64,000 bases of DNA from the NCBI RefSeq assembly GCF_003605195.1, contig NZ_QYOS01000019.1:124001-188000 (forward strand), read 5' to 3'. Both the position numbers and the translations under genes were made by a program. The stretch's first letter is position 1. The number at the start of each line of letters is the position of its first letter. Origin of the DNA: Aurantiacibacter odishensis. GTDB taxonomy: Bacteria; Pseudomonadota; Alphaproteobacteria; Sphingomonadales; Sphingomonadaceae. Positions 1 through 64,000 of this stretch are shown here, one piece after another. The notes below the pieces were generated by a model that was given only the letters and a program-made list of their open reading frames with translations, had not been told where the DNA came from and searched no databases.

Positions 1-678
1 AGCGGCAAGCGCATCGGCAATGAAGGCGCGCACCAGCAGCTTCTTGGCCAAGTCGGGCGAAATGCCTCGGCTGGCCATGTAGTAACGCGCCATCTCGTCC
101 ATCTGGCCGATGGCCGCGCCGTGGGCGCATTTCACGTCGTCGGCAAAAATCTCCAATTCCGGCTTGGCATTCGCGGTGGCGCCCTTCTCCAGCACCAACG
201 CCTTGAAATCCTGCCCCGCATCGGTGCGCTGCCCGCCCCGGCCCACGTTGATCGCGCCGAGGAAGTTGCCCGTCGCCTCGCCCCAGTGAACGGCGCGCAC
301 CACCTGATTGGACGTCGCCTCGGGCAGGTCATGAGTCGTGCGGGTCACGAATTCGCGCACGGCATCCCCGCCGCCGATCGTGACGCCGCCGAATTCGAAA
401 TGCGCGCCCGTCGCGAGCTCGGTTTCCACTTCCACGCGGGCGTAGTCATTGCCCACGATGACGACGAACAACTCGGCCCGCGCGCCTTCACCCGCCTTGA
501 TGCGGATGCGATGCAGTTCGGGCGCTTCGTCGCCCACGATCATGCACTGGCGCTTCGTTTCACCAGCGGCGAGTGTGATCTCCTCCCACTGGTCGAGCGC
601 CGCCGCGCCGAGTTTCTGGACTGCGGCAATATCAGAATAGCGCCAGGCTTCGTCTCTGGTTGTCGGCATGGTAGTCAT
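1..678 (-). CDS. sufD: SufD, Fe-S cluster scaffold subunit (C-terminus cut by window edge)
   Basis: This gene runs off the left edge, so only the first 226 or so residues are present. Reading from the ATG at 678, the protein opens MTTMPTTRDEAWRYSD, the short N-terminal start typical of SufD, and continues into the beta-helix region (LEIFADDVKCAHGAAIG), which is the signature of the SufB/SufD family. SufD is known to pair with SufB and SufC in the SufBC2D scaffold that builds Fe-S clusters in the cytoplasm. An AAAGGAG ribosome site lies 6 nt before the ATG; a second ATG three codons in (669) is less well placed. It is the last visible gene of the leftward suf operon; sufS and other suf genes may follow outside the window. 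Confidence 0.93.
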   Translation of the reverse strand, partial: MTTMPTTRDEAWRYSDIAAVQKLGAAALDQWEEITLAAGETKRQCMIVGDEAPELHRIRIKAGEGARAELFVVIVGNDYARVEVETELATGAHFEFGGVTIGGGDAVREFVTRTTHDLPEATSNQVVRAVHWGEATGNFLGAINVGRGGQRTDAGQDFKALVLEKGATANAKPELEIFADDVKCAHGAAIGQMDEMARYYMASRGISPDLAKKLLVRAFIADALAA

Positions 679-733
679 GCTTCGCTCCTTTCAAGAGCTT
701 CGCGTAAGTAATCGGTGAGGAGTTTCGCGGCGA

Positions 734-1114
734 TCATGATCCGGCGCGCTCCCATGCCATGCGGGTCAGCACGGCGTCTTCGTAGTCTTCGGCGCAAGGG
801 CCGACGGTTTGCGCCAGTTCGCCGATGCGAGCGTCTCGCTCCCGGCGCGGGAGGTCGAGCGCGGCCAGCGCCTGCACGTCGGCGTCCACCTGCATTGCGC
901 AATAGCGCAGGGCATTGCAGCGGATATCGTCGAGCGCGGCATCGCCCGTGCTTTCGTCGATGTCGCAGGCAAAGGCCCCGTCCGCACGGCGCACGCGGCC
1001 ACGAAATGCGTCCATGCGCTCTGCCAGCACGCGAATTTCCTCCGCGACCGCTGGCGGCATCGGTGCCTCTGGTGCCGTCTGCACCATGGCAGCAAGGGCG
1101 AAAGCCGCGATCAC
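734..1114 (-). CDS. Small secreted protein of unknown function in the suf operon
   Basis: This 126-residue protein starts with GTG at 1114, which overlaps the sufC stop in a GTGA arrangement, so it is translationally coupled to sufC. The N-terminus (MIAAFALAAMVQTAPEA) looks like a short signal peptide. The rest is acidic and helical with cysteines near C49, C66, C72 and C107, which could form disulfides in the periplasm. I recognise no family. It sits between sufC and sufD, and a similar small exported protein lies between sufB and the DUF559 gene upstream. Its link to Fe-S assembly is by position only. Confidence 0.72.
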   Translation of the reverse strand: MIAAFALAAMVQTAPEAPMPPAVAEEIRVLAERMDAFRGRVRRADGAFACDIDESTGDAALDDIRCNALRYCAMQVDADVQALAALDLPRRERDARIGELAQTVGPCAEDYEDAVLTRMAWERAGS

Positions 1115-1857
1115 GCCGCCATCACCTCGTCGTAGCCCTCGTCTTCCAGCTTCTTCGCCAGGTCCGCGCCGCCGGTCTTCACGATGCGGCCGGCGGAAAG
1201 GATGTGCACGAAATCGGGCTGCACGTAGTCGAGCAGGCGCTGGTAGTGGGTGATCAGCAACACGGCCTTGTCGGGCTTACGCATGATGGCGTTGATGCCT
1301 TCGCCCACGACCTTCAGCGCGTCGATGTCGAGGCCGGAATCGGTTTCGTCCAGCACCGCGAAGGCGGGGTCGAGGATGCCCATCTGCACCATTTCGTTGC
1401 GCTTCTTCTCGCCGCCGGAGAAGCCGACGTTCACGTTGCGCTTGAGCATTTCCATGTCGAGCTTCAGCAGCCCGGCCTTTTCCTTGGCGAGCTTCAGGAA
1501 TTCGCCGCCGGTGAGTGGTTCTTCACCGCGCGCCTTGCGCTGCGAGTTCAGCGCCTCACGCAGGAACTGCACGTTGGAGACGCCGGGAATCTCGACCGGG
1601 TACTGGAAGCCCAGGAACATGCCCGCCGCCGCGCGTTCGTGCGGCTCGAGGTCCATAAGGTCCTTGCCGTTGAAGGTAACGGAGCCCTGCGTGACTTCGT
1701 AGCCCGGACGTCCGCCCAATACGTAGGCCAGCGTGGACTTGCCCGCGCCGTTCGGCCCCATGATGGCGTGCACCTCGCCCGCGTTCACTTCGAGCGAGAG
1801 GCCCTTCAGAATTTCCTTGCCGTCGATTTCGGCGTGGAGGTTTTCGATTTTCAGCAT
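1111..1857 (-). CDS. sufC: SufC, ABC-type ATPase of the SUF scaffold
   Basis: The 248-residue protein has a full ABC ATPase set: Walker A GPNGAGKST at residues 34-42, the signature FSGGEKKR at 146-153, Walker B FAVLDE at 166-171, and the H-loop histidine at about 204. The motif set and length fit SufC and not a transporter ATPase. Known role: SufC dimerises and hydrolyses ATP to reshape the SufB-SufD scaffold during Fe-S assembly. The ATG at 1857 has only a weak purine-rich site (GAAAGACG) in front. It lies 12 nt after a small membrane-protein gene and overlaps the following secreted-protein gene. Confidence 0.97.
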   Translation of the reverse strand: MLKIENLHAEIDGKEILKGLSLEVNAGEVHAIMGPNGAGKSTLAYVLGGRPGYEVTQGSVTFNGKDLMDLEPHERAAAGMFLGFQYPVEIPGVSNVQFLREALNSQRKARGEEPLTGGEFLKLAKEKAGLLKLDMEMLKRNVNVGFSGGEKKRNEMVQMGILDPAFAVLDETDSGLDIDALKVVGEGINAIMRKPDKAVLLITHYQRLLDYVQPDFVHILSAGRIVKTGGADLAKKLEDEGYDEVMAA

Positions 1858-1869
1858 TTCGTACGTCTT

Positions 1870-2058
1870 TCAAACTTCCATGAGGTTGATCGCAGAGGGG
1901 GCGAAGTAGATGGCAACGGCGGCAAACAGGAAAGCGAGCAGAAGGCCGGTTCCGCGTCGGTCGCTGTTCATCGCGGTCAGCAGTGAGAGGATTGCAATGG
2001 CCGCCGCGACCACGAACACGATCACCGGCATATACGGGTGCTGGAGCAATTCTCGCAT
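1870..2058 (-). CDS. 62-residue membrane protein in the suf operon
   Basis: The product has two hydrophobic segments, about residues 10-29 (MPVIVFVVAAAIAILSLL) and 38-55, joined by a short polar loop with NSDRRG, so it is probably a hairpin in the inner membrane. A clear AAAGGA site stands 7 nt ahead of the ATG at 2058. I recognise no family. It is co-directional with sufC, 12 nt away, so it is likely transcribed with the suf genes. Its size is near the limit for confident calling, but the ribosome site and hydrophobic pattern support it. Confidence 0.68.
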   Translation of the reverse strand: MRELLQHPYMPVIVFVVAAAIAILSLLTAMNSDRRGTGLLLAFLFAAVAIYFAPSAINLMEV

Positions 2059-2178
2059 GAAGCGTTCCTTTCAGGTTCGAGGGCCGACCACGTCGACCAG
2101 GTTGCGCGACCCGAACCATGGCACGGCAATCCGATTGGAGGACTGCGCCGCGCCGCACTTCAACTGTCCTGTTCTAGG

Positions 2179-2727
2179 CTATCGCCTGTCCCCCTCCTTT
2201 CTGCGCGGCGGACCGTTGCCTGCGCGGTCGTAGCGCGGGCGGGTCTGCCGGGGATTTTCTGCTTCGTGACGACGGCGCGCTTCGCCCTTGTCGGCGATGC
2301 GCTGCCGCATTCCGGCGGTGATACGCTTCAGCACGTCGTCCATGTTTTCGAGGATATCGGTGGCGGCGAGGTGCATCACCTTCACGCCGACGGCATCCAG
2401 CGACTTGTCGCGGCGGCGATTCAGCGCCGGGTCGTCGCCTTCCTCGTCGATCACGATGGCCATGCCGAGGTTGTGGCAATTGAAGTCAACAATCGCGCTG
2501 CCGACCACGGCGAACCGCTTGAAGGTATACTTGCCGAGGTCCGCCTTGGCGAAGCGCTCTGCCAGCGCCTTGTGCGCTTCGGAAGCATGGCGCTTCATCT
2601 CGCGCGCACGATCGTGCAGCGCGTCGAGACGCTTGTCGGAAATCTCCCAGCCTCGCCCACGCTTCTTGAGCGCGGGCGCTTCGGCGTCCGAGGTGTCGCG
2701 GAGGTTGAGGGTCTTGCGATCAGTCAT
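2179..2727 (-). CDS. DUF559-type nuclease-fold protein within the suf operon
   Basis: The 182-residue protein has a central block, about residues 70-135, with VGSAIVDFNCHNLGMAIVID, then DPALNRRRDKSLDAVGVKVMHL and DILENMDDVLKRI. This pattern resembles DUF559, a domain of the restriction-endonuclease/Vsr-like fold. In that fold an acid and a D-x-R stretch form the core, but I cannot confirm an intact active site. The N-terminus (residues 1-60) is basic and helical; the C-terminal 35 residues are highly basic (ARRRHEAENPRQTRPRYDR) and look able to bind nucleic acid. The start ATG overlaps the preceding lipoprotein stop (ATGA). A nuclease-like gene inside an Fe-S assembly operon is unexpected. 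Confidence 0.78.
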   Translation of the reverse strand: MTDRKTLNLRDTSDAEAPALKKRGRGWEISDKRLDALHDRAREMKRHASEAHKALAERFAKADLGKYTFKRFAVVGSAIVDFNCHNLGMAIVIDEEGDDPALNRRRDKSLDAVGVKVMHLAATDILENMDDVLKRITAGMRQRIADKGEARRRHEAENPRQTRPRYDRAGNGPPRRKEGDRR

Positions 2728-3053
2728 TGGACGGTCTCGCGATTGCGATCTTCTAGCAGACTGCGCGCCAATCCATCGTGAATTTCGTCGTAAGCTTCGA
2801 TCGACTCGGCAAAAACCGGGACAACGCGCATCCGGAGTGCATGGGCCCGCGCGTCAGAGCACTGTTCGCGTACTGCTGCCACATCCGAACCAACAGGTTG
2901 CGAAGGAACGCCCAGCGATTTGACCGCTTCGTCTATACATCGCGCATAGGCGAGATTCGCCGAAGAAATCTCTTCAAACGGGGGCATCGGGTCAGCCTCC
3001 TCCGCGCATCCGATAACCGAAGACGCACATATCAAAAGAAAAAGTGCCCTCAC
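2724..3053 (-). CDS. Putative lipoprotein in the suf operon
   Basis: This 109-residue protein begins with GTG at 3053, overlapping the sufB stop in GTGA. The N-terminus [16 protein letters not shown] has a lipobox (VIGC), so Cys16 is probably lipidated and the mature protein membrane-anchored in the periplasm. The remainder is acidic and helical with two more cysteines near 39 and 65. I recognise no family. It and the gene between sufC and sufD are both short, exported and cysteine-containing, which may mean a shared role, but that is inference. Confidence 0.7.
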
Positions 3054-4531
3054 CCCACGCTCCCCTCAAGCGAGATCGCCAGCAGCTTCTGCGCTTCGAC
3101 GGCGAATTCCATCGGCAGCTCTTTCAGCACTTCCTTGGCGAAGCCGTTGACGATCAGCGCCACGGCCTCTTCCTCGTCCAGGCCGCGCTGCATGGCGTAG
3201 AAGAGCTGGTCGTCGCTGATCTTGCTGGTGGTGGCCTCGTGCTCGATCTGGGCGCTGGGGTTCTTCACCTCGATATAGGGCACGGTGTGCGCGCCGCACT
3301 GGTCGCCCAGCAGCAGGCTGTCGCACTCGGTACGGTTGCGCACGCCATCGGCATTGGCCGCCACGCGCACAAGCCCGCGATAGGTGTTGTTCGACTTGCC
3401 CGCGCTGATGCCCTTGGAAATGATCGTGGAGCGCGAGCCCTTGCCGTTGTGAACCATCTTGGTTCCCGTATCGGCCTGCTGGTGGTTATTCGTAACCGCC
3501 ACCGAGTAGAATTCGCCCACGCTGTTCTCGCCGTTCAGCACGCAGGAGGGATACTTCCACGTCACCGCAGAGCCGGTTTCCACCTGCGTCCACGAAATCT
3601 TGGAACGGTCGCCGTGGCACAGGCCACGTTTGGTGACGAAGTTGTAAATGCCGCCCACGCCTTCGGAATTGCCGGGATACCAGTTCTGCACGGTCGAGTA
3701 CTTGATCTCGGCATCTTCCATCGCGACCAGTTCCACCACCGCGGCGTGCAGCTGGTTCTCGTCTCGCATGGGCGCGGTACAGCCTTCCAGGTAGCTGACG
3801 TAGCTGCCCTTTTCGGCCACGATCAGCGTGCGTTCGAACTGGCCGGTGTTCTCCGCATTGATGCGGAAATAGGTGGAAAGCTCCATCGGGCAGCGCACGC
3901 CTTCGGGCACATAGACGAAAGTGCCGTCAGAGAAGACCGCCGCGTTGAGGCAGGCGAAATAGTTGTCGCGCTGCGGCACGACTTTGCCGAGCCACTTCTT
4001 CACGAGGTCCGGGTGCTTCTTCAGCGCCTCGGAAATCGAGAGGAAGATGACGCCGGCGGACTCCAGTTCCTTGCGGAAGGTCGTGGCGACGCTGACAGAG
4101 TCGAACACCGCATCCACGGCTACCTTGCGCGCACCCTTCACCCCGGCAAGCACTTCCTGCTCCGCAATCGGGATGCCGAGTTTGTCGTAGACGGACTTGA
4201 TCTCAGGATCGAGTTCGTCGAGCGATTCGAGCTGCTCCTTCTTCTTCGGAGCGGCGTAATAGTAGGCGTCCTGATAGTCGATTTCGGGATAGCCGAGCTT
4301 GGCCCAGTTCGGCTCCTCCATCTCTTCCCAGATGCGGAAAGCCTTCAGGCGCCAGTCAAGCATCCATTCCGGCTCGCCCTTCTTGGCCGAGATGAAGCGG
4401 ACGGTGTCCTCGGTGAGGCCCTTCTCCGCAAATTCGGTCTCGATGTCGGAGGACCAGCCATGCTCGTACTCGGCAGCCTTCTCGGCGGCTTCGCGAGCTT
4501 CGCGGTCTTTCACTTCGACTTGTTCATTCAT
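3050..4531 (-). CDS. sufB: SufB, Fe-S cluster scaffold subunit
   Basis: The 493-residue protein is full length for SufB. It carries the conserved C-terminal block [17 protein letters not shown] followed by [20 protein letters not shown], where the conserved cysteine is thought to receive sulfur and assemble the cluster, and the middle beta-helix run with [20 protein letters not shown]. SufB works with SufC and SufD in the SufBC2D complex. The start ATG at 4531 overlaps the stop of the Rrf2 regulator in ATGA, so regulator and scaffold are translated together and probably share the promoter upstream of 4944. Confidence 0.97.
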
Positions 4532-4944
4532 GCCATTTCTTCCGTTCTTGCCAGCTGCACCAGCGAGATATCCGCCAGCGCGCTGCGCAAAGCATTGTTC
4601 ACAATCGGCCAGTGCGGCTGCACCGCGCAGCTGCCTTCCAGCGCGCAGTCGTGCCGCCCTTCATCGACGCAGGAGGTGAGCGCGATCGGCCCCTCCACCG
4701 CCTCGACAATGTCGGCAAGGCTGATCGCCGCCGCCGGGCGTGCCAGCTGCAATCCGCCCCCTGCGCCCCTTGCCGACCGCAGGAGGCCCGCTGCCGTCAG
4801 CTTGCTGACCACTTTCTGCACCGTGGGGGCAGGCAGGCCGGTTTCCTCGGCCAGTTCCGCCGCAGACGTGCGCCCGCCACCGCAATGGCGCGCGGCCTCG
4901 CTCATCGTTACGACGGCGTAATCTGCAAGATTGGATAGTCTCAT
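4528..4944 (-). CDS. Rrf2-family Fe-S sensing regulator of the suf operon (SufR/IscR-like)
   Basis: The 138-residue protein has an Rrf2 winged helix-turn-helix (about residues 1-75: [14 protein letters not shown], then [20 protein letters not shown], then [11 protein letters not shown]) and three cysteines at 92, 100 and 106 (C-x7-C-x5-C) in the position where Rrf2 regulators bind a 2Fe-2S cluster. It heads the suf operon and overlaps sufB by 4 nt, so it most likely reports cluster status and regulates its own operon. A palindrome at 4967-4988 is the obvious operator candidate. No strong ribosome site is visible before the ATG. Confidence 0.93.
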
Positions 4945-4966
4945 TTCGGGCGCAATAGTTTAATCG

Positions 4967-4988
4967 GACCAATTCGTTCCGATTGGTC
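4967..4988 (-). promoter_or_regulatory. Palindrome, candidate Rrf2 operator before the suf operon
   Basis: GACCAAT and ATTGGTC are perfect 7-nt inverted arms separated by 8 nt. A second nested inverted repeat, ATCGGA (4963-4968) and TCCGAT (4978-4983), overlaps it. The site lies 23 nt upstream of the regulator's start codon, where binding could block the promoter. Rrf2 proteins bind as dimers to sites of about this length. Assignment to this regulator is inference. Confidence 0.55.
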
Positions 4989-5061
4989 ACCTATGCGTAA
5001 ATCAGGCGGAATCAACCCATTTCCGCCTGTTGCGAGTCGTTAGCAATTCTGTCCGGAGGAC

Positions 5062-5949
5062 TCAGCCCAGTTCGCGCAGGTTCTTTGCGTCGATCAATTC
5101 GCGCAGGTACGGCGCATCGCTATCGGCAAGACGCGCAGGCGTGCGCCCCACGAACTCGCGGATTTCGTGGATCATGTGCGGCTGATCGTAAAACGTATCC
5201 TCGATCATCGCCGCTTCCTCGGGCACCAGCTCTGGTTTCGAAAACGCGGCGGCAGCCCGCAGCGCGCGGTATTTCCTGCGCAGCGCCACGGGCGATACAC
5301 CGAAATACTGCTGCACCAGTCGCTGGGTCTGGCGGCGGGAGAAGCTGCTGGCGGCGTAGAGGTCCTCGATATCGGGAAGCAGGCTCTGCGAGAGCCAGCG
5401 CCCGACCGTGGCAATCAGTTCGAGATGCGGCGCCCGCGGGAGCTTTGCATGGGCGACGATCATCGCCGAGATCTCCTCGACCATGTGTTGCGCACCGTGT
5501 TCGCCGTCGCGATAACCCTGGCAGAGGTTCTTGCTACGCTCCGCTATTTCCGGGGCAAGCCAGTCAGCGGCATCGTAGAGGTGATTCGCATGCTCCTGCG
5601 CATGAAGGCCCGTCAACGAAGCCCAGCCGAGCGGGGAAAGCGCAGCGCCGACGGCATGAAATGGTCCTTCCACCTCTATGTGGAGGGCCCGAGACAGCGG
5701 CGTCAACAGGTTGACCTCGTGCGACCAGTCGTATTCGCCGTCCGGAAGGCTCATGCGCCCCTTTCCGCACGGGAAAAGCGAGAGGTGGCCGATTGCGGCG
5801 GGCTGGATATCGCGGATGAGGCGGTCGTCGCAGCGGAAGTGATAGAACGTTGTCACGAATTTCGCGACATCGCCTTCGGGCGCGAGATAGTCGATCTCGA
5901 AGCGGCTCGGCGGGGTCAGTTCCCCAATGCCAGGATTTTCCCTCTTCAT
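5062..5949 (-). CDS. AraC-family transcriptional regulator
   Basis: The 295-residue protein has an unfamiliar N-terminal half (about residues 1-165, containing LSLFPCGKGRMSLPDGE and a second block with FHAVGAALSPLGWASL) and an AraC-type double helix-turn-helix at about 170-275, with DIEDLYAASSFSRRQTQRLV as the first recognition unit and an altered second unit containing TFYDQPHMIHEIREFVGRTP. The ligand is unknown. It is transcribed away from pyrD and toward the suf regulator, with a 117-nt gap between. Its targets cannot be read from the sequence. The upstream stretch to 6120 shows no clear promoter. Confidence 0.9.
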   Translation of the reverse strand: MKRENPGIGELTPPSRFEIDYLAPEGDVAKFVTTFYHFRCDDRLIRDIQPAAIGHLSLFPCGKGRMSLPDGEYDWSHEVNLLTPLSRALHIEVEGPFHAVGAALSPLGWASLTGLHAQEHANHLYDAADWLAPEIAERSKNLCQGYRDGEHGAQHMVEEISAMIVAHAKLPRAPHLELIATVGRWLSQSLLPDIEDLYAASSFSRRQTQRLVQQYFGVSPVALRRKYRALRAAAAFSKPELVPEEAAMIEDTFYDQPHMIHEIREFVGRTPARLADSDAPYLRELIDAKNLRELG

Positions 5950-6121
5950 TGCCGCGTCCCCATCAACAGCCCACTCATCCTGACCGTTATCCAGCCATCG
6001 CGCCAGCCTTTCGATACGGACGGAAGGTCAGGATACCGCAACTGGATCCGAGCGACAAACACACGGACACCTAGGCGCGTTCCGACGGCACGGAGAGGGT
6101 CGCTGGTCGAATCGCCGAAAC
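5950..6121. other. Upstream region of the AraC gene
   Basis: This is the left part of a 426-nt gap between the AraC gene and pyrD. I see no convincing coding frame, tRNA or clear promoter. The right part of the gap (6122-6375) holds a strong leftward terminator and a structured region, listed separately. Confidence 0.5.
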
Positions 6122-6158
6122 AAAAAAAGGGCGGCCAGAACCAGAAGGTTGGCCGCCC
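6122..6158 (-). terminator. Strong leftward intrinsic terminator with no gene in front of it
   Basis: GGGCGGCC (6129-6136) pairs with GGCCGCCC (6151-6158), and an inner AACC/GGTT extends the stem to 12 pairs with a 2-nt bulge and an AGAA loop. Read leftwards it is followed by seven T. The next annotated gene to the right, pyrD, points the other way, so this terminator must end some other leftward transcript. Confidence 0.85.
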
Positions 6159-6372
6159 TGTTTGAGTAGAGGTCTCGTAGCGACAAACGCTTCGAGCCCT
6201 TCGGGTCGCGGATGCTGCCTAGCCATTTCTTGCGCGCAACGCTTGTAAGAAGACGACATTCGCAAGCCTTGGGCCCAGACAGACGAATTATTGACCGACG
6301 GACGGAACCCCGTCGCCACAAGTTGGCGCTAGAAAGCGTTGCGCAATGCGGCTTGCTGCTGCCAAGGGCCTA
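6122..6372 (-). ncRNA. Candidate structured small RNA between AraC gene and pyrD
   Basis: A leftward terminator without a leftward gene points to an independent transcript from this gap. The DNA has an 11-nt perfect inverted repeat (6234-6244 with 6334-6344, GCGCAACGCTT/AAGCGTTGCGC) about 90 nt apart. Around it weaker pairings (CATT/AATG, AGC/GCT, GGCCCTT/AAGGGCT) lengthen the same rod, and inside it lie small hairpins (CGACGG/CCGTCG; GCC/GGC). A long interrupted rod of about 200 nt ending in a terminator recalls 6S RNA, but I cannot identify the family, and the 5' end is unknown. The pairing would form from either strand; the terminator decides for minus. Confidence 0.38.
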
Positions 6373-6375
6373 TCC

Positions 6376-7413
6376 ATGCTCTATTCGCTTATTCGTCCGG
6401 CCATCTTCACGCTCGATGCAGAACGTGCGCACGGCCTCGCAATCAAGGCGCTGAAGGCCCTGCCGCGCGGCAGGCCCGCACCCCTGAAAGGGCCGCTCGG
6501 TACAGAGGTGGCGGGCATTCGCTTCCCCAATCCCGTCGGCATGGCCGCCGGGTTCGACAAGGATGCCGAGGTGGCAGACGCGCTGCTGGGGCGGGGCTTC
6601 GGCTTCGTCGAGGTTGGCTCCATCACCCCCCTGCCGCAACCGGGCAATCCGAAACCGCGCCTGTTCCGCTTGAAGGAGGATCGCGCGGTCATCAATCGCA
6701 TGGGCTTCAACAATCGCGGCGCCGAGGCTGCTGCTGTGCGCGTCGCCTCCCGCGGGACGCGCCCCGGCGTGCTGGGCATCAACATCGGCGCGAACAAGGA
6801 CAGCGCGGATCGCATTGCCGACTATGCCGCGATGACGCGGATCATGGCGCCCTACGCCACCTATCTCGCGGTGAATATCTCCAGCCCGAACACGCCCGGC
6901 CTGCGCGCCTTGCAGGACGAAGGCGCGCTAGTGGAACTGCTCGACAGCGTGCTGGAAGCGCGCGGGGCTCAAGGCCCGCCGGTGTTCCTGAAAGTCGCGC
7001 CTGACCTGCAGAACGCAGACGTCGACGCGATTACTAGCATCGCGATGGACAAGGCACTGGGCGCACTGATCGTTGCGAACACCACGATCTCGCGGCCCGA
7101 ACTCGTCTCTGTCCATAAGGGCGAGACCGGCGGCCTGTCGGGCGCTCCGCTCAAACCGCTGGCGCTGGAAATGGTCCGCGCCTTTCGCAAGGCATCGGGC
7201 GGGGCAATCCCGCTGGTGGGCGTGGGAGGCATCGCCACGGCCGAGGATGCGTGGGAGCGCATCCGTGCAGGTGCCTGCCTGGTGCAGCTCTACAGCGCGA
7301 TGACCTATCGCGGGCCGAACATTGCCCGGCAGATCACTAAGGGTCTATCAAAGTTGATGAAGCGCGACGGCTTCGCCAGCATTGCCGATGCCGTGGGCAG
7401 CGAAGAGGTCTAG
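6376..7413 (+). CDS. pyrD: Dihydroorotate dehydrogenase, quinone-dependent (class 2)
   Basis: The 345-residue enzyme oxidises dihydroorotate to orotate in pyrimidine synthesis, passing electrons to quinone at the inner membrane. The start MLYSLIRPAIFTLDAERAHG matches the class 2 N-terminal helix that dips into the membrane, so ATG 6376 is preferred over one ten codons upstream; an AAGGG site precedes it. VNISSPNTPGLR contains the catalytic serine of class 2 enzymes, and VGVGGIATAEDAWERI is part of the FMN phosphate site. Its stop codon overlaps the stop of the convergent gamma-glutamyltransferase gene. Confidence 0.97.
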   Translation: MLYSLIRPAIFTLDAERAHGLAIKALKALPRGRPAPLKGPLGTEVAGIRFPNPVGMAAGFDKDAEVADALLGRGFGFVEVGSITPLPQPGNPKPRLFRLKEDRAVINRMGFNNRGAEAAAVRVASRGTRPGVLGINIGANKDSADRIADYAAMTRIMAPYATYLAVNISSPNTPGLRALQDEGALVELLDSVLEARGAQGPPVFLKVAPDLQNADVDAITSIAMDKALGALIVANTTISRPELVSVHKGETGGLSGAPLKPLALEMVRAFRKASGGAIPLVGVGGIATAEDAWERIRAGACLVQLYSAMTYRGPNIARQITKGLSKLMKRDGFASIADAVGSEEV

Positions 7414-9134
7414 GGTTCTCCCACCAGCACCACGCCTTCGCGGCGCGGATCGTAACCGCCGTCGACCTCCCCATTGCGGATCAGCACCGCGTGAACGCCG
7501 GAGTCCTCGCCCTGGCCGGGCTGTAGGTCGAAACCACGCTCGGCAAGGCCCTCGACGATCGCCGGATCGAACCGGCTTACCTCGCCCCCAATGCGGTTGC
7601 CGCGCGCGACGAGGTTCGGCTGTGCGAGGGCATCCTGCACAGAAAGCCCCCAGTCGACTGCCGCGACAAGCGTCTTGCCGACGTAAGCGGGAATGGAATT
7701 GCCTCCGGCAGATCCGATCGCTCCGGCAAACTGGCCATCGGCATCGAGCAGGATCAGCGGCACCATCGAGGAACGGGGGCGCTTGCCGGGTGCCACGGCA
7801 TTGGGTGCCTCGTCGCCATTCGGCTGCAGCGGGTTGAAAGAGAAGTCGGTCAGCTGATTGTTGAGGAAGAAACCGTCGACCATTCGGCCAGTGCCGAAAA
7901 TGGATTCGACCGTGGTGGTGATCGAGAGGACATTGCCGTGCCGGTCGCGCACGATGAAATGTGAAGTTCCGGCGGGTTCGTGCGTCAGGTCTTCCATAGC
8001 GAGTTTCGCACCTGCGGGCTGTCCCGGCTCCACGTTTTCCGCCGCCACCGGGCCGATCAGCGAGGCGCGCGAGTCGAGGTAAGCCGGATCGAGCAGGCCC
8101 TCGACAGGCACGTCGACGAAATCGCCGTCGCCGAAATAGGCATCGCGGTCAGCATACATCAGGCGGCTCGCTTCGGCGAAGAGATACCAGGCCTGCGGAT
8201 CGTCCGGACCACGCTCTGCGATATCGGTGCGTTCCAGCAGGGCGAGCAGTTCGAGCATCGCGGCCCCGCTCGACGGTGGCGGCGGAGCGCAGACACGGTA
8301 TTCGCGCCACGCATTGCAGACGGGTTCGCGCCTGATCGGACGGTAAGTGGCGAGGTCCGCCATCGTCATCGCGCCGCCCCGCGGCGCGGCGCGCGTGCGC
8401 TGGACGATCTCGGCAGCCGTGCTGCCCTCGTAAAGTGCGGAGATGCCGTTGGCGGCCAGTCGCCTGAGGAAGTCGGCATATTCTGGGTTTTCCAGCCGGT
8501 CCCCCGCGCCCTTGCGCGTGCCATCGGGCGCGGCGAAGTAGGCGGCAGCATCGGGCTGCGCGAGTTGCGGGAAATCGATGCCGAGGAACCGCCCGAGACG
8601 CGGGCTGATGGCGAAGCCATCCTCCGCCGTAGCGATCGCAGCATCGAACAACCCGCTCCAGGGAAGCGCGCCATGCTCCTCGTGAAGCATTGCCAGCGCC
8701 GCCACCGCGCCGGGAACGCCCGTCGCCCGTCCGCTGACCACGGCTTCGCGATAGCCCAGCGGCTCGCCCTCGGCGTCGAGGAACATCGTGCGGCTGCCCT
8801 GCGCCGGAGCCGTCTCGCGCCCGTCGTAGATGATCACGCTGTCGCTGGAAGCATCGTAGTAGTTGAGGAAGGCGCCGCCGCCCATGCCGGAGCTTTGCGG
8901 CTCCACCAGCGAGAGCATGGCCTGCACCGCCAGCGCCGCGTCGGCCGCACTACCACCGCGTTCCAGCACGTCCATGCCCGCCTGCGCTGCCAGCGGATTG
9001 GCCGCGATCACGAACGGAGCGATCTCCTGCTGCGCGAAGGGTGCCGAGGCCGGCGTTTCGACCGTGGCGGGAACAGGGGCGCAGGAGGCGAGAGTCAGCG
9101 CGGCGAGAGCGGCGCACATACGTGTAAGGACCAT
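7410..9134 (-). CDS. ggt: Gamma-glutamyltransferase, lipoprotein type
   Basis: The 574-residue proenzyme cleaves gamma-glutamyl bonds such as those of glutathione in the periplasm. The N-terminus of the chosen start (MVLTRMCAALAALTLASC) is a lipoprotein signal ending in LASC. The family's processing site is visible: Thr390 in GTSHF begins the small subunit and acts as nucleophile after self-cleavage. GSAGGNSIP near the C-terminal third is the conserved glycine-rich oxyanion region. Starts further upstream exist in frame (9161, 9152, TTG 9170), but the signal peptide favours 9134. It converges on pyrD with overlapping stops. Confidence 0.94.
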   Translation of the reverse strand: MVLTRMCAALAALTLASCAPVPATVETPASAPFAQQEIAPFVIAANPLAAQAGMDVLERGGSAADAALAVQAMLSLVEPQSSGMGGGAFLNYYDASSDSVIIYDGRETAPAQGSRTMFLDAEGEPLGYREAVVSGRATGVPGAVAALAMLHEEHGALPWSGLFDAAIATAEDGFAISPRLGRFLGIDFPQLAQPDAAAYFAAPDGTRKGAGDRLENPEYADFLRRLAANGISALYEGSTAAEIVQRTRAAPRGGAMTMADLATYRPIRREPVCNAWREYRVCAPPPPSSGAAMLELLALLERTDIAERGPDDPQAWYLFAEASRLMYADRDAYFGDGDFVDVPVEGLLDPAYLDSRASLIGPVAAENVEPGQPAGAKLAMEDLTHEPAGTSHFIVRDRHGNVLSITTTVESIFGTGRMVDGFFLNNQLTDFSFNPLQPNGDEAPNAVAPGKRPRSSMVPLILLDADGQFAGAIGSAGGNSIPAYVGKTLVAAVDWGLSVQDALAQPNLVARGNRIGGEVSRFDPAIVEGLAERGFDLQPGQGEDSGVHAVLIRNGEVDGGYDPRREGVVLVGEP

Positions 9135-9274
9135 GGCGCAAGCCTTAGGCATCAAGCCCATCGCTGGCAATGAAGCAGGCTTGCCCCCCGCGCGCCTGCC
9201 GCCTAACTCCTGTTTTCAAGTCACTGTCCCGGCCAGAACACAAGCAAGGCAGGGCGCAAGGGAGAGCACCGCGC

Positions 9275-11071
9275 ATGCAACTCGCCGATATCGACAATGC
9301 CAGCAGCCTAGTCGCACTGTTCCTGCAGCGCGCCGACGAGCGCGGCGACAAGCCGTTCCTGACGGCGAAGAAGGACGGCGAGTGGGTCTCCATGTCCTAT
9401 GCCGAGGCGGCCGAGAAGGTCTGCCTGATGGCGGAAAACCTGCGTAAGCTGGGCCTTCGCGATGGCGACAGGGTGGTGATCGTTGCCGAGAACCGGCCCG
9501 AGTGGTGCATCGCCGACCTCGCGATCATGGCGGCAGGCTGCATCACCACGCCTGCCTACACCACGAATACGGAGCGCGATCACTGCCATATTCTTGACGA
9601 TTCAGGCGCAAGCGGCGTCGTGTTGGGCAATGCCAAGCTGGCAGGGCCGCTATTCCGTGCCATCATGAAAACGGGTCGTGGCAAGCAGGTGATCGCGATC
9701 GATCCCGTTTCCTCCTCGCAAAGCGGCAGTATCGAACTCACCAGCTGGGACACGATTGCCGAGGGAGACCCAGTGGCAGCGCGCAAGGCCGTCGACGCGC
9801 GCATCGCTGGCTTCAGGCGCGACGACATGGCCTGCATCATCTACACCAGCGGCACCAGCGGCGCACCGCGCGGGGTGATGCTGCACCACGGCGCGATCCT
9901 GCATAACGTCGCGGCTGCGGCTCATGTGATCGAGAACGACTTCGGCTGGGAAGAGGAACGCTTTCTGTCGTTCCTGCCTCTGAGCCACGCGTTCGAGCAC
10001 ACGGCCGGGTTCTACCTGCCGCTCGGTCTGGGCGCAGATATCTGGTTCTCCGAAGGGCTCGACAAGCTTTCCAGCAATCTCGAGGAAGCGAGGCCCACGA
10101 TCATGGTGGTCGTGCCGCGCCTGTTCGAAGTGCTGCGATCGAAGATGATGAAAGCGATCGAGAAGCAGGGCAAGCTTGCCCGCTTCCTGCTGGGACGCGC
10201 GCTGGTGTTGGGCGAAAAGCAGGTGAAAGGAACCACCGGCCTCATCAGCGCGGCGGACGATGCCCTGCTGTCTGCCACCCTGCGCCCCAAGATCAAGGAT
10301 CGCTTCGGCGGCCGGGTGAAGGCTCTCGTTTCCGGCGGTGCACCGCTTAACCCCGAAGTGGGCGGGTTCTTCCAGGCCATGGGTCTCACCATGCTGCAGG
10401 GCTATGGCCAGACCGAGAGCGCGCCGGTGATTGCGTGCAACTATCCCAGCGCCGGGATCAAGCTCGACACCGTCGGTCCGCCCCTGCGCGGCGTGGAAGT
10501 GAAGATCGCCGAGGACGGCGAGATCCTGGTGCGCGGCGAACTGGTGATGAAGGGCTATTGGCAGCGTCCCGACGACACCGAGAAGACACTGGAAGGCGGC
10601 TGGCTGCATACCGGGGACGTGGGCCACATCGACGACAAGGGCCGCATCAAGATCACCGACCGCAAGAAGGATATCATCGTCAACGACAAGGGCGACAATG
10701 TCGCGCCGCAGAAGCTGGAAGGGATGCTGACGCTGCAACCCGAGATCAGCCAGGCGATGGTCTCGGGCGACAAGCGGCCCTACATGGTCGCGCTGATCGT
10801 GCCCGATGCCGAGTGGGCCGTGGCTTGGGCGCGCGAGAATGGCGAGAAGTTCGACATGGCCGCGCTGCAGGAGCTGCCCGCCTTCCGCGCCGCCATCAAG
10901 GCCGCGATCGATCGCACGAACGAGGATCTCTCGGTAATCGAGAAAGTGCGTAAGTTCGTGCTGGCGGACGAGCCGTTCACGGTGGACAACAACATGATGA
11001 CGCCGACGATGAAGATCCGGCGGATGCAGATCCGCGAGAATTATCAGGATCGGCTCGACGCGCTCTATTGA
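9275..11071 (+). CDS. Long-chain fatty-acid--CoA ligase (AMP-forming)
   Basis: The 598-residue protein belongs to the ANL adenylating superfamily. It carries the ATP/phosphate loop IIYTSGTSGAPRGVML at about residue 188, the adenine motif YGQTESAPV, and the C-terminal hinge ITDRKKDIIVNDKGDNVAPQ. Length and the long lid region (KMMKAIEKQGKLARF) fit the long-chain acyl-CoA synthetases (FadD15-like) that activate fatty acids for lipid synthesis or degradation. ATG 9275 follows a GGGAG site; the frame is open further upstream but without a family-like N-terminus. It stands alone, divergent from ggt. Confidence 0.93.
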   Translation: MQLADIDNASSLVALFLQRADERGDKPFLTAKKDGEWVSMSYAEAAEKVCLMAENLRKLGLRDGDRVVIVAENRPEWCIADLAIMAAGCITTPAYTTNTERDHCHILDDSGASGVVLGNAKLAGPLFRAIMKTGRGKQVIAIDPVSSSQSGSIELTSWDTIAEGDPVAARKAVDARIAGFRRDDMACIIYTSGTSGAPRGVMLHHGAILHNVAAAAHVIENDFGWEEERFLSFLPLSHAFEHTAGFYLPLGLGADIWFSEGLDKLSSNLEEARPTIMVVVPRLFEVLRSKMMKAIEKQGKLARFLLGRALVLGEKQVKGTTGLISAADDALLSATLRPKIKDRFGGRVKALVSGGAPLNPEVGGFFQAMGLTMLQGYGQTESAPVIACNYPSAGIKLDTVGPPLRGVEVKIAEDGEILVRGELVMKGYWQRPDDTEKTLEGGWLHTGDVGHIDDKGRIKITDRKKDIIVNDKGDNVAPQKLEGMLTLQPEISQAMVSGDKRPYMVALIVPDAEWAVAWARENGEKFDMAALQELPAFRAAIKAAIDRTNEDLSVIEKVRKFVLADEPFTVDNNMMTPTMKIRRMQIRENYQDRLDALY

Positions 11072-11084
11072 GCCGCCGCGAGCG

Positions 11085-11615
11085 TCAGGCGGCTTCGGCC
11101 TCGATCTTTTCCGGATAGAAAGCCGGTTCCTTGCGCGACCATGCGGGCGCAGTGGCGGCTGCCTCGCTTAGCGATTGCAGCAGCATCCGGCGGCGCTCGG
11201 GGCGGATCTGGGGCAGTGCGGCCGCAGCGCAGAAGGCTGCGGGAAGGAAGGGCCGCACCGCAGCGCCAAGCAGGCGCTCGTAGAGGAAGCGGTAGGCGGA
11301 AAAGCTGTCGAGCCGTTCCATGGCAAGGTCCTGAGCCGATATGCGGAGCAAGGTGCCCATCAGGTTCTGGATGCCATCGAAAGTCTCGCCATCGGGGATC
11401 AGCGCCCGCAGGTGCTTCAGCTCGCGGTAGGCAAGGTACTGGCCGCGAATGGCGCGCTTGTCCTCGGGAGAGACGCTCCAGGTCTTGAAGGCATCGCCGC
11501 GTCCCAGCGCGATATCGAGCGCGCGTTCGATGAACTCCTGCTCGTATTCGGCAAAGCCTGCAAACTCGCGCATCTCGGCGATGGTGAGTGAGAACGTCTT
11601 CGATTCGTGACCCAT
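11085..11615 (-). CDS. Conserved hypothetical protein, 176 residues
   Basis: The start at 11615 (MGHESKTFSLTIAEMREF) has a GGGAAGG site 7 nt upstream; the frame extends further upstream as arginine-rich shadow sequence that I exclude. The protein is mostly helical and acidic, with no signal peptide or membrane segment beyond a short alanine-rich stretch near residue 135 (PAAFCAAAALP). I recognise no family. It ends 14 nt from the end of the convergent acyl-CoA ligase gene, so the two could share a terminator, though none is obvious. Confidence 0.75.
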   Translation of the reverse strand: MGHESKTFSLTIAEMREFAGFAEYEQEFIERALDIALGRGDAFKTWSVSPEDKRAIRGQYLAYRELKHLRALIPDGETFDGIQNLMGTLLRISAQDLAMERLDSFSAYRFLYERLLGAAVRPFLPAAFCAAAALPQIRPERRRMLLQSLSEAAATAPAWSRKEPAFYPEKIEAEAA

Positions 11616-11685
11616 GATCGGCCCTTCCCTTGCGGTGTCAGGGAAGGTGTGCGGCACTATGGTTAATTTGTCGTAAGCAGGCGCC

Positions 11686-11973
11686 TCAGCCCTGCACCAC
11701 GTCCGACCAGTCGGGGTGGCGTGCGGCCTGCGCCTTGAAGAACGGGCACAAGGGAATGATCCTGAACCCCTTGGCGCGCCCCTCCTCCACGACGCGCTGG
11801 GCCAAGGCCTTTCCGACACCCATGCCCCTCATGGAATCGGGTACGAAGGTATGGTCGACGATCACCAGCGAATCCGACGCGCGCGAGAATGTCAGTTCGG
11901 CCTCTTCGTCATGGCTATCGAGAGCAACGACGAAGCGTCCCTTGCTGCCGTTTTCCTCAAGCCGAATGTCCAC
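11686..11973 (-). CDS. Small GNAT-type acetyltransferase (YjdJ-like)
   Basis: The 95-residue protein fits the short GNAT branch (COG2388 type): a beta pair (GRFVVALDSHDEEAELTFS), then IVDHTFVPDSMRGMGVGKAL, where RGMGVGKAL is the acetyl-CoA pyrophosphate loop, then GFRIIPLCPFFKAQAARHPDW near the end. It starts with GTG at 11973, overlapping the thiG stop by 1 nt (TAGTG), so it is the last gene of the MerC-thiS-thiG operon. The substrate is unknown. Confidence 0.88.
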   Translation of the reverse strand: MDIRLEENGSKGRFVVALDSHDEEAELTFSRASDSLVIVDHTFVPDSMRGMGVGKALAQRVVEEGRAKGFRIIPLCPFFKAQAARHPDWSDVVQG

Positions 11974-12776
11974 TAGATCAATCCAGCGAGTGGCGAGCTT
12001 GGATCGGCATACTTGCGCCGCCCCATGCGGCCCGCGAGATAGGCCTCTCGCCCGGCTTCCACGGCCAGTTTCATGGCGCGGGCCATGCGGATGGGGTCCT
12101 TCGCCTCGGCAATAGCAGTGTTCATCAGCACGCCGTCGCAGCCAAGCTCCATGGCAACCGCAGCGTCCGATGCCGTCCCCACGCCTGCATCCACCAGCAC
12201 GGGCACTGTAGCACCTTCCACGATCAGGCGGATGGTCACCTGGTTCTGGATGCCCAGACCCGAGCCGATCGGCGCGCCCAGCGGCATGATCGCCACCGCG
12301 CCCGCTTCTTCCAGTTGCTGCGCCGCGATGGGATCGTCAGTGCAATAGACCATCGGCTTGAAGCCTTCCTTGGCCAGAACTTCGCAGGCGCGGATGGTTT
12401 CGACCATGTTGGGATAGAGCGTCTTCGCTTCGCCCAGCACCTCCAGCTTCACCAGGTCCCAGCCGCCCGCCTCGCGCGCCAGTCGCAGCGTGCGGATGGC
12501 ATCCTCTGCCGTAAAGCAACCCGCGGTGTTGGGCAGGTAGGTCACCTTCTTTGGATCGATGTGATCCATCAGCACGGGCTGGTTCGGATCGGAGATGTTC
12601 ACCCGGCGCACGGCCACGGTGACGATCTCGGCCCCGGCAGCCTCGACCGCGGCGGCGTTCTGGGCGAAGTCCTTGTACTTGCCCGTGCCCACGATCAGGC
12701 GCGAGGTGAAGCGGTGGCCGGCAACTTCCCAGCTGTCGTCCTGCGAGTCCGGCGAAATGGTCTGCATCTGCGTCAT
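11973..12776 (-). CDS. thiG: Thiazole synthase
   Basis: The 267-residue TIM-barrel enzyme makes the thiazole phosphate ring of thiamine from deoxyxylulose phosphate, dehydroglycine and ThiS thiocarboxylate. The Schiff-base lysine lies in DLVKLEVLG, and the phosphate-binding loops [18 protein letters not shown] and [14 protein letters not shown] are intact. I chose ATG 12776 (MTQMQTIS); an ATG three codons later would also serve. It follows thiS by 57 nt and overlaps the acetyltransferase gene by 1 nt. No TPP riboswitch is seen upstream. Confidence 0.96.
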
Positions 12777-12833
12777 GCGCGCGGCGGTATCGACCCGATG
12801 GCGCAGTGGCAAGGCCGATGCGGCGCGTTCCTT

Positions 12834-13043
12834 TCAGCCCCCGCCGACGAAGTGGACGATTTCCAGCTGGTCGCCATCTGACAGGGCGACATCCTCCAGC
12901 GTGGAACGCGGAGCTATTTCACCGTTGTGCTCCACGGCAACTTTCTCCGGCTTCAGGCCCAGCTCGCGCACCAGTGCAGCGATTGTGGCGGCTTCGGTCC
13001 GGCGGGATTCGCCATTGACGGTAATGGAAATGGGCTGGGTCAT
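12834..13043 (-). CDS. thiS: ThiS sulfur carrier
   Basis: This 69-residue beta-grasp protein ends in VHFVGGG; ThiS proteins carry a C-terminal GG whose last glycine becomes the thiocarboxylate that donates sulfur to thiazole. The start MTQPISITVNGE at 13043 is preferred over a codon four residues upstream. It lies directly upstream of thiG, its partner, and 22 nt downstream of the MerC-domain gene. ThiF is not in the window. The terminal GGG has one more glycine than the usual GG. Confidence 0.94.
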   Translation of the reverse strand: MTQPISITVNGESRRTEAATIAALVRELGLKPEKVAVEHNGEIAPRSTLEDVALSDGDQLEIVHFVGGG

Positions 13044-13065
13044 CACCAGCGGCACATAGGGCCTG

Positions 13066-13434
13066 TTAGGCGTGGCGCAAGTTGAGGATGTGGCCTGCGG
13101 CCACCAGTGTCACCCCGATCATCGTCAGCACCGCTTCCTCGAAACCATGGCCAACGGCCAGCGCGCCGCCCATGAAGGTGAGGCCCGTCATCGCCACGAC
13201 GAAGGGTTTCGCGCGTCGATGACGCACGGCACCCACACCGATGGCAACGCCGGCGATGATCGTCGCCAGCAACAGGCCCCAGCGATGGATATCGGGATCG
13301 AGCAGGAAAGCGCCGCCAAGCCCCATCCCGGCGACCAGCACGAGACCGAGCACGCAGTGCACGAGACACAGCGCGGAGAGCATAACGCCGACGCGGTCCA
13401 ACCGGCCGCGAATCCAGGGGGTGATCGAACCCAT
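13066..13434 (-). CDS. MerC-domain membrane protein
   Basis: The 122-residue protein has four hydrophobic segments and the MerC hallmark CLVHC in the first one (GVMLSALCLVHCVLGLVLV). MerC proteins carry mercury across the membrane in mer operons, but in many alphaproteobacteria stand-alone MerC-domain proteins are linked to zinc or other metals. No mer genes are present here. Two starts are possible, 13434 (MGSITPWIRG) and 13458; the first leaves a Zur-like inverted repeat wholly upstream. It heads the thiS-thiG-acetyltransferase operon. Confidence 0.82.
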   Translation of the reverse strand: MGSITPWIRGRLDRVGVMLSALCLVHCVLGLVLVAGMGLGGAFLLDPDIHRWGLLLATIIAGVAIGVGAVRHRRAKPFVVAMTGLTFMGGALAVGHGFEEAVLTMIGVTLVAAGHILNLRHA

Positions 13435-13447
13435 GCGCCCACATCTA

Positions 13448-13462
13448 TGTAACGTCATAACA
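13448..13462 (-). promoter_or_regulatory. Zur-like inverted repeat before the MerC gene
   Basis: Leftward the site reads TGTTATGACGTTACA, an imperfect inverted repeat (10 of 15 positions symmetric) with the TGTTAT...ATAACA flavour of Zur and Fur boxes. It ends 13 nt before the preferred MerC start codon. Assignment to Zur is inference. Confidence 0.4.
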
Positions 13463-13573
13463 TTGCGCAAGGGCCATATGCCATTTCCGGGGTCGTGACT
13501 GGCCGCCTGTGGGATACCTGCACTAAGGTGGGTGCTTGCGAATCCCGCCCTAAAGTTGCAAATCGCCTGCACC

Positions 13574-14626
13574 ATGGTCGCCGCAACCCTCTCCGAGACC
13601 CCCTCCGCCGCTGGCGCGCCCCGTCCGCTTGCCGTCGCCCGCTGGCTGTTCGCAGTCGCTGCGCTGGTGCTGGTCATGGTCGCCGTGGGAGGTATCACTC
13701 GGCTGACCGAAAGCGGCCTGTCGATCACCCACTGGAGCCCTGTCAGCGGCACGCTGCCCCCTCTCAGCGAGGCAGACTGGCAGACAGAGTTCGATCTCTA
13801 CAAGCAGACAGGCGAATACCGGAACGTCACCGGCCCTGCCGGAATGGACCTCGCGGCGTTCAAGTTCATCTTTTTCTGGGAGTGGTTCCACCGCCTGCTG
13901 GGCCGCGTGATCGGCCTGGCCTTTGCCGTGCCGCTGGCGTGGTTCTGGCTGCGGGGCGCCATTCCCGCTGGATACAAGCCACGCCTCCTCGCGCTGCTGG
14001 CGCTGGGCGGGCTGCAGGGGGCGTTCGGCTGGTTCATGGTCCGCTCCGGTCTCGGCGCGGAAATGACGGACGTTTCGCACTTCTGGCTTTCGATACACCT
14101 GCTGACCGCGTTCTTTACGCTGGGTGGCCTTGTGTGGACGGCGCTCGATCTGCGCCAGCTCGATGCAAGCGGACACGGGAAGCCAGCGCGATTTACCGGA
14201 CTTACCTTTTTCGTGGCGGTGATCCTGTTTCTGCAATTGCTTCTCGGCGCCTGGGTCGCGGGACTGAACGCAGGGCTTGCTTCCAACACCTGGCCGCTGA
14301 TGAACGGACGGCTCGTTCCGGAGACGAACTGGTCGCAAGGCGTCTGGTGGACTTTCACCCACGATCCGTTCTGGCTGCACTTCCTCCACCGCTGGTGGGC
14401 ATGGGTCGCCGTGGCGGCGCTGATCGTGATGGCGCGCAAGGTGAAACCGCTTGATCGGCGGGCCTCGATTGCCATTCACTCGGCATTCGGCATTCAGATC
14501 CTGCTTGGCATCGCGACGGTGATGACAGGTGTCGAGCTCTGGCTTGCCGTAGCGCACCAGGTGGTGGGCGCCCTGCTGGTCGGCGCATTCGCCTGGGGCG
14601 CACACGCGCTGGGCAGGCGCACCTGA
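13574..14626 (+). CDS. ctaA: Heme A synthase (COX15/CtaA)
   Basis: The 350-residue membrane protein converts heme O to heme A for cytochrome c oxidase. About eight hydrophobic helices are visible. Conserved histidines that bind heme or substrate occur in THWSPV, FWEWFHRLLG, LSIHLL, FLHRWW and AHQVVG, and the TRLTESGLSITHW motif is characteristic of the alphaproteobacterial/mitochondrial (COX15) branch. ATG 13574 (MVAATLSE) gives the expected short leader. The stop overlaps the cutA start (TGATG). Confidence 0.95.
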   Translation: MVAATLSETPSAAGAPRPLAVARWLFAVAALVLVMVAVGGITRLTESGLSITHWSPVSGTLPPLSEADWQTEFDLYKQTGEYRNVTGPAGMDLAAFKFIFFWEWFHRLLGRVIGLAFAVPLAWFWLRGAIPAGYKPRLLALLALGGLQGAFGWFMVRSGLGAEMTDVSHFWLSIHLLTAFFTLGGLVWTALDLRQLDASGHGKPARFTGLTFFVAVILFLQLLLGAWVAGLNAGLASNTWPLMNGRLVPETNWSQGVWWTFTHDPFWLHFLHRWWAWVAVAALIVMARKVKPLDRRASIAIHSAFGIQILLGIATVMTGVELWLAVAHQVVGALLVGAFAWGAHALGRRT

Positions 14627-14967
14627 TGGCGGACGAGGCCAGCGAGGCGGCCTTGATCTGGAGCCCGTTCGGCTCTGTCCAAGAGGCTCGCGAAGTGGCT
14701 GATGTGCTGCTGCAGGAAAACCTCGTAGCCTGCGCAAATTTTCTTCCGCAAATGACTTCGGTCTTTCGCTATGAGGGACAGGTGCAATCGGCGAACGAGG
14801 TCGGAGTGCTGTTCAAGACGCATGGCAGACTGCTCGATACGGCTACAACGCGACTGGCCGAACTGCACCCCTACAACACGCCCGCGATCTGCGGCTGGAT
14901 GGCTGACAGCGCGCCGCCAGCCACGCGCGATTGGATCGCTGGCTTGCTGGGCGGGAACCGATCATGA
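14626..14967 (+). CDS. cutA: CutA divalent-cation tolerance protein
   Basis: The 113-residue protein has the CutA fold pattern: an early SVQEAREVADVLLQENLVACANFLP, a middle FRYEGQVQSANEVGVLFKT, and the HPYNTPAICGW motif of the trimer interface. CutA forms ferredoxin-like trimers and was first tied to copper tolerance, though its exact role is unsettled. The start overlaps the ctaA stop by 1 nt and its own stop overlaps the next gene by 4 nt, so three genes are coupled. Confidence 0.94.
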   Translation: MADEASEAALIWSPFGSVQEAREVADVLLQENLVACANFLPQMTSVFRYEGQVQSANEVGVLFKTHGRLLDTATTRLAELHPYNTPAICGWMADSAPPATRDWIAGLLGGNRS

Positions 14968-15701
14968 CTGCTAGTCCCGATAGAAGGGGCGCTTTGGTGC
15001 TGGGCCTGGCGGGGGCAGTCGCAACTACCTTTGTCAGCACGCCCGCCGTCGCCCTGCCAGTCGAACGCCTCATCGATCCGCCGGAAGGGCCGATGCGCTA
15101 TACCCGCAGCGTGACGCGCGATCTGATCGACGGCACGCCATTCACGGTGACGCGGCATTTCCGGATCGTGTTCCAGCCGTTCGCCGAAGGGTTCATGCTG
15201 CACGGAGAGCAACAGGACGTGCGCGTTGACGGGCCGGAAGTTCTCGCACCGTTTGCAGAACTGGAGCGGGCGCGCGACGAGAGCGGACTGTTCCCGATCG
15301 CGCTCAATGCCTTCGGTCAAATTCTTTCGTCGCAGATCGCCGCGCCTGCCGGTCCGCATCTGCGGCAGGCCGTCGACGAAGCGGTTGCGGAAATCGCTTC
15401 CCATCCCATTGGCGAGGATGAGCACCAGCAGGTCGCGCAATTCCTGCGTGCCCTCCAGCAGGTGGGCAATCGCGTAACCGCGCACTTGCCGCTGGACCTG
15501 TTCGCGCCTTCCTCGCAATCACGCCACGAAGAGCGCGACATCGTCTTGCCGGGCGGCGTGGAGGGGAAGGTCGAAAGCGTGTTCGAAGCCGAGCGCGACG
15601 AGCGCACCGGGCTGATGCGCGAGGCAAGCCGATCGGTAATGACGCGGGTCGCGCAGACCTCCCGCGGCACTCGCGAACGCTGGAGCCTATCCGGCTTCTG
15701 A
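14964..15701 (+). CDS. Secreted protein of unknown function
   Basis: The 245-residue protein starts MTASPDRRGALVLGLAGAVA with a signal peptide probably cleaved near TPAVALP (residues 30-36). The mature part has no membrane segment and is a mix of strands (RYTRSVTRDLIDGTPFTVTR) and helices. I recognise no family. The ATG overlaps the cutA stop (ATGA), so it belongs to the ctaA-cutA operon; a role at the cytochrome oxidase or metal-handling side is possible but only by position. Confidence 0.8.
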   Translation: MTASPDRRGALVLGLAGAVATTFVSTPAVALPVERLIDPPEGPMRYTRSVTRDLIDGTPFTVTRHFRIVFQPFAEGFMLHGEQQDVRVDGPEVLAPFAELERARDESGLFPIALNAFGQILSSQIAAPAGPHLRQAVDEAVAEIASHPIGEDEHQQVAQFLRALQQVGNRVTAHLPLDLFAPSSQSRHEERDIVLPGGVEGKVESVFEAERDERTGLMREASRSVMTRVAQTSRGTRERWSLSGF

Positions 15702-15886
15702 AATCGGGCCGAAGATTGACGCAAATCCAAGGCGGTATTATTTTACCTCTCCGCTATCGCCCGGATTTGCTTGACTTGCGGCACCTGAGGCGACAAATGC
15801 GCGCCTTCGCTGGCCCGCCAGCAAGGTGATTCTCCACCGCGATCGGGACAGCGGCGAATTTTCGCACTGATTTGAGGAATTCAGCC

Positions 15887-16366
15887 ATGAAGGCTCTGAC
15901 GAAGACCACCCGGTCGATCAAGCCGGCCGAGGTCGAAAAGAAGTGGCACATCATCGACGCCGAAGGTCTCGTCGTCGGGCGCCTGGCTTCGATCATCGCC
16001 AATATCCTGCGCGGCAAGCACAAGCCGAGCTTCACCCCGCACGTCGATTGCGGCGACCACGTCGTCGTCATCAACGCCGACAAGGTGAAGTTCACCAGCA
16101 ACAAGGCTGCCAAGAAGGTCTACTACAAGCACACCGGCTATGCCGGCGGCCTGAAGGAAACCACTGCCGAGAAAATCCTCGACGGTCGTTATCCCGAGCG
16201 CGTGCTGGAGAAGGCCGTGGAGCGCATGATCCCCACGGGTCCGCTGGGCCGTGCCCAGATGAAGGCGCTGCACCTCTACAACGGCACCGAGCACCCGCAT
16301 GACGGCCAGAAGCCCGAAGTGCTCGACGTTGCCTCGATGAACCGCAAGAACAAGGTGTCCGCATAA
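15887..16366 (+). CDS. rplM: 50S ribosomal protein L13
   Basis: The 159-residue protein is a clear L13: [19 protein letters not shown] near the start, then [17 protein letters not shown], then the [14 protein letters not shown] and [12 protein letters not shown] blocks. It binds 23S rRNA early in assembly. A GAGGA site stands 8 nt before ATG 15887. The stop overlaps the rpsI start (TAATG), the usual rplM-rpsI pair. About 185 nt separate it from the gene upstream; no clear consensus promoter or leader structure stands out there. Confidence 0.98.
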
Positions 16367-16890
16367 TGGCTACCGAAGAAAACAACACCGCCAACGACCT
16401 GTCCGACCTGAAGGACGTGGTGGGCGATGCGCCTGCTGCCGATGCCGGTGAAGGCGAAACCGCCGCTCCCGCCGCGCCGCTGCGCGAGCAGGAACTGGAC
16501 GAGCATGGCCGCGCCTACGCCACCGGTCGCCGCAAGGACGCCACCGCCCGCGTGTGGATCAAGCCCGGCACCGGCAAGGTCACCGTCAACGGCAAGGACC
16601 AGGAAGTCTACTTCGCCCGTCCGACGCTGCGCCTCGTGATCAACCAGCCGTTTACGATCTCCGACCGTGAAGGCCAGTATGACGTGATCGCCACCTGTTC
16701 CGGCGGCGGCCTCTCCGGCCAGGCCGGCGCGGTGAAGCACGGCATCAGCCAGGCGCTGAGCAAGTTCGAGCCAGCCCTGCGCGGCACGATCAAGGCTGCT
16801 GGCTTCCTCACCCGCGACAGCCGCGTGGTGGAACGCAAGAAGTACGGCCGCGCCAAGGCACGCCGCAGCTTCCAGTTCAGCAAGCGCTAA
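16366..16890 (+). CDS. rpsI: 30S ribosomal protein S9 with an acidic N-terminal extension
   Basis: The C-terminal ~130 residues are a standard S9 ([18 protein letters not shown], then KVTVNGKD, then [19 protein letters not shown] and the terminal FQFSKR that reaches the tRNA site). The first ~45 residues are extra and acidic ([20 protein letters not shown], then [10 protein letters not shown]), making the protein 174 residues against the usual ~130. Such extensions occur in some alphaproteobacteria. It is coupled to rplM and followed by a terminator. Confidence 0.97.
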
Positions 16891-16942
16891 GTATCGGCGC
16901 GCTACAGCGCGTCTCAAGAGTTTCCTCGACGGAGGAAAATGC

Positions 16943-16975
16943 GAAGGGCGGCCCCCACGAAGGGTCGCCCTTTTT
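16943..16975 (+). terminator. Intrinsic terminator of rplM-rpsI
   Basis: GGGCGGCCC pairs with GGGTCGCCC (one mismatch) around a ccacgaa loop and is followed by five T. It lies 55 nt after the rpsI stop and also separates that operon from the leftward response-regulator gene. Confidence 0.85.
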
Positions 16976-17000
16976 GCATTGGGGGATAAGTGGTCGGGTT

Positions 17001-17381
17001 CTAGTGGACCTTCTGGCCTTCGAGCAGCGCATCGACTCCGCCGAGCAGGCTATCGATGCTCAGCGGCTTGGCGAGATAACCGCCCGCACCGGCGCGGCGG
17101 ATGCCTTCCTCGTCCAGTTTGCCGGCGTAGGCAGTGATCGCGAGGATGGGGATATGCTGCGTGCGCGGGTTCTTCTTGATCTCGCGGATCAGCTTGCGGC
17201 CCGACACGTGCGGCAGGTGGATATCCATGGTGATGATATCGGGTGCGAAACTGTCTACCGCGTCGAGCACGCGCGCGCCATCGTCCACGAGCATAAGCTC
17301 GTAGCCGCGCTGCTTGAAGACGGCCTCATAGAACATCCGGTTCAGCAGGTCGTCTTCGACGATGAGGACTTTCGTGGTCAT
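17001..17381 (-). CDS. Single-domain response regulator, DivK-like
   Basis: The 126-residue protein is only a receiver domain: acidic pocket E9-D10-D11, phosphorylated Asp53 in MDIHLP, Thr83 and Lys105 (YLAKPL). It aligns well with Caulobacter DivK (VLIVED, MDI.LP.VSG, IPILAIT, KP.S), the regulator that controls cell polarity and CtrA activity through DivJ, PleC and DivL. The usual neighbour pleD is absent, so I give no symbol. The upstream gap holds an AT-rich run (17490-17512, TTAGAATTAAGGATTAAT) that may include a promoter. Confidence 0.88.
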   Translation of the reverse strand: MTTKVLIVEDDLLNRMFYEAVFKQRGYELMLVDDGARVLDAVDSFAPDIITMDIHLPHVSGRKLIREIKKNPRTQHIPILAITAYAGKLDEEGIRRAGAGGYLAKPLSIDSLLGGVDALLEGQKVH

Positions 17382-17545
17382 GTCAGCAACTTACGTGGAA
17401 ATTTCCCAATTCGATCCTTTGCTTGCGACAAACCGGCCCGAAAAGGCGGTGGGTTGACTTTCGCTGGTCCGATTTCACGCAGTAACGCTTTAGAATTAAG
17501 GATTAATAGCTAGTCGTTATAGCTGATTACCGGCAAGATTCACGA

Positions 17546-18403
17546 TCAATGTACGGGGGGATCTGTGCGCGGGACCTTTCCGACGGGGGCCACGGGCTCT
17601 CCCTTTTCTCGCGGAGGCATGGCGTCTTCCGGCACATCTCCGATCATCATGTCGCGTGTACGCACGTCTTCCAGATTGCGTACGCGCACGGTCAGGTCTT
17701 TACCGTCCCACGTCAGTTCGTTGAAACTGGGAGGTGTCGAGCGAACCCGCTGCGACAGTGTGCCCGCGCCGATCATGCGAACCTGGCCGTGGACCGTTTC
17801 CTCCATGATATCGAAAGCATCGTGCACGTGGCCGGACAGGACCGCGAGCACCGGGCGCTGAGCGAGTTCGTTCAGCGCATTCTGCCCGTGCTTCGTCAGC
17901 GCCGTGCCCTGCGTGCCGACCTCGCGCAAGGGATGGTGCACGGCTACCAGTGCCTGCACCCCGGCGGGCAACTCGTCGATTGCGGTCAGGCACCTTTTCA
18001 GCGCCGCATCCGTCACCCAGCCTTTCGACCAGTTCAGGCGCGGCTGCCAGCGGCGGACCGTCTTCAAAGGCACGATGGCAAGTCCGGGGAGGTCGATCTC
18101 GGCCTCGACCTTGTCGGCGATGCCACGGATGCGCTTGTATGGGTCGAAGAACCGCTCGATCGGGTTGAAATAGGGCAAGTCGTGATTGCCCACTTCCACC
18201 GTCACCGGCGCGTCGAGCGACTTGATCCAGCGGCAGGCGGCATCGAACTCGCGATGCCGGGCGCGCATGGTCAGGTCGCCCGTGATGGCGACGGCGTCGG
18301 GCTGCCGCTCGGCGATTTCCTGCTTCACCCAGTCGAGTGCGCGGTTGTCCTCCAGGCCGAAGTGAATGTCGGAAAGGTGGAAGAGCAGCTTTCGATCAGT
18401 CAT
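17546..18403 (-). CDS. Calcineurin-like metallophosphoesterase
   Basis: The 285-residue protein has the five metal-site motifs in order: LSDIHFG (residue 10), GDLTMRAR (about 42), GNHDLP (about 72), AVHHPL (about 156) and LSGHVHD (about 190). The family hydrolyses phosphodiesters or phosphomonoesters with two metal ions; cyclic nucleotide or lipid substrates are possible and cannot be told apart here. It overlaps the end of the upstream lipid-kinase-like gene by 8 nt, so the two are probably translated together and may act on related lipids (inference). The C-terminal 40 residues are proline-rich and variable. Confidence 0.91.
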   Translation of the reverse strand: MTDRKLLFHLSDIHFGLEDNRALDWVKQEIAERQPDAVAITGDLTMRARHREFDAACRWIKSLDAPVTVEVGNHDLPYFNPIERFFDPYKRIRGIADKVEAEIDLPGLAIVPLKTVRRWQPRLNWSKGWVTDAALKRCLTAIDELPAGVQALVAVHHPLREVGTQGTALTKHGQNALNELAQRPVLAVLSGHVHDAFDIMEETVHGQVRMIGAGTLSQRVRSTPPSFNELTWDGKDLTVRVRNLEDVRTRDMMIGDVPEDAMPPREKGEPVAPVGKVPRTDPPVH

Positions 18404-19262
18404 TGCCGGGCTTCGCTAGCAGGTCCACTTCGCACGTCACCAGTCGAAACTGCGTGGGCCCTGTCGCTTCTGCCGGTTCACCATCGAGCAGGACGCTGAA
18501 TTCGTCTGCCCCGACGCTCGCCAACAGAAGTTCGTCGGAGTCGCCGATGTGATCGTGCGGTCCCTGACGGAAGTCGTGCTTAGCCAGAGCAAGCAGCTGG
18601 TCGACAAATTCGGCTGTGGTCTCGGCATGATAGGCGTGGACCGCGATACGCTCGTCGTGGGGCTCAAGCAGGAGAAGGGGGTAGCCCTCCGACCTGCCAA
18701 GGGGAGGTTCTGCGCAGCGTAGCGGTTCGTCCTGGAGAGTGTGCGCGAAGGCTTCCCGCGACTCGGTGGCGATGGCGAGGACATCGGTGTTGCGCATGGC
18801 TTCTCGCACGTCGTTCCAGCTGGTGCCCGGCCCGGCCAGCAGGCCAGCGTAGGCATCGCCCAGCGCGCTGCGGATAATGCCTGGTCGGCGCGCCCGCAGA
18901 TCGCCCTTTCCTGCGAGACGCAGCACCTCTTCCATTTCCAGGTCCGCAAACAGGCGGTGGTAAAGCAGGTTCATCGTCCCGCCCGGCAGCACCAGAACCT
19001 GCCCGCCCCAGCCCGCGAGAGCTTTGAGCGCGGCATTAACCGTTCCGTCGCCTGCGAAAATAGCGACAAGGTCGATCCCCCCAGCATCAAGCATGGCGGG
19101 CGTCGGCAGATCGTCGGAAGGAAAGCTGCTGCGATAGGCCACGCGCAGACTGCAATCGGTGCAGCTGGAGCTCATCCGCTCCAGCGTCTCGCGATCATTC
19201 GACCCACTGGCGTCGTTGTGCACCAGCCAGAGCGCGCGTTCCTGTCCCCGGTCATCTTCCAT
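18396..19262 (-). CDS. Diacylglycerol/lipid kinase family protein
   Basis: The 288-residue protein has the DAGK catalytic motifs FAGDGTVNAALKAL (about residue 70) and LPGGTMNLL (about 91), which bind ATP and the lipid head in the YegS/DgkB family. The C-terminal half carries the second domain with strands and LLLASVGADEFSVLLDGEPA. The usual family GDGT and GGT motifs are intact, so it is likely active. It is paired by an 8-nt overlap with the downstream phosphoesterase. The substrate, diacylglycerol or another lipid, is not determined by the sequence. Confidence 0.88.
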   Translation of the reverse strand: MEDDRGQERALWLVHNDASGSNDRETLERMSSSCTDCSLRVAYRSSFPSDDLPTPAMLDAGGIDLVAIFAGDGTVNAALKALAGWGGQVLVLPGGTMNLLYHRLFADLEMEEVLRLAGKGDLRARRPGIIRSALGDAYAGLLAGPGTSWNDVREAMRNTDVLAIATESREAFAHTLQDEPLRCAEPPLGRSEGYPLLLLEPHDERIAVHAYHAETTAEFVDQLLALAKHDFRQGPHDHIGDSDELLLASVGADEFSVLLDGEPAEATGPTQFRLVTCEVDLLAKPGND

Positions 19263-19304
19263 GTGACTGACAGCGCAGGATCGCCCGGCCGGTTCCCGGT
19301 GCCC

Positions 19305-19571
19305 CTATAGCCGCCCTGTCACGATGGACCATGCCGCGCCCAGGTTTATGAGGAAGTAGCCGGCATAGAGCCAAACCCAATGCACCGCGCCTGCCTCGGC
19401 GGCGTAGAGCGCGCCACACAACAGCACGAATTCAAGTGCCAGGCTGGCCGCGCGGGCGCCCTGCAAGGCGCGAGGCGGCATTTCGGACAGCATCCGGTGT
19501 CCGCTGGCGATCACCGCACGGTGGCAGGCGAAATTGCCCATGCCGAGCAGGAAGGTGATGATCAGTGCCAT
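19305..19571 (-). CDS. Small three-segment membrane protein
   Basis: With the start at 19571 (MALIITFLLGMGNFACHRAV) the protein has 88 residues and three hydrophobic stretches, about residues 1-15, 35-52 and 58-80. A GCAGG site precedes the ATG. The frame is open for 68 more codons upstream, but that sequence is charged and unlike a membrane protein N-terminus. I recognise no family. The gene lies 42 nt upstream of the lipid-kinase gene in the same direction and could be co-transcribed. Confidence 0.7.
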   Translation of the reverse strand: MALIITFLLGMGNFACHRAVIASGHRMLSEMPPRALQGARAASLALEFVLLCGALYAAEAGAVHWVWLYAGYFLINLGAAWSIVTGRL

Positions 19572-19749
19572 GGCCTGCCTGTGCCCGATGCGCGCAACAA
19601 TCGCAATGCGTGGGCCTGACAGCTTTCGCAATCTGTCGTTGGTGGAGCCGGATCTGCATTTCGTCGGCCAATGTACCTGCTGGTCGATTGGCAACGCGTG
19701 CATGTCGAGCCTTTGCAGCGCTGCGGCCCAGCCCGGCCTAGATAAGTAA

Positions 19750-19789
19750 TCGCACCGCAGCTGTTCCAGTCCCACCAGCTGCGGTGCGA
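19750..19789 (+). promoter_or_regulatory. Perfect 13-bp hairpin in the urcA leader
   Basis: TCGCACCGCAGCT (19750-19762) and AGCTGCGGTGCGA (19777-19789) are exact inverted repeats around a 14-nt loop. There is no T run, so it is not an intrinsic terminator. It ends 54 nt before the urcA start, followed by repeated GGAGG-type sequence. An mRNA stability or control element, or an operator, is possible. Confidence 0.6.
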
Positions 19790-19843
19790 CCCCCGCGAGG
19801 AGGAGGAGGAGTTCCAGGGACTTGAGGAGGAGGAGAGAAGACC

Positions 19844-20155
19844 ATGAAGACCCCGAAGATCACTTTCGCCCTGGCCCTTGCCGCTGCCGGAATGGCCGCT
19901 GCCCCCACGATGGCGAGCGCCGAAGACACCCAGTCCGTTCGTGTCACTTACGACGATCTCGATCTCAGCACCCAGAACGGGATCGAAGAGCTGGAGAGGC
20001 GCATCGATCGCGCTGCACGGCAGATCTGCGGCAACGCCGAGCGCACCGGCACCCATCTGCGCAATCGCGAAGCCCGCGCATGCGTCGCCGAGACCAAGGA
20101 GCGGATTAACGAACAATTCGCGCAAGTGGTCGACAGCGCTCAGCGCGGCGGCTGA
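19844..20155 (+). CDS. UrcA family protein
   Basis: The 103-residue protein has a signal peptide (MKTPKITFALALAAAGMAAA, cleaved near MASAEDT) and the UrcA pattern: SVRVTYDDLDLSTQNGIEEL, RRIDRAARQICG and ACVAETKERIN, with the two cysteines likely disulfide-bonded. UrcA-like proteins are small, exported and mainly found in sphingomonads and caulobacters; their role is not established. The leader is unusual: two purine blocks (GGAGGAGGAGG at 19798 and again near 19827) precede the ATG, the second acting as ribosome site. Confidence 0.92.
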   Translation: MKTPKITFALALAAAGMAAAPTMASAEDTQSVRVTYDDLDLSTQNGIEELERRIDRAARQICGNAERTGTHLRNREARACVAETKERINEQFAQVVDSAQRGG

Positions 20156-20180
20156 TAGCGAAACCCATCACACGGAGATG

Positions 20181-20212
20181 AGGGCGCTTTCTCAGAAAAG
20201 CGCCCTTTCTCG
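20181..20212 (+). terminator. Intrinsic terminator of urcA
   Basis: AGGGCGCTTT (20181-20190) pairs with AAAGCGCCCT (20197-20206) around a 6-nt loop, followed by TTCTC. It lies 26 nt after the urcA stop and just before the end of the convergent LytTR gene. Confidence 0.82.
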
Positions 20213-20244
20213 TATGCCTTCCAAATCGCCTAAAACATAGAACC

Positions 20245-20991
20245 TCAGCGCCCGGCCATCGCCTTGACCTTCTTGAGATAGGTGCGCCCGATCCGAAGCT
20301 CTTCTCCGTCGGCAAGTTCCGCACACCAGACGCCCAGACCTTCATGCTTCAGGCCGGTGATGAAATCTCTGCGCAGAATGGTGGACCGGTGAATGCGGAT
20401 GAACTTGTCCGGGTCGAGCTTTTCCTCGAGGCCGGCAATGGTCTGCAGCAGCAGGTAGCTGGTTTCGCCCACGTGCAGGCGCACGTAATCGCGCTCTGCA
20501 TCGATGCGAAAGACTTCGGCTGCGTCGATCCGCAGCAGTTCGGAGCGATGCGGCACCCAGAACTCGCTGAGCCACTCGCTCTCGTCCTGTCCGCTTCCGG
20601 CACCCCGCGACTTTCGCGAAAGGGCGCGTTCTATGGCTCGCTCCAGCCGCTCGGTCGCAACAGGTTTCAGCACGTAATCGACCGCTTCAAGGTCGAATGC
20701 CTCGACAGCGAAGTTTTCATGCGCGGTTACGAAGATAACGGCGGGCGGCGCAATCATCTTGCCTGCTTCCGCCGCGACTTGCAGCCCGTCCTTTCCTGGC
20801 ATCGTCATGTCGAGCAGCAGGAGATCAGGGTTGAGTTTCTCCGACAGGCGAAGTGCTGATTCGCCATCGCTTGCCGTGCCGATAACCTGCAACTGCGGCA
20901 ATTCGGCGCACAGCACCTGCATCCGTTCGATCGCGAGGGGTTCATCATCCACGATCAGCGTACGCAATGTACCGTTGTCGTTGCTGTTCAC
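20245..20991 (-). CDS. LytTR-family response regulator
   Basis: The 248-residue protein has a receiver domain (acid pair D15-D16, phospho-Asp61 in LLLLDMTMPG, Lys108 in VLKPVA) and a LytTR DNA-binding domain at about 145-245 (DAAEVFRIDAERDYVRLHV, then RIHRSTILRRDFITGL). It starts with GTG at 20991, overlapping the histidine kinase stop in GTGA, so the two form a coupled two-component pair. LytTR regulators bind direct repeats near their targets; I did not find a self-evident site here. The sensed signal is unknown. Confidence 0.94.
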   Translation of the reverse strand: MNSNDNGTLRTLIVDDEPLAIERMQVLCAELPQLQVIGTASDGESALRLSEKLNPDLLLLDMTMPGKDGLQVAAEAGKMIAPPAVIFVTAHENFAVEAFDLEAVDYVLKPVATERLERAIERALSRKSRGAGSGQDESEWLSEFWVPHRSELLRIDAAEVFRIDAERDYVRLHVGETSYLLLQTIAGLEEKLDPDKFIRIHRSTILRRDFITGLKHEGLGVWCAELADGEELRIGRTYLKKVKAMAGR

Positions 20992-22175
20992 GCTGCCACC
21001 CTCTCCTTGATGCGTTTCAGCGGCATACGCAGGTGTGTTGCATAACCGCCGGGCACCTGCCCGGATACGACCGTCGCCTCGTTGCCGAAACGCGCTTCCA
21101 GCCGCTGCCTTACGTTGGTGAGGCCGATGCCGAAGCCGGGGCGGGTGTCGTCGCGATCTTCCGCGCTCTGGCCATTGTCGGAAATGGTCACCACCAGCCG
21201 GTCGTACTCCTCGCGCGCGGAGAGGGTGATCGTCACCTGACCCGAAGACGGCGCCACGGCGTGTTTCACCGAGTTCTCGATCAGGGGTTGCAGGATCATG
21301 CCGGGAATCAGCGCATTCTCCAACTCGGCCGGAATGTCGTAGATCGTTCGCAGGCGCAGCGGGAAGCGAACGGCCTCGATCTCGAGATAGAGCTTCTGCA
21401 AGTGAATTTCCTCGCGCAGCGGCACGTCAGACGTGGTGTCATCCGCCAGGCTGCGGCGATAGAACGTACTGATGGTCTGGATCATCCGTTCGGCCGCGTC
21501 GGTCTTGCCGGTCAGCACGAGCGCGGAGAGCGAGTTCAGGGTGTTGAAAAGGAAGTGCGGGTTCACCTGGTAGCGCAGCGATCGCAACTCCGCAGCCTTG
21601 GCGGCGTTGCGGAACTGCTGTTCGCGCCGCTCGGCATCGCGGGCCTTCTCACCCGTCAGCAGGGCGAGGTAGAGCGCGCACCACGCCAGCAGCAGGAAAT
21701 ACCGGCTGAAGGCGATCTCGATCAACTGCTGGTAAGTGCCGATCGTCACCAGTTCGGAAAGGTCGGTCAGCAGCGCCTCCCGCCCGCTTTCCGCATCCAG
21801 CCCGCGCGCTTCGGCAAATTCCTGCAGCACCTTGTCGTTCAGCGCACTCTGCATGTCGGCGAAGATGACGGTGTTGGCCTGCGCGCACAGCAGGGCGGCT
21901 GGCATGGCCAGCAACAGCGCGGCGACGATCTTGATCCATAGGGGCTTGCCGTCGAACGGGCGCAGCACGATCCACAGGCCGAGGGTAATGATGATACCGA
22001 CCGACACGGACAACACGCGCAACCAGACGATCTGGTCGGCAAAGTCCATGTCCAGCAATTCCGCGCGCAGTGTGACGATGACAAAATAGGTCGCCCACAA
22101 TCCGAAGATCGAGGCGAGTACCGTCTTGAAAGGCACGCGGGACGTGTGCTTTTCCGGTTTAGCCGCAAATTCCAT
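20988..22175 (-). CDS. LytS/YehU-type sensor histidine kinase
   Basis: The 395-residue protein has four hydrophobic segments (about residues 19-35, 50-72, 80-100 and 155-175), with a probable exported loop between 100 and 150, then a His_kinase domain whose phospho-acceptor is His207 in QVNPHFLFNTL. The ATPase part has LIENSVKHAV (N box) and TISDNG...GFGIGLTNVRQRL (G boxes). It passes phosphate to the LytTR regulator that overlaps its stop. The membrane region matches no sensory domain I know. Confidence 0.93.
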   Translation of the reverse strand: MEFAAKPEKHTSRVPFKTVLASIFGLWATYFVIVTLRAELLDMDFADQIVWLRVLSVSVGIIITLGLWIVLRPFDGKPLWIKIVAALLLAMPAALLCAQANTVIFADMQSALNDKVLQEFAEARGLDAESGREALLTDLSELVTIGTYQQLIEIAFSRYFLLLAWCALYLALLTGEKARDAERREQQFRNAAKAAELRSLRYQVNPHFLFNTLNSLSALVLTGKTDAAERMIQTISTFYRRSLADDTTSDVPLREEIHLQKLYLEIEAVRFPLRLRTIYDIPAELENALIPGMILQPLIENSVKHAVAPSSGQVTITLSAREEYDRLVVTISDNGQSAEDRDDTRPGFGIGLTNVRQRLEARFGNEATVVSGQVPGGYATHLRMPLKRIKERVAA

Positions 22176-22276
22176 GCAGCCGGTCTAGCCCAGAGGGCTC
22201 GAAGCAACCAGTCCGGATAGCGATTTCCATCGAAGGCCCTGTGTCATTGGTCGAACACGGGCGCGCCGGAAACCGC

Positions 22277-23803
22277 CTACTTCGCGCCCAGCAGACCCTC
22301 TTCGCGAATCTTCTCGCGCCAGTGCAGCGGGGCGAGGGTGTGAACGTTGTTTCCCTGCGAATCGACCGCGACCGTCACCGGCATGTCCTTCACAGTGAAT
22401 TCGTAGATGGCCTCCATGCCCAGTTCCTCGAAGGCAACGACCTTCGATTCCTTGATCGCGCGCGCTACCAGGTAGGCTGCACCGCCCGTGGCCATCAGGT
22501 AGGCAACCTTGAAGCGGCTGATCACGTCCACCGCGTCTGCCCCGCGTTCAGCCTTGCCGATCATCGCGAGCAGGCCTTGGTCGAGCATCATTTCGGTGAA
22601 CTTGTCCATGCGAGTTGCCGTAGTGGGGCCTGCCGGACCGACGACTTCGCCCATCACCGGGTCCACGGGGCCGACATAGTAGATGGCGCGCCCTCTGAAA
22701 TCGACTGGCAGTTCCTCGCCCGCGTCCAGCATGTCCTTGATCTTCTTGTGCGCAGCATCCCGCCCGGTCAGCATCTTGCCGTTCAGCAGCAGGCGATCGC
22801 CGTGCTGCCAGCTTGCCACCTCCTCCGGCGTCAGATTGTCGAGGTCAACCCGCTTGGCTTCGGCATCCGGCTCCCATTGTACGTCCGGCCATGCGTCGAG
22901 ATCGGGCTGGGGCAGGTAGGCGGGGCCGCTGCCGTCGAGAGTTACGTGCGCATGACGCGTGGCCGCGCAGTTGGGTATCATCGCAACCGGCTTTCCTGCG
23001 GCATGGCAGGGCCAGTCGAGAATCTTCACGTCCAGCACGGTGGAAAGCCCGCCAAGACCCTGCGCACCCACGCCTTGCGCATTTACCGCATCGAAGATGT
23101 CGATCCGCAATTGCTCAATGTCGGTTTGCGCGCCGCGCTGCTTCAACTGGGCCATGTCGATCGGGTCCATCAGGCTTTGCTTGGCAAGCTTCATGCAGTG
23201 CTCTGCCGTGCCGCCGATGCCGATGCCCAGCATACCCGGCGGACACCAGCCCGCACCCATCGAGGGGATCTGCTCCAGCACCCATTCGATGATGTTGTCG
23301 CTGGGGTTCATCATCTTGAACTTGGACTTGTTCTCGCTGCCGCCGCCCTTGGCAGCCACGTCTACGCCGACGGTCTTGCCCGGCACCATTTCCACGGACA
23401 GGACGCACGGCGTATTGTCGCGGGTGTTGCGGCGGGTGAAAGCGGGATCGGCGAGGATCGAGGCGCGCAACTTGTTATTCTCGTTGTTGTAGGCCCGCCG
23501 CACGCCTTCATCGACCACTTCCTGCAGGCTCCTGTCCGATTCGAGGCGGCAGTCCTGCCCCCATTTCAGGAACACGTTGACGATGCCGGTGTCCTGGCAG
23601 ATCGGGCGGTGCCCTTCCGCGCACATGCGGCTGTTGGTCAGGATCTGGGCGATGGCGTCCTTGGCCGCAGGACCCTGCTCCGCCTTGTAAGCTTCGCCCA
23701 GTGCCTGGATGTAATCCATGGGGTGGTAGTATGAGATGTATTGCAGCGCGTCGGCAACCGTTTCGATCAGGTCTTCCTCGCGGATCGTAATCATGTCGGT
23801 CAT
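22277..23803 (-). CDS. Fumarate hydratase, class I (Fe-S)
   Basis: The 508-residue enzyme is the single-chain class I fumarase that interconverts fumarate and malate in the citric acid cycle with a 4Fe-4S cluster. Candidate cluster cysteines are visible in RPICQDTG and GAGWCPPGMLG, plus one in the ILDWPCHAAGKP or CAATRHAH stretch. ATG 23803 is preferred (AGGAG site 10 nt upstream). Class I enzymes are oxygen-sensitive and depend on the Fe-S machinery, of which SUF genes and ErpA are also in this window. It stands alone, divergent from the methyltransferase gene. Confidence 0.95.
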   Translation of the reverse strand: MTDMITIREEDLIETVADALQYISYYHPMDYIQALGEAYKAEQGPAAKDAIAQILTNSRMCAEGHRPICQDTGIVNVFLKWGQDCRLESDRSLQEVVDEGVRRAYNNENNKLRASILADPAFTRRNTRDNTPCVLSVEMVPGKTVGVDVAAKGGGSENKSKFKMMNPSDNIIEWVLEQIPSMGAGWCPPGMLGIGIGGTAEHCMKLAKQSLMDPIDMAQLKQRGAQTDIEQLRIDIFDAVNAQGVGAQGLGGLSTVLDVKILDWPCHAAGKPVAMIPNCAATRHAHVTLDGSGPAYLPQPDLDAWPDVQWEPDAEAKRVDLDNLTPEEVASWQHGDRLLLNGKMLTGRDAAHKKIKDMLDAGEELPVDFRGRAIYYVGPVDPVMGEVVGPAGPTTATRMDKFTEMMLDQGLLAMIGKAERGADAVDVISRFKVAYLMATGGAAYLVARAIKESKVVAFEELGMEAIYEFTVKDMPVTVAVDSQGNNVHTLAPLHWREKIREEGLLGAK

Positions 23804-23977
23804 AGCTTGGGCACTCCTGTTGAACCGCTCGCCCATAGGCGCGGGCCGCCCGGTTCGTCAAAACGCTTTCGTCGAGCCTGGATGGCATCGTGACGAATTG
23901 CGACAACGGGGCCATTGCCCGCATCGACTGCAATCCCTAAGGCACTTTTCGTCCATCAAACGCGAGAGTTTCCAGCC

Positions 23978-24595
23978 GTGATTTCCGATCCGCTCGATGC
24001 AGCAGAAGCCGCAAACACCACACATGACCGCGCCCGCCGCGCGATGATCGACAGTCAGTTGCGCACCAGCGGGGTGAACACGCCTCTGGTGATTCGCCGC
24101 ATGGGCGAAGTCGCGCGCGAGGATTACGTGCCCGCCGCCAGCAAGGGCGTCGCCTATGTCGACCGCGCGATCAAGCTGGAGAACGGAGCCTGGCTGCCCG
24201 CACCGCTGGTACAGGGCAAGATGCTGGAAGAAGCCGCACCCAAGGGAAGCGAGAAGGCCATCGTCGTCGATGCAGGCTCCGGCTACCTGGCCGAACTGTT
24301 CCGCCCACTGGTGGCCGAACTCACCGTGATCAGCCCCGAGGAAGCGGTGGGCAAAAGCACCAAGGGTAAAGGTGCCGACCTGCTGGTGATCGACGGCGCG
24401 GTTGAGGAAATCCCCGCTGCTCTCGCCAAGCGACTGGCGGATGGTGCGAAGATCGTCACCGGCATGGTGAGCAAGGGCGTGACTCGCATTGCAGTGGGTC
24501 GCAAGTCTGAAAGCGGCGTATCGCTGATGCCGGTCTACGACATCGGCATCCCGCAGCTGCACGAATTCGACAAGCCGAAGGGCTGGAGCTTCTGA
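23978..24595 (+). CDS. Protein-L-isoaspartate O-methyltransferase family protein
   Basis: The 205-residue protein matches the PCMT family at RARRAMIDSQLRTSGV, REDYVPAA and VQGKMLEEA, and has a reduced SAM motif I (VVDAGSGYLAELF). Compared with Pcm it is short in the middle. That may mean altered or lost activity. The likely start is GTG at 23978; the open frame begins earlier with a TTG but the family N-terminus fits GTG. It lies 2 nt upstream of tolC in the same direction, a pairing that makes a housekeeping role in envelope maintenance plausible but unproven. Confidence 0.85.
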   Translation: MISDPLDAAEAANTTHDRARRAMIDSQLRTSGVNTPLVIRRMGEVAREDYVPAASKGVAYVDRAIKLENGAWLPAPLVQGKMLEEAAPKGSEKAIVVDAGSGYLAELFRPLVAELTVISPEEAVGKSTKGKGADLLVIDGAVEEIPAALAKRLADGAKIVTGMVSKGVTRIAVGRKSESGVSLMPVYDIGIPQLHEFDKPKGWSF

Positions 24596-24597
24596 CA

Positions 24598-26127
24598 ATG
24601 CGCAACTCCCTTCGGCTGGCGACCGCGCTGGCGGGCGTTTGCCTGCTTGCAGCGCCCGCTTCCGCCGACACGCTGAAGGAAGCGCTGACCCGCGCCTATC
24701 AGGACAATCCTACGCTCGAAGCAGCGCGGGCTCAGCTTCGCGCGACCGATGAAAACGTGGTGATCCAGCGGGCACAGGGCCTGCCGAGCGTCAACACCAC
24801 CACGACCTACAGCGAATTTCTCGTCCAGAATTCCACCAGCTTCATCGCGCCCGAGCGCCAGCTCAATGCCAGCGTGGATCTGGGCGTACCGCTGTACCAG
24901 GGCGGCGCGGTGAAGAACGGCGTGCTCGCGGCAGAAAACCGCGTCGATGCCGGACGGGCCGACCTGCGCGGCACCGAAAGCGGTGTATTCGCCGACGTGG
25001 TGGCAATCTACATGGACGTAATCCTGAACGAAGCGCTCGTCAGCCTTTCGTCCAACAACGTCGAGGTGCTGTCGATCAACCTCGAGGCGACCAGCGACCG
25101 CTTCGAAATCGGGGACCTGACGCGCACCGACGTTGCCCAGTCCGAAAGCCGCCTCGCTGTGGCGCGCGGCGATTTGCAGACCGCCGAGGCCAACCTCGTC
25201 AACGCCCGCGAACGGTACATCGCGCTGGTCGGCACCGCGCCCACGGACCTGCAGCCGCCGCCCCCGCTGCCCGGCCTGCCTGACAGCGTGCAGATGGCGG
25301 TGGACGTGGCGCTGGAAAACAACCCGGACCTCATCGCCGCGAAAGAGCGGGCCGATGCCGCGGGTTACGATATCGAGGTTGCCGGGGCCGGGCGCCTGCC
25401 AACCTTCAGCGCTTTCACCAACGGCGGATACCAGAACTTCCTCGGCACGCTTGGCGCCGTTCCCGGTGCCACGGCAGACCAGACTGCCACCAGCGCGACT
25501 GCCGGGGTGCGCATGACATTGCCGCTGTTCCAGGGCGGCCGCGTCGCGGCGCAGCAGCGCCAGGCAACGGCCCAGGCAGAGGCAGCGCTGGAACAGGTCA
25601 TCGCGACGGAGCGCAGCGTGATCGCCCAGACCCGCGCGATCTATTCCAGCTGGCGCGCAGCCAACGCCATCATCGCTTCCAGCCAGGCCGCGGTGGATGC
25701 CGCCGAGCTGAGCCTTGAGGGCGTGCGGGCGGAAAACACCGTGGGCAACCGGACGATCCTCGATATCCTCGATGCGCAGCAGGAATTGCTGCGAGCCCAA
25801 GTGCAGCTCGTCACCGCGCGCCGCAACGCCTACGTCGCGGGTTTCAACCTGCTGGCGATCATGGGGAAAGCGGAAGCGCGCGATCTGGGGCTGGGCGACG
25901 AGGGCCTGCTTTACGATCCTGTCGTGAACTACGACCGGGTGCGCGGCATCATCTGGGACTGGCAACGCGACCCCGAACCGCAAGCCGACAGTTCGCGCAC
26001 CGTTGACATCCCGCCTGCCGACGGGGAAGTTCCCGATGAAGATCCTCTCGATGAATTCGGGACAGAGATCATCGACTATTCCGATACGGCGCCACCGCCG
26101 TTAGAAGCGCCCGAGAGCAATCCTTAA
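24598..26127 (+). CDS. tolC: TolC-family outer membrane efflux channel
   Basis: The 509-residue protein starts with a signal peptide (MRNSLRLATALAGVCLLAAP, cleaved at ASA-DTL) and has the two repeated OEP halves of TolC: KEALTRAYQDNPTLEAARAQ and later SVQMAVDVALENNPDL, each followed by long heptad-rich helices and a beta-strand segment (TTTYSEFLVQNSTSF; TNGGYQNFLGTLGA). Trimers form the outer-membrane exit duct for drug and protein exporters. The C-terminal tail (residues ~445-509) is long and acidic. It follows the methyltransferase by 2 nt and precedes popZ by 12 nt. Confidence 0.94.
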   Translation: MRNSLRLATALAGVCLLAAPASADTLKEALTRAYQDNPTLEAARAQLRATDENVVIQRAQGLPSVNTTTTYSEFLVQNSTSFIAPERQLNASVDLGVPLYQGGAVKNGVLAAENRVDAGRADLRGTESGVFADVVAIYMDVILNEALVSLSSNNVEVLSINLEATSDRFEIGDLTRTDVAQSESRLAVARGDLQTAEANLVNARERYIALVGTAPTDLQPPPPLPGLPDSVQMAVDVALENNPDLIAAKERADAAGYDIEVAGAGRLPTFSAFTNGGYQNFLGTLGAVPGATADQTATSATAGVRMTLPLFQGGRVAAQQRQATAQAEAALEQVIATERSVIAQTRAIYSSWRAANAIIASSQAAVDAAELSLEGVRAENTVGNRTILDILDAQQELLRAQVQLVTARRNAYVAGFNLLAIMGKAEARDLGLGDEGLLYDPVVNYDRVRGIIWDWQRDPEPQADSSRTVDIPPADGEVPDEDPLDEFGTEIIDYSDTAPPPLEAPESNP

Positions 26128-26139
26128 GAGGGGGACACA

Positions 26140-26637
26140 ATGCGGCAGGAAGGCGAACCGTCGGTCGAGGAGATCCTCGATTCGATCAAGCGAGTGATTG
26201 CGCGCGACAATTCCGAGGCCGCAGCGCAGGCCACCAAGGCGCGCCGCCGTGAAAATCTGGTCTCCCGCAACGAGGAAACCCAGCCGCAGGAAGAGGACGT
26301 GCTCGACCTCAGCGTCATCGGTTCGGCCCTTCACGAGGATGGTGCTCACGAGGATAGTGCCGAAGATGCGCTGATCGAAGACGACGAGAACGAGGAAGAA
26401 AGCCTCACCACCGATCGCGCCGCCGAAGCCATGCGGCAGTCGCTCGCCGCGCTTGCCATGCTGTCCGATCCCCCCGCCAAACCACAGATCGTCCGATCCG
26501 GCGAGACCTCTCTCGAAGGCATGGTGCGCGAGATGATGCGGCCGATGCTGGCGCAGTGGCTTGATGCCAACCTGCCCGAGATCGTCGAGCGGCTGGTGAA
26601 GGCCGAAATCGCCCGTATCGCCGGGAAAAACCGCTGA
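26140..26637 (+). CDS. popZ: PopZ-type cell-pole organising protein
   Basis: The 165-residue protein has the PopZ layout: an N-terminal amphipathic helix ([18 protein letters not shown]), an acidic disordered middle rich in D/E (about 50-90), and C-terminal helices ([20 protein letters not shown] then [19 protein letters not shown]) that drive oligomerisation. In Caulobacter, PopZ forms polar condensates that hold ParB-parS. Here parA, parB and parS lie 14-19 kb away. The overlap with the next frame is CTGA (see the ferredoxin entry). Confidence 0.88.
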
Positions 26638-26690
26638 CAAAGCCGCCGTCAGAGAAGGAAATCGCCAAGGCCGAACGCACGCTGGCCAAG

Positions 26691-27011
26691 ATGGGCGGCG
26701 AGGGTATCGAACGGCACATCTTCATCTGTGCCATGTCCGAAAAGGGCAAATGCTGTAAGCGCGAAGTCGGCGAGCAGTCCTGGAAGTACCTGAAAAAGCG
26801 GCTGAAGGAACTGGGTCTTGCCGGGAAGGGCGGGGTGCAGCGCACTAAGGCTGATTGCCTTCAGGTGTGCGATGCGGGGCCGGTCGCTGTCGTCTGGCCA
26901 GATGGTGTCTGGTATCGCTCCTGCACTCCGGAGGTGCTAGAACAGATCATCCGGAATCACCTGATCGGTGGAGAGCCCGTCGAAGAATTCCGCCTGCGGC
27001 CGAAATCCTGA
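26691..27011 (+). CDS. 2Fe-2S ferredoxin-like protein, thioredoxin fold
   Basis: The product resembles the small (2Fe-2S) NuoE-like/COG3411 ferredoxins, with four cysteines in [18 protein letters not shown] and [20 protein letters not shown] that could bind a 2Fe-2S cluster. From ATG 26691 it has 106 residues, but the same frame continues upstream with family-like sequence ([17 protein letters not shown]). The residue at 26634 is CTG, overlapping the popZ stop in CTGA; no ATG or GTG precedes it at the expected place. The true N-terminus may therefore begin with CTG at 26634 (125 residues). Partner and role are unknown. Confidence 0.82.
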
Positions 27012-27023
27012 CGGCAGGCGGTA

Positions 27024-27398
27024 TTACCGTTCCGCGCCGTCCTTCCAGCCCATCGTCCGCCGATCCGTCGGCTTTTTCGACAGGTCGAGCGAATCGAGAT
27101 CGTTGTCGACCGAGGCGTCGTGACCGGTGCCGCTGGACAGGAACACCAGCCCCATCAGCGCGCTCATCAGCAGCATCGAGAAACCGATGCCCAGCGCCGT
27201 CGCAATGAAGAAGTGCGGCGATACGTCTTCGGTCTGGTTATAGATGATCGCCATGGCGATGATCACCGTCCCCAGCGTGATGCCCATCATCAGCCGCATG
27301 AGTCGGCGGTATCGCGCCCACGCAAAGGCGGCGTTTTCCGGGTTATCGAGCGGGGAGGGGTTGGCCATGGGAGGAGACATGCCCATCGCACCGGCCAT
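27024..27398 (-). CDS. Two-span membrane protein of unknown function
   Basis: With start ATG 27398 (MAGAMGMSPPMANP) the protein has 124 residues and two membrane helices (about 36-56, RLMMGITLGTVIIAMAIIYN, and 68-91, FFIATALGIGFSMLLMSALM) and a charged C-terminal tail (DASVDNDLDSLDLSKKPTDR). An AAAGGG stretch precedes the ATG; other in-frame ATGs lie at 27386, 27380 and 27368. I recognise no family, though the arrangement is common for conserved alphaproteobacterial membrane proteins. It is convergent with the ferredoxin-like gene. Confidence 0.75.
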   Translation of the reverse strand: MAGAMGMSPPMANPSPLDNPENAAFAWARYRRLMRLMMGITLGTVIIAMAIIYNQTEDVSPHFFIATALGIGFSMLLMSALMGLVFLSSGTGHDASVDNDLDSLDLSKKPTDRRTMGWKDGAER

Positions 27399-27514
27399 TT
27401 GCAACGTCCCTTTGTACCATGATTTGCCCAGACTCGCCCTCTCGTGGCACAATTGGGGCGAAAGCACCCCGCCCCGAGGCGTGTCGTGGTGGGTAAAGCC
27501 GGAGGAGAACCTGA

Positions 27515-27943
27515 ATGTCCGTAGCCAAGATCATTGCGAGTCGTGATCACACGATCGTTTCGTGCACGCCCCAAGACAGCGTGCTGCTGGCGGCTAAGCT
27601 GCTGGCGGACAAGCGTATCGGCGCACTGCCCGTGATGGATGGGGAGGGGATTGCAGGCATCTTTTCCGAGCGTGACCTGCTCTACTGCGTCGCCCGCGAC
27701 GGTGCCGCTATTCTCGAACGAGCCGTGGGGGAGGTGATGACCTCTCCCGCCATCACTATCGAGAGCGATACCGATGCCCTGAAGGCCCTTTCGCTGATGA
27801 CCCGTCGCCGCATCCGTCACCTGCCGGTGATGGAGGGCGAGAAGATGGTGGGCTTCGTCTCGATCGGCGATCTGGTGAAGCACCGCATGGAAATAATCGA
27901 GGCCGAGGCGCAGCAGATGCGGGATTACATCACCACGGCTTGA
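27515..27943 (+). CDS. Tandem CBS-domain protein
   Basis: The 142-residue protein is made only of two CBS domains (about residues 8-62 and 72-128), with [20 protein letters not shown] and [20 protein letters not shown] in the first and [20 protein letters not shown] in the second. CBS pairs bind adenine nucleotides (AMP, ATP, SAM) and usually regulate a partner. No partner is fused, and the neighbours (erpA, xthA) give no clear link. It is transcribed alone or with erpA, 31 nt downstream. Confidence 0.93.
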
Positions 27944-27974
27944 GAGAGCGCTCGCGGGACACTACATCGAAGCC

Positions 27975-28304
27975 ATGACCAGTTCGCTGACCCTTACCGA
28001 AGCCGCGGCATCCCGTGTCGGCCTGATTGCCAAGAAGCAGGGCAAGCCCGCAATCCTGCGTCTTTCGGTGGAGGGCGGGGGCTGCTCCGGCTTCCAGTAC
28101 AAGTTCGACCTTGATGATGCGCCGGAAGAAGGTGACGCGGTGAGCGAGACCGCCGGGGTGAAGCTGGTGGTCGATCCTGTCAGCCTCGACCTGGTGAACG
28201 GTTGCACCGTCGATTACGTCGAATCGCTGGGCGGCGCGGCGTTCCGGGTGGAAAATCCCAACGCGGCGGCAGGTTGCGGTTGCGGTTCCAGCTTCGGCAT
28301 ATAG
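27975..28304 (+). CDS. erpA: Iron-sulfur cluster insertion protein ErpA (A-type carrier)
   Basis: The 109-residue protein is an A-type Fe-S carrier with the three conserved cysteines in [11 protein letters not shown] and the CGCGSSF near the C-terminus. The family delivers assembled clusters to apo-proteins such as those of respiration and isoprenoid synthesis. The order of conserved blocks ([19 protein letters not shown]) fits ErpA. It lies 10 nt upstream of xthA. The SUF operon at 1-4.9 kb would be its cluster source. Confidence 0.93.
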
Positions 28305-28314
28305 TGTCCGGGCG

Positions 28315-29097
28315 ATGAAAATCGCCAGCTTCAACATCAACGGTATCAAGGCGCGCCTGCCGCGCCTCAAGGAATGGCTGGAGGAAACCCGTCCCGCTGT
28401 CGCCTGCCTTCAGGAAATCAAGACACAGGACGATGGCTTCCCGGCCTCCGAATTCGAGGACATCGGTTACAAGGCCATCTGGCACGGCCAGAAGAGCTTC
28501 AACGGCGTTGCCATCCTCGCCGATGGCGTGGAGCCGGTAGAAATCCATCGCGGTCTGGGTATCGACGGGCCGAAGGATGGCGAGGGTGAACAGTCCCGCT
28601 ACATCGAGGCCGAGGTAAACGGCGTGCGGATCTGCAACCTCTACCTGCCCAACGGCAACCCGCATCCGGGGCCGAAATTCGACTACAAGCTGGCGTGGAT
28701 GAAGAAGCTGCGCAAACGCATGGCGGAATTGTCCGCGCTGGAACAGCCGACGGTCGTGCTGGGCGATTTCAACGTCATTCCGGAAGACAAGGATGTGTGG
28801 TCGGTAAAAGCCATGCAGGACGATGCCCTGATGCAGCCCGAATCGCGCGATGCCTATGCCCGCTTGCTGGCCGATGGCTGGACCGACGTGATCGACACGC
28901 TCAACCCGCGCGGCGGCGTATGGACATACTGGGATTACCAGGCCGGCGCCTGGCAGCGCGACCACGGCTTCCGCATCGATCACCTCCTCCTGTCACCCGA
29001 AGCGGCAGACCGCATGGTCACCGCCGGGGTCGACAAGGAATATCGTGGCCGGGAAAAGGCCAGCGATCACACGCCCGTGTGGGTGGAACTGAGATAG
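28315..29097 (+). CDS. xthA: Exodeoxyribonuclease III
   Basis: The 260-residue protein is an intact AP-endonuclease family enzyme: FNINGIKARL, then LQEIKTQDDGF with the metal glutamate, then LYLPNGNP, LGDFNVIPEDKD with the catalytic D and N, and the terminal SDHTPVWVEL histidine. It degrades 3' ends and cuts abasic sites in base-excision repair. Start ATG 28315 lies 10 nt after erpA. The downstream gap is long and rich in hairpins. Confidence 0.97.
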   Translation: MKIASFNINGIKARLPRLKEWLEETRPAVACLQEIKTQDDGFPASEFEDIGYKAIWHGQKSFNGVAILADGVEPVEIHRGLGIDGPKDGEGEQSRYIEAEVNGVRICNLYLPNGNPHPGPKFDYKLAWMKKLRKRMAELSALEQPTVVLGDFNVIPEDKDVWSVKAMQDDALMQPESRDAYARLLADGWTDVIDTLNPRGGVWTYWDYQAGAWQRDHGFRIDHLLLSPEAADRMVTAGVDKEYRGREKASDHTPVWVELR

Positions 29098-29325
29098 CTG
29101 GTTTTTCGCACCTGCCTCCACAGGTGCGTCCTCGCTAGACGCGCTGCGGGCCCGCTGCGGGCGGCCAGTCGGCCTTGCAATCCGCTAATCGCGGACCGTG
29201 GCAACTTCCTACTGAGAGAATCATGCGGGGAATCGGTTGCATAGCAACCGCAAGCGCGAACACGTGCCCGAGCTCATGCGAGGAAAGCCAAGCAGCGCGG
29301 ACGCGCTGCGCCCGGCGTTTGAGGG
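29098..29325. repeat. Hairpin-rich gap between xthA and the cell wall hydrolase gene
   Basis: No coding frame is credible in these 228 nt. At least four inverted repeats are packed here: CGCACCTG/CAGGTGCG (29107-29128), a GC-rich GCTGCGGGCCCGCTGC-type stretch (about 29142-29160), GGTTGC/GCAACC around ATA (about 29234-29248) and GCAGCGCG/CGCGCTGC around GA (29292-29309). None carries a proper T run. This looks like a clustered intergenic repeat (REP-like) or a long leader/trailer; I cannot test whether it recurs in the genome. Confidence 0.4.
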
Positions 29326-29991
29326 TTACCTATAAAAAACGTGCCGGTTGATCGTGGCGCGAGCAGTCATGCGACCGGCCCAGCGTGGGCGCACGTGCGT
29401 CGCGTGGAAGTACAGCGCGTCGTCGGCGGGACTTTCCCACAATTCGCGGTGAGCGATGCGGGCGATCGCCTTGGCGCGGGTCCAGGCGGACGAACCGTGG
29501 TTCGGCTCCGGGATGCGGCCACCGCGCACGAAAGAGAACTGCGCGCGCTGGGTGACGACCGAGCAGTAATCGTCGGGGAACGTGCTGCTCTCGGCGCGGT
29601 TGATAACCACGCGGGCCACGGCCAGCTGGCCATCGAGCGGTTCACCACGCGATTCGAAATAGACAGCCTGGGCAAGGCACATCAGCTCGCGCGACATCTG
29701 GTCGTTGGTGTCGACGGAGCCTACGAGTTCGCGCAGGGATGCGGCGTCGCTGACGGAGGCTTCGGGTTCTTCCGGCTGATCGGGAAGCTCCTGCACCACT
29801 TCGTTCATGACGAAGCGGACTTGCGGAGCGGCATCCTGAGCCTGGGTGGAATTCTGTTCTTCCTGGACGGCTTCGATCGCTGCGGGCTCTGCGTCCTGGG
29901 CAACGGCACCATTGAGAGCGGTGCCAAAACTCGCGGCGAAAATCACCGTGGCCAGGGCAAGAACCCCGGTCCGCTTGCTGATAAACGTCAT
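29326..29991 (-). CDS. Cell wall hydrolase, SleB-type
   Basis: The 221-residue protein has an N-terminal signal (MTFISKRTGVLALATVIFAA, cleaved near AVAQDAEP), an acidic low-complexity stretch (about 32-90), and a C-terminal SleB/Hydrolase_2 domain with LAQAVYFESRGEPLDGQLAV, VVINRAESSTFPDD, CSVVTQRAQFSFVRGG and FHATHVRPRW. The family cuts peptidoglycan; the conserved acid after YFES is the likely catalytic residue. A role in cell-wall remodelling is expected, with the target bond unknown. The gap upstream to 30198 shows no gene. Confidence 0.92.
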   Translation of the reverse strand: MTFISKRTGVLALATVIFAASFGTALNGAVAQDAEPAAIEAVQEEQNSTQAQDAAPQVRFVMNEVVQELPDQPEEPEASVSDAASLRELVGSVDTNDQMSRELMCLAQAVYFESRGEPLDGQLAVARVVINRAESSTFPDDYCSVVTQRAQFSFVRGGRIPEPNHGSSAWTRAKAIARIAHRELWESPADDALYFHATHVRPRWAGRMTARATINRHVFYR

Positions 29992-30197
29992 TGAACCTGT
30001 TACTCACGGCGGTGAGAGACACGATACAGGCTGGCGGACGCGGCGTTCACTTGTGCCGTCTGTCGCCCGCATTCCGCACGGTGCGGACCTGCCGGTCGTC
30101 CCCCCGTCTGCGCATCGAAAACCACCGCGTCATTGCGGTGCCATTCGATCGGCGCTGTGGGAAAGTCGAGGGCCAGATAGCCGCCGAGGATCAGATG

Positions 30198-30542
30198 TCA
30201 ACCGTTGTGCGGTGCAACATCGATGAAGCGTTCGGCATTTTCGATATCCAGCTCGACGATCCATAGGTCGTCGTCCTGCTCTCCGCGACGCCTGTACCAT
30301 GCCATGAATTCGTGCGGATTTTCAGGGTCTTGCTCCTTGGAAAGCACCCATTTCCGGCTCCCGTCGAGCTGTGGCATCCGCTCGTAGGCGCGGGCAGGAG
30401 TGGCACGATTACAACAGATTACCATCAGCGTGCCGGCCGTGCGTTCACCTTTTGAGATAACCATACCGAAGCCGCCTTCGGCTTCCACGGCGCGGATCAG
30501 ACCGCTCACTTCGAGGTGTGCAGGAAGGCGATCGTCGATCAT
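30198..30542 (-). CDS. DUF1491 family protein
   Basis: The 114-residue protein shows the DUF1491 pattern: RLPAHLEVSGLIRAVEAEGG near the start, KGERTAGTLMVICC, and a later DDDLWIVELDIENAERFI. The family is restricted to alphaproteobacteria and has no assigned function. A GGAG site stands 7 nt before ATG 30542. It follows the thioesterase by 4 nt, so it is the third gene of the ptsN-thioesterase-DUF1491 run. Confidence 0.9.
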   Translation of the reverse strand: MIDDRLPAHLEVSGLIRAVEAEGGFGMVISKGERTAGTLMVICCNRATPARAYERMPQLDGSRKWVLSKEQDPENPHEFMAWYRRRGEQDDDLWIVELDIENAERFIDVAPHNG

Positions 30543-30546
30543 CGCA

Positions 30547-31041
30547 TCACTCCGGCTGGCGATACCCGTCGAGACCGGAAAGCGCGATGTGGGAGCGCAT
30601 GAAGGTACCCGTCCCGCGCCCGATTTCGTCGCCTTCCTCGTCCATCAGGTGTGCTTCGGCAATGAACACGCGGCGCTTGCCGCTGATCCACTTGCCCTCG
30701 GCGATCACCTTCCCGGTGCGCAGCGGCTTGGTGAAATGCAGGTTGAAGCCGGTGGTGAGCAGAAAGCGGTCGGAAACCAGCGAATTGGCCGCGTAAAACG
30801 CCGCATCGTCCAGCATCTTGAAGTAGAGCGTGCCGTGGGTTGCTCCGGCGGCATGGAAGTACCGTTCATTGGCGATGAAGGTGATCCTCGCTCGCCCGGC
30901 CTCCAAGATTTCGAGCTGCGACTGGAACAGTGAATTGACCGGCGCTGCGGCATAGAGGCTTTCCAGCGCACGAAAGTGACCGGAAGCTGCGCTTTCGTCG
31001 GCCGACTTGGCCGCGCCGCTGCTGCCTTCAGGCGACGTCAC
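30547..31041 (-). CDS. PaaI-type hotdog thioesterase
   Basis: The 164-residue protein has the hotdog fold pattern (RITFIANERYFHAAGATHGT, then LYFKMLDDAAFYAANSLV, then TTGFNLHFTKPLRTGKVIAE). The HGT and aspartate positions match the PaaI acyl-CoA thioesterase group. The first 25 residues are acidic and serine-rich, an extension over the core domain. GTG 31041 overlaps the end of ptsN by 14 nt. The substrate is unknown. Confidence 0.87.
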   Translation of the reverse strand: MTSPEGSSGAAKSADESAASGHFRALESLYAAAPVNSLFQSQLEILEAGRARITFIANERYFHAAGATHGTLYFKMLDDAAFYAANSLVSDRFLLTTGFNLHFTKPLRTGKVIAEGKWISGKRRVFIAEAHLMDEEGDEIGRGTGTFMRSHIALSGLDGYRQPE

Positions 31042-31489
31042 GATCCGTCACGTTGGTCAACACACCATAGAGCGCTTCGGCATCGGGCGCATCGCTGAGA
31101 GCATCGTGCACACCTTCGTCCCGCACCAGCCGGGAAATGGCAGCAAGGGCATGGAGATGCGTGGCGCCGCTGTTTGCGGGCGACAAAAGGCCGAAGACCA
31201 GATCCACCGGCAGGCCATCGGCAGCGGCGAAATCGACGGGCTTTTCGAGCTTCATGAGGGCTGCCACGGGGCGCGTGAGGCCGGGCATACGGGCATGGGG
31301 TATGGCCACGCCGCGACCGAAGCCGGTGCTGCCCAGCTTCTCCCGCTCTTCCAGATGCTCCAGCACGGTCGAGGGATCGAGCGCAAACGCGCTGGCGAAC
31401 ATCTCCGCCAGCTGGCGCAGGATATCGTCCTTGCCATCGGCCTGCGCGACGCAAACCGATTCGGGCTTCATCAGAAAAATCGAATCCAT
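31028..31489 (-). CDS. ptsN: PTS IIA-like nitrogen regulatory protein PtsN
   Basis: The 153-residue protein is an EIIA-Ntr with the phosphorylated His65 in VAIPHARM, the preceding LGSTGFGRG, and the later GLLSPANSGATHLHALA. In the nitrogen PTS it takes phosphate from EI-Ntr/NPr and modulates potassium, nitrogen and stress circuits. It is located directly downstream of hpf and, as is common in proteobacteria, in the hpf-ptsN order (rpoN would usually precede; it is not seen here). A GC-rich 130-nt gap with a GGCGC-repeat separates it from hpf. Confidence 0.94.
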   Translation of the reverse strand: MDSIFLMKPESVCVAQADGKDDILRQLAEMFASAFALDPSTVLEHLEEREKLGSTGFGRGVAIPHARMPGLTRPVAALMKLEKPVDFAAADGLPVDLVFGLLSPANSGATHLHALAAISRLVRDEGVHDALSDAPDAEALYGVLTNVTDRDVA

Positions 31490-31621
31490 GATCTCAGAAA
31501 ACTCAAATTATCCCGTTCGCGGCGCGGCGCGGCGCGCGGCCAGGCGCGCCGTCCGGTGCTGTTCGACACCTCTCCCCTAAAGGGATCGCCACGAGTGCGC
31601 GCGCGGCGCGCTATAGGGCGA

Positions 31622-32191
31622 TCAGGACGGTTCGACCCACCCGATCGAACCATCTTCGCGGCGATAGACCATATTATGCCTTCCAGTGCCAGCATTTTTG
31701 AAAAACAGCGCGTTGGTGTGGCGCAGATCAAGCAGCATGACGGCGTCGGAAACGCTGACTTCGGGCACGTCAATCCGCGTTTCCGCGATGATCGGCGGTG
31801 ATTCCTCGCCAGCTTCCTCTTCGGTTGCCGGCTCTTCCGATGCAAAGATGGTGTAGGCCGCTTCCTCTTCCTTCGCGGCGTGGCTGGCCTGCTCGTGACG
31901 ATCCTTCAGTCGGCGCTTGTAGCGGCGCAGCTGCTTCTCGATCTTCTCGGCGGCCTGGTCGAAAGCGAGGTGCGCGTCCTGCGCCTGGCCGTGGCTTTTC
32001 AGGATCAGCCCGTGGTTTACGTGAAGGACGATATCGGCCGCGAAGCTGCTGGCCGGGCCCTTGCCGAAGGTAACCGTGGATGAAAGTGCCCGGCTGAAGT
32101 GCTTCTCGACGATGTTCTCAAGTCGGTCGGAAGCATGCTCCTGCAGTGCTGATCCTGTATCGACCTGGTGACCGGACACGCGAATATCCAT
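31622..32191 (-). CDS. hpf: Ribosome hibernation promoting factor, long form
   Basis: The 189-residue protein has the HPF/YfiA domain (MDIRVSGHQVDTGSALQEHA to about residue 100, with EKIEKQLRRYKRRLKDRHEQ) and a C-terminal dimerisation domain (VSVSDAVMLLDLRHTNALFF) of the long form that makes 100S ribosomes in stationary phase. The linker (about 108-135) is acidic. AAGGAG precedes ATG 32191. It lies upstream of ptsN. The gap to ptsN (31490-31621) holds a GC-rich stretch with a GGCGCGC/GCGCGCC hairpin. Confidence 0.94.
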   Translation of the reverse strand: MDIRVSGHQVDTGSALQEHASDRLENIVEKHFSRALSSTVTFGKGPASSFAADIVLHVNHGLILKSHGQAQDAHLAFDQAAEKIEKQLRRYKRRLKDRHEQASHAAKEEEAAYTIFASEEPATEEEAGEESPPIIAETRIDVPEVSVSDAVMLLDLRHTNALFFKNAGTGRHNMVYRREDGSIGWVEPS

Positions 32192-32245
32192 GGGGCGTTG
32201 CTCCTTCTCTATCGTTCGCTCAATCCCTCATGTGGGACCTAAGTC

Positions 32246-32932
32246 TCAAGAGGTCCAGAGGGGAGATTCCAACGATCCGAGAAAGGCTTTGTGCCGCGCC
32301 AGTTCCTCCGCACTTGCAGCATGGGGGCGCGGTGCGCGGTATTCGCCTGTTTTCGGGATGAAACGTGTCTGCACGGCGCTTTCCGAGGCGGTGTTGTCGA
32401 CTGCCAACTGCAGGCCGATCTGCCGACCGCCGGTAAGTTCGACGTAGACCTGCGCCAGCAATTCCGCGTCGAGCAGTGCCCCGTGCAAGGTGCGATGACT
32501 CCGGTCGACTCCGTAACGCGAGCACAAAGCGTCGAGCGAGTGTTTGGCACCTGGATGCCGGCGTCGGGCCAGCACGAGGGTATCGACCATACGATCATTG
32601 CCAATCGCGAGGTGCCCGCACTGGCCCAGCTCGAAATTCAGGAAGCCGAAGTCGAACTGCGCGTTGTGCGCCACCAGCGGCGAATCGCCGAGAAATTCCA
32701 GCAACGCCTCCACCTTCTCGGCAAATCGCGGCTTGTCCGACAGGAAACTGGCGGAAAGGCCGTGCACCTTTTCCGCCTCCATCGGCATGTCGCGATCGGG
32801 ATTGAAATACTCGTGGAATGTGCGTCCGGTCGCGACGCGGTTCACCATCTCGATGCAGCCGATCTCCACCATCCGGTCTCCGGTGTTGGGATCAAGGCCG
32901 GTGGTTTCGGTATCGAAGATAATCTCGCGCAT
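32246..32932 (-). CDS. dnaQ: DNA polymerase III subunit epsilon (proofreading exonuclease)
   Basis: The 228-residue protein has the DEDDh exonuclease motifs: FDTETTG (Exo I, D7 and E9), HNAQFDFGFLN (Exo II) and RTLHGALLDAELLAQV (Exo III). It proofreads the alpha subunit in the replicative polymerase. I chose ATG 32932 (AAGGTGG just upstream) over the GTG two codons before. It is part of the leftward origin-proximal set PPSR-maf-aroE-coaE-dnaQ, the same order as in other alphaproteobacteria. Confidence 0.95.
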   Translation of the reverse strand: MREIIFDTETTGLDPNTGDRMVEIGCIEMVNRVATGRTFHEYFNPDRDMPMEAEKVHGLSASFLSDKPRFAEKVEALLEFLGDSPLVAHNAQFDFGFLNFELGQCGHLAIGNDRMVDTLVLARRRHPGAKHSLDALCSRYGVDRSHRTLHGALLDAELLAQVYVELTGGRQIGLQLAVDNTASESAVQTRFIPKTGEYRAPRPHAASAEELARHKAFLGSLESPLWTS

Positions 32933-32956
32933 GGCCACCTTATCGCGCGGGAGGGT

Positions 32957-33559
32957 TCAGGCGCGCAAGTCGGCTGTTAGCTTGTCCACCAGAGCCTGCA
33001 CCTGTGCAGCCGTTTTCTCCAGCGAAGTGCCGGTGTCGATCACATGATCCGCCCGCGCACGCTTCTCCGCGTCCGGCAGTTGGAGGGCGAGGATGTCGGC
33101 GAACTTTTCGGGCGTCATGCCCTTGCGCATCAACACCCGTTCGCGCTGCATCTCCGCGGGAGCAGAAACAACGACAACGGTATCGACGAGGGCCGCGCCG
33201 CCTTTCTCGAACAGCAGGGGAATGTCGAACACCACCATCGTCCTGTCGGCATGGCGTTCCAGGAACTGTTCGCGCTTGCGGGCGACAGCGGGGTGGACGA
33301 GCATTTCCAGCCGTGCCAGCGCGTCGGCATCGGAAAAGACGATGTCACCCAGTTTCTCACGCAGTACACCTTCCGGGCCGGTCGTGCCGGGGAAGGCCGC
33401 CTCGATTTCGGGCAGCAATGCGCCGCCGGGCCCCTGCATCCGGCGAACTTCGGCATCGGCATCGAACACCGGCACGCCCGCTGCCTCGAACATCTTCGCA
33501 ACGGTGCTCTTGCCCATTGCGATGGAGCCTGTGAGGCCGATGATGTGCGGGCGCGTCAT
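32957..33559 (-). CDS. coaE: Dephospho-CoA kinase
   Basis: The 200-residue enzyme adds the 3'-phosphate in the last step of coenzyme A synthesis. The P-loop GLTGSIAMGKST begins the protein, followed by FDADAEVRR and the lid region EQFLERHADRTMVVFDIPLL. I chose ATG 33559 over the GTG at 33565 that overlaps the aroE stop. It sits between aroE and dnaQ as usual in this region. Confidence 0.95.
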   Translation of the reverse strand: MTRPHIIGLTGSIAMGKSTVAKMFEAAGVPVFDADAEVRRMQGPGGALLPEIEAAFPGTTGPEGVLREKLGDIVFSDADALARLEMLVHPAVARKREQFLERHADRTMVVFDIPLLFEKGGAALVDTVVVVSAPAEMQRERVLMRKGMTPEKFADILALQLPDAEKRARADHVIDTGTSLEKTAAQVQALVDKLTADLRA

Positions 33560-33561
33560 GC

Positions 33562-34419
33562 TCACTGGGTCAGGATCCTGCGTAATTCGGTATCGCCGTC
33601 GCCGCGCGGCGGAGAGACGCCGAAGAACTTCTCGAAGGCCGCGGCAGCTTGCCCGATGAGCATGGACAAACCGTCAACGGTGCGGAATCCCCTGTCCTGT
33701 GCCCCGCGAAGAAGCGGCGTTTCCAGCGGGGCGGTTACGATATCGTAGACCACACTGCCGGGCGGCACGTGGCTGAAATCGAGCTGCAACGGCGGCTGCC
33801 CGGTCATTCCGAGCGGGCTGGCGTTGACCACGAGATCGAAACAGCCCTCGCGGTCGTCGAATTCGAAATCGGTCGCATCGGCAAAATGATTGAGCGGGGC
33901 GACGTGATGCTGACCGCCGGGGTCGAGTTCGTCCAGCATGGCACGCGCCTTGGCCGGGTCGCGCCCTGCAAGGACGACGGTAATGCATTGTTCAAGCAAC
34001 CCAGCGACAATGGCCCGCGCCGCGCCGCCGGTGCCCAGCACCCGCGCCATGCGGAAATAGTGCGGCTTCGCCAGATCGTCCGCCAGCGGTTCGAGGAAGC
34101 CGACCGCATCGGTGTTGAAGCCGGTAAGAGAGCCATCGGATTCGCGCACGACCGTGTTCACCGCCCCGATCCGCTCCGCCAGCGGGTCGAGCCTGTCCAG
34201 ATGCTCCATCACCGCAAGCTTGTGTGGCATGGTGACGTTGCAGCCGGCCCACTGCGGATCGTCTCCCTGGCGGGCCAGGTAATCCGCCAGTTCGCCAGCC
34301 GTCACATGCTCGCGGTCGTAATGCGCGTCGAGCCCCAGTACCTTGATCCAGTGGTTGTGAATCGTGGGCGACTTCGACTGCGCTATGGGATCGCCAATGA
34401 CGTGGGCATAGCGTGTCAT
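33562..34419 (-). CDS. aroE: Shikimate dehydrogenase
   Basis: The 285-residue enzyme reduces dehydroshikimate in aromatic amino-acid synthesis. The shikimate-binding SKSPTIHN and [11 protein letters not shown], the GTGGAARAI nucleotide loop and [12 protein letters not shown] are in place. The catalytic lysine in MPHK is intact. The start ATG 34419 overlaps the maf stop (ATGA); the frame stays open upstream without a family N-terminus. Confidence 0.95.
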
Positions 34420-34994
34420 CGCGGCAATTCCCCGAGATCGCGCAATGCGCCCAGAACGGGCAGCAGCGGCATTCCCAGCACGGTGAACTGGTCGCCCTCG
34501 ATGCTCTCGAAAAGTTGTGGCCCGCGCGCTTCTATCCGGAACACGCCAACGCAATGGCCGACCTCTGGCCACTCGGCATCGAGGTAGTGCGCGATGAAGG
34601 CATCCGACAGGTCTCGGACTTTCAGATGCGCGGCGGCGGCATGGCGCCACACCACTTCTCCTCCGCGCGCCAGTGCCGCGGCGGAATGCAGGTGCATCGT
34701 CTTGCCGGAGAAGAAGCGCAGGTGCTCGGCGGCCTCGTCTCGGCTCGCGGGTTTGTCGAATCGCCCGCCGCCAGCCACCACGAGCGAATCGCTGCCCAGC
34801 ACGGGCCGCGAAGGTTCGGCGATGGCGAGAGCCTTGGCCTCCGCCAGCGCGATGGCGACCGCATCGGGCGCGGCGCCCACCATCCGCGCTTCAATCGCGC
34901 GCTCGTCCAGATCGGCTGCCTGCGCCTCGAACACCACGCCAGCCGCTTCCAGCATCGCCCGGCGCGATGCGGACTTGCTTGCGAGCACGATCAT
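34416..34994 (-). CDS. maf: Maf-like nucleotide pyrophosphatase
   Basis: The 192-residue protein has the Maf hallmarks: [17 protein letters not shown] at the start, DLDERAI, the [20 protein letters not shown] block, then [15 protein letters not shown]. The family hydrolyses modified or canonical nucleotides and is linked to septum control. The symbol follows the region's standard name. It overlaps aroE by 4 nt and PPSR by 4 nt. Confidence 0.93.
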
Positions 34995-35863
34995 ATCGGC
35001 TTCGTACCGCTTTGCCGGTCGCGGCTCGTCCCTTGCCGCGCTTCGCGCTCCTGGTAGAGCTTGATGATCGCCGCAGCCGTCTCCTCGATGGAGCGGCGCG
35101 TGACATCAATTACCGGCCAGCCGTTGTCTGCAAACATGCGCCGGGCGAAGGCGATTTCCTTGCTGACCTTTTCCTCGTCGACATAGGACGTCTCGGTCTT
35201 CTCGTTGAGCGACAGAAGCCGGTTGCGGCGGATCTGGATCAGGCGGGCAGGGGCCGTGGTCAGCCCCACGACCATCGGCCTCTTCAGCTTGAACAGGAGG
35301 TCCGGCGGAGGGCTTTCCACCACCAGCGGGATATTGGCGACCTTGTAGCCGCGGTTGGCAAGATAGATGCTGGTCGGTGTTTTCGATGTGCGAGATACGC
35401 CCGCCAGCACGATATCGGCCTGCTCCCAGTTGTCCCATGCTATCCCGTCGTCATGGGCGATGGTGAACTGAATGGCATCGACGCGTTCGAAATAGGCCTC
35501 GTCCATCTTGTTCTTGCCGCCGGGCCGACCGTGCGCTTCCTGCCCCAGCCTTTCCTCCAGCGCCTCGACCACGGGATCGAGCGCGGCAACGTGCGGCAGG
35601 CCTTCCTGGCGGCAGAAGTCCTCGAGCCGGTCCCGCGTCGCTTCGTTGCTCAGCGTGTAGAGGACAAGGCCGGGATTGGCCTTGAAGTCGTCCACGATCC
35701 GCTCGAGGTGCTGGACCGAGCGAACCATCGGCCAGAAATGTCGCTGCACCTCGGCATCGCCGAACTGGGCAAGGGCGGCCTTGGCCAGCATTTCCAGCGT
35801 TTCGCCGGTGGAATCGGACAGGAGGTGGAGGTGCAGTGTCGCCATGTGGATATCTGCTGGCAT
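34991..35863 (-). CDS. Pyruvate, water dikinase regulatory protein (PPSR-type kinase/phosphatase)
   Basis: The 290-residue protein is a bifunctional threonine kinase/pyrophosphorylase of the DUF299 family that controls PEP synthase or pyruvate phosphate dikinase by ADP-dependent phosphorylation. The P-loop [15 protein letters not shown] (about residue 155) and the early [14 protein letters not shown] are diagnostic. ATG 35863 is used; an ATG six codons later (35845) is equally family-like, and TGTGGATAT, a DnaA-box-like site, lies in this start region. It is the first leftward gene beside the predicted origin. Confidence 0.93.
35845..35853 (-). other. DnaA-box-like site
   Basis: Leftward it reads ATATCCACA, one mismatch from TTATCCACA. 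It overlaps the start region of the PPSR gene. Confidence 0.5.
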
Positions 35864-36077
35864 AAACCACGGGAGCCTTTCGGGGACAAGCTGTTGGTGG
35901 ACTTAGCCCCCGGTCAGAACCGGAATCGCAAGCCGAGTCATGGACAGGGCAGCCCGGTTCTGGACAGGCTGGGGATATCGGGGAGAAGTGTCGTTTGACT
36001 CGGCAACATCCATGAGTCGCGCTCGCGCAAATGGGTTCTCAAGCCGGGAGAATTCGGGCAGGGACACGCAATCCCCG

Positions 36078-36086
36078 TAATCCACA
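36078..36086 (+). other. DnaA-box-like site
   Basis: TAATCCACA differs from TTATCCACA at one position and lies 22 nt from the AT-rich stretch, which is the usual spacing between a DnaA site and the unwinding element. Confidence 0.55.
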
Positions 36087-36108
36087 GGGCCAACAACGTC
36101 CTGAATCC

Positions 36109-36136
36109 TTCTTAATATATATATTTATTGTTTGAT
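36109..36136. other. AT-rich candidate DNA unwinding element
   Basis: The run TTCTTAATATATATATTTAT and the following TGTTTGAT are almost free of G and C in a GC-rich genome, immediately before the hemE start. It may also hold the hemE promoter -10 region. Confidence 0.6.
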
Positions 36137-36147
36137 TGGACTCTTCG

Positions 36148-37164
36148 ATGCCCGGATGTCTCCTCGATACGCTTGTCAGCCAGCCGAGCCAGAAACGCCC
36201 CGTCTGGTTCATGCGTCAGGCTGGCAGATACCTTCCCGAATATCGCGATCTGCGGGCGCAGAAGGGCGGCTTCCTCGAACTTGTCTACGATAGCGAGGCC
36301 GCGGCCGAGGTGACGATCCAGCCGATCGACCGCTTCGGCTTCGACGGCGCGATCCTGTTCTCCGATATCCTGATCGTGCCCTACGCCCTGGGGCAGGACC
36401 TGTGGTTCGAAGCAGGCGAGGGACCGCGACTGGCCCCTCCGCTGGTCGATGGGGCCTGGGAAGGGCTGGAACAGGCCTTCCAGCGCTTCGATGCCGTCTA
36501 CCGGACCGTGGCCCTGGTGAAGGAGCGTTTGGGCCCTCAGACCACCCTGCTGGGCTTTGCGGGCTCGCCCTGGACCGTGGCGACCTACATGGTGGCGGGG
36601 CAGGGGTCGAAAGACCATCACGCGGCGCGCAAGCTTGCATACCGCGATCCGGCGGCATTCGCATCGCTGATCGGCGCGATCGAGGCGGCGACCATCGAGT
36701 ACCTGATCGGGCAGATCGACGCGGGCGCGGAAGCCGTGCAACTGTTCGACAGCTGGGCGGGTTCGCTTTCCCCGGCGCAGTTCGAGCAGTGGGTGATCGC
36801 GCCCAACGCCCGCATCACCGCGGCCTTGCACGAAAAGCGTCCAGGCATCCCGGTAATCGGATTCCCCAAGGGTGCCGGTGCGAAACTGCCTGCCTACGCC
36901 CGTGAGACCGGGGTGGACGGCCTCGGCATCGACGAGACACAGGATCCGTCGTGGATTCACGCCCAACTTCCCGCAGGTCTGCCTGTGCAGGGCAATCTCG
37001 ATCCGCTGCTGTTGTTGGCTGGCGGCGAAGCGTTGGACGGCGCGGTGCGCCACATCCTTTCCGCCTTTGCGGACCGGCCGCATATCTTCAATCTCGGCCA
37101 CGGGATCGACAAGGAGACGCCGATCGCCCATGTCGAGCATGTTCTCAAACTGGTGCGCGGCTGA
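36148..37164 (+). CDS. hemE: Uroporphyrinogen decarboxylase
   Basis: The 338-residue enzyme decarboxylates uroporphyrinogen III to coproporphyrinogen III in heme synthesis. RPVWFMRQAGRYLPEYR near the N-terminus is the family signature, and the substrate residues in AILFSDILIVPYALG and GFAGSPWTVATYMVAGQ are intact. ATG 36148 is used; a TTG four codons earlier is less likely. It is the first rightward gene from the predicted origin, and hemJ follows 38 nt later. Confidence 0.97.
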   Translation: MPGCLLDTLVSQPSQKRPVWFMRQAGRYLPEYRDLRAQKGGFLELVYDSEAAAEVTIQPIDRFGFDGAILFSDILIVPYALGQDLWFEAGEGPRLAPPLVDGAWEGLEQAFQRFDAVYRTVALVKERLGPQTTLLGFAGSPWTVATYMVAGQGSKDHHAARKLAYRDPAAFASLIGAIEAATIEYLIGQIDAGAEAVQLFDSWAGSLSPAQFEQWVIAPNARITAALHEKRPGIPVIGFPKGAGAKLPAYARETGVDGLGIDETQDPSWIHAQLPAGLPVQGNLDPLLLLAGGEALDGAVRHILSAFADRPHIFNLGHGIDKETPIAHVEHVLKLVRG

Positions 37165-37202
37165 GGGGTGACGAAATCGCCTCGCGCTCCTAGATACGTC
37201 CC

Positions 37203-37646
37203 ATGCAGGAAGCCCTCGCGATGACCTATCTCTGGCTGAAGGCCGGTCATATCATTTTCGTGATTTTCTGGATGGCCGGGCTGTTCATGCTACCGCGGCT
37301 GTTCGTCTATCACCAGGAGGCGCCCGAAGGCTCCGAAGAAGCGGCGAAATTCGCCGAGCGCGAGCAGAAGCTTCTCAAGATCATCCTGCTGCCATCCATC
37401 ATCGTCGTCTGGGTGCTGGGCATCGCGCTGGCGATCGTGCTGGACGCGTGGAGCCAGGGCTGGCTGCACGCCAAGCTGCTGCTGGTGCTGATCCTGTCGG
37501 GCTATCACGGTTACATGTCGGCTTATGCGAAAAAGCTGGCACGCGGAGAACGGACGCTTTCGGGTAAGCAACTGCGGTTGCTGAACGAAGTGCCCGGCCT
37601 TGCCGTGGCGGTCATCGTGGTGCTGGTGATCGTCAAGCCGTTCTGA
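37203..37646 (+). CDS. hemJ: HemJ protoporphyrinogen oxidase
   Basis: The 147-residue protein has four hydrophobic segments and the HemJ signature LKAGHIIFVIFWMAGLFMLP with the conserved histidine, then LPRLFVYHQE and a late KARGERTLSGKQLRLLNEVP-like block (ARGERTLSGKQLRLLNEVPG). It oxidises protoporphyrinogen IX in the step before iron insertion in bacteria without HemG/HemY. It sits with hemE and rho, the usual alphaproteobacterial neighbourhood, and the last enzymes of the same pathway (hemB at 58.8 kb) are also in the window. Confidence 0.93.
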   Translation: MQEALAMTYLWLKAGHIIFVIFWMAGLFMLPRLFVYHQEAPEGSEEAAKFAEREQKLLKIILLPSIIVVWVLGIALAIVLDAWSQGWLHAKLLLVLILSGYHGYMSAYAKKLARGERTLSGKQLRLLNEVPGLAVAVIVVLVIVKPF

Positions 37647-37683
37647 TTCTCCGGCGGGCGACGTGCCCTGCCGAATTTGCGAA

Positions 37684-37712
37684 TTGACCGGGCATGGCGA
37701 AAGCCATATTTG
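37684..37712 (+). promoter_or_regulatory. Candidate promoter of rho
   Basis: TTGACC and TATTTG are separated by 17 nt, close to the sigma-70 arrangement. The -10 match is only partial. It lies about 110 nt before the rho start, leaving a leader long enough for rho self-control. Confidence 0.45.
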
Positions 37713-37821
37713 CGTTGGCACTCCAACGGCAAAGAGTCGCCTATCCCATGCGCGACACGGTCTGCTTTCTCCAAGCCCATAAAGGCCAGCCGGCATCCCA
37801 ACCTACTGGAATACAACGAAA

Positions 37822-39078
37822 ATGCATCTGAAAGAACTCAAGAAGAAGGCGCCGGCAGAGCTGGTCTCGATGGCCGAGGAACTGGGCGTCGAGGGCGCTT
37901 CCACCCTGCGCCGCCAGGAACTGATGTTCGCTATCCTCAAGGAAGTGGCGGAAGAGGGCGAGGAAATCCTCGGCATCGGCACGATCGAGGTGCTGCAGGA
38001 CGGCTTCGGCTTCCTGCGCTCTCCCGAAGCAAACTATCTTGCCGGACCGGACGATATCTACGTTTCGCCCAATCAGGTCCGCAAGTGGGGCCTGCGCACG
38101 GGTGACACCGTCGAAGGTGAAATTCGCGCACCCAAGGATGGCGAGCGCTATTTTGCCCTGACGAAGCTGAAAGAGGTCAACTACGAAGACCCGGAAGCCG
38201 TGCGTCACCGCACCAATTTTGATAACCTGACACCGCTCTATCCGGACGAGCGCCTGAATCTCGACACCAAGGATCCGACGGTCAAGGACAAGTCGGCGCG
38301 CGTGATCGATCTCATCAGCCCGCAGGGCAAAGGCCAGCGTTCGTTGATCGTGGCACCGCCGCGCACCGGTAAGACCGTGCTGCTGCAGAACATCGCCAAG
38401 GCCATCACCGACAATCACCCAGAGGTGTTCCTACTGGTGCTGCTGGTGGACGAGCGCCCCGAAGAAGTCACCGACATGCAGCGCAGCGTGAACGGCGAGG
38501 TGATTTCCTCGACGTTCGACGAGCCTGCCTCGCGCCACGTACAGGTCGCCGAAATGGTGATCGAGAAGGCCAAGCGTCTGGTGGAGCACAAGAAGGACGT
38601 GGTGATCCTGCTCGACTCGATCACGCGCCTCGGCCGTGCCTACAACACCGTGGTTCCGTCCTCTGGCAAGGTTCTGACCGGTGGTGTGGATGCCAACGCG
38701 CTACAGCGTCCGAAGCGCTTCTTCGGTGCTGCGCGCAACATCGAGGAGGGCGGCTCGCTCTCCATCATCGCCACGGCACTGATCGATACCGGCAGCCGCA
38801 TGGACGAAGTGATTTTCGAAGAGTTCAAGGGCACCGGCAACAGCGAAATCCAGCTCGACCGCAAGGTTGCGGACAAGCGCATTTTCCCGGCGCTGGATGT
38901 CGGCAAGTCCGGCACCCGCAAGGAAGAGCTGCTGGTGGACCAGGCAACGCTCAGCAAGATGTATGTCCTGCGCCGCATCCTTATGCAGATGGGCACTGTC
39001 GACGCGATGGAATTCCTGCTCGACAAGATGAAGGATTCGAAGACCAACGAGGATTTCTTCGAGACGATGAACCAGTAG
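37822..39078 (+). CDS. rho: Transcription termination factor Rho
   Basis: The 418-residue hexameric RNA helicase has the N-terminal Rho domain ([20 protein letters not shown]), the RNA-binding OB fold ([20 protein letters not shown] to about 115), and the ATPase with Walker [15 protein letters not shown] (about 174), Walker [11 protein letters not shown] and the Q/R-loop region. It terminates transcription of untranslated RNA. A terminator follows. Confidence 0.98.
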
Positions 39079-39111
39079 GGTTCTTCTCGAAATTTCTGAA
39101 TAGATACGAAA

Positions 39112-39135
39112 AAGGGGGCCAATCAGCCCCCTTTT
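39112..39135 (+). terminator. Intrinsic terminator of rho
   Basis: GGGGGC pairs with GCCCCC around a CAATCA loop and is flanked by A and T runs (AAAA before, TTTT after), so it can also serve the convergent DLH gene. Confidence 0.83.
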
Positions 39136-39154
39136 GCGAATGCCTGTCGCGTTT

Positions 39155-39853
39155 TCACGCAAGGTGTTTCGCGAAGAACTCCGCCGTCCGTTTATCGGCC
39201 AAGGTTGCAGCTTCCTCGTTCCGACGCTTGCCGAATTCTGTTGCGAAACCATGATCCAGGCCCTCGTAATCGTAGAGCGTCACCTTGGGATGGTCGTCCA
39301 GCCCCTCATGCATCTTCGCCTGCGTTTCCTTGTCCACGAAGCCGTCCTCTGTCGGAATGTGCAGCATGAGCGGGTGGGCAATAGCGTCCTTCTCGCGGAG
39401 AAGCCCGTCGATACCTACGCCATAGTAGCCAACGGTCGCATTGGCGTCGGTGCGCGCGGCAGTCATGTAGGCGAGGCGGCCGCCTAGGCAGTACCCGACC
39501 GCACCAACCTTACCTGTTTCAACTATAGTGCGCGCATATCCGATTGTCGCCTCGATATCGCGGATCGCCGCGTCCTGATTCAGCTTTCCCATAAGGCTAA
39601 GCGCGCGCTGAAATTCCGGCTCGATATCGGGATCGAGCTCGACACCGCGTTCTATACGCCAGAACAGATCCGGGGCGAGGGCGAGGTAGCCTTCCTCGGC
39701 CAGCTTGTCGCACTTGCGGCGGATTCCGGCGTTCACGCCGAAGATCTCCTGGATTACGATGATCGCCGATTTCGGCTCGCCTTCGGGGCGCGCGATGTAG
39801 GCGTCGAACGCATCGGGGCCTTCGAGGGTGGTAATCCGGACTGTCTCACTCAT
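39155..39853 (-). CDS. Dienelactone hydrolase family protein
   Basis: The 232-residue alpha/beta hydrolase has the DLH-type nucleophile GYCLGG (Cys at about residue 115), the IQEIFG glutamate near 38 and the LDHGF histidine near 205, giving the Cys-Asp-His triad of the family. AGGAG precedes ATG 39853. Natural substrates are unclear; the classic enzyme opens dienelactone in chloroaromatic breakdown, but stand-alone copies are widespread. Divergent from the next rightward gene by 68 nt. Confidence 0.92.
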   Translation of the reverse strand: MSETVRITTLEGPDAFDAYIARPEGEPKSAIIVIQEIFGVNAGIRRKCDKLAEEGYLALAPDLFWRIERGVELDPDIEPEFQRALSLMGKLNQDAAIRDIEATIGYARTIVETGKVGAVGYCLGGRLAYMTAARTDANATVGYYGVGIDGLLREKDAIAHPLMLHIPTEDGFVDKETQAKMHEGLDDHPKVTLYDYEGLDHGFATEFGKRRNEEAATLADKRTAEFFAKHLA

Positions 39854-39921
39854 ATAGGACTCTCCTGGGCGTTGATTTGGTCTATGCCTATCTACGTGTG
39901 CAAGCGAGAAAGGTGTCCGCA

Positions 39922-40194
39922 ATGAAGGTCAATATCGAAATCGATTGCTCGCCCGAGGAGGCTCGCCGCTTCATGGGCTTGCCGGATGTGGAGCAGGCGA
40001 ACGCCATCTATGTCGATTCGATTGCGAACGCGATGAAGGGTGTCTCGAACACCGAACAGCTTGAGCAATATGCGAAGCAACTCGCGCCGATGGGTCAGAT
40101 GGGGCTGAAGATGTTTCAGAATTTCATGGAAGGTGCAGCGAAGAACGCAGGCACTGTCGGCAGCGCAAAGCCGGGCAAGGACACCGCGGACTAG
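39922..40194 (+). CDS. Small conserved protein (DUF6489-like) before mnmE
   Basis: The 90-residue protein begins MKVNIEIDCSPEEARRFMGL and has a helical body (VDSIANAMKGVSNTEQLEQY, GLKMFQNFMEGA). AAAGG precedes ATG 39922. It looks like DUF6489, a small family in sphingomonads with no assigned role; this is from memory of the pattern. It is 3 nt upstream of mnmE in the same direction. Confidence 0.75.
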   Translation: MKVNIEIDCSPEEARRFMGLPDVEQANAIYVDSIANAMKGVSNTEQLEQYAKQLAPMGQMGLKMFQNFMEGAAKNAGTVGSAKPGKDTAD

Positions 40195-40197
40195 GCC

Positions 40198-41469
40198 ATG
40201 GACACCATTTTTGCGCTTTCCAGCGGGCAGCCGCCTGCCGGGATCGGCGTGATCCGCGTAACCGGGCCCCAAGCCGTCGTCGCTTTGGAGACGATCGCGG
40301 GCAGGGTGCCCGAGCCCAGACGGGCGACGCGGGCGGTCTTCCGTGATGTTTCACGTGAAACACTTGATGACGGCCTGGTCGTGTTTTTTCCCGGCCCGAA
40401 GTCCGTGACGGGCGAAGATCTCGTCGAATTCCATTGTCACGGCGGTCGTGCTGTAATTGCCGCTGTAGAGAGCAGTCTCGGCGAAATCGCAGGATGCAGG
40501 CGAGCGGAGCCTGGGGAATTCACGCGCCGTGCCTTTGCAAACGGACGGATCGATCTGTCAGAGGCAGAAGGCCTTGCAGACCTTCTATCCGCCGAGACAG
40601 AAATCCAGCGCCGCAGCGCCATGGCCATGATGGGCGGAGCGTTGTCGCGGCGAGTCGAAGGATGGCGAGAAGAGTTGCTTCGCCTTTCTGCTCAGGTTGA
40701 AGCGGTGCTCGATTTCGACGACGAGGATGACGTCGCAGCGTTGCCTGTATCATTCAATCGATCGCTAAGTTCCTTGCACACGGCGCTTTGCGACGCGCTC
40801 GAAGCACCCTATGCCGAGACACTGCGCGAAGGCTTTCGTGTCGCACTGGCTGGGCCGCCCAACGCCGGAAAGTCCACCCTATTCAATGCGTTGGTGGAAA
40901 GCGAGGCTGCGATAACGGCGGATATAGCGGGCACGACCCGCGATATCTTGAGCCAGTCGGTCGCAATTGCCGGAGTGCCGTTCACCTTTGTCGATATGGC
41001 TGGTCTTCGTGATGAGAGTGGAGACCAGATCGAAAACATCGGTATCGCTAGGGCGCGCGATGAAATCGCCAAGGCAGACTTGGTCCTCTGGCTGGGCCCG
41101 GAGGGAGAAGGGCCGGAAGGATCCTGGGAGATTGCGGCGCAGGCGGACCGAGAGAAGTTACATAAGACCGAGTCCGATTTCCGGGTGTCCGCAGTCACGG
41201 GGCAGGGCATGGACAGTCTGCGAGAGGCGCTACTGGAAACGGCGCGGTCTGCTATGCCCCGGCACGGCTCGGCCGCGCTCAACGCTCGCCAGCGTGATCG
41301 TCTGGCCGAGGCTGCTCGTGCACTGGCAGCCGCGCAGGAAGAAGACGATCCTCTGCTGGTCGCCGAGAACCTGCGGCGCACGCGGCAGGCATTCGATGCG
41401 CTGGTCGGCAGAACCTCGACGGAAGACGTTCTTGATGCGCTCTTCGGACGGTTCTGCATCGGTAAATAG
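40198..41469 (+). CDS. mnmE: tRNA modification GTPase MnmE
   Basis: The 423-residue protein with MnmG makes the 5-carboxymethylaminomethyl group at U34 of tRNA. The formyl-THF domain (to about 115), helical parts and the C-terminal CIGK are present, as are G1 (GPPNAGKSTLFN), G2 and G3 (DMAGLRD). The G4 motif NKxD is not found: the region reads LWLGPEGEGPEGSWEIAAQ followed by AD. The gene contains a perfect parS site at 40347-40362. It leads mnmE-mnmG-rsmG-parA-parB. Confidence 0.95.
   Translation: MDTIFALSSGQPPAGIGVIRVTGPQAVVALETIAGRVPEPRRATRAVFRDVSRETLDDGLVVFFPGPKSVTGEDLVEFHCHGGRAVIAAVESSLGEIAGCRRAEPGEFTRRAFANGRIDLSEAEGLADLLSAETEIQRRSAMAMMGGALSRRVEGWREELLRLSAQVEAVLDFDDEDDVAALPVSFNRSLSSLHTALCDALEAPYAETLREGFRVALAGPPNAGKSTLFNALVESEAAITADIAGTTRDILSQSVAIAGVPFTFVDMAGLRDESGDQIENIGIARARDEIAKADLVLWLGPEGEGPEGSWEIAAQADREKLHKTESDFRVSAVTGQGMDSLREALLETARSAMPRHGSAALNARQRDRLAEAARALAAAQEEDDPLLVAENLRRTRQAFDALVGRTSTEDVLDALFGRFCIGK
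40347..40362. other. parS site, exact consensus
   Basis: TGTTTCACGTGAAACA is a perfect 16-bp ParB-binding palindrome of the chromosomal type, inside mnmE. It is the strongest member of five sites. Confidence 0.95.
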
Positions 41470-41471
41470 CC

Positions 41472-41487
41472 TGTTCCATGTGGAACA
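41472..41487. other. parS-like site
   Basis: TGTTCCATGTGGAACA deviates from the consensus at three positions (one is the variable position) and lies in the gap between mnmE and mnmG. Confidence 0.7.
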
Positions 41488-41510
41488 TATGAGTTAGAGG
41501 GCCTGTCGAA

Positions 41511-43364
41511 ATGCAGCATTTCGATGTCATAGTTGTAGGCGGCGGCCATGCCGGCGCTGAGGCCGCTGCCGCCTCTGCGCGGGCGGGTGCGAATACCGCG
41601 CTGGTGACCTTCGATACAAAGGCGCTGGGCGCGATGAGCTGTAATCCGGCAATCGGTGGTTTGGGAAAGGGGCACCTCGTGCGCGAGGTCGACGCGTTCG
41701 ACGGTCTTCTGGGCCGCGCCGCGGATGCTGGTGCGATTCATTACAGGATGCTCAACCGGTCGAAGGGTAGCGCCGTACAGGGACCGCGCGTTCAGGCCGA
41801 CCGCAAGCGCTTCCGTGTCGCTGTCCAGGCCATGCTGGCGGCGCAGGATAACCTAAAAGTGATCGAGGGCGAAGCCGCGGAGCTCATCCTTCGAGGTGAA
41901 TGCGCCGAAGGTATCAGACTTGCAGACGGATCCGAGATAGCGGGCGGGGCGGTCGTGCTTTGCACGGGCACATTCCTAGGCGGCACGCTCTTCCGCGGAG
42001 AGGAACGCTTCGAAGGTGGTCGGATCGGCGAGAATGCGGCGAAGAAGCTCGCGGATCAGCTGCGCGGTGCCGACTTGCCGATGGCGCGATTGAAAACTGG
42101 CACGCCGCCTCGGCTCGATGGCAGGACGATCGACTGGTCGCGGTTGGAGGAGCAACCCTCCGACGCCGATCACTGGACGATGTCTGCGCTCACCGAGCGA
42201 CGACTGAATCCGCAGGTGTTTTGCGCCATCACCCGTACGAACAGCCGGTCGCACGACATAATCGCGCAGAACCTGCATCGCTCACCCTTATTTACCGGTG
42301 CGATCGGTGCTGCGGGTCCGCGCTATTGCCCTTCCATCGAAGATAAGATCCATCGCTTCGCAGACCGCGACGGCCATCAGGTTTTCCTTGAGCCCGAAGG
42401 TCTGGATACGCATCTGGTATACCCCAATGGGATCAGCACCTCACTTCCCGTAGACGTGCAGGAAGCCATGCTCCGCACGATGGCCGGGCTTGAGAATGTC
42501 GCCATGGAAGTGCCGGGTTATGCCGTGGAGTACGATCACATCGATCCGCGTGCGCTCGGACAAGATCTGCAGCTGAAAGCGATTCGCGGTCTCTACTGTG
42601 CGGGCCAGATCAACGGCACGACAGGGTACGAGGAAGCAGCGGCGCAGGGCCTGATTGCCGGGCTGAGTGCTGCGTGCAAGGTCCTCGACCGCGCTCCGCC
42701 CTCGATCGACAGAACGAACAGCTACATGGCGGTAATGATTGATGATCTGACGCTACATGGCGTGAGCGAACCTTATCGCATGCTGACCTCGCGGGCGGAA
42801 TACCGGCTGCGCCTGCGCGCCAACAATGCTACGTCTCGGCTCACACCGATCGCAATTGAGGCCGGGACGGTGGGCGAAGAACGCTCGAGATGGTTTGCTC
42901 GTCGTGAGGCAGAGCGTTCCACGTGGAACGCCGAACTCGAGAAGACGGTAAATGCGACGGAACTTGAAGATGCAGGTCTCGCCGTCAAGAGAGATGCTGG
43001 CCGCAAGTCGTTAATGGAATGGCTCGCTCTGCCCGATATTACCATGAGCGACCTGAAGCCATGGCTCTCGTCCGCTTGTGATTCCAGCTCGCCGCTGGCG
43101 GATGAGATCACGGAGGACGCGGCCTACGCACCCTATCTCGCTCGCCAGGAAGCCGAATTGCGGGATCTTCGTAGCAGTCAGCAACTTGCAATTGCTCCCG
43201 ACTTTCCGTTCGCTGAGGTTCCGGGCTTGTCCAACGAGATGATTGAACGCCTGTCGGCTGCACAGCCGCGTGACCTCGCTGCGGCAGGACGGATTAGGGG
43301 AATTACGCCCGCCGCCCTTGCAGCCTTGCTTGTTCACGCGAAACGTCGCAATCAAGCCGCATGA
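41511..43364 (+). CDS. mnmG: tRNA uridine-5-carboxymethylaminomethyl enzyme MnmG (GidA)
   Basis: The 617-residue FAD protein partners with MnmE. The FAD motif [11 protein letters not shown] (residue 10), [13 protein letters not shown], and the later [20 protein letters not shown] are all intact. The C-terminal helical part that contacts tRNA and MnmE is present. The stop overlaps the rsmG start (ATGA). A parS-like palindrome lies at 42915-42930 within the gene. Confidence 0.97.
42915..42930. other. parS-like site in mnmG
   Basis: CGTTCCACGTGGAACG is a perfect palindrome with the parS core GTTCCACGTGGAAC; the end bases are C and G instead of T and A. Confidence 0.75.
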
Positions 43365-43990
43365 TCGAGGGCGAAGAGCAGGCGAGGGAATTCAGCGCCA
43401 AACGTTGTGAAGCGGGAGGGATGGAGCGACTGAATCGGTTCATCCCCATGCTCGTGGCCGAGAATGAGCGGCAGAACCTGGTCTCCAAGCCGAGCCTTCA
43501 GAGCGTTTGGACACGGCACATCGCCGATAGTCTTCAACTCTGGGATCATGTTCCACGTGAAACATCAGGGCCATGGCTCGATCTGGGTACAGGCGCGGGC
43601 TTTCCGGGATTGGCTCTCGCTCTTGCGAGACCTGCGCTCCCGATCATTCTCGTCGAATCGCGCAAGCGCCGGGTTGAATGGCTGGAAAGCATTTCATCCG
43701 AGTTCGACCTCAAGAACTGCCGCATCATGGGATGTCGGCTCGAAAGTGTGGATACTCTTGAATCAGGCGTAATCACCGCGCGCGCCTTCGCTCCGCTAGG
43801 TAAACTTCTCGAGTTATCCGCGCGCTTTTCCACACGCTCCACCACATGGTTGTTGCCCAAAGGGCGTTCGGGGGCGATTGAATTAGCAGAGCAACCTTCG
43901 GCGATTCGAGCGATGTTCCACGTGGAACAATCCGCAACCGATCCATCCGCCGGAATTCTGGTCGGTAAAGGGAGGCCCGCACTTCGATGA
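43361..43990 (+). CDS. rsmG: 16S rRNA m7G527 methyltransferase RsmG (GidB)
   Basis: The 209-residue methyltransferase has the SAM motif [16 protein letters not shown] (about residue 72) and the RHIADSLQL and [11 protein letters not shown] blocks. It methylates 16S rRNA; loss gives low-level streptomycin resistance in many bacteria. It is coupled to mnmG and parA by ATGA overlaps. Two parS sites lie inside it, one at each end of the coding region. Confidence 0.95.
43549..43564. other. parS site in rsmG
   Basis: TGTTCCACGTGAAACA matches the degenerate consensus TGTTNCACGTGAAACA in full. Confidence 0.92.
43914..43929. other. parS-like site near the end of rsmG
   Basis: TGTTCCACGTGGAACA is a perfect palindrome that deviates from the consensus only at the symmetric position 12. 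Confidence 0.85.
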
Positions 43991-44763
43991 TCGTCATAGC
44001 CATAGCCAACCAGAAGGGCGGGGTCGGAAAGACGACCAGCGCCATCAATATTGCGACAGCCATGGCTGCGAGCGGGTGGCGCACCCTGCTGATCGACCTG
44101 GACCCGCAGGGCAACGCCTCGACCGGTGTCGGCCTTGCGGCCGCTCAGCGCGATATGTCGAGCTATGACGTGCTGGTGGATGAGGCCACCGTCTCCGACT
44201 GTGTAGTTCCCTCCACGATCCCGGGCCTCGACCTGCTACCCGCGACCGTTGATCTCAGCGGTGCGGAAGTCGAGCTTGTCGGAGTGGAGGATCGCACCAA
44301 CAGGCTCAGGAGGGCACTTGCCAGCCATCAGGGCCACGACATCTGCTTCATTGACTGTCCGCCGTCGCTCGGGCTGCTTACCCTGAATGCGCTTTGCGCT
44401 GCTGACACGCTGCTGGTGCCCCTGCAGTGCGAATTCTTTGCGCTGGAGGGCCTCAGCCAGCTTCTCCAGACTGTCGAGCAGGTGCAGCAGCGCTTCAACC
44501 CGGACCTCGGCATCATCGGCATCGCGCTCACCATGTTCGACCGGCGCAATCGCCTGACGGACCAGGTTTCCGACGACGTGCGCGAGTGCCTCGGCGATCT
44601 GGTGTTCGAATCTGTCATCCCGCGCAACGTGCGCCTGTCGGAGGCGCCCAGCCACGGGCTGCCTGCATTGATCTATGACCATTCCTGCCCCGGCAGCCGC
44701 GCCTACATGGCGCTGGCACGCGAGCTGATCGGTCGACTGCCCGAAGAGAGGAAAGCGGCATGA
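43987..44763 (+). CDS. parA: Chromosome partitioning ATPase ParA
   Basis: The 258-residue deviant-Walker ATPase has ANQKGGVGKTTSAINIA at the N-terminus, the DLDPQGNAS and CFIDCPPSLGLLTLNAL switches and the C-terminal DNA-binding lysine/arginine patch region. ParA moves ParB-parS complexes toward the new pole on the nucleoid. It overlaps rsmG and parB by 4 nt each. Confidence 0.97.
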   Translation: MIVIAIANQKGGVGKTTSAINIATAMAASGWRTLLIDLDPQGNASTGVGLAAAQRDMSSYDVLVDEATVSDCVVPSTIPGLDLLPATVDLSGAEVELVGVEDRTNRLRRALASHQGHDICFIDCPPSLGLLTLNALCAADTLLVPLQCEFFALEGLSQLLQTVEQVQQRFNPDLGIIGIALTMFDRRNRLTDQVSDDVRECLGDLVFESVIPRNVRLSEAPSHGLPALIYDHSCPGSRAYMALARELIGRLPEERKAA

Positions 44764-45749
44764 GCGAAGCCAAGAAAGCCGCCAGCGACGCTGCGACGCG
44801 TACCCCCGCCAATCGTCGCAAGCTGGGGCGTGGCCTCGGCGCGCTAATGGGTGACATGAAGCGGGAAGAGCCGTTGGTATCGCCGCGCGCGGCAACGGGC
44901 AGCGGTGCTGACCAGGACGGAAATTCCATCGCCGCCTCACGCACCGACGGTCTGGCGATGTTGGCGATCGCCGATATCGAGCCGCACCCGGATCAGCCTC
45001 GCCGTTACTTTGATGACGAGGCGCTGGCGGAGTTGGCCGCTTCCATTGCTTCGCGCGGCGTTATCCAGCCTGTCATCGTGCGTCCCATGGCACCGGGCAA
45101 ATACCAGCTGGTGGCCGGTGAACGTCGCTGGCGCGCCTCGCAGAAGGCACAACTACATGAAATCCCTGCAATAATCCGCGAGCTTGATGAGCGCGACGTC
45201 ATGGCGTTGGCGCTCATCGAGAATATCCAGCGCGAGGACCTGAACCCGGTCGAGGAAGCGCGCGCCTACCAGCGCCTGTCCGAGCTCGAGGACATGACGC
45301 AGGCCGAGATTGCTGGCTTGGTCGAGAAATCGCGCAGCCACGTTGCCAATCTGCAGCGCCTGCTATCCCTGCCGGAGAAGGTGCTGGACCATCTTGAGGC
45401 AGGACATCTCGACATGGGGCATGGCCGCGCCCTGATCGGACTGGATAACGCTGCAGAGCTGGCCGACAAGGCGGTGAAGGAAAAGCTCTCGGTCCGTGAG
45501 GTCGAGAAGCTCGCGCGCAAGGCCCGCAACGGAAGCGAAGCTCCGGTGCGCCGCAAGGCGCGTCCGCCGCGCGACCCGGCGCAGGATGCGGACATTGCAG
45601 CGGTCGAGAACCACCTCGAGGAGTTTCTCGGCTTGCCGGTGAAAATTGCAACGGACGAAGATCCACGTTCCGGCACAGTCACGGTGCGGTTCAGGACGCT
45701 GGATCAGCTCGACCTGATATGCCAGCGCCTGACCGGGGGGGGGATATAG
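44760..45749 (+). CDS. parB: Chromosome partitioning CTPase ParB
   Basis: The 329-residue protein binds parS and slides as a CTP clamp. The ParB/Spo0J motifs are visible: PHPDQPRRYFDDEALAELAA (box I), VAGERRWRASQKA (box II), ALIENIQREDLNPVEEARAY (box III), a helix-turn-helix near 190 (MTQAEIAGLVEKSRSHVANL) and a C-terminal dimer part. The last codons contain a run of nine G (45735-45743). The five parS sites lie 0.8-4.4 kb upstream. Confidence 0.97.
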   Translation: MSEAKKAASDAATRTPANRRKLGRGLGALMGDMKREEPLVSPRAATGSGADQDGNSIAASRTDGLAMLAIADIEPHPDQPRRYFDDEALAELAASIASRGVIQPVIVRPMAPGKYQLVAGERRWRASQKAQLHEIPAIIRELDERDVMALALIENIQREDLNPVEEARAYQRLSELEDMTQAEIAGLVEKSRSHVANLQRLLSLPEKVLDHLEAGHLDMGHGRALIGLDNAAELADKAVKEKLSVREVEKLARKARNGSEAPVRRKARPPRDPAQDADIAAVENHLEEFLGLPVKIATDEDPRSGTVTVRFRTLDQLDLICQRLTGGGI

Positions 45750-45767
45750 CGTTATTTCATTAAGTTA

Positions 45768-45798
45768 GCGCCGCGCGAAAGTCGTGCGGCGCAACTTT
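45768..45798 (+). terminator. Possible terminator after parB
   Basis: GCGCCGC (45768-45774) and GCGGCGC (45786-45792) form a 7-bp stem with an 11-nt loop, followed by AACTTTTA. The T tract is displaced, so it is a weak candidate. Confidence 0.45.
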
Positions 45799-45801
45799 TA
45801 C

Positions 45802-46743
45802 CTATTCGACGGATTGAATGCTTTCGTCCGGCTGCGCTGGTACAAAGTCCTCTACCCCGACCCATTCTTCCCGCAATGTCGTGGTGCATTCCGGCCCGTG
45901 CCGGTGGCCGTGCTGGCCATGGCGAGGCCCCGTCGCAACTGACTGGATCAGAATCGAAGGCTGGCCGTAGGACATCTGTTCGTGAAAACCTGCGCCACCG
46001 CCCATCTCGTAGCGGCGCAGGTAAGCCTCGCAATAGCGCGCGGCGTATAGTTCGTTGGCGTAGGCCTCTCGCACCCCATCCTCGTCGCCGTCACCTTTGA
46101 TCAGCGAGCCTATCACCGCTCCTGCAATGCCACCCACACCGGCGCCGATCAGTGTTCCTGCCAAGCGATCGCCGTCGGCAATCCGGTTGCCCGCGATGCC
46201 GCCACCGATGGCACCCAGAAGGCCGCCGATCAGGCCGCCATCGGCATTGTCACGGTAATAATCGTCGTAATCGTAATAGCCCCCGGCGCCAGACATCAGC
46301 AGGCGGCAATCGGACAACCAGTCTTCTCGTTCCGACAGGGTGTAACCCAGCCGACCTTCCGGGGAGGCCGAAACGTCATCGTAGCGAAGGCGATGGTGCC
46401 CGAGCTCGTAGTCTTTCGCACTCTCGTGCCAGCCAGCGTCGCCCAAGGTCAGGACGCGGCCATCGTCGGCAACGAAGCGCCCCTCGCCGACGAAAATGCC
46501 GACGTAGCGGCCTTGCAGAACCTCGCCTTCCGCGGTGGTGAAGGTGCCGTTCCACATGCCGCGCCAAGTGTCGCCATCTTGCCAGCGGCCCGACCATTCC
46601 CCGTCGTAGCTACCACCCGCCTGGACGATATCGACTTCGCCATTGCTGGGGTCATCCTCTTGCGCGGCGACCGGCGCTCCAGGGGCCAGCAGCGCGGCAG
46701 CGGAAATCAGCCCAGAAACAAGCAGGATTTTGTAATTCGACAT
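45802..46743 (-). CDS. Secreted glycine-zipper envelope protein
   Basis: The 313-residue protein has a signal peptide (MSNYKILLVSGLISAAALLA, cleaved near VAAQEDD), MORN-like or repeat strands (YDGEWSGRWQDGDTWRGMWN and VLQGRYVGIFVGEGRFV), an unusual YYDYDDYYRD stretch, and a glycine zipper (GGLIGGLLGAIGGGIAGNRI, then AGTLIGAGVGGIAGAVIGSL) of the Rick_17kDa/YmgG type that inserts into membranes. The end is His-rich (GPRHGQHGHRHGPECT). Role unknown; outer-membrane or envelope-stress association is an inference. It converges on parB. Confidence 0.82.
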   Translation of the reverse strand: MSNYKILLVSGLISAAALLAPGAPVAAQEDDPSNGEVDIVQAGGSYDGEWSGRWQDGDTWRGMWNGTFTTAEGEVLQGRYVGIFVGEGRFVADDGRVLTLGDAGWHESAKDYELGHHRLRYDDVSASPEGRLGYTLSEREDWLSDCRLLMSGAGGYYDYDDYYRDNADGGLIGGLLGAIGGGIAGNRIADGDRLAGTLIGAGVGGIAGAVIGSLIKGDGDEDGVREAYANELYAARYCEAYLRRYEMGGGAGFHEQMSYGQPSILIQSVATGPRHGQHGHRHGPECTTTLREEWVGVEDFVPAQPDESIQSVE

Positions 46744-46856
46744 TGCGCGGTCATCCCCTCATGCGGAATCGGGCTGCTTGCCCGGTGAACCCCGCATTTA
46801 TTGTCGTATTCCGCACAGATCCTAGGGGTACGGCGACGCTGTCCCGTTAAGGAGCA

Positions 46857-47339
46857 TCACACCCTGTCCGACAGCATTGCTGCCAGTGCTTCGATGCCCG
46901 CTTGGTCCTCTGCATCGAAACGGGCGAGGTCGGGGCTGTCGAGATCGATCACGCCGATGACTGTGCCGTCGCGCATGATCGGCACGACCAGTTCCGAACG
47001 GCTCAGCGCGTCGCAGGCGATGTGGCCGGGAAAGGCGTGAACGTCTTCCACCCGCTGTGTCTCGCCGCTTTTGGCAGCCGCGCCGCAGACGCCTACGCCA
47101 AGCGGGATACGGATGCAGGCAGGCCGCCCTGCGAATGGGCCAAGCACCAGTTCGCCATCCACCATGCGATAGAAGCCGGTCCAGTTGCAGTCCGGCAGGA
47201 ACTCGGCCAGCAGCGCGGCGACATTGGCCATGTTGGCAACGCCGTCGCTCTCGCCGCTTGTCAGGGCGTCGGCGGCGGCCAGCAGGTCTTTGTACAAGTC
47301 GGCCTTCGGGGCCGCGGGATCGGGTGTGAAATCGAACAT
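46857..47339 (-). CDS. Free methionine-(R)-sulfoxide reductase (GAF domain)
   Basis: The 160-residue GAF protein matches fRMsr: WTGFYRMVDGELVLGPFAGR and PACIRIP, then GVGVCGAAAKSGETQ and FPGHIACDALSRSELVVPI, with the three redox cysteines at the expected places. It reduces free Met-R-sulfoxide. ATG 47339 (MFDFTPDP) is used; a TTG seven codons earlier is open. It points away from the sugar-dehydrogenase gene. Confidence 0.93.
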   Translation of the reverse strand: MFDFTPDPAAPKADLYKDLLAAADALTSGESDGVANMANVAALLAEFLPDCNWTGFYRMVDGELVLGPFAGRPACIRIPLGVGVCGAAAKSGETQRVEDVHAFPGHIACDALSRSELVVPIMRDGTVIGVIDLDSPDLARFDAEDQAGIEALAAMLSDRV

Positions 47340-47402
47340 GGGGCCGCTGATAGCGGGCAAAGAGATTGCCGCAAAGCCATGCCTCGCCTAATCCTGTGCG
47401 CC

Positions 47403-48866
47403 ATGAGCACTTTCAAGAAGATCCTGATCGCAATCCTGGTCCTGCTGCTGATTGCGGGGGGCATTGTCTGGTACCTGCTACAGGGCGACCCTGCGCAGTA
47501 TTCGCTGGAGGAAACCACCGGCACCGATCCCATCCTGGCCGAGCCCGATCCGCAGACGGTGCCCACGGTGGAGATTGCATCGCCGATCGGCTGGCCAGAC
47601 GATGCTGCGCCCACGCCGGCCGAGGGTCTAGCCGTCAATCGTTTCGCCGAGGGGCTGGACCACCCCCGCGTCGTCTACGCCATGCCCAACGGCGACGTGC
47701 TGGTGACGCTGACCCGCGCGCCCGAAACCGAAGTGACCGGTGGCTGGCTGACGAATTTCGTCGCCGGTATCCTCTTCAGCGAAGCGGGCTCTGCCGGACC
47801 TTCGCCGAATCAGCTGGTGCTGCTGCGCGATACCGATGGCGACGGCGTTTCCGACGAGCGCCACGTGCTGCGCGAGGAAGACCTCGATTCGCCGTCCGGC
47901 ATCGCCTGGGGCGACGGCAAGCTATACATCGCCAACCACGATGAACTGCTCAGCTTCGATTACGAAGAGGGTGCCAATGCCGTGACCGGGAAGCCGGAAA
48001 AGCTGGCGGACCTGCCGCCTGCCGGCAATCACTGGATGCGCAACATCATCCTCTCGCCCGATGGCGAGCGGCTCTATATCGCCGTGGGTTCCGCATCGAA
48101 CATTGCCGAAGGCGGCCTGGAAATCGAGGAAGGCCGTGCCGCCATTCACGAATTGGACCTGGAAACGGGGTCTGCTCGCCTGTTCGGCGCGGGGCTGCGC
48201 AATCCCAACGGCATGGCCTTCAACCCGTGGACCGGCGAATTATGGACCACGGTGAACGAGCGCGACATGCTGGGGTCGGACCTGGTGCCCGATTACCTCT
48301 CCAACGTGCCCATCGGCGTGCATTACGGCTGGCCCTGGTTCTACTACGGCGACACCGAGGATACACGGGTGAAGGGCCGCTTCGGCATAAACCCCGATTA
48401 CGTTCGTGTGCCCCGCTACGCGCTGGGCGCCCACGTCGCCGCGCTAGGCCTCGTCTTTACCGAGGAAGGCACCACCATGGGCGCCGGTTACGGGCAGGGC
48501 GCGTTCATCGCGCGGCACGGCTCCTGGAACCGCCTGCCGCCTGCCGGCTATGACGTGGTTTTCGTGGAGTTCGACGATCGCGGCAATCCCGTCGGCGAAC
48601 CGCGCACCGTGCTCGAGCCGTTCCTTGCGGGTAAGGGCGACACCTATGGCCGCCCGACCTGGGTGGAATGGGACAGCACCGGCGCGCTGCTGGTGAGCGA
48701 CGATACCGCCGGTATCATCTGGCGCGTCACTGCTCCGGGAGCGCAGGGCGCTGCCGCTATCGAGCGGGTCCAGAGCGAAAGGCTGCCGCCGCGCCGCCGC
48801 CTGACCGACGATCCGGCCCGCGCATTCGAGGAAGGTGCGCTGGGGCCCGGCGACATCGGGATGTAA
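47403..48866 (+). CDS. PQQ-type sugar (sorbosone-like) dehydrogenase, membrane-anchored
   Basis: The 487-residue protein has an N-terminal signal anchor (FKKILIAILVLLLIAGGIVW) and a six-bladed beta-propeller of the GSDH/YliI family: LDHPRVVYAMPNGDVLVTLT, then LDSPSGIAWGDGKLYIANHD, then GNHWMRNIILSPDGERLYIA and GLRNPNGMAFNPWTGELWTT, with RHGSWNRLPPAGYDVVFVEF near the end. The conserved His and Arg positions suggest it binds PQQ in the periplasm and oxidises an aldose, but the substrate cannot be inferred. I saw no PQQ synthesis genes in the window. The frame is open upstream across the reductase gene, so the shorter start is preferred. Confidence 0.88.
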   Translation: MSTFKKILIAILVLLLIAGGIVWYLLQGDPAQYSLEETTGTDPILAEPDPQTVPTVEIASPIGWPDDAAPTPAEGLAVNRFAEGLDHPRVVYAMPNGDVLVTLTRAPETEVTGGWLTNFVAGILFSEAGSAGPSPNQLVLLRDTDGDGVSDERHVLREEDLDSPSGIAWGDGKLYIANHDELLSFDYEEGANAVTGKPEKLADLPPAGNHWMRNIILSPDGERLYIAVGSASNIAEGGLEIEEGRAAIHELDLETGSARLFGAGLRNPNGMAFNPWTGELWTTVNERDMLGSDLVPDYLSNVPIGVHYGWPWFYYGDTEDTRVKGRFGINPDYVRVPRYALGAHVAALGLVFTEEGTTMGAGYGQGAFIARHGSWNRLPPAGYDVVFVEFDDRGNPVGEPRTVLEPFLAGKGDTYGRPTWVEWDSTGALLVSDDTAGIIWRVTAPGAQGAAAIERVQSERLPPRRRLTDDPARAFEEGALGPGDIGM

Positions 48867-48874
48867 CCAGCACG

Positions 48875-49702
48875 TCAGCCGAGCGGCTTGCCCGCCCGGC
48901 CCGCGAGTTCGGTAATGAAGTGCCAGGCGATGCGACCCGATCGCGCGCCGCGCCGCTTGGCCCATTCCAGCGCTTCCGCCTCGTCGAGGTCAAGCGCGTA
49001 CTGCTTTGCATAGCCGCGCACGATATCGAGGTATTCGTCCTGGCTGGCGTTGTGGAAGCCCAGCGACAGGCCGAACCTGTCTGCCAGCGCGAGATTGTCG
49101 TCCACCGCGTCACGCGGATTGATGGGATCGTCCTGCTCGCTGCCGTGACGCGGCAGGATTGCGCGGCGGTTCGACGTGACGGCAAGACGCACGTTGGCGG
49201 GCCGGGCCTCGACCCCGCCATCCAGCCAGCTTCGCAAGTGTCGCGGCGTGGCCGAATCACCCTCGGCAAAACCGAGATCGTCGATGAAGACGAGGAAGTT
49301 GCGCTCTACCTGCGAAAGCTGCGTGAACAGCGCAGGCAGGGTGGCCACGGCATCGGTCGCCACCTGCACCAGAGCGATTGCGCCGCCGGTCTCCTGCGCT
49401 GCGGCCACGCTGGCGCGCAGCAGGGCGGACTTACCCATGCCGCGTGCGCCCCACAGCAGCATGTCGTGTGCCGGATTACCCTTCGCCAGCCGGGCGACAT
49501 TGCCGGTGACAGCGCGCTTTTGCTTGTCGATCCCGCGCAGAAGGTCGAGCGAAGGCGCCTCGATTCGCCCGATGCCGCGTGCGCCCTTCGCGTCCCAGCC
49601 ATACGCCGGATGCGCCCGCCAATCCGTAGCGGCGCGGCTATCGGGCGCCAGCTTTTCCAGCGCGGCAGCGATGCGGGCGAGGAGTTCGGCTTGGTCTTCC
49701 AT
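48875..49702 (-). CDS. DUF815-type AAA+ ATP-binding protein
   Basis: The 275-residue protein has Walker A GARGMGKSALLRA (about residue 84), a Walker B-like FLVFIDDLGF (about 135) and sensor region AVTSNRRAILP. The DUF815 family of DnaC/ORC-like P-loop ATPases has no assigned role. I use ATG 49702 (MEDQAELL); the GTG four codons earlier is open. The gene is divergent from the tRNA modification gene at 49729. Confidence 0.87.
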   Translation of the reverse strand: MEDQAELLARIAAALEKLAPDSRAATDWRAHPAYGWDAKGARGIGRIEAPSLDLLRGIDKQKRAVTGNVARLAKGNPAHDMLLWGARGMGKSALLRASVAAAQETGGAIALVQVATDAVATLPALFTQLSQVERNFLVFIDDLGFAEGDSATPRHLRSWLDGGVEARPANVRLAVTSNRRAILPRHGSEQDDPINPRDAVDDNLALADRFGLSLGFHNASQDEYLDIVRGYAKQYALDLDEAEALEWAKRRGARSGRIAWHFITELAGRAGKPLG

Positions 49703-49728
49703 TACATTCGTCACTATAGGCGAGGGCG

Positions 49729-50670
49729 ATGAGCGGCAAGCAGACCCTGATTACGCCCGACGATGCGGGTTTTGCCCGCGCTGCGCTAATCCTGCGCGAC
49801 GGCGGATTGGTCGGCATGCCGACGGAGACGGTTTACGGCCTTGCGGCGCGCGCCGACAGCGCCGAAGCCGTCGCCCGGATCTATCGCACCAAGGGCAGGC
49901 CCGATTTCAATCCGCTGATCGTTCATGTCGCTTCGCTGGAGCAGGCGCGCGAGCTTGCGGTGTTCGATGAGGCGGCGGAGAAACTCGCAGCGCGTTTCTG
50001 GCCGGGTCCTCTCACCCTGGTGCTTCCGCTCCGCAGCGGCGCGGGGATAACCCCTGCGGTAACGGCGGGCCTCGGCACTATTGCCTTGCGCCAGCCGGGC
50101 CATCCGCTTGCGGCGCGCCTGCTGGCGGAAACCGGCCTGCCGCTTGCCGCGCCTTCGGCCAATCGCAGCAATGCGGTCAGCCCGACACGTCCGGAGCACG
50201 TGCTGAACTCGTTCGGTGACGTAGCGCCCCCAGTGATCGACGGGGGTGCCTGCGAAGCGGGTCTGGAATCCACCATCGTCGCGCTCGATCACGACGGCGG
50301 CTGGCGGTTGCTGCGGCCCGGACCGGTCACAGCGGAGGACGTGGCGTGGCTGCTGGGGCCGGAAGCGAAGTCGCGCGGCGCAACTATCGAGGCACCCGGC
50401 CAACTCGCGAAGCATTACTCGCCCGGAAAGCCCGTGCTGCTGGAGCAGTCGGCGCCCGATGAAGCGGCGTTCGTGATCGGGTTCGGCGATGTGCCGGGCG
50501 ATGTGAACCTCTCGCCCTCAGGCGATCTGGCGGAGGCTGCAGCGCTCCTTTACGCGGCGCTCCATGCCGGGGCTGCCTCCGACAAGCCGGTTATCGCGGT
50601 GGCTCCGATCCCGACGCAGGGCATGGGCCGGGCCATCAACGATCGCCTGCAAAGGGCGGCGGCGCGTTAA
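49729..50670 (+). CDS. Threonylcarbamoyl-AMP synthase (TsaC/Sua5)
   Basis: The 313-residue protein makes threonylcarbamoyl-AMP for the t6A37 base of ANN-decoding tRNA. YrdC-like motifs LVGMPTETVYGLAARA, KGRPDFNPLIVHV and LPLAAPSANRSNAVSPT are present, and the C-terminal extension (from about residue 205, GQLAKHYSPGKPVLLEQ) is of the Sua5 type, longer than E. coli TsaC. Start is ATG 49729. Confidence 0.95.
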   Translation: MSGKQTLITPDDAGFARAALILRDGGLVGMPTETVYGLAARADSAEAVARIYRTKGRPDFNPLIVHVASLEQARELAVFDEAAEKLAARFWPGPLTLVLPLRSGAGITPAVTAGLGTIALRQPGHPLAARLLAETGLPLAAPSANRSNAVSPTRPEHVLNSFGDVAPPVIDGGACEAGLESTIVALDHDGGWRLLRPGPVTAEDVAWLLGPEAKSRGATIEAPGQLAKHYSPGKPVLLEQSAPDEAAFVIGFGDVPGDVNLSPSGDLAEAAALLYAALHAGAASDKPVIAVAPIPTQGMGRAINDRLQRAAAR

Positions 50671-50999
50671 TCCCGCTCAGGTTCGACAGGGACCATCGGC
50701 CGCAGGGCCTCTATCTCCCGGCGCGTGGCCACGGCCTCGCGGCAGGCCTCGTCGTCGCCATCGAGGCAATCGTCTTCCAGCTCCGCCAGGTCTTCGTGCA
50801 ACTCGCCAAGCCGTTCCTCGCGGCGGCGTATTTCGCGTCCGCGCTCCCTGTCGGCTTCGTCCTGGCTGGTGGTAGCCCAATCGACGACTTGCGAACCGGC
50901 CCGCACCGGCGCCGTCACGACGTCAAACGCCGTCCTCGCGACGCAGCCTGACAGGATAAGCGCCGCGGTGGGAAGGAAGATCAGCGCTCTGGCGTACAT
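50667..50999 (-). CDS. Small lipoprotein with charged coiled-coil
   Basis: The 110-residue protein starts MYARALIFLPTAALILSGC, a lipoprotein signal with lipobox LSGC (Cys19). A helix of alternating acidic and basic residues follows (DEADRERGREIRRREERLGE, LHEDLAELEDDC), suggesting a coiled-coil in the periplasm. I recognise no family. Its stop overlaps the end of the threonylcarbamoyl-AMP synthase gene by 4 nt, and it is 80 nt downstream of a larger lipoprotein gene in the same direction. Confidence 0.72.
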   Translation of the reverse strand: MYARALIFLPTAALILSGCVARTAFDVVTAPVRAGSQVVDWATTSQDEADRERGREIRRREERLGELHEDLAELEDDCLDGDDEACREAVATRREIEALRPMVPVEPERD

Positions 51000-51079
51000 T
51001 TGCGGGTCCAACGTTGAGGTGCTTCCCCCACCATGGACCCGCTCCAATGTGCTGGCAATTAACGACGGAAGCCGGTTCG

Positions 51080-51847
51080 TCAGGCTTCCTCTTCGGTAGC
51101 CTCCACCATCGGCTCCTCGCAGACGAGGTCGCCCGAACCGACCGTGTTCACCTCGCAGCTGGCAGAGCCAAGCACGCGCACGTTGCCGGAGCCTACGATG
51201 GATGCTTCCACACTGCCGTTGGAGGCAAAGGTCGCATCGCCCGATCCCGCAACGGTGACTTCCGCGCGCTCCGCTTCGAGGCCCTGCATCTCGGCGCTGC
51301 CGCTGCCGGCGACGGTGAGTTCCAGCCGCTCGGCAGTGCCGCTCGCCGCAACCGTGCCGCTGCCGGCAACGGTCACTTCCATGCGCTCTGCTGCGATCCC
51401 GCTGGCGGTGATTGTGCCCGAACCCGCCATGGTGATTTCCGCGGCGGTGGCCACCGCGTCGACGGTCATGGAACCGGAACCTGCCATGACCAATGATTCC
51501 GGTGCGGGCATCGTCACGTTGATGGTGGCCACGTCGCCTTCGGACCAATCGCCCTCAGCGCGGTGGATTGCCAGCGAATCCTCATCCAGCGCGAACCGCA
51601 TCCGCTCTCGCGCCTCGGTGCTGCCTTCGACGTCGATCGTGAACGCGTCACCCGTGGTCACGATCACGCTATCGGGCGATGCCAGCACCAGTGCGGGCGG
51701 CGCCTCTCCGCTCAGGTCCAGCTCGGACAGAGGCACGCCTTCGTTGTCACCGAACTGCACGTCCACATTGTCGCATCCCGACAGTCCTACCGCCGCCACC
51801 AGCGTCACGACCGGCGCGATCTTGCCGAGTATCTTCCGCATCCGCAT
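51080..51847 (-). CDS. Lipoprotein with head-GIN (DUF2807) beta-helix repeats
   Basis: The 255-residue protein has a lipoprotein signal (ILGKIAPVVTLVAAVGLSGC) and a C-terminal run of seven repeats of the type x-V-A-G-S-G-x (VMAGSGSM, TMAGSGTI, TVAGSGTV, TVAGSGSA, TVAGSGDA, IVGSGNV, TVGSGDL), the pattern of the DUF2807 beta-helix. Such proteins look like surface or periplasmic adhesins or binding proteins, with no defined role. AGGAG precedes ATG 51847. The repeat units vary enough to exclude recent expansion. Confidence 0.86.
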   Translation of the reverse strand: MRMRKILGKIAPVVTLVAAVGLSGCDNVDVQFGDNEGVPLSELDLSGEAPPALVLASPDSVIVTTGDAFTIDVEGSTEARERMRFALDEDSLAIHRAEGDWSEGDVATINVTMPAPESLVMAGSGSMTVDAVATAAEITMAGSGTITASGIAAERMEVTVAGSGTVAASGTAERLELTVAGSGSAEMQGLEAERAEVTVAGSGDATFASNGSVEASIVGSGNVRVLGSASCEVNTVGSGDLVCEEPMVEATEEEA

Positions 51848-51951
51848 TCCCAACTCCTGTTTCCAACGCGTGTTACAGGTGCAATACAGCAACGCAGGCA
51901 TTTTCGCAAAGCCGCTGGTCGAGCGAACTCGATGGCTTGCAGAGCAGGCAG

Positions 51952-51988
51952 CAAAAAGGGCCGCCCGCGCGATGCGGACGGCCCCTTG
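51952..51988 (-). terminator. Terminator of carD
   Basis: Leftward, GGGCCGTCCGC pairs with GCGGGCGGCCC (one bulge) and is followed by TTTTTGC. It lies 40 nt after the carD stop. Confidence 0.7.
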
Positions 51989-52027
51989 CTGTTCCCTGCG
52001 GGACCCTTGCAGGCCCCCACGGTATAC

Positions 52028-52561
52028 TTACGCGTCTTCGGTGTTCTCGTAGTACTGCGGAGCATGTTCCTTCAGCACGTCGAGGATTTTGGTCAGCGCG
52101 GTCGGTTCGTCGGTCTTTTCCATCGCGGCCAGTTCGCGGGCGAGACGGCTGGACGCAGCCTCGAAAATCTGGCGTTCGGAATAGGACTGTTCCGGCTGGT
52201 CTTCCGGGCGGAACAGGTCGCGCGTCACTTCGGCGATCGAAACGAGGTCGCCGGAGTTGATCTTGGCTTCGTATTCCTGGGCGCGGCGGCTCCACATGGT
52301 GCGCTTCACCTTGGGCTTGCCTTTCAGCGTTTCCATCGCTTCCTTCAGCGTCTTGTCGCTGGAGAGCTTGCGCATACCGATGGATTCCACCTTATTGGTG
52401 GGAACGCGCAGCGTCATGCGCTCTTTTTCGAACCGGAGAACGTAGAGTTCGAGCTGCATGCCGGCGATTTCCTCGCTCTGCAGTTCGATGACACGGCCCA
52501 CGCCGTGCTTGGGGTAAACAACATAATCGCCTACATCGAAGGCGGGCGCATTCGCAGCCAT
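52028..52561 (-). CDS. CarD family transcriptional regulator
   Basis: The 177-residue protein has a CarD/TRCF RNA-polymerase-interacting domain at the N-terminus (FDVGDYVVYPKHGVGRVIEL) and a C-terminal helical DNA-contact part. In alphaproteobacteria CarD is an essential-like global activator that stabilises open complexes, notably at rRNA promoters. AAGGA lies 6 nt before ATG 52561; a start two codons earlier lacks spacing. The upstream gap has a -10 like TATAAT at 52714-52719. Confidence 0.92.
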   Translation of the reverse strand: MAANAPAFDVGDYVVYPKHGVGRVIELQSEEIAGMQLELYVLRFEKERMTLRVPTNKVESIGMRKLSSDKTLKEAMETLKGKPKVKRTMWSRRAQEYEAKINSGDLVSIAEVTRDLFRPEDQPEQSYSERQIFEAASSRLARELAAMEKTDEPTALTKILDVLKEHAPQYYENTEDA

Positions 52562-52713
52562 GGACATTCCTTTCTTTGGCAGGGACCGCAGCGAAAAAGC
52601 TCTCCACGCCGCAAAGCGAAGCGGCGTCTCAAGAAGAACCATTCCTGTAGCTAAAAGCGGGGACCTGCCTTCCTATCCGCCTGCATATCCGTAAAGAACC
52701 ATGCAGTTGTCCT

Positions 52714-52755
52714 ATTATATAGCAGATTCGAAGGCTAATTGCGAGTCTTGCAATT
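52714..52755 (-). promoter_or_regulatory. carD promoter region with an inverted repeat
   Basis: Leftward, TATAAT (52714-52719) is a good -10 match, but I cannot place a convincing -35. AATTGC (52737-52742) and GCAATT (52750-52755) form a 6-nt inverted repeat with a 7-nt spacer just upstream, a possible regulator site. Confidence 0.4.
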
Positions 52756-52774
52756 GGCCCGCACTGACTTCGGC

Positions 52775-53599
52775 TCAAACGGTGTCGTCCTGAACGCCGA
52801 CTGCCGCAATTTCCGCGCCCAGCAGAAGGACATAGGCGGAAAGCCACAGCCAGGTCAGCAATACGATCACGGCGCCGAGCGAGCCATAAGTGGCGTTGTA
52901 GCTGCCGAAATTCGCCACGTAGAACCCGAAAGCGAGGGTAAGCACGACGAGGCCGATGCTGGCAAAAACCGCCCCCGGAAGTACCTCGCGAAAGCTGGGC
53001 GAGACACTGTTCGGCACGCGGCGGTAGAGCAGCGCGGCGCCGAGTATCCCCAGCACGCCCAGCACACCGTAACCCAGCGCCTTTACCGCGAATTGGCCAG
53101 CGCCCGACAGGTCGGGAACGATCTCCGCAAGCGAAGCTGTGGCTGTGAGAATGACGATCACGATACCCATGCCGAGGATGGCCCCGACGGTGATCGCCAG
53201 GGCGAGGGCGTTACCGCGCAGGAAGCCGCGCTGTTCCTCGTCGTTGTAAGCCAGCGAGATCGCGGTGATGAGAGCACCCGCCCCGTTGCGCGCTCCGAAG
53301 AGGGCAACCGCAAGCGCGACCAGGAGGCCGAGCCCCTTGGCGGTTCCCGACGTTTCCACCATCGATTCAAGCTGCCCGCCGATCAGTTCCGCGGCCGACT
53401 GCGGCAATTCCTGCGCCAGGCTGGAAATGTGCGAGGCCACCATCGCCGGGTCCGCGAACAGGCCATAGCTGAGCACGATTGCGCCCAACAGCGGTACCAT
53501 GGCGAGAAAGGCGTAATAGGCCACGCCCGCCGCGAGAATGGGAATGTTATCCTCGCCCGCGGCGGCGAAAGCGCGTTTCAGTCTATCGATGATGCCCAT
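52775..53599 (-). CDS. YihY/BrkB-type inner membrane protein
   Basis: The 274-residue protein has about six membrane helices with the BrkB hallmark ILAAGVAYYAFLAMVPLLGA near the start and RVPNSVSPSFREVLPGAVFA in the second half. The family was once named tRNA-processing ribonuclease BN by mistake; its real role is unknown, perhaps in envelope homeostasis. ATG 53599 gives the expected short cytoplasmic head (MGIIDRLKRAF). Confidence 0.9.
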   Translation of the reverse strand: MGIIDRLKRAFAAAGEDNIPILAAGVAYYAFLAMVPLLGAIVLSYGLFADPAMVASHISSLAQELPQSAAELIGGQLESMVETSGTAKGLGLLVALAVALFGARNGAGALITAISLAYNDEEQRGFLRGNALALAITVGAILGMGIVIVILTATASLAEIVPDLSGAGQFAVKALGYGVLGVLGILGAALLYRRVPNSVSPSFREVLPGAVFASIGLVVLTLAFGFYVANFGSYNATYGSLGAVIVLLTWLWLSAYVLLLGAEIAAVGVQDDTV

Positions 53600-53658
53600 G
53601 TCCCGCCAACGCAGCGGGCGGGATATGGTTCAAAATACCTGCCTCGTAGGATGGGCGA

Positions 53659-53997
53659 TCAGTCGCCTTCGCCGGGCTCTTCGGAGAAATACTTCTCGAA
53701 CTTGCCGTCTTCGCCCTTGTGCTCGTCTGCGTCGGCGGGCGGATCCTTTTTCTCCGTGATATTCGGCCATTCGGCGGAGAACTTGGTGTTGACCTCAAGC
53801 CACTTTTCCAGGCCGCCTTCGGTGTCGGGCAGGATGGCTTCGGCCGGGCATTCAGGCTCGCACACGCCGCAGTCGATGCATTCGGAAGGGTTGATGACGA
53901 GCATGTTCTCGCCTTCGTAGAAACAGTCCACCGGGCAGACTTCGACACAGTCTGTGTACTTGCACTTGATGCAGGCGTCGGTGACGACATAGGTCAT
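53659..53997 (-). CDS. fdxA: Seven-iron ferredoxin FdxA
   Basis: The 112-residue protein has the typical bacterial FdxA arrangement: [18 protein letters not shown] for the 3Fe-4S/4Fe-4S site and [16 protein letters not shown] for the second, then a tail ([20 protein letters not shown]) common to this family. It overlaps the S4 gene by 4 nt and follows the helicase-S4 pair, a conserved alphaproteobacterial cluster often next to carD, here separated from carD by the BrkB gene. Confidence 0.95.
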
Positions 53998-54317
53998 GGT
54001 AGCGATTGTCCTTCATGTTCGGCCGGTCGTGGCCGCGTTTGCGCCCCTGCTATGGCGATAGGAGGGTGAGCGTCAAGCTTGCGATAGCAGGATTGCGCTT
54101 CCGCTGGCGGACCGCGACGCTCTGGTAAAGCAAGGATTTCTATCACCTGCACATGGCGGCCAAGGGGAAGAGTGAGAACGTCGCCCTCCGCCACGGCATG
54201 CTGGGCGCGCGAAATCCGCACGCGGTTGCAGCGTATGTGCCCTTCCTCGATCCAGCGTTGCGCAATCGAGCGGCTCTTCGAGAAGCGTAGCCGCACGAGG
54301 AGCAGGTCGAGCCGCAT
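53994..54317 (-). CDS. S4-domain RNA-binding protein (Hsp15-like)
   Basis: The 107-residue protein is an S4 domain at its N-terminus ([20 protein letters not shown], then [19 protein letters not shown]) with a basic, proline-rich tail. The group includes Hsp15, which binds free 50S subunits with stalled tRNA. It overlaps the helicase stop by 1 nt (TGATG) and fdxA by 4 nt, so the three are coupled. Confidence 0.92.
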
Positions 54318-57043
54318 CAGCCCTTCTTGAGCAGGTCCGCCAAGCCGGCAAATGCCTGTCCGCCGTCACCCTTGGGTTCGGGCCGACGCGGGGGCGGGGC
54401 GCCCTTGCGCGGTTTGCCACCGTCTTTACCCCGCCCGCCTGCCTTGCCTTTCCTCTCGGCATCGCCGCGAGGTTTGCGCGGGGCGCCCCTTGCTGGGGCA
54501 AAGTCCTTGCGCGGAGCGCGCCAGGTCCAGGGCACGGGGCGGGGCGGGCCGAAGGCGCCCTCGGCAAGTACCACCGGCTGGCCGGGACGGAAGCCTGCGT
54601 CCTTCATCAGGCTGCGAAAGCTTTCGGGGGCCAAGCCCATGCTGGTGGCAAGCGCGGTGTCGACCGGGAAGCCCCGCACGTCCTTGCCCTGCGGAGCCTT
54701 TGCGCGCTGCTCGTGCGCGGCGCGGAACAGCTTTTCCGCCATGTCGATACGGATCGCCTGCTTGCCCGCGCGGCGATATCCGGCAGGCGGCCTGTCCTCC
54801 AGGTCGATGACGGCTTCCATGCCCTCGCGAACGGGGCGCGGGTCCAGTCCCAGCTTCTTCAGGAGGATTCGCGGCGCGGGCTTCAGCAATGCAGGCACGA
54901 ACACGTCGAGCGAACCGATGCTGACGCCAAGACGGCGAAGGAACGGGCGCTTTTCCTTTGGCACGTGGGCCAGGCCCGCATCCTCGCGGCGCGTGGTGCC
55001 GTTACGGTCTGCCAGGGTCAGCAACAGGGCGCGCACTTCGGTCCCAGCTTCGGGGTCGGTCGCCGCGTCTTCCAGCGCTCGCAGCGGAGCGACCGGCGCA
55101 AGCTGCTCTTCCAGCCACAGTTCCAGCGCGTCCTGCAGGCGGGCGCGGTGCGCCGGATCGAGTTGGCCCAGTTCCTTCGCCATGACGAGGCGCGGGCGGC
55201 TTGGGCTCTTGCCCTTTTCCAACACGGCAACGGGCTGGTCGCCGCGAAGGACCTGTCCGCCAGCGATGCTAAGTTCGCCCAGCTCGTCGGCCACCAGCTT
55301 CTGCGCCTTCTGCGCCAGCAGGCTCGCCATATGCTTCTCGGCAGCGGCAAGCATCAGCTTGCGCTCCTCGCTGGAAGCGTCGGCATCGACCACGAAGCGA
55401 AAACCTTCGAGGTGGCCGATCGGCTGGTCTTCGACCGTTACTTGGCCATCGTCCTTCAATTCAACGCGCAAAAGACCTGCATCCTTTCCCATACCCTTCA
55501 TCAATACCGAGGTTCGCCGATTTACGAAACGTTCCGTCAATTTCTGGTGCAGCGCGTCGGACAGTTTCGCCTCCGCCTGCCGTGCCCGAGCAGCCATTTC
55601 GTCGCGCGCCAGCACCCAGTCGGGCCTCTGGCAGATATAGGCCCAGCTGCGAATACCCGAAAGGCGACCCTGCAACGTGTCGATATCGCCCGACGTGTTG
55701 CCAAGCTCGGAAATCCGCGCAGCCACGAAGTCTGCGCCGATATGTCCGTTTTTCAGGTCGCTCCACAGGCGTGCGACGAAGCGGGCGTGGGCATCGGGTC
55801 CTTGCTGGCGGAAATCGGGGAGCTGGCACGCTTCCCAGAAGCGGCGCACGTTGCCCGGCGTCCTGACGTCGTCTGCAATGTCGGGCTGTTCGGCCAGCCG
55901 CTTGAGGACGGCAAGGTCAATCGCTTCGGGCGCGGCGGTGAGGCCGTCCTGTATGGGACGCGATTCGAGGTCGCCGATCAGCACGTCGAGATTGTCGAAC
56001 CGGGGATTGGGCTCGCGCCAGTACAGCTTCGTGATCGGCGCGAAGCGGTGGTTCTCGATCGCGTAGATCTCGTCCTCGGTCAGTTCCAGCGGCGCCCCGC
56101 GGCGATTGCCCGAAAGCGTGCCGAAGGTGCCGTCGGTCTGGTGTCGTCCGGCTCGCCCCGCGATCTGCGCCATTTCGGCAGGGGTGAGCCTGCGCTGGCG
56201 CACGCCGTCGAATTTAGAGAGCGCGGCAAAGGCGACGTGATGGACATCGAGGTTGAGGCCCATGCCGACGGCATCGGTGGCGACGATGTAATCCACTTCA
56301 CCGGACTGGAACAATTCGACCTGTCGGTTTCGCGTTTGCGGTGAAAGTGCGCCCATAACGACAGCCGCTCCACCACGGAAACGTCTGAGAAGCTCGGCCA
56401 CTTGGTAGACCTGCTCAATCGAGAAGGCGACGATGGCAGTGCGCGGTGGCAGCCGGGAGAGCTTGGCGCTCCCAGCGTAGGAGAGCGTGGAGAAGCGGGG
56501 TCGTTCCTCGATCTCGATACCCGGCAGAAGTTTGCGCGCCAGGGGCTCCAGCGTGGCGGAGCCGAGCAGCATCGTTTCTTCCCGGCCGCGTGCATTCAGC
56601 AGCCTGTCTGTGAAGATGTGCCCGCGTTCGCGGTCCGCGCCCAACTGCGCCTCGTCCAGCGCCACGAAGGCGTGTCCGCCGCCGTTGCGGGGCATGGCCT
56701 CTGCCGTGCACATGAAATAGCGCGCATTCGGCGGCTCGATCCGCTCCTCGCCCGTGATCAGCGCGCATTCGGTCTCGCCCTTGAGGCGGCAGACCTTGTC
56801 GTAGACCTCGCGCGCCAGCAACCGCAGCGGGAAACCGATCGCGCCGCTGGAATGGCCGCACATGCGTTCGATCGCGAGGTGGGTCTTGCCGGTATTGGTC
56901 GGGCCAAGAACGGCGCGAATCCGGCTGTCGGTGCGTGGCCTATTCACAGTGCCTCTGACATGGCCTTTCCCCCGTCTTGGCGCAACCGATGCGCCCGGCT
57001 TACCCCCGTCATCACGGTTCGGCGCTGAGGAGACTCGACTCAT
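54317..57043 (-). CDS. SUV3-like RNA/DNA helicase
   Basis: The 908-residue protein has a SUV3-type helicase core: Walker A LGPTNTGKTHLAIE (about residue 46), DEAQ box ALDEAQLGADRE, motif III-like LGSATLEPLARKL, and motif VI QIAGRAGRHQTDG. The C-terminal half holds helicase-associated domains and a strongly basic, glycine-rich tail (KPRKGAPPPRRPEPKGDG). Eukaryotic Suv3 unwinds RNA with PNPase in mitochondria; the alphaproteobacterial homologue probably has a related role in RNA turnover (inference). The start at 57043 is the best in frame, with a weak ribosome site. It leads the helicase-S4-fdxA operon. Confidence 0.9.
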   Translation of the reverse strand: MSRVSSAPNRDDGGKPGASVAPRRGKGHVRGTVNRPRTDSRIRAVLGPTNTGKTHLAIERMCGHSSGAIGFPLRLLAREVYDKVCRLKGETECALITGEERIEPPNARYFMCTAEAMPRNGGGHAFVALDEAQLGADRERGHIFTDRLLNARGREETMLLGSATLEPLARKLLPGIEIEERPRFSTLSYAGSAKLSRLPPRTAIVAFSIEQVYQVAELLRRFRGGAAVVMGALSPQTRNRQVELFQSGEVDYIVATDAVGMGLNLDVHHVAFAALSKFDGVRQRRLTPAEMAQIAGRAGRHQTDGTFGTLSGNRRGAPLELTEDEIYAIENHRFAPITKLYWREPNPRFDNLDVLIGDLESRPIQDGLTAAPEAIDLAVLKRLAEQPDIADDVRTPGNVRRFWEACQLPDFRQQGPDAHARFVARLWSDLKNGHIGADFVAARISELGNTSGDIDTLQGRLSGIRSWAYICQRPDWVLARDEMAARARQAEAKLSDALHQKLTERFVNRRTSVLMKGMGKDAGLLRVELKDDGQVTVEDQPIGHLEGFRFVVDADASSEERKLMLAAAEKHMASLLAQKAQKLVADELGELSIAGGQVLRGDQPVAVLEKGKSPSRPRLVMAKELGQLDPAHRARLQDALELWLEEQLAPVAPLRALEDAATDPEAGTEVRALLLTLADRNGTTRREDAGLAHVPKEKRPFLRRLGVSIGSLDVFVPALLKPAPRILLKKLGLDPRPVREGMEAVIDLEDRPPAGYRRAGKQAIRIDMAEKLFRAAHEQRAKAPQGKDVRGFPVDTALATSMGLAPESFRSLMKDAGFRPGQPVVLAEGAFGPPRPVPWTWRAPRKDFAPARGAPRKPRGDAERKGKAGGRGKDGGKPRKGAPPPRRPEPKGDGGQAFAGLADLLKKG

Positions 57044-57113
57044 CGCCGTTAAGTGGAAATTTACTTTATTGCGGCACGCTTTCGGACAATTACAGCGGCT
57101 TGAAGTCAGGCCC

Positions 57114-57138
57114 GGCATGCCCTTGGACAAGGCATGCC
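57114..57138. promoter_or_regulatory. Palindrome before the M23 peptidase gene
   Basis: GGCATGCCCTTG and CAAGGCATGCC are inverted with one bulged base around GA. It lies between the divergent helicase and peptidase genes and overlaps the peptidase's alternative ATG at 57134. Confidence 0.5.
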
Positions 57139-57166
57139 CTTTTCGCGGCCATCGAAGGAGGGCGCG

Positions 57167-58783
57167 TTGTTTACCGAACGCGGCAGTGAAGGACAGGGAT
57201 CGACGCCGGGCGACTATCCGCCCGCCGACCTGTCGCTCGCGCATATGGCAGCCGACGGAGCCTCCAGGCCGAAGCGCCTCAAGCGCAAGGCTTCCACCCT
57301 TGGTGAAACTTACGGCGACTGGCGCACCGCGCTTTCGGCCAGGCTATCGCGGGCAGACCTCGCTCCCGATCTCGGCAGCGATATCGGTTCGCGCCGCTGG
57401 CTCCGCGGCGTCGCCACGCTGGTGGGCCTTTCTGCCATCGCCATTGCCGCATTCCCCGGTTTCTCCGCCGTGGAAGCTGCCCCTGCCATGCGCATCGACG
57501 ACCGGGTGCGCGACGAATTCCGCAGCCAGATGATTCAGCCTCTCGCGCTGGGCGCAGACAGTGGCCGACGCATGGGTGCGACGCTCGCGGTGCAGCCGCT
57601 CGCCAGCGCACCCGAACGCCCAAGCCTCGATCTCGTGGCAACGCTGGCACAAGGCGACGGGTTCGACCGGATGCTCCTGCGCGCCGGCGTGAGCCGTGAG
57701 GAAGCGCAACTGATCGCCGAGATGGTGGGTGAGGCAGTTGACCTCGAAAGCATCACGCCCGGCACGCCTGTCGACATCACCCTTGGCCGCCGTATTGCGC
57801 CCGATGCGCCGCGCCCTGTCGATGCCCTTTCCTTCCGCGCCCGGTTCGACCTGGAGCTGGCGGTGGAGCGGCGTGGCGGAAAGCTCACACTCGATCCGCG
57901 CCCGATCATGGTCGACACCACGCCGCTGCGCATCCGCGCCCGCGTGGGAGACAGCCTTTATCGCTCCGCCCGTGCCGCGGGCGCTCCGCCCAGCGCGGTG
58001 CAACAGTTCCTGCGTACAATCGGGCAGGACATGAACGTGAACAGCGACATCGGGGCGAACGATGAATTCGATCTGATCGTCGACTATCGCCGCGCCGCAA
58101 CCGGCGAGGTGGAAGTGGGCGACCTGCTTTATGCCGCGATCATTCGTGACGACCGTCCCAAAAAGCAGCTGATGCGCTTCGGGCGCGAGGGCAAGTTTTA
58201 CGATGCGTCGGGCGAAGGCGTACAGCAGGACGGGCTGATTGCGCCGGTGCCGGGCGCGATTTCCTCGCGCTACGGGATGCGTCGTCACCCTATCCTGGGC
58301 TACCGCCGGATGCACTCCGGCCTCGATTTCCGCGCCCGCCACGGCACGCCGATCTACGCCGTTACCGACGGCACGGTGAACTTCGCCGGGCGAAACGGCG
58401 GCTACGGCAATTTCGTGCGCATCCGCCACGGCGGCAACCTGTCGACCGGTTATGCCCACATGAGCCGCATCGCCGTGCGCAATGGCGAGTCCGTGCGGCG
58501 CGGGCAGGTGATCGGTTACGTCGGTTCGACCGGCCTCTCCACCGGGCCGCACCTGCATTACGAGATGTATCGCGGCGGGCAGAAGATCGACCCTGCCAGC
58601 GTCCGTTTCGTTACCCGTGCCCAGCTTTCGGGGCAGGAACTGGTGAATTTCCGCGAGCAACTGGTGCGCCTGCAACTGGTGGAGCCCGGCGCTGCGCTGT
58701 CCGAACTCGCGCCCGATCCGAGCCGGGTCGAGGAACCGGTGCGCGAGATCGACCGGATCGAAAACCGGCAGAAAGTCGGATAG
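57167..58783 (+). CDS. M23 family peptidoglycan endopeptidase
   Basis: The protein has a membrane anchor or signal (about 83-105 of the long form, GVATLVGLSAIAIAAFPGFS), a middle region with a LysM-like or OapA-like fold (LRIRARVGDSLYRSARAAGA), and a C-terminal M23 domain: RHPILGYRRMHSGLDFRARH with the metal H and D, then TGYAHMSRIA and STGPHLHYEMY with the remaining histidines. It cuts peptide crosslinks in peptidoglycan. The best start is TTG 57167, preceded by a perfect AAGGAGGG; ATG 57134 in frame lacks one. The N-terminal tail of about 80 residues is cytoplasmic and basic. Confidence 0.9.
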   Translation: MFTERGSEGQGSTPGDYPPADLSLAHMAADGASRPKRLKRKASTLGETYGDWRTALSARLSRADLAPDLGSDIGSRRWLRGVATLVGLSAIAIAAFPGFSAVEAAPAMRIDDRVRDEFRSQMIQPLALGADSGRRMGATLAVQPLASAPERPSLDLVATLAQGDGFDRMLLRAGVSREEAQLIAEMVGEAVDLESITPGTPVDITLGRRIAPDAPRPVDALSFRARFDLELAVERRGGKLTLDPRPIMVDTTPLRIRARVGDSLYRSARAAGAPPSAVQQFLRTIGQDMNVNSDIGANDEFDLIVDYRRAATGEVEVGDLLYAAIIRDDRPKKQLMRFGREGKFYDASGEGVQQDGLIAPVPGAISSRYGMRRHPILGYRRMHSGLDFRARHGTPIYAVTDGTVNFAGRNGGYGNFVRIRHGGNLSTGYAHMSRIAVRNGESVRRGQVIGYVGSTGLSTGPHLHYEMYRGGQKIDPASVRFVTRAQLSGQELVNFREQLVRLQLVEPGAALSELAPDPSRVEEPVREIDRIENRQKVG

Positions 58784-58839
58784 GCAAGTCGGCTAGGCAA
58801 TAGATTGCCCGGATGGCGCTTTTCCGGCACAGGAACGTC

Positions 58840-59835
58840 ATGACCCGCAGCTATCCCATTACCCGCCTTCGCCGCTCCCGAGCCAGCAGCTGGAGTCGCG
58901 CCATGCACCGCGAGACGGTGTTGACCCCGGCAGACCTGATCTGGCCGCTGTTCGTCACCGATGGGAAAGGCGTTGAGGACCCTATCGCCAGCCTGCCGGG
59001 CGTCTCTCGCTGGTCAGTAGACGGGATTGCCAAACGCGCGCAGGAAGCGGTTGAACTCGGCATCCCCTGCGTCGCGCTGTTTCCCCATACGCAGTCCGAA
59101 TTGCGCAGCGAGAAAGGTGACGAGGCACTCAATCCCGACAACCTGATGTGCCGCGCGATCAAGGCGATCCGCGATGCCTGCGGCGACGACATCGGCATCC
59201 TCACCGACGTGGCGCTCGACCCCTACACCACCCACGGACAGGACGGTCTGGTGAACGAGGCGGGCTATGTCGTGAACGACGATACCGTGGCCGTGCTGGT
59301 GGACCAGGCCATGAACCAGGCCGAGGCGGGCGCCGACATCATCGCCCCGTCGGACATGATGGATGGACGGGTGCGGGCGATCCGCATGGCGCTGGAGATG
59401 GGCGGGCACCATAATGTCCAGATCATGAGCTACGCCGCCAAGTATGCCAGCGCATTCTACGGCCCGTTCCGCGATGCCGTGGGGTCAAGCGGAGTGCTGA
59501 AAGGCGACAAAACCACCTACCAGATGGACCCAGCCAACGCCTCCGAAGCGCTGGCCGAAGTCGCGCTCGACATTGCCGAGGGTGCGGACAGCGTAATGGT
59601 GAAGCCGGGCCTTGCCTACCTCGACATTATCTGGCGCGTGAAGCAGCGCTTCGAAGTGCCCGTCTTCGCCTATCAGGTGAGCGGCGAATATGCGCTGATC
59701 GAGGCTGGCGCGGCGGCTGGCGTTGCCAACCGCGACGCGCTGCTGATGGAAAAGCTCGTCGGCTTCAAGCGGGCGGGCTGCTCGGGCGTGCTGACCTATC
59801 ACGCCCCTGCTGCGGCCCGCATCCTGAACGGCTGA
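58840..59835 (+). CDS. hemB: Delta-aminolevulinic acid dehydratase (porphobilinogen synthase)
   Basis: The 331-residue enzyme condenses two aminolevulinates. SGVLKGDKTTYQMDP and MVKPGLAYLDII contain the Schiff-base lysines, and the N-terminal arm (MTRSYPITRLRRSR) fits the octamer-forming class. Metal-site type: DVALDPYTTHGQDGL carries Asp and no cysteine triad, so it is the magnesium-dependent type. AGGA precedes ATG 58840. Confidence 0.96.
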   Translation: MTRSYPITRLRRSRASSWSRAMHRETVLTPADLIWPLFVTDGKGVEDPIASLPGVSRWSVDGIAKRAQEAVELGIPCVALFPHTQSELRSEKGDEALNPDNLMCRAIKAIRDACGDDIGILTDVALDPYTTHGQDGLVNEAGYVVNDDTVAVLVDQAMNQAEAGADIIAPSDMMDGRVRAIRMALEMGGHHNVQIMSYAAKYASAFYGPFRDAVGSSGVLKGDKTTYQMDPANASEALAEVALDIAEGADSVMVKPGLAYLDIIWRVKQRFEVPVFAYQVSGEYALIEAGAAAGVANRDALLMEKLVGFKRAGCSGVLTYHAPAAARILNG

Positions 59836-59840
59836 GCGGC

Positions 59841-60419
59841 ATGAGTGAGTTCCGGCACGAGACAGAGCGACTGATCCTGCGCGACTGGCGCGAGGAGGAC
59901 TGGCCGCGCTTCTGGGAATTGACCAACACGCCTGAGGTCATGCGCTGGCTGGGCGGCGTTGCAAGCGAGGTCACGAAGGCCGCGGCCCGCGCCCGGCTGG
60001 AAGGCTATCGCGCCAGATTCGGCCACACGTTCTGGGTGCTGGAGCGCAAGGACGATGGCGGCCATCTCTCAGGCGAAATGCTGGGATTCTGCGGCCTGAA
60101 ACGGGCTAACGTCGAGGGCACGCCGGTGTTCGACATGGTCGAGGTGGGCTGGCGCATGCGGGAGGATGCATGGGGCCACGGTTACGCCAAGGAAGCGGCC
60201 GTCGCCTCACTCGATCTCGCCTTCGATCGCTTCGATGCGGAGCAAGTGATCGCGCTGACGGTGGATGGCAACGCGGCAAGCTGGGGCCTGATGCGCAGGC
60301 TCGGCATGACGCGTCGCGAAGATCTCGATTACTTAGACGACAACTGGCCAGCCGATCTCAATCCCACCATCGTCCACCTCATCACCGCGCAGGAGTGGGC
60401 GCAGCGCCGCAATGGCTGA
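59841..60419 (+). CDS. RimJ/RimL-type GNAT acetyltransferase
   Basis: The 192-residue protein starts ETERLILRDWREEDWPRFWE, the RimJ/RimL N-terminal signature, and has the CoA loop MREDAWGHGYAKEAAVASL and DGNAASWGLMRRLGM. It likely acetylates an amino group of a small molecule or protein; the acceptor is not evident. It follows hemB by 5 nt and overlaps the next gene by 8 nt. Confidence 0.93.
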   Translation: MSEFRHETERLILRDWREEDWPRFWELTNTPEVMRWLGGVASEVTKAAARARLEGYRARFGHTFWVLERKDDGGHLSGEMLGFCGLKRANVEGTPVFDMVEVGWRMREDAWGHGYAKEAAVASLDLAFDRFDAEQVIALTVDGNAASWGLMRRLGMTRREDLDYLDDNWPADLNPTIVHLITAQEWAQRRNG

Positions 60420-62607
60420 GGTGGCAGGTCCACCGCGCCGCTGGCTGTTCACGCTGGCGATCTTTGCGGGCAGCTTCCTGCTGTTCCTCGTCCAGCCGAT
60501 GGTCGCGCGCATGGCCCTGCCGCAACTGGGCGGCGCGCCAAACGTCTGGAACAGCGCCATGCTCGTCTACCAGGCGCTGTTGCTGGCGGGGTACGGCTAC
60601 GCTCATGCGATCGGACGCTTCTCGCTGCGGAGGCAGGGCCTGATCCACTTGGGCGTTCTGTTGCTGGCAGGCCTCACACTGCCGCTGGCCTTGGCGCCGG
60701 TATCCGAACCGCAAAGCGGCTGGGAAGTGCTTTGGGTGCCATGGCTGTTCCTGCTTACCGTCGGTCCCGCGTTCTTCGCCGTTTCCGCGCAGGCACCGCT
60801 GATCCAGCGCTGGTTCGCCGCCCATCCGCAGGCGGGCAATCCCTATCCGCTCTATGCCGCTTCCAACCTCGGCAGCTTTGCCGGACTGCTGGCCTACCCC
60901 CTGCTGGCGGAGCCGCTACTGAGCCTCGGCGCGCAAAGCTGGGGCTGGACGCTCGGCTATATCGCCATGCTGGGCCTGATTGCCTGGGCAGTCTTCAGCC
61001 GCCGGGATGCCACGGGCGATGCAGCACCGGAGCCGGCCGATAGCGATCAAGTCGGATGGAAGCGGCGGGTGATGTGGCTGCTGCTGCCCGCAGTGCCTTC
61101 GGGCCTGATGCTGTCGACGACGACATTCCTGACGACCGACATAATGGCGATCCCGCTACTCTGGGTAATCCCCCTCGGGCTCTACCTCCTCAGCTACACC
61201 ATAGGTTTTGCCGAGCAGCGCGGAACGGCGCAGATATTCCTGTTCCTCGCCCCGCTGGTGGTCCTGGTGGATGGTGGCATCGCTATCTTTGCCGCAGGCC
61301 GTGCAGACCTGCTGGCCGCCGTTGCAAGCGTGATGCTGCTATTCGTTGTGGCGACGGCCCTGCACGCGCGCCTTTACGATCTGCGGCCCGGCACGGACCG
61401 GCTATCGCAGTTCTACCTCTACATGGCAGCAGGCGGCGCGCTCGGCGGCGTGTTCACTGGTCTGCTGGCACCCGTGCTGTTCGACTGGACGTGGGAGCAC
61501 CCGCTGCTGATCCTCGCCGCGGCTGCACTGGTGCCGCTGGGTTCGTGGCGCGGGTTGATGCGACTGATCTCTAAAGATCGCCAGACGACGCGCGTCGTGC
61601 TGATCGTCGGCCTGTTCGTCGTCTTCAATGCGGCCCTGCTGCTCTACGCGCGCGTGCAGGCCGAAACGGAGCTTGTGTGGATCGACTGGCTGGCGCTGCT
61701 GGTAATCCTGTGCCTTGCCATGGTGCTGGCCGCGCGGCGACTTTCGTTCGTGCTGGCCTGCGCCGCGCTGCTGATGGCGCTTGGTGGTCTCAGCAACCTG
61801 CTCGCCAGTATCGGGGGTGAGCGCGAGCGCAGCTACTTCGGCACCTACTCAATCACCCAGCGCGACGATGGCGACCGCATCCTGATGCATGGCACGACGA
61901 TCCACGGTATCCAGCGCGGCGGGGCGGATACGCGCGAGCCGACCGCCTACTACGGCTCGACTTCCGGCGTTGGCCTTGCGCTAGCCAATGCGCAGGCCAT
62001 CGTCGGTCCCGATGCCCGTATCGGGGCTGTGGGCCTCGGCGTGGGCACACTCGCCTGCTATCGCCAGCCGGGCCAGGAATGGACCTTCTTCGAGATCGAC
62101 CCGACAGTGGTGCAATTCTCGCGCAACGGCGACTTTACCTTCCTCGATCAGTGCACGCCCGATGCTAAACTGCAGATGGGCGATGCGCGCCTGCGCCTCG
62201 CGGACCTGCCGCCTGCCAGTTTCGACGTGCTGGTGATCGACGCGTTCTCGTCCGACGCCATCCCGCTGCACCTGTTGACGGTGGAGGCCATGGCCATCTA
62301 CGAACGCACGCTTGCACCCGGCGGGCTCTTGCTGCTGCACACGTCCAACCGCTATGTCCGGCTGGAGCCCGTGGTTGCGCGCCTCGCCGAAGTGCGCGGT
62401 CTCGATGCCATGGTGTGGCAGGACGAGCCGGTGCGGCGGAACGATGTCTATTCCTCCACCTGGATCGCCCTTGCCCCTACGCGTGCGCCGCTGGATGCGC
62501 TGTCCACGACGGCGGACTGGCGTCTGCTGGTAGAACCCGAAGGTCCGGTCTGGACCGACGACTACGCATCCGTCCTGCCTTATCTCGTCTGGGAGAATTT
62601 CCTGTGA
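60412..62607 (+). CDS. Membrane protein fused to a spermidine-synthase-like domain
   Basis: The 731-residue protein has about 14 hydrophobic segments in its first ~480 residues (first one WLFTLAIFAGSFLLFLVQPM) and a C-terminal cytosolic domain of the polyamine-synthase/SAM methyltransferase fold (VGLGVGTLACYRQPGQEWTF, FFEIDPTVVQFSRNG, QMGDARLRLADLPPASFDVL). Such MFS/spermidine synthase-like fusions are widespread and uncharacterised; transport or aminopropyl transfer is possible. It overlaps the acetyltransferase gene by 8 nt and the carbonic anhydrase by 4 nt. Confidence 0.87.
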   Translation: MAEVAGPPRRWLFTLAIFAGSFLLFLVQPMVARMALPQLGGAPNVWNSAMLVYQALLLAGYGYAHAIGRFSLRRQGLIHLGVLLLAGLTLPLALAPVSEPQSGWEVLWVPWLFLLTVGPAFFAVSAQAPLIQRWFAAHPQAGNPYPLYAASNLGSFAGLLAYPLLAEPLLSLGAQSWGWTLGYIAMLGLIAWAVFSRRDATGDAAPEPADSDQVGWKRRVMWLLLPAVPSGLMLSTTTFLTTDIMAIPLLWVIPLGLYLLSYTIGFAEQRGTAQIFLFLAPLVVLVDGGIAIFAAGRADLLAAVASVMLLFVVATALHARLYDLRPGTDRLSQFYLYMAAGGALGGVFTGLLAPVLFDWTWEHPLLILAAAALVPLGSWRGLMRLISKDRQTTRVVLIVGLFVVFNAALLLYARVQAETELVWIDWLALLVILCLAMVLAARRLSFVLACAALLMALGGLSNLLASIGGERERSYFGTYSITQRDDGDRILMHGTTIHGIQRGGADTREPTAYYGSTSGVGLALANAQAIVGPDARIGAVGLGVGTLACYRQPGQEWTFFEIDPTVVQFSRNGDFTFLDQCTPDAKLQMGDARLRLADLPPASFDVLVIDAFSSDAIPLHLLTVEAMAIYERTLAPGGLLLLHTSNRYVRLEPVVARLAEVRGLDAMVWQDEPVRRNDVYSSTWIALAPTRAPLDALSTTADWRLLVEPEGPVWTDDYASVLPYLVWENFL

Positions 62608-63197
62608 CCATAAACAGCCGTATCACTTCAGACCCCCGCTTTCCCGGCGCGACCATCCTGCCGTTCGAAGGCAAGATGCCGCAGATCCACGAGACTGCTT
62701 TCGTCGCGCCCGGCGCGCGCATCATCGGTGACGTGAAAATCGGTCCGGAAGCCAGCGTCTGGTACAACTGCGTGCTGCGCGGCGACATTCATCGTATCGA
62801 AGTAGGCGCGCGCAGCAATGTGCAGGACGGCAGCGTCTTCCACGTCGAGGGGCCGCGCCCCGATACGGACGGCGAACCGACAATCATCGGGGAGGACTGC
62901 GTGATCGGCCACATGGCAGTGGTCCACGGCTGCCAGCTGGAAGACCGCGCTTTCGTTGGCATGGGTGCTGTCGCCATGGATGGCGCGCGCATTGCCGAGG
63001 GCGGCATGTTGGGGGCAGGCGCTTTGCTCAGCCCCGGCAAGACGATCGGCAAGGGCGAGATATGGATCGGTCGCCCGGCCAAGTATTACCGCACGCAGGA
63101 CGAAGCGCAGATTGCCAAGATCAGGTTCCAGACCGAGCGCTATTGCAAGCTGGCGCAGAAACACCTGGCGGAACTGCGTGCCATGCCAAACGACTGA
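62604..63197 (+). CDS. Gamma-class carbonic anhydrase family protein
   Basis: The 197-residue left-handed beta-helix protein has the family's VLRGDIHRIEVGARSNVQDG, VFHVEGP and EDCVIGHMAVVHGCQLEDRA, providing the three zinc histidines. The family includes carbonic anhydrases and close relatives of unknown activity. GTG 62604 overlaps the previous stop (GTGA). A short hairpin with TTTTC follows at 63201-63219. Confidence 0.92.
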   Translation: MTINSRITSDPRFPGATILPFEGKMPQIHETAFVAPGARIIGDVKIGPEASVWYNCVLRGDIHRIEVGARSNVQDGSVFHVEGPRPDTDGEPTIIGEDCVIGHMAVVHGCQLEDRAFVGMGAVAMDGARIAEGGMLGAGALLSPGKTIGKGEIWIGRPAKYYRTQDEAQIAKIRFQTERYCKLAQKHLAELRAMPND

Positions 63198-63200
63198 TCT

Positions 63201-63219
63201 GTTGCGCGGCGCAACTTTT
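63201..63219 (+). terminator. Weak terminator after the carbonic anhydrase gene
   Basis: GTTGC pairs with GCAAC around a 5-nt loop and is followed by TTTTC. The stem is short. Confidence 0.35.
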
Positions 63220-63244
63220 CAAAAAGAACGCGCCTGAGGGTCGA

Positions 63245-64000
63245 CTAGTCGCGGATCAGCGCGCGCAGCGCGGTGAGCCTGTCGGCTTCGTGCACCGGTT
63301 TGTCCCAGCGGATGCGATGAATACGCGGGAAGCGCATGGCCAGGCCGCTCTTGTGGCGCTTGCTGGAATGGACCGAATCGAAAGCAACTTCGAACACCAG
63401 TGTCCGCTCCACTTCCCGCACCGGGCCGAAGCGGTTGAGCGTGGTCTGCCGCACCAGCTTGTCGAGCTTCTTGAGCTCGGCATCGGTGAAGCCGGAATAG
63501 GCCTTGCCCACGGGCAGCAGTTCGGCCCCCTCGTCGGGGTCCCCGTCCCAGCAACCGAAGGTGTAGTCGGAATAGAAGCTGGAGCGCTTGCCGCTGCCGC
63601 GCTGGGCATACATCAGCACGCAGTCGATCAGCAGCGGATCGCGTTTCCACTTGTACCACAGGCCCGTCTTGCGGCCCGGCACGTACTGGCTGTCGCGCCG
63701 CTTCAGCATCAGGCCCTCGATGGCATCGTTGCGCGCGCCTTCGCGGATTTGCGCGAGGTGATCGAAATCCCGCGCCTCGACCAGCTGGCTGAGATCGAAG
63801 TGGCTTTCCGGCAATACCGGCACCAGTTTTTCGAGGCGCCGGCGTCTCGCTTCCCACGGCAGGCTGCGCAGGTCTTCGCCTTCCAGCATCAGCACGTCGT
63901 ATAGGCGCACGAAGGCGGGGCTTTCGCTCAGCATCTTCTTGCTCACCGTCTTGCGCCCAAGCCTCTGTTGCAGTGCGTTGAAACTGGCCGCACCGCCCGC
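63245..64000 (-). CDS. ATP-dependent DNA ligase, C-terminal part (start beyond window)
   Basis: The window ends inside this leftward gene; the visible C-terminal 251 residues include ligase motif IV (EGLMLKRRDSQY) and motif V (WYKWKRDPLLIDCVLMYAQR), then an OB-fold-like end (FTDAELKKLDKLVRQTTLNR). The combination resembles the alphaproteobacterial repair-type ATP ligases sometimes named cisplatin damage response ligase, found beside an Lhr-type helicase. The stop TAG is at 63245-63247. Upstream genes are not visible, so the repair cluster cannot be checked. Confidence 0.9.
   Translation of the reverse strand, partial: AGGAASFNALQQRLGRKTVSKKMLSESPAFVRLYDVLMLEGEDLRSLPWEARRRRLEKLVPVLPESHFDLSQLVEARDFDHLAQIREGARNDAIEGLMLKRRDSQYVPGRKTGLWYKWKRDPLLIDCVLMYAQRGSGKRSSFYSDYTFGCWDGDPDEGAELLPVGKAYSGFTDAELKKLDKLVRQTTLNRFGPVREVERTLVFEVAFDSVHSSKRHKSGLAMRFPRIHRIRWDKPVHEADRLTALRALIRD

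What the first reader, a model, noticed from the sequence alone, without database searches (positions are those of the whole stretch)
35864..36147. Predicted oriC between PPSR and hemE
The gap combines known synteny (hemE next to the origin in Caulobacter and relatives) with direct signals: two DnaA-box-like nonamers, a W-box-like TCCCCA, an AT-rich stretch in a GC-rich genome, and outward gene orientation on both sides. It locates the whole window at the replication origin, which also explains the parS/parAB cluster.
Basis: partly seen in the sequence, partly recalled or inferred. Interest (0 to 1): 0.75.

Follow-up and report, generated by a model that had tools for sequence, protein, structure and literature searches.

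The report
Chromosome replication origin beside hemE
The short gap between two back-to-back genes is very probably where this sphingomonad-type bacterium starts copying its chromosome, in the same place as in Caulobacter and its relatives, so the find is sound but of a known kind.

Summary
The reading is supported: window 35846-36147, between PPSR (-) and hemE (+), is very probably oriC. The divergent pair with a 281-437-bp gap is found in 76 of 80 hemE relatives; 54 of 77 gaps (these and the window) have two or more near-consensus DnaA boxes. The genome's four parS-like sites with a CACGTG core lie 4-8 kb away. Sampled GC skew of a one-contig genome of the same family has its minimum at this locus; in a second genome it is 118 kb off, in a third not significant. 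In Sphingomonas phyllosphaerae the mnmE-parB block is inverted and moved, yet three perfect DnaA boxes stay in the gap. An origin beside hemE in Sphingomonadaceae is already in print. Less noted: GANTC is 3.8-fold enriched in these gaps (six in the window's), while the CtrA motif is nearly absent. Across 71 gaps from the wider class the milder GANTC excess does not follow ccrM, so a methylation role is unproven.

The parts
35845..36147 (.). predicted oriC: gap between PPSR start (inner ATG, codon 35845-35843) and hemE ATG (36148)
   Evidence: gap of 281-437 bp with the same divergent genes in 76 of 80 relatives; alignments (21 rows; 77 rows)
35845..35853 (-). DnaA box ATATCCACA, abutting the PPSR start codon
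   Evidence: 1 mismatch to TTATCCACA; TGTGGA within the first 90 bp of the gap in 62 of 77
35861..35889 (-). probable PPSR promoter: TTGTCC (35889-35884), 17 bp, TTTATG (35866-35861); inferred from conservation and spacing only
   Evidence: blocks seen in the 21-row alignment; exact ATAAACCA in 30 of 77; letters
35965..35986 (-). central weak DnaA boxes: ATATCCCCA (35978-35970) and TCCCCG (35984-35979)
   Evidence: CAGGCTGgGGAtA block in the alignments; CAG[GC]CTGnG[GA]A in 40 of 77; positions
35995..36018 (.). TTGAC (35995) with GACTC 35997-36001, then GAGTC 36014-36018: the two places where GANTC recurs most among relatives
   Evidence: GANTC at the column of about 35996 in 45 of 77, at 36014 in 42 of 77
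36038..36061 (.). conserved block around GGGAGAATTCGGGCAG, binder unknown
   Evidence: letters checked
36071..36086 (+). ATCCCCG followed by DnaA box TAATCCACA (36078-36086)
36089..36095 (.). conserved GCCAACA between box and AT-rich stretch
   Evidence: GCCAAC in 38 of 77
36108..36137 (.). AT-rich probable duplex unwinding element, 13% GC
   Evidence: lowest-GC 30-mer of the window; the AT-richest 30-mer starts within 100 bp of hemE in 72 of 77 gaps
35923..36143 (.). six GANTC sites: 35923, 35935, 35997, 36014, 36103, 36139
34991..35863 (-). PPSR, kinase/pyrophosphorylase (COG1806/DUF299 neighbour of Caulobacter Cori); likely start 35845
   Evidence: PF03618
36148..37164 (+). hemE, uroporphyrinogen decarboxylase
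   Evidence: PF01208
40348..43928 (.). four parS-like sites with a CACGTG core at 40348, 42916, 43550, 43915 in the mnmE-mnmG-rsmG stretch; three are perfect palindromes, 43550 is off by one base
   Evidence: genome-wide pattern search
43987..45749 (+). parA and parB
   Evidence: AAA_31/CbiA and ParB_N/HTH_ParB/ParB_C

Best explanation
The PPSR-hemE gap is the single chromosomal origin, of the Caulobacter/sphingomonad type. DnaA-ATP binds the two better boxes at the two ends of the gap and, cooperatively, the weak TCCCC boxes in the middle; the oligomer next to TAATCCACA opens the AT-rich stretch 36108-36137 just upstream of hemE, helicase is loaded there, and two forks leave outward through PPSR and hemE. 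ParB on the nearby parS cluster with ParA then moves the sister origins apart. Shown here: sequence elements, their conservation, linkage to parS, skew in a relative. Inferred: DnaA binding, unwinding, helicase loading, bidirectional initiation.
For: Gap and gene pair found in 76 of 80 sphingomonad-type loci; a divergent hemE within the fetched ~900 bp upstream of PPSR in 71 of 80 sampled class loci. At least one near-consensus DnaA box in 73 of 77 gaps, two or more in 54 of 77, against an expected 0.02 per 303 bp at the density of this contig. AT-richest 30-mer next to hemE in 72 of 77. The four CACGTG-core parS-like sites of the genome lie 4-8 kb away; in relatives G001, G003 and G004 the exact parS sites lie in mnmE-rsmG, beyond hemE and rho. 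Sampled skew in G016 (one contig, same family): minimum in the interval that contains PPSR (amplitude shuffle p 0.0035); NAP1: minimum 118 kb from the gap, maximum about 1.5 Mb from it. In G002 the mnmE-parB block is inverted and displaced but three perfect TTATCCACA stay in the PPSR-hemE gap. Print: Cori lies between hemE and COG1806 (PMC1914354, passages); origin near hemE in Sphingomonadaceae (PMC4741004, passages).
Against: No functional data. The own genome is a 25-contig draft, so only contig-level skew was computed: it is noisy, with its minimum at window 26514, 9.5 kb off, and TA and keto skews do not point here. G002 skew is not significant (shuffle p 0.17), and in G016 the second stretch to the right of the locus is negative again. 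Four of 77 gaps have no near-consensus box, G003 among them; NAP1 has one. Of the four loci without PPSR only L051 shows such boxes upstream of hemE (L032 had only 86 bp to look at). Strict TTWTNCACA is absent. Two other 300-bp stretches of the contig also hold two near-consensus boxes.
Confidence: 0.93

Rival explanations
1. The gap is only a conserved divergent promoter region for PPSR and hemE, and DnaA boxes, if bound, regulate these genes.
For: A promoter-like TTGTCC-N17-TTTATG reads into PPSR and one DnaA box abuts its start codon, so promoter function is likely in addition.
Against: Does not explain the AT-rich element next to hemE in 72 of 77 gaps, the skew minimum in G016, nor the experimentally identified origin in the same gap of Caulobacter (PMC1914354, passages).
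Confidence: 0.04
2. The origin lies a few kb to the right, in the mnmG-rsmG-parAB stretch, where a second DnaA-box pair (GTATCCACA 43747-43755 -, TTTTCCACA 43826-43834 +) sits among the parS sites.
For: Box pair found; near-consensus boxes at about the like place of rsmG in G001 and G004 (two each) and G003 (one); the 100 bp at 43674, 48% GC, are the twelfth-lowest of the window.
Against: Coding sequence; not among the 12 lowest-GC 30- or 50-mers of the window. In G002 no near-consensus box lies in the moved block while three perfect boxes lie in the PPSR-hemE gap. Skew cannot resolve 8 kb.
Confidence: 0.02
3. The origin is at dnaA or elsewhere on another contig.
For: dnaA is on C19; the draft cannot exclude another skew minimum; in Novosphingobium PP1Y the predicted origin is described as close to hemE and to a dnaA gene (PMC4059872, passages).
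Against: [quoted passage not shown] all four CACGTG-core parS-like sites are on C23.
Confidence: 0.01

Closest known systems
Caulobacter crescentus Cori (hemE-CC0001/COG1806 gap)
   Same: Same flanking genes, AT-rich region, DnaA boxes of a moderate and a weak class (PMC1914354, PMC4468827, passages); 404 bp there against 302 bp here.
   Different: Cori has five CtrA sites on the consensus TTAA-N7-TTAA (PMC1914354, passages); the window's gap has none, even with one mismatch, and 1 of 77 gaps has an exact one. No TGATCCACA G-box (letters recalled) in any of the 77.
Predicted oriC of Sphingopyxis granuli TFA and other Sphingomonadaceae (Ori-Finder/DoriC)
   Same: Origin next to hemE with conserved gene order, DnaA boxes and a DUE (PMC4741004, passages).
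   Different: Another genome; that paper's alignment of boxes is in a supplement not read here.
E. coli oriC
   Same: Clustered DnaA boxes of mixed strength, AT-rich DUE, clustered adenine-methylation motif (recalled).
   Different: GANTC instead of GATC; GATC is not enriched here (1.38 against 1.29 expected per gap); GANTC seldom overlap near-consensus DnaA boxes (2 of 342).

Membership tests
Alphaproteobacterial hemE-type oriC | gap between divergent COG1806 (PPSR) and hemE | tested here: met
Alphaproteobacterial hemE-type oriC | several DnaA boxes | tested here: met
   two 1-mismatch boxes plus weak TCCCC boxes; strict TTWTNCACA absent
Alphaproteobacterial hemE-type oriC | AT-rich unwinding element | tested here: met
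   36108-36137, 13% GC
Alphaproteobacterial hemE-type oriC | GC-skew switch at the locus | tested here: inconclusive
   own contig noisy; G016 agrees, NAP1 within 118 kb, G002 not significant
Alphaproteobacterial hemE-type oriC | parS cluster nearby | tested here: met
Alphaproteobacterial hemE-type oriC | DnaA binding and autonomous replication | not testable with these tools
   needs the bench
Caulobacter Cori in the narrow sense | CtrA sites TTAA-N7-TTAA | tested here: not met
   none with up to 1 mismatch in the window's gap; exact motif in 1 of 77 gaps, L072
Caulobacter Cori in the narrow sense | G-boxes TGATCCACA (letters recalled) | tested here: not met
   0 of 77 gaps
Caulobacter Cori in the narrow sense | IHF site | tested here: inconclusive
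   two 1-mismatch matches to a recalled consensus in the gap; 44 of 77 gaps have at least one; no chance control run

The most novel reading that the evidence does not exclude
In sphingomonads, whose oriC nearly always lacks CtrA sites, a recurrent array of GANTC sites in the middle of oriC is the cell-cycle gate: full or half methylation by CcrM, read by GcrA or another reader rather than by blocking DnaA boxes, limits firing to once per cycle.
Probability: 0.15. Interest if true: 0.65.

Novelty: new member of a known kind. Interest (0 to 1): 0.25.

Why it matters
It fixes the likely origin of this genome and makes sense of the parS/parAB cluster. The comparison adds a testable point: sphingomonad-type origins share a GANTC excess and nearly always lack CtrA sites, which asks what gates initiation in an order where CtrA loss did not harm growth (S. 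melonis, per PMC8116508, passages).

Tried and rejected
CtrA control: set aside for lack of sites. DnaA-trio unwinding motif: looked for by eye next to TAATCCACA in the listing; no clear repeat of the published form (3'-GAT-5', PMC8287927, passages), so not claimed. GANTC as blocker of near-consensus DnaA boxes: not favoured, 2 of 342 sites overlap one (sites in gaps that have a box; no chance expectation computed); 15 sites have the form GANTCC[AC]C, in 15 of 77 gaps, and may touch weak boxes. GANTC excess as a plain consequence of CcrM: tested on 71 class gaps; excess 1.83-fold in 61 genomes with a CcrM match and 2.32-fold in 10 without (Mann-Whitney p 0.08), so it does not follow ccrM; some of the 10 may miss ccrM through incomplete assembly. 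The TTGAC-N-GANTC stretch as a sigma-70 promoter: no conserved -10 at 17 bp by eye; left open.

Rows dropped before counts: 4 of 80 hemE loci had no PPSR match (L032 contig end; L046, L051, L055); looked at. One search aligned 21 of 77 gaps, picked as close relatives; all 77. The gap start in L028 is extrapolated from a partial PPSR match. From (132 of 210 genomes with a PPSR match, the own genome among them) I fetched 80, mostly from the better-scoring part of the list and two of the same family as the window; 9 of 80 had no hemE match in the fetched stretch and were dropped. For 71 of 71 the hemE orientation was checked as divergent. Controls for base composition are single-base shuffles, not dinucleotide ones. 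The skew minima are from interpolated samples after subtracting the mean; without that step the NAP1 minimum falls at the start of the scaffold. One NAP1 stretch (L134) holds 5000 N.

Full report
What is there. The window is G000:C23:124001-188000 of a 25-contig, 3.19-Mb draft. PPSR (PF03618) runs leftward, from an inner ATG at 35845 (longest ORF from 35863), and hemE (PF01208) rightward from 36148 (relatives were matched from 35845). To the left follow maf, aroE, coaE and a dnaQ-like exonuclease gene; to the right hemJ (UPF0093; name recalled), rho, mnmE, mnmG, rsmG, parA and parB. The gap has one 1-mismatch DnaA box at each end (35853-35845 and 36078-36086), a 2-mismatch ATATCCCCA plus further TCCCC cores between them, and the AT-richest 30-mer and 50-mer of the window; among 100-mers it is second.

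More than chance? Two 1-mismatch boxes in one given 303-bp gap have P about 2e-4, but three 300-bp stretches of the 227-kb contig have two. So the boxes alone do not prove the place. Conservation does more. In 76 of 80 hemE loci kept from genome contigs the PPSR gene is divergent with a gap of 281-437 bp. Of 77 gaps (76 plus the window) 73 have at least one and 54 at least two near-consensus boxes, and in 72 of 77 the AT-richest 30-mer starts within 100 bp of hemE. The alignments show recurring blocks: TGTGGA at the left end, GCATAAACCACGGGA, CAGGCTGGGGATA, TTGAC with GANTC, GGAGAAATCGGGCAG, ATCCCCG plus NNWTCCACAGG, GCCAACA, then the AT-rich stretch; they are sharp in 21 close relatives and looser in all 77. 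The box beside the AT-rich stretch is not kept everywhere: TCCACA within 140 bp of hemE in 34 of 77 gaps, and several Sphingomonas gaps listed lack it. In 71 of 80 sampled loci of the class a divergent hemE lies about 343-760 bp from PPSR.

Place on the chromosome. A genome-wide search for the parS palindrome with up to 2 mismatches gave 16 places; the four at C23 164348-167928 have the CACGTG core (three are perfect palindromes), the twelve elsewhere have two mismatches and no such core. In relatives G001, G003 and G004 the exact parS sites lie in mnmE-rsmG, a few kb beyond hemE; in G002 they moved with that block, to about 16-19 kb from the gap. GC skew: on the own contig the minimum is at window 26514, in a noisy curve. 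From 20 stretches of 20 kb spread over the one-contig genome G016 the interpolated cumulative minimum falls at 2.210 Mb with PPSR at 2.209 Mb; the true resolution is about 85 kb, and the second stretch to the right is negative again; shuffled stretch order reached this amplitude in 0.35%. In Erythrobacter sp. NAP1 (40 stretches) the minimum is at 2.795 Mb and the gap at 2.677 Mb. In S. phyllosphaerae FA2 the minimum is at 3.055 against 3.071 Mb, but the amplitude is not significant (p 0.17). In that genome the mnmE-parB block is inverted and about 12 kb beyond rho, yet the PPSR-hemE gap keeps three perfect TTATCCACA: there the boxes go with the gap, not with parAB. dnaA is on another contig; in the order it is not conserved close to ori (PMC8116508, passages).

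How it likely works. DnaA fills the outer boxes and then the weak central ones, opens the AT-rich stretch beside hemE, and forks leave both ways. A promoter-like TTGTCC-N17-TTTATG reads into PPSR with a DnaA box right at its start codon, so DnaA may also turn PPSR down. All of this is inferred from sequence.

GANTC. The gap has six GANTC; the densest 300-bp stretch of C23 elsewhere has five. Over 77 gaps the mean is 4.64 against 1.23 in shuffles, the strongest of 16 motifs of that form (next 1.55-fold); 13.7 per kb against 2.0 in the flanks, and 1.86 in 67 other ORF-free gaps. Two columns recur, near 35996 (45 of 77) and 36014 (42 of 77). A CcrM-like gene (RAMA domain; name recalled) and a GcrA gene are in the genome. 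Against a methylation role: in 71 class gaps the excess (1.93-fold) does not depend on finding ccrM; the sites seldom overlap near-consensus DnaA boxes; and CcrM is said not to be required for initiation in Caulobacter (PMC6090056, passages, citing Gonzalez 2014). Several GANTC in the Caulobacter origin, and GANTC-rich repABC origins, are already in print (PMC3973325, PMC6090056; passages). My four searches that paired GANTC or CcrM with origin or order terms listed no paper whose title or abstract start names a GANTC array in sphingomonad origins; I read passages of PMC3973325, PMC11514494, PMC8116508 and PMC6090056 and only the listings of the rest, so this is not proof of absence.

Known or new. 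An origin beside hemE is established for Caulobacter and predicted for Sphingomonadaceae (PMC1914354, PMC4741004, PMC4059872; passages of each). This is a new member of that kind, without the CtrA sites of Cori.

Noticed in passing
window 35923-36143: Six GANTC sites in oriC; strong excess in 77 sphingomonad-type gaps, milder across the class and not following ccrM.
   Followed up: yes
window 43747-43834: A second DnaA-box-like pair inside rsmG among the parS sites, with near-consensus boxes at about the like place in G001, G004 and, one, G003; may be protein-coding constraint or a DnaA site near parS.
   Followed up: partly
window 36038-36061: Conserved block GGGAGAATTCGGGCAG in the middle of oriC that fits no DnaA, CtrA or GANTC motif; binder unknown.
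   Followed up: no
L046, L051, L055: hemE loci of sphingomonads without a PPSR match in the fetched flank; the origin may have been rearranged there.
   Followed up: partly
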